Below are positions 1 to 35,954 of a stretch of 35,954 nucleotides of DNA, in pieces. A program made the position numbers and the translations under genes. Origin of the DNA: Salinisphaera sp. (GTDB lineage Bacteria; Pseudomonadota; Gammaproteobacteria; Nevskiales; Salinisphaeraceae); the NCBI GenBank assembly GCA_027858915.1, contig JAQIBT010000062.1:1-35954 (forward strand), given 5' to 3'. The first letter of the stretch is position 1; each line of letters begins with the position of its first letter. The notes under the pieces were generated by a model. The model had not been told where the DNA came from. It saw nothing but the letters and a program-made list of their open reading frames with translations, and did not search any database.

Positions 1-2
1 CC

Positions 3-173
3 ACCACGGGCCGTCTGGTCGCCCTGTGTCCTATCTGCTCGACCATGATGAATCGGTATACCGGTCTTGCCGGTTTGAAGCGTATTTGCGCTCATTTCGA
101 TGTTTCGTTGCCGAGGTCACTGCGGCACATAGCCGATAGCAGGCAGATCCCCCTAAACAGTGACTTGCAGTAG
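3..173 (+). CDS. C-terminal part of an unidentified island gene
   Basis: An open frame enters from the left edge and ends at a TAG at 171-173, giving at least 56 residues. The visible part has a CPIC cysteine pair near its start and a basic stretch after it, with no family I can name. Its stop codon overlaps the AGGAG ribosome binding site of the integrase that begins at 186, so the two genes are probably co-transcribed and translationally linked. An internal ATG at 45 would give only 43 residues, so the real start most likely lies outside the window. A small partner protein of the integrase is a guess from position only. Confidence 0.4.
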   Translation, partial: TTGRLVALCPICSTMMNRYTGLAGLKRICAHFDVSLPRSLRHIADSRQIPLNSDLQ

Positions 174-185
174 GAGCATCGAACC

Positions 186-1289
186 ATGAAAAAGCACAAC
201 CCCAAAAACGAGCGCATGAAGCGCGCCTATCTCGTCTTCTTGAAAGAAGCCAAACGCCAGAACGAGGCATCGGTAGATGCAGCGGCGAAGGCGATCAGCC
301 GGTTCGAGGAGTACACCAAATGCCGCGACTTCAAGGCGTTTCATTTTCAGCAAGCGGTGAGTTTCAAGGCGCATCTTGCAAAGCATCGGCATGAGGCGTC
401 TGGTGCTGCGTTGAGCAAGGCGACGATGAACTCCACCCTGCGCGCGCTGAAGGCATTCTTTCAGTGGCTGGCATTAGCGCCGGGCTATAGGGCTCGGCTT
501 AACTACTCGGATGCAGAGTATTTCAATCTGTCGGAGAAAGAGGCAAGGGTTGCGACCGCGAAACGTACCAAGCCTATGCCGACTATGGAGCAGATCAAAC
601 GCGTGATTGCGGTCATGCCCGACCAAGCGGTGCTTGAGCGACGTGATCGTGCCCTGATGGCATTTACGCTCTTGACCGGCGCACGTGACAGCGCCATAGC
701 TTCCATGAGGCTTAAGCACGTGGATCTTGAAGCAGGCTGTGTGTTCCAGGATGCGCGCGAGGTGAATACCAAAGCGAGCAAGACGTTCACCACCTATTTT
801 TTCCCTGTCGGTGATGAGGTTGCCCAGATTGTGCGCGACTGGATTACATACCTGCGCGAGGAGCTGTTCTTCGGTTTGGACGATCCGTTATTCCCTAAAA
901 CGGCAGTTGGACTTGGAGCGCGGCGAGTATTCGAGCCGCTCGGACTGAGCCGCGAGCACTGGAGTAGTGCGGAGCCCATACGCAAGCTTTTCAAGAAGGC
1001 GTTTGAATTCGCAGGGCTGCCGTATTTCAATCCTCATAGTTTCCGAAAAACTTTGGTTCAGCTAGGCGAGCGCGTCTGTCAGAGCCCGGAAGAGTTCAAG
1101 GCGTGGAGCCAGAATCTGGGACACGAGGGAGTGCTCACGACTTTCAGGAGCTACGGCGAAGTGCAGCCGGCCAGGCAGTCCGAGATATTCAGCGCGTTGC
1201 AGCGGCCACGTGCTACCCGTGAGACGCAAGATGTCGATGCGCTGGCCAAAGCTGTGGCGCGCGAGATGCGGGCGCAGCAAGGCGCCTGA
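186..1289 (+). CDS. Tyrosine recombinase (site-specific integrase)
   Basis: A 367-residue site-specific DNA recombinase of the tyrosine family. The N-terminal 110 residues look like a SAM-like core-binding domain. The catalytic domain shows Arg167 in TGARDSA, a lysine around 196-199, the HSFR box with His284 and Arg287, His313 in LGH, and the nucleophile Tyr323. All expected catalytic residues are present, so the enzyme should be active. The ATG at 186 follows a good AGGAG at 172-176. The gene lies downstream of the partial gene ending at 173 and converges on the P4-type integrase, with only two bases between their stop codons. It is not obviously related to that neighbour and lacks the DUF4102 N-terminal domain. 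It may serve a different mobile unit nested in the ssrA island. Confidence 0.88.
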   Translation: MKKHNPKNERMKRAYLVFLKEAKRQNEASVDAAAKAISRFEEYTKCRDFKAFHFQQAVSFKAHLAKHRHEASGAALSKATMNSTLRALKAFFQWLALAPGYRARLNYSDAEYFNLSEKEARVATAKRTKPMPTMEQIKRVIAVMPDQAVLERRDRALMAFTLLTGARDSAIASMRLKHVDLEAGCVFQDAREVNTKASKTFTTYFFPVGDEVAQIVRDWITYLREELFFGLDDPLFPKTAVGLGARRVFEPLGLSREHWSSAEPIRKLFKKAFEFAGLPYFNPHSFRKTLVQLGERVCQSPEEFKAWSQNLGHEGVLTTFRSYGEVQPARQSEIFSALQRPRATRETQDVDALAKAVAREMRAQQGA

Positions 1290-1291
1290 GG

Positions 1292-2536
1292 CTAGCCGTT
1301 AACCACGGACAGATGTCGGATGCCGGTCAGGCTCATGTTGCCCGTTGCGGCCTTCTCAACGTGGTTGCTCCACCACGTCATCATCGGTTTCCTGCGGTCG
1401 ATGTATTGGGCTCGGTTGTAGGCGTTACGCACTTCGTTCTTGCCTGTATGAGCTAGGGCGGCTTCGATCAGATCGGGTTCGAAGCCCTGTTCGTTCAGTA
1501 TCGTGCTGGCCAAAGAGCGCATGCCGTGGGCAACCAGCTTCTTGTGAAAGCCCATCCGCTTGAGCGCTGTGTTGGCCGTCTGCGGATGAGTGTGAACCTT
1601 GTAGCTACGGTCAGACGGGAAGATGTATTCGCTGCGTCCGCTTATTGGCCGCATGATCTCAAGCAGCGCGCGTGTCTGTGATGACAGCGGCACAGCATGC
1701 GGTTTCTTCTTTTTCATTCGATCGGCGGGAATCGTCCAGACTTCGCGATCCATGTCTATCTCGTCCCAACGAGTGCCGGCAGCTTCGCCGGGGCGCACCA
1801 TCGTATGCAGCTGCCATTCGATAAGGCAGCGCGTCGTGCGCTTGATGCTGGCTGTCGAAAGCGCCTGCATGAGCGTTGGTAGCTCGTTGGGTGCCACGGT
1901 GGGCTGATGTTGCTTTGCGGGCGTTTGAAACGCGTTGTGAATGCCGCTGAGTGGATTTGCGTCGACGAGCCCCGTGTTGACGGCGAATGTCATGACTTCG
2001 TTGAGCCGTTGGCACAGGCGCTTGACCGTTTCGAGGCTGCCTTTGGCCGCGATAGGTTGAATTGCGTCGATCGTCTTCACTGCGGCGATCTTGGTGATCG
2101 GTATAGCGCCTAATGTTGGAAAGATGTGTAGCTCTAGCGAGCGCCAAGAATCAAGCGCGTGCTCCTCGCTGACCTTGGTTTTCTTGATCTCCAGCCATTT
2201 GGCAGCAACCGCCTGCAAAGTATCGCCATGAGCAGCCGCAAGCCGTGCCGCTTGCTCATCCCGGTGCTCTTTGGGGTCTGTGTGATCGGTAAGCAGAGCG
2301 AGCGCCTCGTCCCGCTTGATGCGCGCGGTTGCGAGCGTTACGTGTGGGAATTGGCCAAAGCTAATGCTAGTCCGCGCTTTGGTATACGGTCTGTAGTAGC
2401 CGAACAGCCACGTCTTTGATCCGCTCGGCATGACCCGAAGCTGAAGACCATTGCCGTCAGACAGCGCATAGACCTTTTCACGGGGCTTGGCTTGACTCAC
2501 TTCCGTATGAGTAAGGGGCTTGGTTGTTCTTGGCAT
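1292..2536 (-). CDS. P4-type tyrosine integrase beside ssrA
   Basis: A 414-residue integrase of the P4/IntS type, which inserts genomic islands at tRNA or tmRNA genes. Residues 1-95 are the DUF4102 arm-binding domain, 105-200 the core-binding domain, and 215-380 the catalytic domain with Arg248, a Lys-rich strand at 274-278, His337 and Arg340 in HGMR, His363 in LAH and Tyr373. Its start lies 166 bases from the 3' end of tmRNA, the usual arrangement when ssrA is the attachment site, so the island body should extend left of the window. No Shine-Dalgarno sequence precedes the ATG; the bases immediately upstream are one arm of an 11-bp perfect inverted repeat. The next in-frame ATG is at residue 36, too late for a complete first domain. 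Confidence 0.92.
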   Translation of the reverse strand: MPRTTKPLTHTEVSQAKPREKVYALSDGNGLQLRVMPSGSKTWLFGYYRPYTKARTSISFGQFPHVTLATARIKRDEALALLTDHTDPKEHRDEQAARLAAAHGDTLQAVAAKWLEIKKTKVSEEHALDSWRSLELHIFPTLGAIPITKIAAVKTIDAIQPIAAKGSLETVKRLCQRLNEVMTFAVNTGLVDANPLSGIHNAFQTPAKQHQPTVAPNELPTLMQALSTASIKRTTRCLIEWQLHTMVRPGEAAGTRWDEIDMDREVWTIPADRMKKKKPHAVPLSSQTRALLEIMRPISGRSEYIFPSDRSYKVHTHPQTANTALKRMGFHKKLVAHGMRSLASTILNEQGFEPDLIEAALAHTGKNEVRNAYNRAQYIDRRKPMMTWWSNHVEKAATGNMSLTGIRHLSVVNG

Positions 2537-2590
2537 CGTAGTAGTACAGCTTTGGAGTACGAATCGATCGTACTACTACGTGTACTACTA
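2537..2590. repeat. 11-bp inverted repeat abutting integrase start
   Basis: CGTAGTAGTAC at 2537-2547 is the exact reverse complement of GTACTACTACG at 2570-2580, with a 22-base spacer. A further partial copy, GTACTACTA, lies at 2582-2590. The left arm touches the ATG of the minus-strand integrase and replaces its ribosome binding site. It could be an operator, an integrase or excisionase arm site, or an RNA hairpin that hides the start codon. Confidence 0.6.
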
Positions 2591-2623
2591 AAGCTACGGG
2601 ATGTTATAGGCCGACATAGAACA

Positions 2624-2698
2624 TTGCAGGCATAAAAAAGCCTGCAAATCATTGGATTCGCAGACTTTGTTGGCGTTTATAGAACGACCTAAAACGCC
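2624..2698. repeat. Hairpin repeats between integrase and tmRNA
   Basis: Two inverted repeats lie just 3' of tmRNA. TTGCAGGC (2624-2631) pairs perfectly with GCCTGCAA (2640-2647) around an A-rich 8-base loop. GGCGTTT (2672-2678) pairs with AAACGCC (2692-2698). Neither is a standard terminator, because no T run follows the stem on the minus strand; they may end tmRNA transcription poorly or be part of the recombination site. Confidence 0.35.
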
Positions 2699-2702
2699 CT
2701 GT

Positions 2703-3061
2703 TGGTGGAGGCGGCGGGAATCGAACCCGCGTCCGCGAATTCTAGACCCTTGGCTCTACATGCTTATTTCGTCTTTGATTGTCGGCTTACGTTACCCGAC
2801 GAAAAGGGACAACGATCGCGTATCTTCGTTTGCTCTTAACGGGTTGGCCCGAAGCGGGGCCTTGCCGCGAGTCTGTAAGAGTCGATACCCGTGACCGGAA
2901 GCACAGACACTTACCGGGCGGGCACTAGCAGGCTTTAAGCTGCTAGAGCGTAGTTGTCGTCGTTCGCAACTAGCTTAGGTTGCAAATTGATTAACGAGGT
3001 GATTTGCGACCTCGGCATGCACCTTGGGTTTTGACATCCGCGTCGAAGCCATGTCGCCCCC
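2703..3061 (-). ncRNA. ssrA: tmRNA (transfer-messenger RNA)
   Basis: A 359-base tmRNA, which frees ribosomes stalled on broken messages and tags the product for proteolysis. The minus strand begins GGGGGCGAC at 3061 and ends in CTCCACCA at 2703, with a T-arm GGTTCGATTCC before it; the two ends form the tRNA-like acceptor. The tag frame runs from 2967 to 2935: the resume codon is GCG and the coded tag is ANDDNYALAA followed by TAA. CCA is encoded. The gene shares its orientation with smpB, 83 bases upstream, its protein partner. The 3' end faces a P4-type integrase and is the likely crossover point of the island to its left; the gene itself looks intact. Confidence 0.96.
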
Positions 3062-3075
3062 TAAAACACTCGAAG

Positions 3076-3081
3076 AGTATA
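3076..3081 (-). promoter_or_regulatory. Putative -10 box of ssrA
   Basis: The minus strand carries TATACT here, 14 bases upstream of the mature tmRNA 5' end, which would allow a short leader removed by RNase P. No good -35 element is visible at the normal distance. Confidence 0.4.
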
Positions 3082-3144
3082 ACAGCAACAAGCGTAAGGC
3101 GCGTGGTCTGTTTTTCAACAGCGCGCCCTGGCGATATTGCCCGA

Positions 3145-3624
3145 TCAGACCTCGGTGCGCATGATCTGGGCCTTGCGACGGCCCCAGTCGGCATTCTTCT
3201 TCGACTGGCGCTTGTCGTAGTTTGCCTTGCCCTTGGCCAGGGCAATCTCGAGCTTGGCCTTGCCGCGTTTCCAATACATGGCCAGCGGTACGATCGTATA
3301 GCCTTTCTGTTCGGTGGCGCCGATCAGACTGGCCAGCTCGCGGTCGTGCAGCAGTAGCTTGCGAGTGCGGGTCGGGTCGATGACGAAATGCGTCGACGCG
3401 GATTCGAGCGGCTGTACATGGCCACCCAGAAGGAAGGCCTCACCGTCCTTGATCAGCACATAGGCTTCGGTGATGCGCCCCTTGCCGGCGCGCAGTGACT
3501 TGACTTCCCAGCCTTGCAGTACGAGACCTGCCTCGAACTTGTCTTCGAGGAAATAGTCGTGGCGCGCGCGCTTGTTGAGCGCGATTGTGCTGCTGGGCTG
3601 TTTCTTGGTCTTGGGCTTGCTCAT
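3145..3624 (-). CDS. smpB: SsrA-binding protein SmpB
   Basis: A 159-residue small basic protein that binds the tRNA-like part of tmRNA and brings it to stalled ribosomes; the length is normal for the family. The oligonucleotide-binding barrel spans about residues 18-130, with the conserved [20 protein letters not shown] start, the GWEVKSLR segment and ALAKGK near the end. The lysine/arginine-rich tail after residue 135 is the part that folds in the decoding site and mRNA channel. The gene precedes ssrA in the same direction. It is divergent from the transporter gene at 3656, with about 30 bases shared by both promoters. Confidence 0.97.
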
Positions 3625-3655
3625 GGACTTAGTATAACGGTCCGGGCAATCTCTT

Positions 3656-5041
3656 GTGGCTATGGCTGTCTATCAACCTCTACCTCAGACTTGGTCTTCG
3701 TCTCTGCGATTCGTCCTGGTCTGCACCGCGGCGGTGGTCAGCCTGAGCGATTTCTGGCGTATGCCGTTTCTGCTGGCGACCTACGGCGGCGGGGCGTTCC
3801 TGATTGTGTATCTGGCTGCGCTGCTGGGCATGGGGTTGCCATTGCTCAGCGGGCAGCTGCTGATGGCGCGCGACACGCACACAGATCTGCCCGGCGTCAT
3901 GGCCTTGTGGGTGGCGCCCAGTGCGCACTCGCGGTTCTGGGTGTGGGGTGCCTATCTGACATTGATCGGCGCCGGTTTGTTGCTTGCGGCCTATAGCGTG
4001 GTGGCTGGATGGAGCCTGGCTTATTGCCTGCGCGGACTGACCGGTGGGCTGGATACGCAGTCGCTGGACATGGCGCGTGGACAGTTCGTGGCCTTCGCCC
4101 GCGATACCGAAAGGGGTTTTGGCTGGTTGATGTTGTTCGTCGTGCTACTGGTGGCGACCGCAGCGCGCGGCATCAATCGTAGTGTAGAGCCGGTGATGCG
4201 GACATTGGCACTGTGCATGCTGGGACTGTTCGTACTGCTGTTCGTGGTGGCTGCGCTTGATTCCGACGCCGGCGCTGCCGCCCGTAGTCTCTGGCACATC
4301 GATTTTTCGCAGCTGGGCGTGCGGGGCGTGCTGGAAGCGCTCTACCAGGCGTTTTTTTCCTTGAGTCTGGGGACCGGCGTGATCGTGGCGCTGGGCACGA
4401 ATCTGGCCCCGCGTGCGCCGGTTATCCGGATATCGCTGCTGGTCATTCTGTTCACGGTGCTGGCCGGGTTGGCGAGTGCCTTCGTGCTCCGTGTACTGGT
4501 CCAGCAGCAGGGCCTGCAACTCGGCGGCGGAGTCCAGAGCCTGTTCGAGGTATTGCCGACGGCGCTGGGTACTGGCTGGCAAACCACGCTGGTCTACCTG
4601 CTGGTCGCGCTGGTCAGCGTCAGTACGGGGATCGGATTATTCGAGCCATTGGTGCAGGCAGTTCAGCATCGAAGCGGCCTGTCGCGCCTGCGCTCGAGTT
4701 GCTACGTCGGGGTCGGCGTGGCCTTGTTGGGATTGCTTGCCATGCTGTCGTTCGGGCCCTTGGCGCGCTGGCGCTGGTTTGGACAGGAGCTGTTTGGCTG
4801 GATGATTATTATCAGCACGCAGTTGCTGGTGCCGCTGACCGGCCTGATGCTTTGTCTGCTGATGGGCCGCGTGTTGGCCCGACGCCGTCTGGTGGCGGCC
4901 TGGCGAACCGAAGATAATGCCGGGCGCACGATGGGTTTTGCCGTGTGGCATGGGTTGTTGCGCTATCCCACGCGTATCGCGCTTGTGGTCGTCTTGGCCT
5001 ATGCGCTGGGTGGTCTGCGTCTGATCGAGATCATCTGGTAA
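3656..5041 (+). CDS. Sodium-dependent transporter, SNF/NSS family
   Basis: A 461-residue inner-membrane protein with about 11-12 hydrophobic segments, resembling sodium:neurotransmitter symporters, which use the sodium gradient to import amino acids or related compounds. The first segment carries [21 protein letters not shown], matching the family signature around the unwound helix 1 and the GGGAF motif. The substrate cannot be told from sequence. A GTG at 3656 and an ATG at 3662 are both possible starts; neither has a strong ribosome binding site. rnfH follows after five bases, so the two are probably co-transcribed. In many related genomes ratA occupies this place between smpB and rnfH, so the transporter is an unusual neighbour. 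Confidence 0.85.
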
Positions 5042-5046
5042 CGACA

Positions 5047-5337
5047 ATGAATGAAGATGCGCTGATCGATATCGAAGTGGTCTTTGCGCTCGAGGGCTAC
5101 TGTTGGTGCGTGCCGCTGCGAGTGCCGGCCGGCACGACGGCAGCCGATGCGCAGGCACGCTCCGGTCTGAGCGACATCTGCGCCAGACGTACCGGCCAGC
5201 CCCCGGCAGCCATCGGCGTCTTCGGCCGCAAGATCGGTCGGGACCATGTGCTGATGTCGGGCGACCGGCTGGAGCTTTATCGCAGCCTGGTCGTCGATCC
5301 GCGGCGGCGGCGGCGCGAGCGGGCCGAAAGCGGCTAG
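5047..5337 (+). CDS. rnfH: RnfH family (RatB-like) protein
   Basis: A 96-residue protein of the RnfH/UPF0125 family, a small ubiquitin-like fold usually encoded near smpB and bamE. The sequence follows the family pattern: an opening IDIEVVFAL strand, the VPAGTTAADAQARSGL helix, then GVFGRKIGRDHVLMSGDRLELYR and a basic tail. Its biochemical role is unclear; names in the literature link it to Rnf electron transport or to a toxin-antitoxin pair with RatA, but no ratA is present here. The chosen ATG follows the transporter stop by five bases and has no clear Shine-Dalgarno, suggesting coupling. It converges on bamE. Confidence 0.85.
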   Translation: MNEDALIDIEVVFALEGYCWCVPLRVPAGTTAADAQARSGLSDICARRTGQPPAAIGVFGRKIGRDHVLMSGDRLELYRSLVVDPRRRRRERAESG

Positions 5338-5417
5338 CCGCGGGCGGATGCGATAGGGCTGGACTGGCTTAAGTGCAGGGCAGCGACGACTTGTCTGAGC
5401 GCGCCCGTGCAGCCCTC

Positions 5418-6011
5418 CTACGGGTTGGCGGCCGGATGGCCCGGTAGCGGCGCGCCAGCGTGCGGAAGCGGTCCGCCGTTGCCTCCGGCCCGCGTTCCCG
5501 AGCCCGGTATGTTCTCGGCCGGGCCGTTTGGCTCCACGCCGGGGCGATGGGTATGACTGTAGGGAATATTATCGCTGGCGTTGGCTGGCACCACGTCGCG
5601 TTGTGGGCCGCTCAGCGCTGTGGCTGGCGTACTCGCATCGCCGGGCAGCGGCGTCACATTGGTTGTATCGGACTGGCTGTTCGCCTTGGCGACTTCTGCT
5701 GTGTACTCCTCGTTGCCCTCGATATCGGTCAGGCGTCCGTTGGTGAAGTACAGATCGAGCTTCGACTGGCGCACGTGGGCGCGCGGGTTCCGGTAATAGA
5801 ACACGTAATCCCAGCGATCCTTCTCGAATACGGGTTTTACCAGTGGGGTGCCCAACACATAGGCAACCTGTTTCTTGGTCATGCCCTTCTTGAGTTTGGC
5901 GACCTGGTCGGCGGTGACCACATTGCCTTGAACGATTGGCACGCGGAAAAACACCGGCAGGCTGCAGGCCGACAGCGCCAGCAGCAGGAAGAGCACAGCA
6001 ATTTGCTTCAT
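5418..6011 (-). CDS. bamE: Outer membrane assembly lipoprotein BamE, long form
   Basis: A 197-residue lipoprotein, the small accessory subunit of the BAM complex that inserts beta-barrel proteins in the outer membrane. A signal peptide ends in the lipobox LSAC with the acylated Cys16. The SmpA/OmlA domain follows at about 25-105, with the typical GMTKKQVAYVLGTPL, DRWDYVFYY and LDLYFTNGRL segments. After this comes about 90 residues rich in Pro, Gly, Ala, Asn and Thr that the family core lacks; this tail is probably disordered and periplasmic. I chose the ATG at 6011 over a GTG at 6023, because AAGGGG lies 11 bases before the ATG but touches the GTG. fur, often divergent from bamE, is missing. 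Confidence 0.9.
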   Translation of the reverse strand: MKQIAVLFLLLALSACSLPVFFRVPIVQGNVVTADQVAKLKKGMTKKQVAYVLGTPLVKPVFEKDRWDYVFYYRNPRAHVRQSKLDLYFTNGRLTDIEGNEEYTAEVAKANSQSDTTNVTPLPGDASTPATALSGPQRDVVPANASDNIPYSHTHRPGVEPNGPAENIPGSGTRAGGNGGPLPHAGAPLPGHPAANP

Positions 6012-6118
6012 AGATTCAGACACCCCTTGTCGCGAACGGCATCATACGGCAGGCCTTTTCTGCCTGCCAACCGCGCTGGCCAGTGAGAATAAGCTGTCTG
6101 GCGTTTGATCACCGAACA

Positions 6119-6138
6119 CCAAGGGCTGTTGCCCTTGG
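6119..6138 (-). terminator. Hairpin between recN and bamE
   Basis: CCAAGGGC (6119-6126) and GCCCTTGG (6131-6138) form a perfect 8-bp stem with a four-base loop, downstream of recN. There is no T run after it on the minus strand, so it may only weaken transcription or protect the recN message. Confidence 0.3.
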
Positions 6139-6205
6139 CGCTGCGAGCAAAGCAGCATCAGACTGTGGGCAAAAAATCGGACTTTTTCGATGCACAGCGC
6201 GCGCG

Positions 6206-7912
6206 TCAGCCGCTCGTCTGTGCGCCAGCCGCGGCGCGCTCGATCATGTCGGCGGCATGAGCGCGAGTCTGGGCCGTGAGCTCGACGCCGCCGAGCATGC
6301 GCGCCAGTTCCTCGACCCGGTCGTCGGCATCCAGCGTGCTGATGCGCGTCATCGTCTGGCCCGCCTTGACCTGCTTGGCTACGTACAGATGATGTTCGGC
6401 CTGGGCTGCCACCTGGGGCAGATGGGTGACGCACAGCGACTGGCCCTCGATCCCCAGGCGCCGCAGCTGGCGGCCGACAATTTCGGCGACGCCACCGCCG
6501 ATGCCGGTATCCACCTCGTCGAACACCAGCGTCGGTACCCGCGTGCGACTGGCAGCGATCACCTCGATCGCCAGGCTGATGCGCGACAGCTCGCCGCCCG
6601 ACGCCACCCGGTCGAGCGGGCGCGCACTCTGGCCGGGGTTCGCGGCGATCAAAAACTCGATATGGTCGCTGCCGTGTGCACTGATCCGGTTACTTGCCTG
6701 GCTGCGTACGCGAACACTGAACTGCCCCTCCGGCATGCCGAGGCTGCGAATGATGTCGGTGATGGCCTTGCCGAGCGGTTTGGCAGCTTTCTGGCGTGCG
6801 GCGCTGAGCTGCGCTGCAGTCTTTTCGTAGGCCGTGTGCTGCTCGATCTCGGCCTGTTTTAGCTCCGCCAGGCGCTCGCTGGCGCCTTCGAGCTCGATGA
6901 GCTCGGCCGTCAGGCGCTCGGCCAGTTCGGCGAGCTCCGAGGGAGCGACATGGTGTTTGCGCGCGATATCGCGTATCGCGCCCAGCCGGGATTCGACATC
7001 CTGAAAGCGCTGCGGGTCGATATCCAGATTATCGACGTATCGCCGGAGACCGTCAGCCGCTTCCTGTGCCTGAATCAGCGCGCTAGCGGCCAGTTCGGCA
7101 ATGGGTTCGAAACCGGGGTCGATGGCGGCGAGTTCGCCCAGCAATCGTTCGGCCGCCCCCAGACGATCAGTGGCTGCACCGTCCTCGGACTCGAACAGCA
7201 GGCCGAGCGCGCGCTGACCATCCTCGATCAGGCGTTCGGCGCTGGCCAGCCGTTTGTGCTCGGCTTCCAGCTGCGCGTATTCGTCTGCCTCGAGTGCCAG
7301 CGTGTCCAGTTCGCCCACCTGGTAGCGCAGCAGGTCGATACGGCTGTCGCCGGCGTTATCGACCTGTTCGATACGCGCAATCGCCGCTTGCGTGGCGCGT
7401 AGCGCCTGCGCGCTCTCGACTACTGCCGACAGTGCTTGCGTATGGTCGCCGTAGTCGTCGAGCAGCTCGCGCTGTGCATCACGCTTGAGCAATGACTGAT
7501 GGGCATGCTGGCCGTGAATGTCCACCAGGCAGTCGCCCAGCGCTCGCAGTTCCCGTACCGGCATGGGCGTGCCGTTGATCCAGCCGCGGCTACGCCCCTC
7601 GCGCGCCACGACGCGTCGCATCACGCATTCGTCGTCGCCGTCGCCAGTACCGTTATTCAATTCGTGATCGGTCAACCAGGCCTGTGCCGCCGGTGCATCT
7701 GCCAGGGTGAAGCGAGCCGTGATATCGGCGCGCTCGGCGCCTTCGCGTACCGCGCCACCGTCGGCGCGCTCACCCATTACCAGGTTGAGCGCGTCAACCA
7801 GAATCGATTTCCCGGCGCCGGTTTCGCCCGATAGCACCGTCATCCCGCGGCCAAACTCCACCGCCAGGCGATCAATAATGGCGAAGTTGCGAATATTGAT
7901 TTCGGCGAGCAT
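6206..7912 (-). CDS. recN: DNA repair protein RecN
   Basis: A 568-residue SMC-like ATPase that acts in repair of DNA double-strand breaks in the cytoplasm. The start MLAEINIRNFAIID matches the family, with the P-loop GETGAGKS at 29-36. Long coiled-coil segments occupy about 150-370, and the C-terminal ATPase half holds the signature SGGELSRISLAIEV and the Walker B strand TLVFDEVDTGIGG. I chose the ATG at 7912 over a GTG at 7918 because the family begins at this residue. A LexA-box-like site lies 63 bases upstream, so SOS induction is likely. It follows nadK on the same strand. Confidence 0.96.
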   Translation of the reverse strand: MLAEINIRNFAIIDRLAVEFGRGMTVLSGETGAGKSILVDALNLVMGERADGGAVREGAERADITARFTLADAPAAQAWLTDHELNNGTGDGDDECVMRRVVAREGRSRGWINGTPMPVRELRALGDCLVDIHGQHAHQSLLKRDAQRELLDDYGDHTQALSAVVESAQALRATQAAIARIEQVDNAGDSRIDLLRYQVGELDTLALEADEYAQLEAEHKRLASAERLIEDGQRALGLLFESEDGAATDRLGAAERLLGELAAIDPGFEPIAELAASALIQAQEAADGLRRYVDNLDIDPQRFQDVESRLGAIRDIARKHHVAPSELAELAERLTAELIELEGASERLAELKQAEIEQHTAYEKTAAQLSAARQKAAKPLGKAITDIIRSLGMPEGQFSVRVRSQASNRISAHGSDHIEFLIAANPGQSARPLDRVASGGELSRISLAIEVIAASRTRVPTLVFDEVDTGIGGGVAEIVGRQLRRLGIEGQSLCVTHLPQVAAQAEHHLYVAKQVKAGQTMTRISTLDADDRVEELARMLGGVELTAQTRAHAADMIERAAAGAQTSG

Positions 7913-7974
7913 GCCCACTCTCGATGATTCGACGCCATCCGATGTCGAAAGCCTGGATGGCAGTCGTACAGAAG

Positions 7975-7990
7975 CTGTATGAAAAAACAG
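7975..7990 (-). promoter_or_regulatory. LexA (SOS) box of recN
   Basis: CTGTATGAAAAAACAG fits the gammaproteobacterial LexA operator, CTG-N10-CAG with an A/T-rich centre. It lies between nadK and recN, 63 bases before the recN start, where a repressor would block the recN promoter. Confidence 0.72.
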
Positions 7991-8001
7991 TTATAGCATC
8001 T

Positions 8002-8895
8002 TTACACGCGCGGTGCCTGTTGTCCTCGGCCCCACTGCAGCTTGTTGCGCAGGATATTGAAATAGTCGTAGCCGGGCGGATGAATGAGATGCAGATCGTG
8101 CGGGCTGCGCTTGATCAGTACTGAGTCGCTTGCGGCCAGCGGATGGGTGAGCTGGCCATCGGTGGTAAACAGGGCAGCGCCGTCCAGCTCGCTGGCAACG
8201 GTGACTTCAATCTCGTGGTGGGCATCCACAATCAGTGGTCGATCCGACAACGTATGCGGGCATATCGGTACCAGCGCCAAGGCCGACAGGCCGGGATGCA
8301 GGACCGGGCCGCCGCCCGACAACGCATAGGCAGTAGAGCCGGTGGGGGTGGCCACGACCATGCCGTCGGCGCGATGATGGCTGATGAAGTCGCCGTTCAT
8401 GTAGGTATCGAAATCCAGAACGCGTGCGAACGACTGATTGCGGATCACGCACTCGTTGATCGCGGTGAACATTTCCTCTTCCAGCGTGCCATCGGCGCGG
8501 CGCAGGCTTACTTCGATCATCAAGCGCGATTCGGCGATGAACCGGCCAGCAAAAACGTCGTCGAGCGTTGTTTTCATGTCGGCCGGCAATACGTCGACCA
8601 TGAAGCCGAGCCGTCCGAGATTGATGCCCAGCAGCGGCGTGTCCGAGGCTGCCACCGCACGCCCGGCATCGAGCAGCGTGCCGTCGCCACCGACGACTAC
8701 CACCAGGTCGCATGCGGCACCCAGCTCATCGTGGCCGCACCGCCCGATATCTGGTCGCTCTGTTGGGTGACTGGCTTCCAGCAGAACGTGTTTGCCGCGG
8801 CTAATCAGGTCGTCAATCAGGGTGGTAAGCGTGCGTGCGACGCTGTCGTCGTGTTTCTTGGCGAAGATGCCGATGGTGGCGAATTGCGATGCCAT
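8002..8895 (-). CDS. nadK: NAD kinase
   Basis: A 297-residue cytoplasmic enzyme that phosphorylates NAD with ATP to give NADP. The sequence shows the GGDGT motif at 69-73, the NE pair at 147-148 that contacts the ribose, the TPTGSTAY motif at 183-190 followed by SGGGP, and the beta-rich C-terminal domain. Length is normal. The gene is divergent from grpE and lies upstream of recN on the same strand; the LexA box sits between them, so recN can be induced without nadK. Confidence 0.95.
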   Translation of the reverse strand: MASQFATIGIFAKKHDDSVARTLTTLIDDLISRGKHVLLEASHPTERPDIGRCGHDELGAACDLVVVVGGDGTLLDAGRAVAASDTPLLGINLGRLGFMVDVLPADMKTTLDDVFAGRFIAESRLMIEVSLRRADGTLEEEMFTAINECVIRNQSFARVLDFDTYMNGDFISHHRADGMVVATPTGSTAYALSGGGPVLHPGLSALALVPICPHTLSDRPLIVDAHHEIEVTVASELDGAALFTTDGQLTHPLAASDSVLIKRSPHDLHLIHPPGYDYFNILRNKLQWGRGQQAPRV

Positions 8896-8974
8896 CTAGC
8901 GCACAGTCGGGAAATATATCGACCAAGCATTCATTGATCCTTCGACAATTTCAACGCGCCGACTGATATGACGG

Positions 8975-9001
8975 CTTGAAATAGGCAGGCCTAGCCCAAC
9001 T
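8975..9001 (+). promoter_or_regulatory. Sigma-32-like promoter of grpE
   Basis: CTTGAAA (8975-8981), a 13-base spacer and CCCAACT (8995-9001) resemble the heat-shock promoter consensus CTTGAAA and CCCCATNT. It lies about 70 bases before grpE. Confidence 0.55.
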
Positions 9002-9069
9002 CTTGGCTTGAGTTAGACGCCGCTGCCGAGTGGTTCGGCGCGGCCCGGATATTCAAGTGGGGATTTTTG

Positions 9070-9699
9070 ATGAGTCAGCAAAACAAGCCACAGACGCCAC
9101 ACGGCGAACAGGATTCGGCCGCCGAAAATACGGCGCAGCCGGATATCGAGGGCGTACAGGACGGCAGCGAGGATTATGTGGACGCGGGCGATATCAGCGC
9201 TGACAGCCTGTCCGAAACCGATGAACTGCAGGCCGCACTCGATCAGGCACAGGCAGAAGCCTCGCAGTATCGCGACCAGGCAGTGCGCGCCATGGCCGAA
9301 ACAGAAAATGTGCGCAAGCGCGCGCAGCGCGACGTGGACTCGGCCCGCAAGTTTGCGGTCGAGAAGTTCGCGACCGAACTGCTCGGTGTGCGCGACAGCC
9401 TGGAGCTGGGCCTGAAGGCTGCCGAAGAGCATTCCGGCGACTTCGACAAGCTCAAGGAAGGCATGGAAATGACCAATCGCATGCTCGCATCCAGTATGGA
9501 GAAAGCCGGTATTGAGCCAATTGACCCGCAGGGTGAGACATTCAATCCGGAATTTCACGAAGCGGTGTCGACGCAGCCGAGCGACGATTTGCCGGCGAAT
9601 TCAGTAGCGGCCGTCATGCAGAAGGGCTATACGCTCAACGGCCGGGTTCTGCGCGCGGCGATGGTCATCGTCGCCAAACCGAGTGGTAATAAAGGCTAG
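9070..9699 (+). CDS. grpE: Nucleotide exchange factor GrpE
   Basis: A 209-residue co-chaperone that releases ADP from DnaK. The first 55 residues are acidic and likely disordered. A long helical, dimer-forming stretch covers about 55-120, containing RAMAETENVRKRAQRDV, and the C-terminal beta domain includes the FNPEFHEAVS motif and a final segment with NGRVLRAAMVIVAK. I chose the ATG at 9070; the TTG one codon upstream is less likely. The gene heads the grpE-dnaK-dnaJ cluster and has a heat-shock-type promoter in front. Confidence 0.96.
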   Translation: MSQQNKPQTPHGEQDSAAENTAQPDIEGVQDGSEDYVDAGDISADSLSETDELQAALDQAQAEASQYRDQAVRAMAETENVRKRAQRDVDSARKFAVEKFATELLGVRDSLELGLKAAEEHSGDFDKLKEGMEMTNRMLASSMEKAGIEPIDPQGETFNPEFHEAVSTQPSDDLPANSVAAVMQKGYTLNGRVLRAAMVIVAKPSGNKG

Positions 9700-9716
9700 C
9701 TAAAAGCAACCGGGCG

Positions 9717-9745
9717 CTTGAAAACAGCTGATTGGCGCCCCAAAT
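9717..9745 (+). promoter_or_regulatory. Sigma-32-like promoter of dnaK
   Basis: CTTGAAA (9717-9723), a 14-base spacer and CCCCAAAT (9738-9745) match the sigma-32 consensus closely in both sequence and spacing. dnaK starts 72 bases further on. No CIRCE repeat is visible, so control through RpoH rather than HrcA is likely. Confidence 0.75.
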
Positions 9746-9817
9746 CGAACGTCAAGAAACGCACTTCAAAAGACGCTGCCAATGCAGCGCACTCATCTAG
9801 TTAGAGGGATAACCATC

Positions 9818-11761
<1,944 letters not shown>

Positions 11762-11795
11762 GGCTTGCAGAGTCTGTAGCCCTTTGAGGCAAAGC

Positions 11796-11830
11796 GCCGG
11801 GGCAGCGTCTATCGCTGTCCCGGCATTTTT
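11796..11830 (+). terminator. Terminator between dnaK and dnaJ
   Basis: A 12-bp stem (11796-11807 with 11813-11824, one G-U pair) and a five-base loop are followed by ATTTTT. It would end many dnaK transcripts and reduce dnaJ relative to dnaK. Confidence 0.75.
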
Positions 11831-11933
11831 GATTCAAAACAGCGGAGATGGCTGATTAAACCGATGTGTCGCCGGGCAGATGCGCGGCAGACAGGACGCG
11901 CGGCTCAATCAGCGATTTTCAGATAGTGACATC

Positions 11934-13058
11934 ATGGCAAAACGCGATTACTACGAAGTCCTCGGCGTATCCCGCAGCGCATCCAGTGCCGATATCAAGA
12001 AGGCTTATCGCCGATTGGCGATGAAGAATCATCCGGATCGCAATCCGGACAATGCCGAGGCCGAGGCGCGTTTCAAGGAAGCCTCCGAAGCCTACGAAGT
12101 GCTCTCGGATGATCAGAAGAAAGCCACCTACGATCAGTTTGGCCATGCCGGGTTGGGCGGAGCCGCCGGCGGCCCGGGTGGCGCTGGCGGTTTTGGCGAT
12201 ATCTTCGGCGACATCTTCTCGGATATCTTCGGCGGCGGCATGGGCGGCGGGCGCCAGCGCGCGTCGCGCGGCGCCGATCTGCGCTACGACCTCGATCTGG
12301 ATCTGGAAACCGCCATCGACGGCGATACGATCGAGATTCGTATTCCTACGCTTGACCAGTGCGAGAAATGCGGCGGTGACGGCGCCGAGCCAGGCTCGCC
12401 GGTCGATACCTGCGGCACTTGCCAAGGCGTCGGCCAGGTGCGTATCCAGCAGGGGTTTCTCTCTATCCAGCAGACCTGCCCTGACTGCCATGGTAACGGT
12501 AAGAAGGTTCGTAATCCCTGCAAGAAATGCCACGGCGAAGGGCGTCTCCAGTCGTCCAAGACGTTGTCGGTCAAGGTGCCGCCAGGCGTCGACAACGGTG
12601 ATCGCATCCGCTTGTCGGGCGAAGGCGAAGCCGGTGAAATGGGTGGCCCGTCCGGCGATCTGTACGTACAGATCAACGTCAGGCCGCATGAGTTCTTTGT
12701 CCGCGACGGCAACAATCTGCGCGCCAATGTGCCGGTGGACATGATCACGGCAGCGCTGGGCGGCGAGATCGACGTACCGACGCTCAAGGGCAAGGTATCG
12801 TTGCGCGTCCCGGCTGAGACACAGTCCGGCAAGACTTTCCGGCTTCGCGGCCAGGGGGTGCAATCCGTGCGAACCTCATCGCCGGGCGATCTGCTCTGCA
12901 AGGTGAGCGTCGAGACGCCGGTCAACCTGAACGCCAGTCAGAAGAAATTGTTGGAAGAGCTACACGAAAGTCTCGAGGCCAGTGGGCGCAGCCACAGCCC
13001 GGCCACGACCGGCTGGCTCGACAAGGCCAAACGCTTCTTCGGCGAAAAACTGGGCTGA
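11934..13058 (+). CDS. dnaJ: Chaperone DnaJ (Hsp40)
   Basis: A 374-residue co-chaperone that delivers clients to DnaK and stimulates its ATPase. The J domain (1-70) has the HPD motif at 33-35. A Gly/Phe-rich linker (about 76-120) follows, with repeated [14 protein letters not shown]. Four zinc-binding CxxCxGxG modules lie at about 142-210, then the two C-terminal client-binding domains. The ATG at 11934 matches the family start [12 protein letters not shown]. It lies downstream of the dnaK terminator and just upstream of dapB, with no terminator between dnaJ and dapB. Confidence 0.97.
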
Positions 13059-13109
13059 GCCCATAGGCCGCCTCACCGACCGTCTGTGACAGGCAAGGAG
13101 AAAAGGCAT

Positions 13110-13925
13110 ATGCCCATTCGAGTCGCCATCAACGGCGTGGCCGGCCGCATGGGTCGGGAACTGGTCGTGGCCTGCCAGCGTAACGAGGCGTTGGCGCTTG
13201 CTGCGGCTTTTGGCTCGCCGGGTGGTGCCGGCGTGGGCATGGATGCCGGGCGTCTGGCCGGCGCTGACGAATGCGGCGTGGACGTCCGCTCATCGGCGAC
13301 TATGGGAGATGTCGATTTCGACGTCCTGGTCGATTTCTCGCTGCCGGAGCCGTCCATTGCGGCTTTGCGCGTCTGTCTTGAAAAGCGGTCTGCCATGGTC
13401 ATTGGTACCACCGGCTATTCGGCCGACCAGCAGAACGAGATCGACGCGGCCGCCGATACCATCGGTATTGTGCAGGCGCCCAACTACAGCGCTGGCATTA
13501 ACCTCACGCTCGATCTGCTGCGCACGGCTGCGAAGGCGTTGGGCGACAGCGTGGATATTGAAGTCATTGAAGCCCACCACCGGGACAAGGTGGACGCGCC
13601 CTCGGGTACCGCGCTGCGCATGGGCGAAGTACTGGCCGAGGCGACCAATCGAGATCTGGCGCAGTGCGCGGTCTATTCTCGTCACGGCCATACCGGCGTG
13701 CGTGACCGGTCGTCCATTGGCTTCCAGACGATCCGCGGCGGCGATATCGTCGGCGAGCATACCGTCTTGTTCGCCGGCGACGGTGAGCGCCTGGAGATCA
13801 CGCACAGGGCCTCGTCGCGCCAGACCTTTGCCGGTGGCGCCATGCGCGCAGCGGCCTGGGTTGCCGCGGCGGCTCCAGGGCACTACGGCATGTCCGAGGT
13901 GCTTGGGCTGAACCAATCCGGCTGA
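13110..13925 (+). CDS. dapB: 4-hydroxy-tetrahydrodipicolinate reductase DapB
   Basis: A 271-residue NAD(P)H-dependent reductase of the lysine and diaminopimelate pathway, needed for peptidoglycan cross-links. The Rossmann domain opens with VAINGVAGRMGREL. The catalytic segment EAHHRDKVDAPSGTA includes His156 and Lys160, and the second conserved block is FQTIRGGDIVGEHTVLF. The ATG at 13110 follows AGGAGAAAAGGC and is preferred to an upstream GTG in the same frame. It lies between dnaJ and carA, the common order in related bacteria. Its pathway shares aspartate-semialdehyde with the ectoine genes downstream. Confidence 0.96.
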   Translation: MPIRVAINGVAGRMGRELVVACQRNEALALAAAFGSPGGAGVGMDAGRLAGADECGVDVRSSATMGDVDFDVLVDFSLPEPSIAALRVCLEKRSAMVIGTTGYSADQQNEIDAAADTIGIVQAPNYSAGINLTLDLLRTAAKALGDSVDIEVIEAHHRDKVDAPSGTALRMGEVLAEATNRDLAQCAVYSRHGHTGVRDRSSIGFQTIRGGDIVGEHTVLFAGDGERLEITHRASSRQTFAGGAMRAAAWVAAAAPGHYGMSEVLGLNQSG

Positions 13926-13964
13926 TCAGGCGCTCACTGGCTGGCGGGACGGCGCGTCAACGGC

Positions 13965-13970
13965 TATACT
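13965..13970 (+). promoter_or_regulatory. Putative -10 box of carA
   Basis: TATACT lies 46 bases before the carA start in an otherwise GC-rich spacer; a clear -35 box is not visible. It would allow carA to be transcribed apart from dapB. Confidence 0.4.
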
Positions 13971-14016
13971 TTCGCCGCCTCGCAGTCCCTTGTGAATCCA
14001 GCATTCGGAGAATCCT

Positions 14017-15219
14017 TTGCGCCCGGAAGCCGTACTTGCGCTTGAAGACGGTAGTATCTTTCGCGGCCGCGCCATTGGCGCGAACGGCCGCTCTGTCGGG
14101 GAAGTGGTGTTTAACACCGCGATGACCGGCTATCAGGAAATCCTTACCGATCCGTCCTATCAGCACCAGATGGTGACGCTGACTTACCCGCATATCGGGA
14201 ATACCGGCGTCAACCGGGAGGATGTGGAATCTTCGGCGATTCAGGCAGCCGGGTTGATCATTCGTGAAGTCCCGCGCGCGCCGAGCAACTGGCGCACCAC
14301 TCAGGGATTGATCGAATATCTCGAAGACAATGGAATCGTCGGCATTGGCGATATCGACACCCGTCGGCTGACGCGAATTCTTCGCGAGAAGGGGGCTCAG
14401 AACGGCGCCATTCTGGCCGGCGACCATATCGATGACCAAGAGGCGCTGACGGCTGCGCGTGGATTCGCGGGTCTGAAAGGTGCAGATCTTGCGGAAGTCG
14501 CCAGTACGCGCGAAGTCTATGCGTGGACCGATTCAAGCTGGATCGGCCCCAATGATCTGCACGCACCGGCGGAGCCCCTTTTCCATGTGGCGGTTTACGA
14601 TTACGGACTGAAATACAACATCCTGCGTCGACTGGTGGACTGCGGGGCCAAGGTAACGGTCGTCCCCGCGCGCACGTCGGTAGACGATGTGGTCGCAATG
14701 AACGTCGACGGGGTGTTGCTGGGCAACGGTCCGGGCGATCCGGAACCGCTCAACTACGCGATTGCGATCTGCCGCGAACTCATCGAGCGTTCGATTCCCA
14801 CGCTGGGTATCTGTCTCGGCCATCAGCTCATGGGGCTGGCGGTAGGTGCCAAGAGTTCAAAGATGAAGTTCGGCCACCACGGCGCCAATCATCCGGTGAT
14901 GGACCTGGCCTCGGGCGAGGTGCTGATAACCAGCCAGAACCATGGGTTTGCCATCGACGAAGCCAGCCTGCCGGGTACCGTACGGGTTACGCATCGCTCG
15001 CTATTCGACGGCTCGCTTCAGGGCATCGAAATCATCGACAAACCGGTCATGACCTTCCAGGGACACCCGGAAGCCAGCCCAGGTCCGCACGACGTAGCAC
15101 CTCTGTTCGAGCGATTCATCGTGCTTATGCGCAATGAATCGGGACTCGGGGCCCGGGACTCGGGACTCGGAAAAGAAACGGTACGAGGAGCCTCGGGTAC
15201 TGGAGGAGACGCCGAATAG
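14017..15219 (+). CDS. carA: Carbamoyl phosphate synthase small subunit
   Basis: A 400-residue glutaminase subunit that frees ammonia from glutamine and passes it to CarB for carbamoyl phosphate synthesis, feeding arginine and pyrimidine formation. The N-terminal domain has the conserved [17 protein letters not shown]. The amidotransferase domain has the nucleophile Cys266 in GICLGHQ and His350 and Glu352 in GHPEASPGP. Translation starts with TTG at 14017, six bases after CGGAGA, and the following residues match the family start. The last 26 residues (from about 374) are not native: they come from a GGGACTC-type repeat of a cassette inserted at the gene end, which supplies the present stop codon. 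Confidence 0.96.
15138..15172 (+). repeat. Left inverted repeat of carA/carB cassette
   Basis: Repeated CGGGACTC units within the 3' end of carA. ATCGGGACTCGGG (15138-15150) and CGGGACTCGGAA (15161-15172) each have an exact reverse-complement copy at 15585-15612. The repeat is translated as the non-native tail of CarA. Confidence 0.75.
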
Positions 15220-15509
15220 TGACCGCGTTGCACTACGCAGAATTGGACGTCTGGCGTGTCGTCATCGAACTTGCGGAAGACATATATCGGTTTACTCGAA
15301 CTTTGCCCGCGGAAAAGCGTTTTGGGTTGTGCAGTCAGTTTCGAAGGGCCGGCATCTCCTTGCCTTCGAATATAGCCGAGGGCAATGGCAGAGACACAAC
15401 AAAAGACTATGCAGGATTCGTTTCTATGGCGCGCGGATCGTTTGCCGAAATAGAAACTCAGCTTATTCTGACTAGTCGTATCGGTATTAGGAGACGTCGA
15501 ACGATGTAA
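15219..15509 (+). CDS. Four-helix-bundle protein, frameshifted at its end
   Basis: A 96-residue reading frame related to the small four-helix-bundle (S23/intervening-sequence) protein family, known from insertions in rRNA genes and next to Avd in diversity-generating elements. The first 88 residues match well: LDVWRVVIELAEDIYRFT, then FRRAGISLPSNIAEGNGR and ARGSFAEIETQLIL. Beyond residue 88 the frame is lost and ends in IRRRRTM. Pieces of the usual tail remain in other frames: LGDVERC from 15487 and [12 protein letters not shown] from 15544, so more than one indel has occurred. The GTG start overlaps the carA stop by one base. It sits in a 475-bp cassette with inverted repeat ends and is probably no longer functional. 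Confidence 0.75.
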   Translation: MTALHYAELDVWRVVIELAEDIYRFTRTLPAEKRFGLCSQFRRAGISLPSNIAEGNGRDTTKDYAGFVSMARGSFAEIETQLILTSRIGIRRRRTM

Positions 15510-15584
15510 CGCTTGTTAACACAAACCCAAACGAGCCGGCAGCATGTTGCAACGTCTGCATGCTGCGTTGAAACGCCGGACTAG

Positions 15585-15612
15585 TTCCGAGTCCCGAATC
15601 CCGAGTCCCGAT
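15585..15612 (+). repeat. Right inverted repeat of carA/carB cassette
   Basis: TTCCGAGTCCCG (15585-15596) and CCCGAGTCCCGAT (15600-15612) are exact reverse complements of the left-end units. The repeat ends seven bases before the carB ATG and leaves no good ribosome binding site for carB. Confidence 0.75.
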
Positions 15613-15619
15613 AAAAGCC

Positions 15620-18600
15620 ATGTCCAAGCGTACAGATCTGAAAAGCATCCTCGTCATTGGCGCCGGGCCGATTGTGATCGGCCAGGCCTGCGAGTTCGAT
15701 TATTCAGGCATGCAGGCCTGCAAGGCACTCAGGGATGAAGGGTTTCGAGTCATTCTCGTCAACTCCAATCCAGCGACGATCATGACCGATCCGGAAACGG
15801 CCGATGCGGTCTATATCGAGCCGATTACCTGGCAGACAGTCGAACGTATCATCGCCGTTGAAAAGCCTGATGCGCTGCTCCCGACCATGGGCGGCCAGAC
15901 CGCGCTCAATTGCGCGCTGGATCTGTATTACAACGGCGTGCTGGAGAAATACGGCGTCGAGATGATCGGTGCCTCGCGGGATGCGATCGACATGGCCGAG
16001 GATCGCAGCCGCTTTCGTGAGGCGATGACCGAAATCGGCCTGAAGACGCCGCACTCTGCTGTCGTGCATTCGGCCGCCGAGGCCGAGGATGTCCAGGCCC
16101 AGATCGGCTTTCCATTGATCATGCGTCCGTCGTTTACTTTGGGCGGTACCGGCGGCGGCATTGCCTACAACCGCGAGGAATTCGACGATCTGCTGGCGCG
16201 CGGGCTGGAGCTGTCGCCCACCAACGAGGTGCTGCTGGAACAGTCGGTGCTCGGTTGGAAAGAATACGAGATGGAAGTTGTCCGTGACCGTGCGGACAAC
16301 TGCATCATCGTCTGTGCGATCGAGAACGTCGACGCCATGGGCGTGCATACCGGCGATTCGATTACCGTGGCTCCAACGCAGACGCTGACCGATCGTGAAT
16401 ACCAGGTCATGCGTGATGCGTCGATCGCCTGCCTGCGCAAGATTGGTGTAGAGACCGGCGGCTCGAACGTACAGTTCGCCATTGACCCCGCGACCGGCGA
16501 CATGATCATCATCGAGATGAATCCGCGGGTATCGCGTTCGTCGGCGCTGGCCTCCAAGGCCACCGGTTTCCCGATTGCCAAGGTGGCGGCCAAGCTGGCG
16601 GTCGGCTACACGCTCGACGAATTGCAGAACGAGATCACCGGCGGTGCGACTCCGGCTTCGTTCGAGCCGTCGATCGATTATGTCGTGACCAAGATGCCGC
16701 GATTCACGTTCGAGAAGTTTCCGACCGCCGACAGCCGATTGACCACCCAGATGAAGTCGGTTGGCGAGGCCATGGCCATCGGACGTAATTTCCAGGAGTC
16801 TTTGCAGAAAGCCATGCGCAGCCTGGAAATTGGCTCGGACGGCTTCGAGCCCATGCTGGCCGACATATCGACGGAAGCAGCGCATGACACATTGCGCAGT
16901 GAGCTGTCGACGCCCCGAGCCGAGCGTCTCTGGTACGTAGGTGATGCCTTCCGTGCCGGCTTCACGCTCGATGAGGTGCACGCACTGACGCATATCGATC
17001 CCTGGTTCCTCGACCAGATTGCAGAATTGATCGAGATGGAACTGGCACTGGCCACTTCCACTCTTGCCGATATCGATGCGTTGACTTTGCGCGCCTACAA
17101 GCGGAAAGGCTTTTCGGATTTGCGACTGGCGAACCTGCTCGGCTGCGATGAATTCGCGGTGCGCCGTGCGCGCCTGACGCACGGTGTGGTGCCGGTCTAC
17201 AAGCGGGTCGATTCCTGCGCGGCAGAATTCCCCACCGCCACGGCTTACCAATATTCCTCCTACGATGAGGAGTGCGAGGCCGCACCTACCGATCGCGACA
17301 AGATCATGGTGCTGGGCGGCGGGCCGAATCGGATCGGGCAGGGCATCGAGTTTGATTATTGCTGCGTGCACGCCGCGCTCGCGATGCGCGAAGACGGCTA
17401 CGAAACGATCATGGTCAACTGCAATCCGGAAACCGTTTCCACCGATTACGACACCTCGGATCGCCTGTATTTCGAGCCGCTGACCTTCGAGGACGTGATG
17501 TCGATCATCGACGTCGAGAAGCCCAAGGGCCTGATCGTGCAGTACGGCGGCCAGACGCCGCTCAAGCTGGCCCGCCGCCTGGAAGCCGCGGGCGCGCCGA
17601 TCATCGGCACCACGCCGGACTCGATCGATCTCGCCGAGGACCGGGATCGGTTCCTGAATCTGGTCAACAAGCTGGGCCTCAAACAGCCGGCCAACCGCAC
17701 AGCGCGCTCCGAGGCCGAGGCCATGCGCCTGGCTGAGGAAGTCGGCTTTCCGATGGTGGTGCGGCCGTCCTATGTGCTGGGCGGCCGCGCGATGGAAATC
17801 GTCTACGAGCCAGAGGATCTTCAGCGCTACATGAGCGCGGCGGTCAAGGTATCGCCGGATTCACCGGTGCTGCTGGATCGCTTTTTGGAAGACGCGATCG
17901 AGCTCGACGTGGACGCCATCTGTGATGGCAAGCAAGTCTTCATCGGCGGCATCATGGAGCATATCGAGCAGGCCGGTGTGCACTCTGGTGATTCGGCGTG
18001 CTCGCTGCCGCCGTACAGCCTGGGTGAAGAGGTGCTGGAAGAAGTGCGCCGCCAGACGGCCGCGCTGGCGCGTGGCTTGTCCGTGGTAGGCCTGATGAAC
18101 GTTCAGTTCGCGATCCGTGGCGGAGATGTCTACCTGATTGAAGTCAATCCGCGGGCCTCGCGCACTGTGCCGTTTGTATCCAAGGCCAGCGGGTTGCCGC
18201 TGGCCAAGATTGCCGCGCGCTGCATGGTGGGCATGACGCTGGCCGAACAGAACGTTGGCGAGGAGCGTCGGCTGCTACATTTCTCGGTCAAGGAGGCTGT
18301 CTTTCCGTTCAACAAGTTCCCGACCGTTGACCCCCTGCTCGGGCCCGAGATGAAGTCTACCGGCGAAGTGATGGGCATAGGCAAGACATTTGGCGAAGCC
18401 TTTGCCAAATCGCAGCTGGCCAGCGGCGTGGGCTTGCCGGCTGCCGGTGGTGTGGCGCTGGTGACAGTACGCGATGCCGACAAGCCGCATGCAGTCAAAA
18501 TGGCTGCCGAACTGGTGGCAGCGGGCTTTTCCATTGTGGCTACGCGCGGTACCGCCAAGGCCATGCTCGAGGCCGGTATCGAATGCACGGTCGTGAACAA

Positions 18601-18847
18601 GGTCAAGGAAGGGCGACCGCACCTGGTTGATATGATCAAGAACGGCGAGATCCAGCTGGTCGTGAATACGACCGAAGGCAAGCGAGCAATCGAGGAATCG
18701 CGCTCGATTCGTATGACTTCGCTGCGTTACAAGGTCTCGTATTTCACCACGATCGCGGGTGGACAGGCCAGTGCCACAGCGCTTGCCGATGATCGAGCGC
18801 TCAATGTGTATTCGCTGCAGGCGCTGCAGGCTGCCATAGGCGCATAG
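15620..18847 (+). CDS. carB: Carbamoyl phosphate synthase large subunit
   Basis: A 1075-residue enzyme that makes carbamoyl phosphate from bicarbonate, ammonia delivered by CarA, and two ATP. It has the usual two homologous ATP-grasp halves (about 1-400 and 550-935), each opening with a GxGPxxIGQ-type loop, GAGPIVIGQ near the start and [10 protein letters not shown] at about 560. An oligomerisation domain lies between, and an MGS-type allosteric domain at about 936-1075 is where regulators such as UMP or ornithine act in the family. Length is normal. The ATG at 15620 lies just after the right repeat of the cassette, with only weak ribosome binding; carA and carB are normally adjacent. Confidence 0.98.
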
Positions 18848-18890
18848 ACACTCGGGTTGTGGGCGTCAGGAAAATCTTCTGGCGACCCGT

Positions 18891-18896
18891 TATAAT
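18891..18896 (+). promoter_or_regulatory. -10 box upstream of ectA
   Basis: A perfect TATAAT lies 45 bases beyond the carB stop, with no recognisable -35 box in the GC-rich sequence before it. This suggests a promoter helped by an activator or by a stress sigma factor, but sequence alone cannot say which. Confidence 0.55.
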
Positions 18897-18935
18897 AGAA
18901 CCAAATTCAAACCGTGGAACGCTATCTCGAACGTC

Positions 18936-19469
18936 ATTAAAGACCCGTCGGCCGACATTAAATTCCGTGCGCCGTTAAAAGAGGATGGTACGGGTATCCT
19001 CCGGCTGGTGCATGATCTGGGCGTGCTCGACCCCAATTCAGCGTATGCCTACATGCTGATTGGCGAACACCACTCGGATACCAGCGTGGTAGCCGAGATT
19101 GACGGTCGGTTGGCCGGATTCATCACGGCCTATATTCTCCCGCGACATCCGGACATCGTCTTTGTCTGGCAGGTCGGCGTCGCCGAGGCGGGGCGCGGTC
19201 GTGGTCTGGCGACTCAGATGTTGTTCGAGATTCTCAAGCGTCCGGCCTGCTTCGACGTGCATTATCTCGATACGACAATCGGGCCTAGCAATGATGCGTC
19301 GCAAGCACTTTTCCGCGGTCTTGCACGGCGTCTGGATACTTACGTCGAAGAATCCGAATTGTTTGCCAGCGATCTGTTTGGCGATTTTGACAACGAGGAA
19401 CACGAACCGGAAATCCTTTTCCGGATTGGCCCGTTCGATGCTCGTAGCGTTCGCGGCGCCCTAGGTTAA
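18936..19469 (+). CDS. ectA: Diaminobutyrate acetyltransferase EctA, unusual start
   Basis: An acetyltransferase of the GNAT fold that acetylates L-2,4-diaminobutyrate, the second step of ectoine synthesis. Conserved parts are IKFRAPLKEDG, DPNSAYAYML and the acetyl-CoA loop in VWQVGVAEAGRGRGLATQM. The protein homology extends upstream of the first standard start codon in frame, a GTG at 19008, which would delete the first strand. Between the promoter at 18891 and that GTG the frame has no ATG, GTG or TTG. I place the start at ATT 18936, giving 177 residues beginning KDPSADIKF after the initiator; this is a choice, not a proof. ATT 18957 is an alternative. ectB follows after 195 bases. Confidence 0.8.
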   Translation: MKDPSADIKFRAPLKEDGTGILRLVHDLGVLDPNSAYAYMLIGEHHSDTSVVAEIDGRLAGFITAYILPRHPDIVFVWQVGVAEAGRGRGLATQMLFEILKRPACFDVHYLDTTIGPSNDASQALFRGLARRLDTYVEESELFASDLFGDFDNEEHEPEILFRIGPFDARSVRGALG

Positions 19470-19492
19470 AGGCCGCCGGCGCGCCAGGCTAG

Positions 19493-19498
19493 TATAAT
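19493..19498 (+). promoter_or_regulatory. -10 box upstream of ectB
   Basis: TATAAT lies in a short AT-rich island 24 bases beyond the ectA stop, again with a GC-rich region (including the palindrome GGCGCGCC at 19478-19485) where the -35 box should be. It would give ectB its own transcript with a leader of roughly 160 bases; no reading frame in that leader looks real. Confidence 0.5.
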
Positions 19499-19664
19499 AT
19501 AACGCCGGTTCGCGACATGACGTTCGAGTGGCCGTATGTCGGGCAAAGCAGCGCAAGGCCGCATGGTGCAATAACTCACCGAAATCATGCAGCGTATTGG
19601 CGTACCAGAACACTAGAAACTCATCATCTTCGATACTCAGCGGATATTCGCTCAGGAGTTCAGT

Positions 19665-20942
19665 ATGGAAATCATCAATCGTCTTGAATCGGAAGTGCGC
19701 GGTTATGTGCGCTCCTTTCCGAAAGTGTTCACCCATGCCAAAGCCAACTGGATGACCGCGGAAGACGGAACGAAATACCTCGACTTCTTCGGCGGTGCCG
19801 GCGCGCTCAACTACGGTCACAACGACGATGTGATGAAAAAAGCGCTGCTCGAGTACATCGAGTCCGACGGCGTGACCCATGGCATGGACATGGCGACCGA
19901 CGCCAAGATCCAGTTTCTCAAGACGTTTGAGGACGTGATCATGAAACCGCGCAGCATGGAGTACAAGATTCAGTTCACGGGTCCGACCGGTACCAACGCG
20001 GTAGAGGCAGCGCTCAAGGTCGCACGTAAGGTCAAGGGCCGTGATCGTGTGCTGTTCTTCACCAATGGCTACCACGGTATGACCCTCGGCGCGCTCGCCG
20101 TGACGGGTAATGCCGCCAAGCGTGCCGGCGCCGGCGTCTGTCTGTGTCATTCCACGCCGATGCCGTTCTCTGGCTATTTCGGCAAGGATCGTGATACCGC
20201 CGAGGATCTGGACATGATGCTGTCCAACAGCTCGTCGGGTATTGAAAAACCGGCAGCAGTGATATTGGAGACAGTACAGGGCGAGGGCGGCATCAATGTC
20301 GCCGAGATCGAATGGCTGCAGAAGATCGAAAAGCTCTGTCGCAAGCACGACATGCTGCTGATCGTCGATGACATTCAGGCAGGCGTTGGCCGTACCGGCC
20401 CGTTCTTCTCATTCGAACCGGCCGGTATTTCACCCGATATCATCACGCTCTCCAAATCCCTGTCGGGCTACGGCACGCCATTGGCGATCACGATGATCAA
20501 GCCGGAATACGATATCTGGGAGCCGGGCGAGCATAACGGCACGTTCCGCGGGTTCAATCATGCGTTCGTCACCGCGATTGCCGCACTCGAACACTACTGG
20601 AAAGACGACAAGCTCGAAAAATCCGTGCTCCGAATGAGCGACCGCATCAAGGAGCGTGTCAATGGCATCTTGGCCGCGAACCCGGCATTCAAGGCAGAAG
20701 TGCGGGGGCGCGGGTTTTTCCTTGGTATTGACTGTGAGCAAGCCGAACTCGCCGATGAAATCGCGGCCGAGTGCTTCGAAAATCACCTGATCTGCGAAAC
20801 AGCGGGTCCTAACGACAACGTCATCAAGATGATGCCGCCGTTGATCAGCCCGGACGCCGATATCGAGCATGGCCTGGATATTCTCGAGAAAGCCATCCAT
20901 ACGATCCTGGACAAACACGGCCTGCTGAATAACGCAGCCTGA
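19665..20942 (+). CDS. ectB: Diaminobutyrate-2-oxoglutarate transaminase EctB
   Basis: A 425-residue class III aminotransferase using pyridoxal phosphate. It moves an amino group from glutamate to aspartate semialdehyde to make L-2,4-diaminobutyrate, the first step of ectoine synthesis. Conserved parts are LDFFGGAGALNYGHN near the start, GPTGTNAVEAALK at 106-118, the cofactor-binding VDDIQAGVGRTG around 235 and the cofactor lysine in LSKSLSGYG (Lys264). The end of the protein is normal for the family. AGGAG lies before the ATG. A 10-bp hairpin with a T run follows and separates ectB from ectC. Confidence 0.97.
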   Translation: MEIINRLESEVRGYVRSFPKVFTHAKANWMTAEDGTKYLDFFGGAGALNYGHNDDVMKKALLEYIESDGVTHGMDMATDAKIQFLKTFEDVIMKPRSMEYKIQFTGPTGTNAVEAALKVARKVKGRDRVLFFTNGYHGMTLGALAVTGNAAKRAGAGVCLCHSTPMPFSGYFGKDRDTAEDLDMMLSNSSSGIEKPAAVILETVQGEGGINVAEIEWLQKIEKLCRKHDMLLIVDDIQAGVGRTGPFFSFEPAGISPDIITLSKSLSGYGTPLAITMIKPEYDIWEPGEHNGTFRGFNHAFVTAIAALEHYWKDDKLEKSVLRMSDRIKERVNGILAANPAFKAEVRGRGFFLGIDCEQAELADEIAAECFENHLICETAGPNDNVIKMMPPLISPDADIEHGLDILEKAIHTILDKHGLLNNAA

Positions 20943-20950
20943 ATGGATCG

Positions 20951-20981
20951 ACGGGCGACACCTTTGGATGTCGCCCGTTTT
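20951..20981 (+). terminator. Terminator or attenuator between ectB and ectC
   Basis: ACGGGCGACA (20951-20960) pairs perfectly with TGTCGCCCGT (20969-20978) around an eight-base loop, followed by TTTTGTTGT. It should lower ectC transcription relative to ectB unless bypassed. Confidence 0.65.
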
Positions 20982-21026
20982 GTTGTAGCATGAAGTCGTC
21001 GTTCTGAATCCAAAAAAGGAGTCGAG

Positions 21027-21416
21027 ATGAAGATTGTTCGTACCGAAGACCTGCGCGGCACCGATCAGGAAGTAGTGAGCCCGGATGGTTGGACCAGCGT
21101 GCGCTGGTTGCTCGCGAAGGACGGCATGGGGTTCTCATTCCACGAGACCACGTTCCCGCCGGGGCTTGAATTCGATATGTGGTACAAGCACCATCTTGAA
21201 GCGGTGTTCTGCTATCAGGGCGAAGGCTCGATCCTTGACAAGGAAACAGGCGAGGAGCACGAGATTCGGCCCGGCACTGTGTATGCGCTCGACAAGCACG
21301 ATCGGCACAGGCTCAAGGCCAGAACCGAAATGAAATTGGTTTGTGCGTTCAACCCGCCCGTCACGGGTCGTGAGATCCACGATGAAGACGGCGCTTATGT
21401 GTTGCCCGACGACTGA
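21027..21416 (+). CDS. ectC: L-ectoine synthase EctC
   Basis: A 129-residue cupin enzyme that closes acetylated diaminobutyrate to ectoine, a compatible solute that protects cells from osmotic stress. The three residues expected to hold the catalytic iron are present: Glu58 in HHLEAVF, Tyr86 in GTVYAL and His94 in HDRHRL. The substrate-binding part [22 protein letters not shown] is also typical. AAAGGAG precedes the ATG. No ectD hydroxylase gene or specialised aspartokinase gene follows; a strong terminator closes the cluster. Confidence 0.97.
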
Positions 21417-21445
21417 TCGTTCTCTGAATCTGATGTAATAGTAGG

Positions 21446-21475
21446 GCCCCGGCTGTATTAAGCCGGGGCTTTTTT
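21446..21475 (+). terminator. Terminator after ectC
   Basis: GCCCCGGCT (21446-21454) pairs with AGCCGGGGC (21461-21469) and is followed by six T. A typical intrinsic terminator. Confidence 0.9.
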
Positions 21476-21602
21476 GGGTGTACAAACACGTGCGCCAAAT
21501 GCCAGACCAGCGACTGTGGTGCAGGTCGTAGTTACTGCATGGCTTGGGACTGGCCAAGCGTGTTACGGCGTTGCCAGTGTCGTCCTGGATAAGCACAGGC
21601 AC

Positions 21603-21637
21603 AAAAAAACCGGCTGTCACTGAATGAAGCCGGTTTT
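21603..21637 (-). terminator. Terminator of rpsT
   Basis: On the minus strand a 10-bp stem (21628-21637 with 21606-21615) with AACCGGCT/AGCCGGTT at its core ends in a T run. It stands 76 bases after the rpsT stop. The region between it and the ectC terminator, about 125 bases, holds no gene. Confidence 0.85.
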
Positions 21638-21712
21638 CACTGTCCTGAATCAGTTGAAGACCGATGCAGGACGACTAGTTTGATCAGTCGCGCTGGAGCG
21701 ACTCCAGACAGA

Positions 21713-21985
21713 TCAGGCGTGCTGCGCCATGGTCTTGATCTGAGCGTTAAGGCGCGACTTGTGGCGCGCGGCCTTGTTGCGGTGAATCTGATTCTTGCCG
21801 GCCATACGGTCTATGACCGGTACAGCATTCTTGAAGGCATCCTGGGCGTTCGTGACGTCGCCAGCCGCAATGGCCTTCTGGACTTTCTTGATATGCGTAC
21901 GCACCAGCGAGCGTTGCGCAATGTTACGCTCGCGATGGTCGGCAGCTTGGCGGGCACGTTTACGGGCTTGGGCAGTGTTTGCCAC
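21713..21985 (-). CDS. rpsT: 30S ribosomal protein S20
   Basis: A 90-residue basic helical protein that binds the 5' domain of 16S rRNA. The sequence starts MANTAQARKRARQAADHRERN and keeps the LVRTHIKKVQKAI helix and the GKNQIHRNKAARHKSRL segment of the family. It starts with GTG after CAGGAG. A non-ATG start is common for rpsT and is linked in E. coli to feedback control by S20. A single-gene unit with its own strong promoter and terminator, divergent from murJ. Confidence 0.97.
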   Translation of the reverse strand: MANTAQARKRARQAADHRERNIAQRSLVRTHIKKVQKAIAAGDVTNAQDAFKNAVPVIDRMAGKNQIHRNKAARHKSRLNAQIKTMAQHA

Positions 21986-22032
21986 GGACAGCTCCTGAAA
22001 AAACTAGTGATCGAAATGTCGTCAGGCGCGCG

Positions 22033-22061
22033 ATTATCGGTGTTTCGGACGCGTTCGTCAA
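22033..22061 (-). promoter_or_regulatory. Sigma-70 promoter of rpsT
   Basis: On the minus strand TTGACG (22061-22056), a spacer of exactly 17 bases and GATAAT (22038-22033) form a good housekeeping promoter, about 48 bases before the rpsT start. Confidence 0.75.
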
Positions 22062-22284
22062 CCGCGAACGTTGAATGGTGCGTTCGAGAGCAGGCAGGCG
22101 ACACGATTTAACGGCCTGACAGCCGGGCAACCGCCTCGCATCGCAGTGCTTGGCCATCCGGTTCCGCCCGATTTGCGCTTGCACCGGCAACCGCTGTGCA
22201 GTTTGTCATTCTCTTTCAGCCGCTGTGCAATTACCGCTATAGTGCGCCGCAATATTCAGGTTGTGCCCACTGGTGGCCGTTTTC

Positions 22285-23853
22285 ATGGCTTCATCGCTAG
22301 CTCGCTCGACAGGCATCGTCAGCGCGATGACATTCGTCTCGCGCATCCTGGGTTTTGTGCGCGATGCGACCTTGGCCATCATGTTCGGCGCCGGTCCGGG
22401 GATGGACGCATTTCTAGTCGCGTTCAAGATTCCCAACTTCATGCGACGGCTGTTCGCTGAGGGCGCCTTCGCGCAATCCTTCGTGCCGGTGCTTTCGGCC
22501 ACGCGGGACCAGGAGGGCGGGGACGACGTCAAACGACTGGTCGACGTGGTCGCCGGCACCCTGGGAGCGATCCTGGTCGGACTCACGATCGTGGGCATCG
22601 TGGCAGCGCCGCTGTTCATCTATCTGTTTGCACCGGGCTTTGCGGAGTCGCCGAGCCAGTTCGATCTGGCCGCGAGTCTGCTGCGCATCACATTTCCTTA
22701 TCTGCTGTTCATATCGCTGACCGCGCTCGCTGGCGGCATTCTCAATACCTATGGGCACTTCGCTGTACCGGCCGTCACGCCCGTCCTGCTCAATATCTGC
22801 ATGATCGGGGCGGCGCTGCTGTTATCGCCATTGTTCAAGCGGCCGGAAATTGCGCTGGCAATCGGGGTCTTGGTCGCCGGCATGGCGCAGCTGGCGTTTC
22901 AGATCCCGTTTTTGCTGCGTCTGGATCGTCTGCCCAGGCCGCGCTGGGGTTGGGGCGATCCACAGGTGCGGCGTATCCTTCGGCTGATGATGCCGATTCT
23001 GTTCGGCTCGTCCATCGCCCAGCTCACGCTGTTGCTCGATACCGTGGTGGCGTCGTTCCTGGCAGCGGGTAGCGTGAGCTGGCTCTACTACGCGGATCGG
23101 TTGATGGAATTTCCGCTCGGGATTTTCTCCATCGCCATCGCCACGGTAATCCTGCCGACACTGGCGGCACGCCATGCCAGCAAGTCGAGCCGCGAGTTTT
23201 CCGCGCTGTTGGACTGGGCGCTGAAGTTGATCGTGTTGCTGGGTTTGCCGGCGATGGTCGGCTTGTTTGTGCTGGCCGGACCACTGGTTGCTACGCTGTT
23301 TGGCTATCGCTCCTTCACCAGCCACGACGCGCTGATGAGCCAATATGCTCTGATGGCATACGCGCTCGGTTTCATGGGTTTTTCGCTGGTCAAGGTGCTG
23401 GTGACGGGTTTTTTCTCGCGTGAGGATTCCCGCACGCCGGTGCGCTGCGGCGTCATTTCCCTGATCTGCGCAATGGCCATGAATCTGCTGTTCGTAGGCG
23501 TGTTCGAATTGATGCGCTGGCCCGCCCCGCATGCGGGATTGGCCTTGGCCGGTTCGTTGGGGGCGTTTATCAACGCGAGCCTGTTATATCGTCAGCTGCG
23601 CCTGTCTGGTGCCTACACGCCTGGGGCCGGATGGGTGTTGCTGTTGGGCCGGGTCGGCGCGGGCTGTATCGTAATGGGCTTGTTGCTGCACGTTGGTGCG
23701 GTAGATACCTTGACCTGGATGTCGCGCACGGCCGTGCAGCGTGTGGGATGGCTGTCTTTCTGGTTGGTGATCGGCGTGGTCGTCTATTTCCTGGTTCTGA
23801 CCGTACTGGGTGTACGTCCGCGCCACGTGCAGATGCAGGAAGCAGGCCGTTGA
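22285..23853 (+). CDS. murJ: Lipid II flippase MurJ
   Basis: A 522-residue inner-membrane protein with about 14 transmembrane segments. It moves the peptidoglycan precursor lipid II across the membrane. The family start is clear: SAMTFVSRILGFVRDATLAIMFGAG, then the AFLVAFKIPNFMRRLFAEGAFAQSFVPV loop. Later the YYADRLMEFPLGIFSIAIATVILPTL block is also typical. I chose the ATG at 22285, since upstream in-frame GTG codons (22261 and 22273) add a short non-conserved segment. It precedes ribF by about 200 bases, a common gene order in this group. Confidence 0.96.
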   Translation: MASSLARSTGIVSAMTFVSRILGFVRDATLAIMFGAGPGMDAFLVAFKIPNFMRRLFAEGAFAQSFVPVLSATRDQEGGDDVKRLVDVVAGTLGAILVGLTIVGIVAAPLFIYLFAPGFAESPSQFDLAASLLRITFPYLLFISLTALAGGILNTYGHFAVPAVTPVLLNICMIGAALLLSPLFKRPEIALAIGVLVAGMAQLAFQIPFLLRLDRLPRPRWGWGDPQVRRILRLMMPILFGSSIAQLTLLLDTVVASFLAAGSVSWLYYADRLMEFPLGIFSIAIATVILPTLAARHASKSSREFSALLDWALKLIVLLGLPAMVGLFVLAGPLVATLFGYRSFTSHDALMSQYALMAYALGFMGFSLVKVLVTGFFSREDSRTPVRCGVISLICAMAMNLLFVGVFELMRWPAPHAGLALAGSLGAFINASLLYRQLRLSGAYTPGAGWVLLLGRVGAGCIVMGLLLHVGAVDTLTWMSRTAVQRVGWLSFWLVIGVVVYFLVLTVLGVRPRHVQMQEAGR

Positions 23854-24059
23854 TGTCTTGCGCACAAGGCCCGCTGCGGTGGGCGTCGTGCGATATGGCC
23901 CAATGGGCTGTCCGACCCAGGCGGTCGTAATGAGCAAGGTGGGACAATTGAGCGCAAATGGTCTGATTTTTGAGGCAAATAGTGTTTCTAAGTAACGAGA
24001 AATTCATGCCGTTGTCCCGCCTGCGCAGTAGAACTCTTCTGAGTCCGACAGGTTCCTAG
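23854..24059. other. Spacer between murJ and ribF
   Basis: About 200 bases without a credible gene. I see no terminator with a T run, no riboswitch and no repeat. Confidence 0.5.
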
Positions 24060-24998
24060 ATGCGGGTCATTCGTTCCATACGCCGTTTCAAATGTCTCCC
24101 GCAGGGCTGCGTGCTAACCATCGGTAATTTCGACGGCCTTCATCTGGGCCATCAGGCAATTATCGAGACGCTGCGTGAGCGTTCCGATATGCTCGGCGTG
24201 CCGACGGCACTCATGACGTTCGAGCCCATGCCGGCTGCATTGTTTGCGCCGGATAACCCGCCGCAGCGTCTATCGTCGTTACGCGAGAAAATGGAGGACG
24301 CACGCGTGTTGGGCGTGGATGTGTTTGTAAGAGCGCGCTTCGACCGTGCCTTCGCACAGATGTTGCCCGAGGCCTTCCTGGACGATCTGATTGCGCAGCG
24401 GTTGCGTGCCAAGGCCATTCTGGTGGGTGAGGATTTTCGCTTCGGCCACCGGCGTAGCGGCGATATCGATACGCTGGCCGGATTTGCCGAACGGCAGGGC
24501 GTGGAACTGATTCCCCTGCCCGAAGTGCAGCTCGACGGCAACCGAGTCAGTTCGACCCGCGTTCGCAACGCGCTTGCGGCCGGCCAGCCGCAGGAAGCCG
24601 AGCGCCTGCTCGGACGCCCGTATCGAATCAGCGCTCGTGTTGTCACCGGGCAGAAGCTGGGCCGAACGCTGGGGTTTCCCACAGCGAATCTGCGTCTGGC
24701 CCGACCGTCACCCTTGCGATACGGCGTCTATGCGGTGTGGGTGCGCCTGCCGGACGGGGCGTATGCTGCGGGCGCCGCCAGCTACGGCGTGCGACCGACC
24801 GTCGACGGGAAGGAGCCGTTGCTTGAAATCTTCGTACTCGATTACGACGGAGATCTGTATGGTCGACGCCTCGATGTATCATTTACGGCATTCATCCGTG
24901 ACGAAGAACGCTACGACTCACTCGATGCGCTCGTCACGCAGATGGATACCGACATTGCCGACGTACGCGTCCGCCTCAGCGACCAGGACCACCCATGA
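24060..24998 (+). CDS. ribF: Riboflavin kinase / FAD synthetase RibF
   Basis: A 312-residue two-domain enzyme that phosphorylates riboflavin to FMN and then adenylylates FMN to FAD. The adenylyltransferase domain (1-175) has GNFDGLHLGHQAII and the ending NRVSSTRVRNAL. The kinase domain (about 182-306) has GQKLGRTLGFPTANL and the ASYGVRPTVDGKEPLLEIFVLD block. Length is normal. Its stop overlaps the lspA start by four bases (ATGA), so the two are translationally coupled. In most related bacteria ileS lies between ribF and lspA; here it does not. Confidence 0.96.
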   Translation: MRVIRSIRRFKCLPQGCVLTIGNFDGLHLGHQAIIETLRERSDMLGVPTALMTFEPMPAALFAPDNPPQRLSSLREKMEDARVLGVDVFVRARFDRAFAQMLPEAFLDDLIAQRLRAKAILVGEDFRFGHRRSGDIDTLAGFAERQGVELIPLPEVQLDGNRVSSTRVRNALAAGQPQEAERLLGRPYRISARVVTGQKLGRTLGFPTANLRLARPSPLRYGVYAVWVRLPDGAYAAGAASYGVRPTVDGKEPLLEIFVLDYDGDLYGRRLDVSFTAFIRDEERYDSLDALVTQMDTDIADVRVRLSDQDHP

Positions 24999-25549
24999 CC
25001 CAGCCCGGCTCGTCTCACCACGACTCGTCCGCCGTTGTGCGCGAACGAGGCTTTCAGATTCAGAACGTGCACTGGCTCTGGCTGTCGGTGTTCGTTATCG
25101 CAGCCGATCAGGTGACCAAGCAGCTGGTGACCAAATACTTTGCGCTGTTCGATAGCCACCACTTGTTCAGCTGGCTGAACCTGACGCTGCTGCATAACAC
25201 CGGCGCCGCATTTTCGATATTCCGTGGTGCCACGCCTTGGCTGTTCGTCGCCCTGAGCGTGGCTGTGGCCGTGGCTATACTCGTTTGGCTACGCCGCCAC
25301 CCGCACGATAGCCGGCTTATGGCCGCGGCGCTGTCGTTGATACTGGGCGGTGCGCTTGGCAACGCCATCGATCGCGCCACGCGAGGCTTTGTCGTTGATT
25401 TTATCGACTTTCATATTGGCACCTGGCACTACCCGGCGTTCAACGTGGCTGACAGCGCTATTTGCATTGGCGCTGGCCTGCTGATTGTCGACATGCTGCT
25501 GTCCGGCCGACGCGGCAAGCGAGCGTCGCGACCGACAGATTCGGATTAA
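24995..25549 (+). CDS. lspA: Lipoprotein signal peptidase
   Basis: A 184-residue inner-membrane aspartic protease that removes signal peptides from lipoproteins, including BamE encoded here. Four transmembrane segments are visible. The AADQVTKQ motif starts the first one, NTGAAFS follows, and the catalytic aspartates are Asp135 in VVDFID and Asp153 in FNVADSAI. The N-terminus carries about 20 extra polar residues before the first membrane segment. It overlaps ribF by four bases and converges on pilE; fkpB and ispH, often next, are absent. Confidence 0.96.
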   Translation: MTQPGSSHHDSSAVVRERGFQIQNVHWLWLSVFVIAADQVTKQLVTKYFALFDSHHLFSWLNLTLLHNTGAAFSIFRGATPWLFVALSVAVAVAILVWLRRHPHDSRLMAAALSLILGGALGNAIDRATRGFVVDFIDFHIGTWHYPAFNVADSAICIGAGLLIVDMLLSGRRGKRASRPTDSD

Positions 25550-25644
25550 CTCGGCCGGCTCTAAATAATCCGGAGATTGTCGCTGCTGAGAGTGGTACAT
25601 AATCAAGCGGCGGCTTGCTCAGCGTCAACCACCGCAAGTACGGA

Positions 25645-26067
25645 TTACCAGCAATCCGCTGTGGCGTCGGCGCCACCAGTGGCCTTGGCTTTCTTGACCC
25701 CCAAGTCGTTCAGCGTGAACGTCACGCAGGTATCGTTGCGCTGGTCGCCCTGGGCATTGGCGGTTGCGGTGAAATGCTGGGTGCCGGTGAGTTTCACACT
25801 GACCTGATACGCGCCGTTCTCGGTGATGCCCGAGCTATTCAGACCGTTGACGCCGAGATCGCCCAGAGTTCCGGTGTATTGGTGCTTGATGGTGTAGTAC
25901 TGCTCTTCGGCGTTGGCAATCTGCAGCAGCGCGCTTTTGGCATCCACGCGCCGTGCCTCGCGCACCTTGTCGATATACAGCGGATAGGCAATGGCAGCCA
26001 GAATGCCGATGATTGCCACGACAATCATCAACTCGATAAGAGTGAAACCGAAAGGCTTGTGTTTCAT
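25645..26067 (-). CDS. pilE: Type IV minor pilin PilE
   Basis: A 140-residue prepilin. A seven-residue leader ends in the prepilin peptidase site G/FTLIE with Glu5, followed by the hydrophobic helix LMIVVAIIGILAAIAYPLY. The globular part contains two cysteines, in NDTCVTF and near the end (ADCW), which probably form the disulfide loop of the D-region. I placed the start at 26067, two bases after the pilY1 stop, because it gives the short leader typical of this class. Last gene of the minor pilin operon; as in Pseudomonas, it lies next to pilY1. It works with the other minor pilins in starting pilus assembly. Confidence 0.92.
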   Translation of the reverse strand: MKHKPFGFTLIELMIVVAIIGILAAIAYPLYIDKVREARRVDAKSALLQIANAEEQYYTIKHQYTGTLGDLGVNGLNSSGITENGAYQVSVKLTGTQHFTATANAQGDQRNDTCVTFTLNDLGVKKAKATGGADATADCW

Positions 26068-26069
26068 GG

Positions 26070-29000
26070 CTAGCGTCTTATCTCCCGCCAACTGAGACGG
26101 CCGTTGGACTTGCCGGTATTCACGTTGATCTGGGTAAAGCCGCCATCGGACGCAGGCAGCGTGACCAGACTGTCATTATGTGATGGATCGCTCGAAAACA
26201 ATGCCTTGTTTGGTGCGCCTCGGGTAATGAGCTTGCCCGAAACACTCGCCGAATCCTTGCCATTGTCACCATAGCTGACCTTGTCATCGCTATTGTAGGT
26301 GTGATCGTTATTCAGATCGAAAGCCGGCGTGTTGGTGCGTCCGCCGGTGGCTGCACTGACAATCATGAAGTAGCCGCTGCCCCCGGCGACACACGCCTGC
26401 TGATTGGGTATCAATGTGCTGAACGCAATGTCGTTGCCCTGCAGCTGGGCGTTGCTGTTGATGATCTCGCCGGTGTTGGCGGGCAGGTCGATGTACCAGC
26501 CGCGTTTGTTCTTTGTCCCGGAACTCGTCGCGGACTGCTGATAGTTCACTGGGTTCTGGCTGACTACACGATACGTGCTGCCGCCCTTGTTCACGGTCGT
26601 GATGATGCTCTGCTGTGTCAGTCGGTCCTTGGGGATATCAGAGGTCAGGGACGCCGTAAACAACGGGCTGCCGTTGTTGGCTTTGTTGAACGTGAATACA
26701 TCCAGATCCCAGATACCGTAGAAGCTGTTGAGCAGCGATGTGTTTTTCGCAGCATCGCCGTTCTCGATGTACTTGCCGGTGCCGAAATACACCATCACGC
26801 CGTAATCCTTGCCGTAGGGGTGAATGCCCACCTGCGGCTGGGTGGTGATCGGCTGTGGATCGCCGTTGGCGTCGGTGGCCGTAAACACCCTGGTAGCGCT
26901 CCAATCATCAGGATTATCTGATGTCAGATCGAATTTCCACAGATTGCCGTGCAAGTCGCCGGCATAGACATAGTCTGTGATGAAATCGCCGTCGAGATCT
27001 ACCGGGAACGGTGCGCTCAGGCCGTTGGTTGGCTGGCTAAGGCCCGGATATGCCTGGGGATCGGGTTCGATGCGTTTGATAAGCGCACCGGTTGCGAGAT
27101 TGACCACGTACAGCGCCACGTCGCCGCTATCGCTGTTGTAACCGTTGCCAAAGATAGCCGCCCATTTGCCGTCGTGCAGGCGCACGATCGACGGCTTGCC
27201 AAAGGTCTTGCCCAGACCTGTGTCCGTGTATTCCCAGAGGAAGGTTTTCGACGGATCGCTTTCCGAAAAATCTGCGGGATGGGTGATATCCAGCGCAAAC
27301 ACACTCCGGCCGCCGTTGCCGAGCCCGCTGACCAGCACCGTATGCCATTTGTGGTCGAATACGGCGTCGCCCACGTTCGGACTGCCGTCAACATAGAAAC
27401 GATGGTTGTAGTTGGGCTGGGTGAGATCGGCCAGGTTGGGTACGATCGAGCCCGGTACATAGGCTATTTTTTCCTTGCCGCCTTGGCTCGTATCGGCTTG
27501 CGCGTCGAAGCCGTGCAGCATGCCGTCGTTGGCGCCGACATATACCATCGGTTCGCGGTTGGCGTTTTTCTGTGCGAAAGCCGTGGTGCTGCCCGGCTTG
27601 TTGTATGGCCCAACGTCGGACTCATTCTCTACCATCGTGGCGTTGGGATAGAGTTGATCCGTCCAGTGCTGCGGATAACGAGTGCGGTTGGGCGCGCCGA
27701 CGTACATCGGCGTGGAATGCACGATATCGCCCAGAATATTCGTGGCGCGATAACGGAAAGTACCGTTTGGCTGGCCTTGCTCCTCGCTTCGGTCGCCGCG
27801 GATATAGTTGACGACGGCGGCAACCTTGTTGTCATTCGAGGTCTGGGTACCGCCGCCCAGAGCGCCCAGCAGGAAGCCAGGAAGTACACTGCTGCTCGAC
27901 GACTGGAACGTTGCGGGCTCGAACGGCTCGGGCTGATAACGGTTGTTCTTTTCAACGGACGTCAAAATGACGCGGTTGTTGGGCGAAGTGTAGTTGCTGG
28001 CGCCTTGATTGAACTGGGTTGAGGCTTTCCAGAGCGGTGCGTCGGACTGTTGCGTGCCGTTGGCAAGCCGGTAGGCCGACAGATCACCGCTCCATACGCC
28101 GGATACGTAGCTGGCGTTGTAGATAACGCTATTGTCGGTCACGTTGCCGCTGTTGGCCCCAATACTGCTGGCCGAGCCGGGCGCGTTAAGAATGTTTTCC
28201 AACGCGCCGGCGAATTGGTCGGCAATACCCTGCGGCGTCTGGGCATTCAGCAACGCGCCGTGACTGTTGACCGTGGCGTGCCAGAGATCATCGATCTGGG
28301 TGGGCGACGACAGATTATTGCTATTGATACTCGACCAGTCTGGCGGATTGGTATAGGGGTTCGGATTGTTACCCGAGCCGTTGTATACCGTTCCGCTCTG
28401 CCCGAGCGTGACGCCGTAGAGATTCATGTGCAGATCGTTTTCGCAATCGAGGCTCTTCGGCGGATTGGGTGCGTCGCACGCCGGCGGTGTGGTCATCTGA
28501 TCACGATTGATATTGTTGGGAAATTGCAGCTTGCCCAGGTTGTTGTAGTAGTGCAGCGCAATATCGGCCATCGTGTTCCGGTGGCCGTCCCCGTCCAGAT
28601 CTCCGCTGGAGTTTCCATTGTGGCCGAAGCTGTTTGGCTGCCCGGAGTTATAGCCGTCGGTGAACAGAATGGCGTAGTTCTTCTGGCACGGCGACTGAAT
28701 GATGTCGGAGTTGGTTTCCAGTTGCTGTCCCAGGAAATCCACTGCCTGGCGGTTCGGCGTGCCGAGAGCTTGATAGAAATCGATCCCGAATATGTCGTTG
28801 TAGAACTGGGTGCGGCCGGCCGGTGTATCGATATTAAGCATGTTGAGCGGCTGGGGATTATTGATCGTACAGCTACCAGCACGCACCCCGCTGATACGAT
28901 CAAAGGCTGACACTATGCCGCCGCGCACGGCCAGATTCCGTTTGCGATAGTAGGTGAACCAGTTGGCGAAGTTGTGGATCGCTGCCGTGTAATGCGCAGT

Positions 29001-29918
29001 ATCGGAAAAATTACCAGGTTTTATTTCGTAGCGGAACAGGTTGTTGCCGTCGGGCGCCTTGCTCGAAGGCGTCGGCGCAGTGTAGCCGTAGGTTGCAGCT
29101 AGCTTGGATTTTATGTAGAAAGTGGCGGGAAAATATGATACCGCGTACAAGCTGGTTTGATAAACTTCGACGGGATTTTTGTCACTTATAAATCCAGTGT
29201 TTAACCCGTGGCCATCTCCGCTGTGATAGTAATTTGTCCCGACCGGGATGATCATCCCCGGCTCAAAAACAAAATTTTCACCCCTACCGCGCTTCTCGCG
29301 CGTCATGGTCAGGTCGATTGTGTTGCCGACGGAATTGCCTTCGGGATTGAAGGGTATCGCCGTCAATCCTCCTTTGTTGATTAACCAGGCGTCGTCGTGG
29401 CGCGGCCAAGACGTATACGTATCGGCCGGGTTGAAGTAGGACTTGTTGTAATCCGGCGATCGTGCAAAAGCGAACTTGGGGATGGGCGGAACGGCGTATC
29501 TGCCATAGTTATCGCAGTAAATTCGCTTTCCTAGATTTTGGCCATTGTTGCATCCGTTCGGGAATAGGTAGGCATAAGCGGCTCTATAGTAATAATTGCC
29601 GTAATATTCATAATAACCAGGCGAATTGTACTGGCCGTTGTGGTAAAAGCTCTGCGTGCTGCCATCCCAGAAGAGTTGTCCGTCCTGCGTCGGGAAAAGT
29701 ACCTCGAAATCCATACTGCCGGAATTATCGACTGCCACCATCACGTTCGGCTTGACGCCAGAGCCGGTCAGCAGCGGGCGGTTGGCAAGATCAAGGCTCG
29801 GTGCTGCGTTCGGGCTGGCGGCCAAGGCCGATGTGGTAGATATCGCGATGCCCAGAACACAGGCGCCGAGCAGAGCTGCCTGCGTGATACGAGTGAACAG
29901 TCGGTTTCTGGTGTTCAT
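26070..29918 (-). CDS. pilY1: Type IV pilus tip/biogenesis protein PilY1
   Basis: A 1282-residue secreted protein that sits with the minor pilins at the pilus tip and acts in adhesion, retraction control and surface sensing. A signal peptide ends at about residue 34. The N-terminal half has a von Willebrand-like start with the metal-site motif DNSGSM (64-69), a Tyr-rich stretch at 101-118, and a calcium-loop-like DLDGDGHRN near 440. An RGD lies at 707-709, in NYIRGDRSEE. The C-terminal half is the PilY1 beta-propeller, with the calcium-binding loop DLDGDFITD near 972. The ATG shares one base with the pilX stop. The first third is visibly more AT-rich than the rest. Confidence 0.95.
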   Translation of the reverse strand: MNTRNRLFTRITQAALLGACVLGIAISTTSALAASPNAAPSLDLANRPLLTGSGVKPNVMVAVDNSGSMDFEVLFPTQDGQLFWDGSTQSFYHNGQYNSPGYYEYYGNYYYRAAYAYLFPNGCNNGQNLGKRIYCDNYGRYAVPPIPKFAFARSPDYNKSYFNPADTYTSWPRHDDAWLINKGGLTAIPFNPEGNSVGNTIDLTMTREKRGRGENFVFEPGMIIPVGTNYYHSGDGHGLNTGFISDKNPVEVYQTSLYAVSYFPATFYIKSKLAATYGYTAPTPSSKAPDGNNLFRYEIKPGNFSDTAHYTAAIHNFANWFTYYRKRNLAVRGGIVSAFDRISGVRAGSCTINNPQPLNMLNIDTPAGRTQFYNDIFGIDFYQALGTPNRQAVDFLGQQLETNSDIIQSPCQKNYAILFTDGYNSGQPNSFGHNGNSSGDLDGDGHRNTMADIALHYYNNLGKLQFPNNINRDQMTTPPACDAPNPPKSLDCENDLHMNLYGVTLGQSGTVYNGSGNNPNPYTNPPDWSSINSNNLSSPTQIDDLWHATVNSHGALLNAQTPQGIADQFAGALENILNAPGSASSIGANSGNVTDNSVIYNASYVSGVWSGDLSAYRLANGTQQSDAPLWKASTQFNQGASNYTSPNNRVILTSVEKNNRYQPEPFEPATFQSSSSSVLPGFLLGALGGGTQTSNDNKVAAVVNYIRGDRSEEQGQPNGTFRYRATNILGDIVHSTPMYVGAPNRTRYPQHWTDQLYPNATMVENESDVGPYNKPGSTTAFAQKNANREPMVYVGANDGMLHGFDAQADTSQGGKEKIAYVPGSIVPNLADLTQPNYNHRFYVDGSPNVGDAVFDHKWHTVLVSGLGNGGRSVFALDITHPADFSESDPSKTFLWEYTDTGLGKTFGKPSIVRLHDGKWAAIFGNGYNSDSGDVALYVVNLATGALIKRIEPDPQAYPGLSQPTNGLSAPFPVDLDGDFITDYVYAGDLHGNLWKFDLTSDNPDDWSATRVFTATDANGDPQPITTQPQVGIHPYGKDYGVMVYFGTGKYIENGDAAKNTSLLNSFYGIWDLDVFTFNKANNGSPLFTASLTSDIPKDRLTQQSIITTVNKGGSTYRVVSQNPVNYQQSATSSGTKNKRGWYIDLPANTGEIINSNAQLQGNDIAFSTLIPNQQACVAGGSGYFMIVSAATGGRTNTPAFDLNNDHTYNSDDKVSYGDNGKDSASVSGKLITRGAPNKALFSSDPSHNDSLVTLPASDGGFTQINVNTGKSNGRLSWREIRR

Positions 29919-30580
29919 CAGTAATCTTTCTCGTAAAAGCTCTGCACGACGGCGACTGCCGCCGGGTTGCGGCCTTGTGCCCGCGCTGTGATGCGATAGA
30001 TCGCCTTTCCCTGGGCGGTGGCCGCGGTATCAGGATTGAGATTGCTCGGCGTGAAATGGCGGTCTTCCTCGACAAAAAACTTCACCTGGATGCCGTCTCC
30101 AGCGGTGTATATCTGGGCGGTAGCGGTTCCTCTCCAAAGTGATGGATCGAGAAACTTCAGCGATTCGTCAACGGGTTGTGAACCGCCGAACAACTCGTTG
30201 TCCGTGCCGTTCCAGATGTACAGATCAGTTGATCCGGTGCAGCTGCTGCTGCTGCTGCTGCCGTTGTTATTGTTTGCGCTGTCTGTTCCGCTCTTGCTGA
30301 CGTCGTAGCACGCGCTGGCCGATTGGTAGGTATCGAACAGTGGCAGCGCAAGCTTCAACTCGGCTGATCGCAGGGCGGCGTCTGCGTCGTGAAACGCATC
30401 GGACTTGTCACGCAGGTTGGAGGCCATGCGTTCCTGCAGCGTCGACGAGTTGATGGCCGATACCGCAATCAAGGTGATGATTACCAGGAAGATCAGGCTG
30501 GTAACCAGCACAAAACCGCGCTGCGAGCTCGATGAACTACGATCTGAGCTAGGAGATACGCTATTAGATGTCTGAGTCAT
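29918..30580 (-). CDS. pilX: Minor pilin PilX
   Basis: A 220-residue prepilin-like protein. A Ser-rich, basic leader of 22 residues ends in RG before FVLVTSLIFLVIITLIAVSAI, the membrane helix. Glu5 is absent, as is usual for the PilX/GspK kind, which caps the pilus. A PilX-type segment, SSTLQERMASNLRDKSDAFHDADAALRSAE, follows. A low-complexity block (four Asn, Gly, six Ser, Cys) is coded by a run of six CTG/CAG triplets and may vary in length. The start overlaps the pilW stop by four bases; the stop shares a base with the pilY1 start. Confidence 0.9.
   Translation of the reverse strand: MTQTSNSVSPSSDRSSSSSQRGFVLVTSLIFLVIITLIAVSAINSSTLQERMASNLRDKSDAFHDADAALRSAELKLALPLFDTYQSASACYDVSKSGTDSANNNNGSSSSSSCTGSTDLYIWNGTDNELFGGSQPVDESLKFLDPSLWRGTATAQIYTAGDGIQVKFFVEEDRHFTPSNLNPDTAATAQGKAIYRITARAQGRNPAAVAVVQSFYEKDY
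30243..30260 (+). repeat. CTG triplet run inside pilX
   Basis: Six perfect CTG units on the plus strand code the Ser run of PilX on the minus strand. Changes in unit number would keep the reading frame and only alter the length of the Ser linker. Confidence 0.7.
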
Positions 30581-31431
30581 GGCAGTACGTTGCGCAGGGC
30601 GACGGTCTGATCCAGCAGCGTTCGGGCGCGCCGGTCGGTATACGTTTTGCTTGAGCCGTCCAGAAACGTGTAGGTCTGGGCGATAGGTGAGGGGCTGGCG
30701 TTGTTATCACTGTGCAACAACAGCTGCAGACGCAGGCTCAGCACCTGTGTTGCGGTGGTTGCGGTCAGCGTAGAGACGTATTGATCGACCGAATGGTCGC
30801 TGTTGGTATCGATGCCGTAGCGCACCTTGAATCGGTCAACGCCGTCAACCAGCGGCACCGTGTTCTTTATGCCGGGCGTGCCGCCCGAGGAGCCAAGGGT
30901 CGGCTGGTCGTCGTCGTTGTAGATGACGCAGTCGAGGGTGATGTCGTTGGGATCGCTCTTGTCCAACAGCAGCGCGAAGTCTGCGTTGGCCTGCAACGGT
31001 TTGTCAGTGGAACTGCGGCCGCCTTGGTAGCCGTCGATTTCCGTGCCGGCGCAATCGTGTACGCCGCCGGCTGCCTGGAAGCGTATGCGCACGCTGTCGT
31101 CGCCGCTTGCGCCGCCGTTTGATCCGGCAACAAACGCTCCCACGTCAATGGGCAGGCCATCGCCGGCGTTACCCAGCGCCAGAAAGAGCTGCTTGTTCGT
31201 CGCGTCGAGATTCGCGCGGTAACCGGCGTGCGCCACCATGTTGTCGACGATGAAACTGACCAGCCGGCTGTTTTCCTGCAAGCCGGCCACGCTTTGCTGG
31301 ACGCTGTAGCTCTGTCGATTGCCCAGCAGAATCTGCAGAATGCCGGCCAGCAGCAACAGCGAGATCACCAGCGCGACCATGAGTTCAACCAGCGTGAACC
31401 CGCGTTGCGTGTGTTTCTGTCGCGCGTTCAT
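30577..31431 (-). CDS. pilW: Minor pilin PilW
   Basis: A 284-residue prepilin. The ten-residue leader ends in RG/FTLVELMVALVISLLLLAGILQILL with Glu5, then the PilW-type LLGNRQSYSVQQSVAGLQENSRLVSFIVDNMVAHAGYR segment. The remaining 200 residues form a larger beta-rich head, with two cysteines (in HDCAGTE and LDCVIY). It is part of the minor pilin priming complex together with PilV and PilX. Overlaps at both ends with pilV and pilX (four bases each) show a single transcript. Confidence 0.93.
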   Translation of the reverse strand: MNARQKHTQRGFTLVELMVALVISLLLLAGILQILLGNRQSYSVQQSVAGLQENSRLVSFIVDNMVAHAGYRANLDATNKQLFLALGNAGDGLPIDVGAFVAGSNGGASGDDSVRIRFQAAGGVHDCAGTEIDGYQGGRSSTDKPLQANADFALLLDKSDPNDITLDCVIYNDDDQPTLGSSGGTPGIKNTVPLVDGVDRFKVRYGIDTNSDHSVDQYVSTLTATTATQVLSLRLQLLLHSDNNASPSPIAQTYTFLDGSSKTYTDRRARTLLDQTVALRNVLP

Positions 31432-31964
31432 GGCCGCACCAGCGTTTCGAAGCAGCGATTGACCGCACCGTTGCCCGCGCCACAGTTGGAAGCGTCCGCG
31501 ACGGCTGCGTTGTTCTTGTCGCGTTCGCGCCAGGTGATCTTGATGTCATATTCGACGCATTTGCTTGCATCGTTTGGATCGTTGGCTTTGCATGAGATAT
31601 CGCCGCTACCGTTCGGCAAGGCTTGTTGCAGGGACTGGCGCCACTCGGACATATCGAAAGCGGCCATTTCGGCCGGCGTACACACCGCTCCGCCGGTACA
31701 AACGGTCGGCGTGCTGTTGCCGGAGGAGGCGTTGCTGCTGGCTGTGTCATAGTCTTTTGCCGCCGCGCCTTCTGGATTGGCGAGGATCCGGCCGGCCATA
31801 CTGTCGGCCGCCAGCGTGGCGGCACCGCGTGCCTGAGAAGTCTGCGTGCTGACCAGGGCAACGCTCTGCAGACCGAGCAGGCCGAGCAGGCCAATGGATA
31901 TGACCACAATCGTTACCAGGGCTTCGAGCAGCGTGAAACCGTGTTGGCGAGTCGCGGCCATCAC
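31428..31964 (-). CDS. pilV: Minor pilin PilV
   Basis: A 178-residue prepilin with leader MMAATRQHG before FTLLEALVTIVVISIGLLGLLGLQ; Glu5 is present. The following ALVSTQTSQARGAATLAADSMAGRI matches the PilV type. The head holds several Cys residues (near 90-96, 126, 137, 161, 171), consistent with disulfide bonds in the periplasm. It overlaps fimT and pilW by four bases each. Confidence 0.93.
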   Translation of the reverse strand: MMAATRQHGFTLLEALVTIVVISIGLLGLLGLQSVALVSTQTSQARGAATLAADSMAGRILANPEGAAAKDYDTASSNASSGNSTPTVCTGGAVCTPAEMAAFDMSEWRQSLQQALPNGSGDISCKANDPNDASKCVEYDIKITWRERDKNNAAVADASNCGAGNGAVNRCFETLVRP

Positions 31965-32518
31965 GGGCTGGCCCCGCCTGGCGCCTGGTTGTCGGTTCGG
32001 ATACGACCGCTGCCGCTGATCACCACATACTTTGCCGGCGAATTATCGGCCGTGGCTGTGAACGTGCCGATGCTGCCCATGGCAAAGCCGTTGGCATCGA
32101 AATGAGCCGAGTCGGTGATGTTCTGGTTCCCAGTGATCTGGATTTGACCCTTTAACGCCCCATGCGCCCGTAAAAGGTCCTGAACGGCCGGTGGATTGGC
32201 GGTGTCGTTCGGATCTGGCGCGTAGACGATCCAACCCTGGCTCCAGCCACCGCTGGCCGCACAAACGCTGCCATTGAAACTGGTGCACAGATAGACGGCC
32301 TGCCCACGCGTCACTGCCTGGCTGCGTGCGTAGCTGAGATCGCCAACCAGATCGTTCACCTGGGCGGTGACAGCATTGCGCTGCACCAGACCGCGGTAAG
32401 ACGGAACGGCAATCCCCAAGAGAACCGCAGCTACCGCCATGGTCAAGAGCAGTTCGAGCAACGTGAACCCGTCAGCTCTGCTGGCAATCAACCCGAAATC
32501 GTCGTGAGCATTCCCCAT
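31961..32518 (-). CDS. fimT: Minor pilin FimT/FimU (GspH family)
   Basis: A 185-residue prepilin of the GspH type, first gene of the operon. A 17-residue leader ends in DG/FTLLELLLTMAVAAVLLGIAVPSYRGL; Glu5 is present. The GspH-type part includes LVGDLSYARSQAVTRGQAVYLC, then SGGWSQGWIVY, as seen in FimT and FimU. I chose the ATG at 32518 since it gives a normal leader; a GTG at 32596 would add 26 residues. FimT and FimU cannot be separated reliably here. The start lies close to the second island. Confidence 0.85.
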   Translation of the reverse strand: MGNAHDDFGLIASRADGFTLLELLLTMAVAAVLLGIAVPSYRGLVQRNAVTAQVNDLVGDLSYARSQAVTRGQAVYLCTSFNGSVCAASGGWSQGWIVYAPDPNDTANPPAVQDLLRAHGALKGQIQITGNQNITDSAHFDANGFAMGSIGTFTATADNSPAKYVVISGSGRIRTDNQAPGGASP

Positions 32519-32821
32519 TTCCCGTGTATCGGATCGAGAAAGGAAGACTTTATCGACGCGCCGACCGGCGATCAGCAGGAGCCGACGAATGGTCACAATA
32601 CCGCCGTTCGCATCGACAGATCGCCGGTGCTCCTCGCTCGAAAATCAGCCTGTCCGGCTAAATCTGGGCCAATGTCCGTTGCGATTTCAAAGGCGTCGCA
32701 AGTCCTCGGCGAGTGCGTAACCTAGCCTTGTTTCGGATCAAGCTCTCGAGAGGGCGAGCATGATGCGGGCGTCCCATAAACCCGGCTGCTTGTGCCCGGC
32801 GTGCTATCTATGCCCAGGCAC
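32519..32821. other. Leader region upstream of the pilin operon
   Basis: About 300 bases without a credible gene. It must carry the promoter of the fimT-to-pilE operon, but I see no convincing sigma-70 or sigma-54 motif. A perfect palindrome, CTCTCGAGAG, lies at 32743-32752. Confidence 0.4.
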
Positions 32822-32844
32822 AAAAAAAGCCCCTTCTGGGGCTT
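32822..32844 (-). terminator. Terminator, minus strand, beside island edge
   Basis: On the minus strand AAGCCCC pairs with GGGGCTT (stem 32838-32844 with 32827-32833, loop of four), then a T run. No gene lies just upstream now; the tRNA-end-like sequence at 32872 suggests it once served a tRNA gene. Confidence 0.75.
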
Positions 32845-32871
32845 GGCGTTCAGCTTAAGTGATTGTTTATA

Positions 32872-32886
32872 TGGTGCCGGGGAGAA
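32872..32886 (-). other. Possible attachment core (tRNA 3' end remnant)
   Basis: TGGTGCCGGGGAGAA on the plus strand reads TTCTCCCCGGCACCA on the minus strand, the form of a tRNA 3' end with CCA. The sequence on the island side does not continue as a T-arm. A terminator follows on the chromosome side and an integrase gene lies 140 bases away on the island side. This fits an island end in which only the crossover core of a tRNA gene (Leu-like ending) is left. Confidence 0.4.
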
Positions 32887-32908
32887 CTACCGTTCCCGCA
32901 TATCATGC

Positions 32909-32988
32909 CGTAACATGCGAACCCATTAACCCGCTGTAGACGTTGGCATTACAGTATTTACTTGCATCACGCCGTAACCCACCGTAAC
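32909..32988 (+). repeat. CCGTAAC direct repeats before integrase
   Basis: CCGTAAC occurs three times (32909-32915, 32972-32978, 32982-32988), and GACGTTGG twice (32939-32946, 33017-33024), in the 150 bases between the attachment core and the integrase. Integrase arm-type binding sites are a plausible reading. Confidence 0.4.
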
Positions 32989-33025
32989 ATCCAACAACAC
33001 TGTTTATGTTGGGTAGGACGTTGGT

Positions 33026-34264
33026 ATGCCAAAGAAAGCACCGGAGCTTAGCGCGATCCAAGTCAAACGGCTGGATAAGCGAGGCATGCACGCCGTGGGG
33101 GGCGTGGCTGGCTTATTACTGCAAGTCGCCAAGGGAGGCTCGCGGTCGTGGATTTTACGTGTAAAGATCGGCAGCAAGCGCCGAGACGTTGGTTTAGGCG
33201 GATACCCGGACGTAACGCTAGCCCAGGCCCGAGACAAGGCGCGTGAGGCCCGCGAGAAGATCGTGCAGGGCATCGACCCGGTGGCCGAGAGAAAGGCGGC
33301 CAGAGACGCGCTGATCGCTTCACAGGCAAAGCGCATGACGTTTGCCGATGCCGCGCGACGCAAGCATGCGGCAATCGCATCGGAATTCCGCAATCTTCGG
33401 TCCCGCGCCAACTGGCTATCGTCCTTGGAACGGCACGTATTCCCATTGATCGGCGATATGGAAGTCGAAGATGTGGAACTGCCACACGTTCTATCGGTGT
33501 TGGAGCCAATCTGGAAGGAGAAGACCGAGACGGCCACCCGAGTACGGCAACGCATGGAGGCCGTGTTCAATTGGGCGATTGTCGGTAAATATCGCGAGAG
33601 TGCGAATCCGGCCGTGTGGAAAGGCAACCTTGCGGAAGTTCTGCCGAAGCCTGCCAAGATTGCCAAGGTCAAGCATCAACGCGCCCTAGACTGGCACGAA
33701 GTACCGGCGTTCATGGATCGACTCCGTAAGCGCGGCGGCATATCTGCCAAAGCGTTGGAGTTTGCGATTCTGACTGCTGCACGTTCGGGCGAAGTACGCT
33801 TCGCTACATGGGCTGAATTCGATCTTGATGCACGTATCTGGACCGTGCCGGAAGAACGGACCAAGAACGGTAAAACGCACACTGTGCCGCTAGCCGACGA
33901 TGCGCTGACCTTGTTAAAGGCATTACCGCGATTCGAGGGAAGCGATATCGTATTCACAGCACAGCGCGGCGGTTCGCTGTCAGACATGAGCTTGTCGGCA
34001 ATCACTAAGAAAATGAAGGTTGACGCCGTGCCGCATGGTTTCCGGTCTAGCTTTAAGGATTGGGCGCGTAACCGTTCTACTGCCGCCGATGAAGTGAGCG
34101 AGCTAGCCCTTGCACACGTCAATAGCGACGCTACACGAGCCGCTTATGCCCGTGACGAGCTATTACCCCAACGCAAGCGGCTGATGGCGCAATGGGCCGC
34201 GTTCTGCGCTGAGGGCGAGCCAGTGAAGGCCAGCGTGTCGAACATCGGGGAGGCACGGGCATGA
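33026..34264 (+). CDS. P4-type tyrosine integrase of the second island
   Basis: A 412-residue integrase with the DUF4102 N-terminal domain (about 5-95), a core-binding domain (105-205) and a catalytic domain. Catalytic residues are Arg253 in AARSGE, Lys283, His337 and Arg340 in PHGFR, His364 in LAH and Tyr374. All are present, so activity is likely. The start ATG at 33026 is preceded by TAGGA. The gene is next to a tRNA-end-like sequence at 32872, as expected for an enzyme that inserts its island into a tRNA gene. It differs clearly from the integrase near ssrA. The next gene overlaps its end by four bases. Confidence 0.93.
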   Translation: MPKKAPELSAIQVKRLDKRGMHAVGGVAGLLLQVAKGGSRSWILRVKIGSKRRDVGLGGYPDVTLAQARDKAREAREKIVQGIDPVAERKAARDALIASQAKRMTFADAARRKHAAIASEFRNLRSRANWLSSLERHVFPLIGDMEVEDVELPHVLSVLEPIWKEKTETATRVRQRMEAVFNWAIVGKYRESANPAVWKGNLAEVLPKPAKIAKVKHQRALDWHEVPAFMDRLRKRGGISAKALEFAILTAARSGEVRFATWAEFDLDARIWTVPEERTKNGKTHTVPLADDALTLLKALPRFEGSDIVFTAQRGGSLSDMSLSAITKKMKVDAVPHGFRSSFKDWARNRSTAADEVSELALAHVNSDATRAAYARDELLPQRKRLMAQWAAFCAEGEPVKASVSNIGEARA

Positions 34265-34797
34265 ATGAGCCAATAGATATATTTTGGCGTCGACATACCA
34301 ATTTGAAAGAGCGCGTCGGCCCTGTCGTGGAGGACGTGGGCGATTCAGAGGACAACACCGTAATCGGGAATAATTTGAGATTGGCAAGCAATCATCTGGC
34401 GTTAGCGGAATTCTTCGCCCACAACGGCGAAATCGGCCGCGCAAACGATTCGCTGCATTTCAGCGAACGGGTGTACGGGGCCGCACTATCCGGCTTGATG
34501 GAGCCGTCTGTTATCAGTGGGCATAAAGCCAGCACGGCACAATCTAAACGCGCTAGTCAGCCGCGAAGCGATCAGCAAGTTATAGAGATTATCCGTCTGC
34601 TTGCTATGCGCGACGAGCCCATAAAAGAACTGTGGAACGCGTTTCATGGCGACCTGGGCGCTGCTGGCCTGGATCCGGTCGAGGGCTTGGGAGGCAAAAA
34701 TGGCAAGAGCCTAACTATCTGGTACGAGACGGATGCCGGGCGTAGGGCAATGACAATCGGCACATTCGGCAACCGGATAAAGAAAGCAAGCCGCTAA
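34261..34797 (+). CDS. Unknown integrase-linked protein
   Basis: A 178-residue soluble protein I do not recognise. It has no signal peptide, membrane segment or cysteine. Residues 38-80 form a likely helical region containing LRLASNHLALAEFFAHNGEIGRAND. The half from about 100 carries DQQVIEIIRLLAMRDEPIKELW, then a Gly-rich part with a possible loop, GLGGKNGKSLTIW. The start overlaps the integrase stop (ATGA), so the two are made together. A role in integration, excision or island upkeep would be a guess from location. Confidence 0.7.
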   Translation: MNEPIDIFWRRHTNLKERVGPVVEDVGDSEDNTVIGNNLRLASNHLALAEFFAHNGEIGRANDSLHFSERVYGAALSGLMEPSVISGHKASTAQSKRASQPRSDQQVIEIIRLLAMRDEPIKELWNAFHGDLGAAGLDPVEGLGGKNGKSLTIWYETDAGRRAMTIGTFGNRIKKASR

Positions 34798-34871
34798 TTT
34801 CCACGATAGCCGGGCTAGCGTGCAATCGTAAGTTGAATAGGTCTCGAAGCAACCAACACGAGGCCGAAACA

Positions 34872-35087
34872 ATGCTTTCCTTCCCCAAGCCCATCAAGTT
34901 GAGCTCGAATTGCTCACGCTGGCCGCTGTCCCGGCTGGAACAGTACGAAGCTGAACGAGTCGGACACGAATACAAGCAGCGACTGCCAGCCGATGAAGTG
35001 TATTTAAGCGATTATCAGGTTGCAGCCCGTTACAACGTGCACAAAAACAGCGTATGGCGCTGGGCACGAGTCGGCGGGGGTGCGTAA
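34872..35087 (+). CDS. AlpA-like small DNA-binding protein, halves swapped
   Basis: A 71-residue protein built of two parts seen in AlpA/excisionase-like regulators of islands, but in reversed order. The first part, FPKPIKLSSNCSRWPLSRLE, is what normally forms the C-terminal wing and last helix. The second, YLSDYQVAARYNVHKNSVWRW (about 42-62), is what normally forms the N-terminal helix-turn-helix. The usual form would join the second part to the first. The ATG at 34872 follows GAGG; a TTG at 34833 is possible but adds only 13 residues and no HTH. Its stop overlaps the start of the next gene (TAATG). It may be a permuted regulator or a remnant of two copies. Confidence 0.6.
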   Translation: MLSFPKPIKLSSNCSRWPLSRLEQYEAERVGHEYKQRLPADEVYLSDYQVAARYNVHKNSVWRWARVGGGA

Positions 35088-35773
35088 TGGGACACCCCCA
35101 ACGAACGAACCCCGCCACCGGAGGCAACCGGCGCGGGGCTCAATATCAAAGTACTAATCAGCAATTCAATAATACCCCATCCGGCGACCCGCTGTCTGCC
35201 TTCATCCACGCGATGTGCGATGCCGGACTGTCGCCAAGCAATCCCGCCGAGATCGTCGGCGACGGTGATCTGCACCGGCTGCATCTGGAAGGCGACCGGC
35301 GATGCGACAAGAACGGATGGTGTGTTCTGCATATGGACGGCCGACCGGCTGGCGCTTTCGGTAGCTGGAAGGCCGGCGTATCTGGTACATGGCGGGCTGA
35401 TCGTCACATGCCTGTCAGCCAGGCGGATCGAGAGGCGATTGCACAGGCACGGCGAGAACGTGAGGCGCAACGAGAACGCGACCAACTCGCGGCGGCGCAT
35501 CGTGCGCTGGTGTTGTGGAACGAATCGACACGGCCCGACCTGGCGCACCCCTATCTGATCGCCAAGGGCGTGAAAGCGCATAGGGTTCGTCAGCATCGTG
35601 GCCAGTTGGTGCTACCGCTGTACGACTTCGACGCGACCTTATGCAGCTTGCAATTCATCGGCCCGGACGGCGACAAGAAGCTGTTACGTAACGGACGGAA
35701 ACAAGGCTGTTTCATTCCAGTGGCAGGCCGCATGCCTGCGTCTCGCGGTAAGCGTCCGGCCATCGCCCCTTGA
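35087..35773 (+). pseudogene. Primase-like island gene cut by IS66-type insertion
   Basis: The frame codes 228 residues, about 220 of them before the insertion. They resemble the N-terminal part of phage- and island-borne primase or Toprim proteins: a GDGDLHRLHLEGDRR segment, NGWCVLHMDGRPAGAFGSWK with W and G residues, a charged helix at about 112-140, then HPYLIAKGVKAHRVR, the LVLPLYDF strand and LQFIGPDGDKKLL. The Toprim and helicase parts that should follow are missing. At 35748 the sequence changes to an IS66-like end and the frame soon stops at 35773. The ATG at 35087 overlaps the stop of the regulator gene. The gene is therefore interrupted, not naturally short. Confidence 0.65.
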
Positions 35774-35954
35774 CTCGCGTTTGGGCGTTAGGCGCTAGAG
35801 TTGTTAGCAGAGAGCTCGTCTTTGACGTTCCAGGGCAGCAGTTCACAGACGCGACTGACCGGCAGATCGCCGATCCGCTCGAGCACATGCTTGAGCCAGG
35901 CTTCAGGATTGACGCCATTGAGTAGCGCGGTGCCGATCAGCGTGTAGACGCTCG
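35748..35954. mobile_element. IS66-family insertion sequence, one end
   Basis: From 35748 the sequence reads GTAAGCGTCCGGCCATCGCC, in the form of an IS66-family terminal repeat, which starts with GTAA. It is followed by the 3' end of an IS66 transposase gene on the minus strand. The eight bases before it, GTCTCGCG (35740-35747), would be the target duplication if a copy occurs at the far end, which is outside the window. Confidence 0.65.
35788..35954 (-). CDS. IS66 family transposase, C-terminal part
   Basis: The last 55 residues of a transposase entering from the right edge; the stop TAA is at 35790-35788. The readable part has VYTLIGTALLNGVNPEAWL and then LPVSRVCELLPWNV, which match the C-terminal domain of IS66 transposases (the ELLPWN ending is very typical). 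The catalytic DDE part lies outside the window. Confidence 0.8.
   Translation of the reverse strand, partial: SVYTLIGTALLNGVNPEAWLKHVLERIGDLPVSRVCELLPWNVKDELSANNSSA

Follow-up and report, generated by a model that had tools for sequence, protein, structure and literature searches.

Excisionases of the AlpA/Xis type have been associated with tyrosine integrases in the available portions of two papers (PMC11963761, PMC9376610). For the PICMI satellites, the partly available account describes AlpA as both required for excision and enough on its own to set it off, with satellite gene expression unchanged (PMC10803314). AlpA of GIsul2 is held to be a likely excisionase, and its overexpression has been used as support (PMC9376610). 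The PICMI type is defined by an integrase, an AlpA protein (PF05930 or PF12728) and a primase (DUF3987, DUF5906), together with integration beside fis and mobilisation by a helper phage. In canonical AlpA proteins, the helix-turn-helix (HTH) precedes the wing.

Are winged helix-turn-helix (wHTH) domains ever found in another order? Permuted wHTH domains are known from CA_C2195 and methionine aminopeptidase 2, where they are peptidase domains thought to recognise the substrate (PMC4000134, as far as its available text goes). The CIRPIN work, in the part available, counts winged-helix-like domains with those most often permuted in AlphaFold models (PMC12667903), and an unnamed relative may therefore be in such a set. 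A permuted AlpA or Xis protein was not found among the papers listed in searches of the literature on circular permutation. The initial annotation had considered that a permutation of so small a regulator would be new, which appears to hold for AlpA/Xis regulators; permuted wHTH domains as such are known from the peptidases. The protein of the present locus differs from these in being free-standing, 71 aa long and encoded beside an integrase, and in having canonical homologues that are recognisable by sequence.

The locus lies in the window, the whole stretch of DNA analysed (35,954 nucleotides). Two permuted homologues serve for comparison, one from the same genus (G007, a Salinisphaera halophila contig) and one from a different family of the same order (G083).

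33026-34264, plus strand: tyrosine integrase of the same element (Pfam Arm-DNA-bind_3, Phage_int_M and Phage_integrase; 90% identical to that of G007)
34261-34797, plus strand: ORF whose start overlaps the integrase stop (ATGA); no family found in Pfam or NCBIfam at E 10 or 1
34860-34863, plus strand: GAGG, probable ribosome-binding site read from the sequence, 8 nt 5' of the ATG
34872-35087, plus strand: circularly permuted AlpA/Xis-type gene, ORF of 71 aa plus TAA stop, ATG start
34881-34961, plus strand: wing half, residues 4-30, placed second in canonical proteins (38.8 bits to canonical profile 32-59; E8-11, E14-18 and H19-30 in the model)
34962-35000, plus strand: linker, residues 31-43, from the old C-terminus to the old N-terminus (length conserved to one residue; four residues common to the three permuted proteins)
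35001-35075, plus strand: HTH half, residues 44-68, placed first in canonical proteins (43.6 bits to canonical profile 4-31; H47-53 and H58-67 in the model)
35087-35773, plus strand: start of a primase-like gene (PHROG DNA primase families; aligned to the Toprim_3 protein of G007 over residues 2-220)
35788-35952, minus strand: C-terminus of an IS66-type transposase at the contig end (59.6 bits)

The gene order resembles that of PICMI as given in the available text, with integrase, an ORF overlapping by ATGA, alpA and primase in the same succession (PMC10803314). The ORF at 34261-34797 diverges between the window and G007, which recalls the variety of the iolg genes in PICMI (PMC10803314): blastp found no match between it and the ORF at the same place in G007 (L003 1789-2304, minus strand), and both neighbours are conserved. 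The window differs from PICMI in its permuted AlpA and in its primase, since the PICMI primases are described as DUF3987 and DUF5906 (PMC10803314), whereas the window fragment belongs to no Pfam family (E 0.01) and that of G007 is a Toprim protein. Among the three defining genes, the integrase is present in the window, the AlpA models score under their cut-offs and the primase fragment has no Pfam family. The G083 element (L007 7303-13947) holds an integrase, the permuted alpA, a DUF5906/D5_N primase and a terminase large subunit; it shares DUF5906 with PICMI but has the terminase gene too, and appears to be satellite- or prophage-like. A tmRNA gene lies at 16514-16874 on L007.

Is the window's copy of the element still mobile? 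The similarity of the primase-like gene to its G007 homologue stops near 35746 and the IS66-type C-terminus lies at the contig end. An insertion of this type probably cut the primase-like gene, and this copy of the element may therefore be mobile no longer, though the permuted gene is intact. Genes upstream of the integrase resemble those of minor pilins.

Order of the wing and helix-turn-helix halves

In AlpA-like terms, residues 4-30 correspond to the wing and the helix that closes the fold, and residues 44-68 to the strand and HTH that are N-terminal in canonical proteins. Against a profile of five canonical relatives (L002 and L015-L018), the window ORF matches positions 32-59 and then 4-31 (whole-ORF E 2.3e-24), the G007 protein 32-59 and then 5-31 (E 2.5e-23), and the G083 protein 24-58 and then 3-31 (E 1.1e-24), the first piece of the last beginning slightly upstream of its GTG start. 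Both halves of the window protein are homologous to the canonical AlpA/Xis wHTH (38.8 and 43.6 bits), but they follow each other as wing and HTH, not in the canonical order of HTH and wing.

A second profile was made from 34 distinct canonical proteins, one per locus, that span at least positions 7 to 53 at E below 1e-9, others being left out. With this profile, which leans to near relatives because the loci behind the canonical profiles were gathered with permuted queries, the native and best rotated orders score 40.2 and 85.0 bits for the window protein, 42.5 and 79.5 for G007, and 39.2 and 74.6 for G083. Of 60 shuffled sequences scored in every rotation, the best reaches 3.0, 3.9 and 5.5 bits, respectively, and the HTH half joined to 100 shuffled wing halves gives at most 44.7, 43.0 and 38.3 bits. 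Rotation raises the score of no protein among the 34 canonical ones by more than 3 bits.

The two-piece match and the rotation scores confirm, at the level of sequence, that the 71-aa gene encodes an AlpA/Xis-type wHTH in the order wing, linker, HTH; the initial annotation had proposed the swap of wing and HTH. The good start, ribosome site and overlapping stop that it pointed out are borne out by the ATG, the GAGG 8 nt before it and the TAATG in which the TAA of the permuted gene overlaps the ATG of the downstream gene. Phage_AlpA (PF05930) gives no match to the native window protein and 16.2 bits to the rotated one, against a gathering score of 21, and HTH_17 (PF12728) gives 14.1 bits native and 19.7 rotated, both below its gathering score of 27. 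Among the permuted homologues, HTH_17 stays below the cut-off of 27 for G007 (20.1 bits) and passes it for G083 (27.4 bits).

Relatives, the integrase slot and the number of origins

Where else is the wing-first order found? A database search, as had been suggested, recovered it in G007 (about 64% identity) and G083 (about 49%). A permuted-profile match (E 0.01) occurs in 10 of the 85 genomes searched in the order, and a full-length permuted gene in three of them, namely the window's own genome, G007 and G083. The wider draws, which overlap, had some match in 24 of 369 for the class and 28 of 398 for the phylum (both at E 0.01), and in 22 of 198 for one other family of the phylum (E 0.001); the only strong, stop-free, near-full-length match in them was the window's own gene. 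The HTH comes first in all 27 distinct places of these draws at which both halves were scored apart. Single-piece places whose locus was inspected had the canonical order against the canonical profile, one half only, or no match, and eight such places were left out of the reading (G836 twice, G911 twice, G843, G868 and G872 in the other-family draw, and G751:C5 in the phylum draw).

Canonical relatives outside the order come from Kandeliimicrobium, a Rhodobacter MAG, Halomonas, a Nitrosomonadales MAG, Paracoccus versutus pTAV4 and a Sinorhizobium plasmid. Those of Kandeliimicrobium, Halomonas and pTAV4, like the AlpA proteins of G008 and G012 within the order (PF05930/PF12728), are homologous to the window protein in both halves and have the HTH before the wing, whereas the window protein has the wing before the HTH, with a linker. 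Viral contigs held no permuted relative and none passing tblastn (queries P0002, A2, P0001 and P0003), genome contigs searched with P0002 had no match, and a sequence search of the PDB found none for the permuted protein. No permuted relative was found among phages in the 4 records obtained with P0002 at E up to 10, or in the 12 obtained with P0003 at E up to 1, all of them partial matches; in the two records inspected (H32 and H35) the match starts near the gene start. Plasmids likewise held no permuted relative in the 7 records found with P0002, nor among the best 20 of 45 found with P0003, and the matches inspected there (Paracoccus H1 and H12, Sinorhizobium H13) are all canonical.

Within the order, the window integrase finds a match at E 1e-60 in 9 of the 85 genomes. 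Identity to the window integrase is 90% for G007, 75% for both G012 and G008, and 61% for G083. Behind the integrase lies a permuted gene in G007 and G083 and a canonical AlpA gene in G008 and G012, that of G012 passing the Pfam AlpA cut-off of 21 bits with 22.1. In G029 this place is taken by a distant canonical AlpA (E 3.4e-9), and in G075 an AlpA-like gene is visible by eye, to which the canonical profile has no match; none was seen in about 1.5 kb behind the integrase in G036 and G047. In the window, G007 and G083, the gene thus stands near a tyrosine integrase, as genes of recombination directionality factors (RDFs) do. The DNA upstream of the integrase is shared by the window with G007 and with G012, and these three are therefore at the same chromosomal site; the upstream flank of G083 has no match to the window. 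The elements seen at this place carry either one permuted or one canonical copy, and two tandem copies were found in none; neither of the outcomes named by the initial annotation as refuting it was thus observed. With the canonical profile, the window, L007 and L008 give no further match that would point to an additional, canonical copy within the element. Elsewhere, the window's genome has a strong Phage_AlpA domain (79.5 bits) on a different contig (G000:C98:3002-3151), and the G083 genome also has a further AlpA domain.

Has the permutation arisen once or several times? By integrase, the canonical G012 is closer to the window and G007 than the permuted G083 is; therefore, either the AlpA module has been exchanged or the permutation arose twice. 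A tree of 37 reordered proteins (63 columns) is unresolved, with the three permuted proteins grouped in 0% of 200 bootstrap trees and their grouping not rejected (p-AU 0.169), and so does not decide between a single and a multiple origin. For one origin speaks the likeness of the linkers, which are equal in length to within one residue and have G31, R37, P39 and E42 in common.

Differences between the window and G007 genes at codon positions 1, 2 and 3 number 19, 16 and 38 over 70 codons. The NG86 estimates are dN 0.28 and dS 2.36, a ratio of about 0.12 that is rough, as pS (0.72) is near saturation. The codon changes suggest purifying selection on the permuted gene. Together with the homologues in two other species, this pattern upholds the initial view that the gene is kept and is not debris. 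All three permuted genes overlap the downstream start (TAATG, GTGA and ATGA).

Predicted fold and role of the permuted protein

The window protein was modelled with AlphaFold2 from an alignment of itself, the G007 homologue and the separate halves of four canonical relatives. The model (E8-11, E14-18, H19-30, H47-53, H58-67) has a pLDDT of 90.0 and a pTM of 0.75, with a pLDDT of about 86 for linker residues 31-40, values that are thin evidence on the packing of the halves, as both are present in two alignment rows only. A canonical Halomonas protein (pLDDT 90.6, pTM 0.67) has H6-13, H17-26, E33-36, E39-43 and H44-57, the same five elements in rotated order, and the window protein is thus predicted to form one confident domain with the canonical elements rotated. 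The confident single-chain model goes half way to answering the initial annotation's question of whether the two parts fold together or as swapped dimers.

The canonical model finds its best match in the GIsul2 excisionase 8c3t (Foldseek E 1.4e-3, TM 0.80; VIA Z 9.4 over 57 residues, 1.6 A). VIA also aligns it with BldC 6amk (Z 7.9; 52 residues, 1.8 A), Pukovnik Xis 4j2n (Z 7.6; 53, 2.1 A), RdfS 8dgl (Z 7.0; 53, 2.1 A) and lambda Xis 2ief (Z 5.0; 51, 2.8 A), all with Z under 8, which may mean merely a common arrangement. Of these, the GIsul2 excisionase (8c3t), RdfS (8dgl), lambda Xis (2ief) and Pukovnik Xis (4j2n) share the fold of the modelled canonical relative. The permuted model, in contrast, has no sequential Foldseek match below E 1 (lowest E 3.1 in the PDB and 1.3 in BFVD), and its best VIA-align score is Z 2.9 (2ox6_C, 40 residues, 2.5 A). 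Such a contrast is what a permutation predicts and is in itself no proof in three dimensions.

We consider it probable that the gene encodes a naturally circularly permuted AlpA/Xis-type wHTH, which most likely refolds in the usual way and serves as the RDF of excision. The new ends of the chain would lie between recognition helix and wing, the former termini having been fused through a linker of about 13 residues. The likeliest route is an ancient one that joined partial tandem copies, in which alpA would have been duplicated in tandem and fused, and the outer halves then lost. The chain would refold as a monomer to the usual small wHTH, bind to the attachment region of the integrative element that encodes it, and turn the neighbouring tyrosine integrase towards excision. 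A directionality-factor role is expected because AlpA drives excision in PICMI and is a likely excisionase in GIsul2, and the most likely role is that of excisionase in a satellite-like element with a PICMI-like gene order. Against an excision role we count the report, in the available text on GIsul2, that deletion of a segment including alpA left integration unchanged (PMC9376610).

Alternative readings and what the permuted gene means

That the N-terminal half is no wing and its resemblance is due to chance is barely credible. Models in Pfam, PHROGs and NCBIfam do match the window and G007 proteins in the HTH half only, but the wing is matched separately at 38.8 bits, and rotation adds 45 bits, compared with no more than about 5 when the wings are shuffled; the rotation and shuffle controls led us to reject this explanation. 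A recent remnant, in which a deletion between tandem alpA genes joined partial copies, was raised by the initial annotation and would leave the same order of halves. In G083, moreover, the frame just 5' of the GTG start (L006 1441-1485, plus strand) resembles part of the recognition helix. It lengthens the wing match by about 3 bits (42.3 against 39.2) towards recognition-helix positions, which is not significant and is possibly a faint trace of a lost first HTH. The same order is nevertheless found in two other species at about 64% and 49% identity, the codon pattern indicates that the gene is kept, and no second copy or outer halves lie in the DNA flanking the three permuted genes (0.9 to 3 kb per side), the canonical profile reaching at most 3.2 bits. 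With the conserved homologues, the codon pattern and the single copies at the site, a recent remnant is very improbable, and was rejected.

A second group of alternatives concerns function and assembly. The protein might be a transcriptional regulator of the element, acting at the integrase or primase promoter with no direct part in excision, which we think rather unlikely. According to the available text, the original proposal for AlpA was that it regulates transcription of the CP4-57 integrase (PMC9376610); the HTH matches include BldC and MerR-type families, and the permuted gene overlaps its downstream gene. However, alpA expression in PICMI induced excision and left the satellite genes unaltered (PMC10803314, available in part), and the best structural match of the canonical relative is an excisionase; both roles are possible in one protein. 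It is also doubtful that the chains form a domain-swapped dimer or filament in which the wing of one complements the HTH of the next. Through the cut the wing is no longer tied to the recognition helix, and a one-chain fold is compatible with exchange, but the single-chain model is confident even in the linker (pLDDT about 86 for residues 31-40). Protomers of BldC and RdfS are described, in the text available, as contacting one another through the beta wing-HTH region (PMC11963761); the cut lies near this region, and an altered or swapped filament is therefore conceivable. An extended proposal, to which we give a small chance, is a free-standing excision factor rebuilt as a directionality filament, with wing and HTH swapped between protomers, and with a permuted lineage that passes as a module from element to element, taking the place of canonical AlpA both beside related integrases and at the same site. 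Simple refolding agrees better with the single-chain model than a swapped filament does.

As relatives in two other species keep the swapped order, the gene looks like an inherited redesign of a known type of excision switch and not a broken gene. Its order exposes a blind spot: order-dependent family models detect at most the HTH half of the window protein, and sequential structure searches give nothing convincing. Elements that are recognised by an AlpA match can therefore be missed. The same slot, beside related integrases at the same site in one genus, holds a regulator of 55-75 residues in permuted and in canonical form. With this natural matched pair it can be asked whether a chain break between recognition helix and wing is just tolerated by a minimal winged helix or is put to use.
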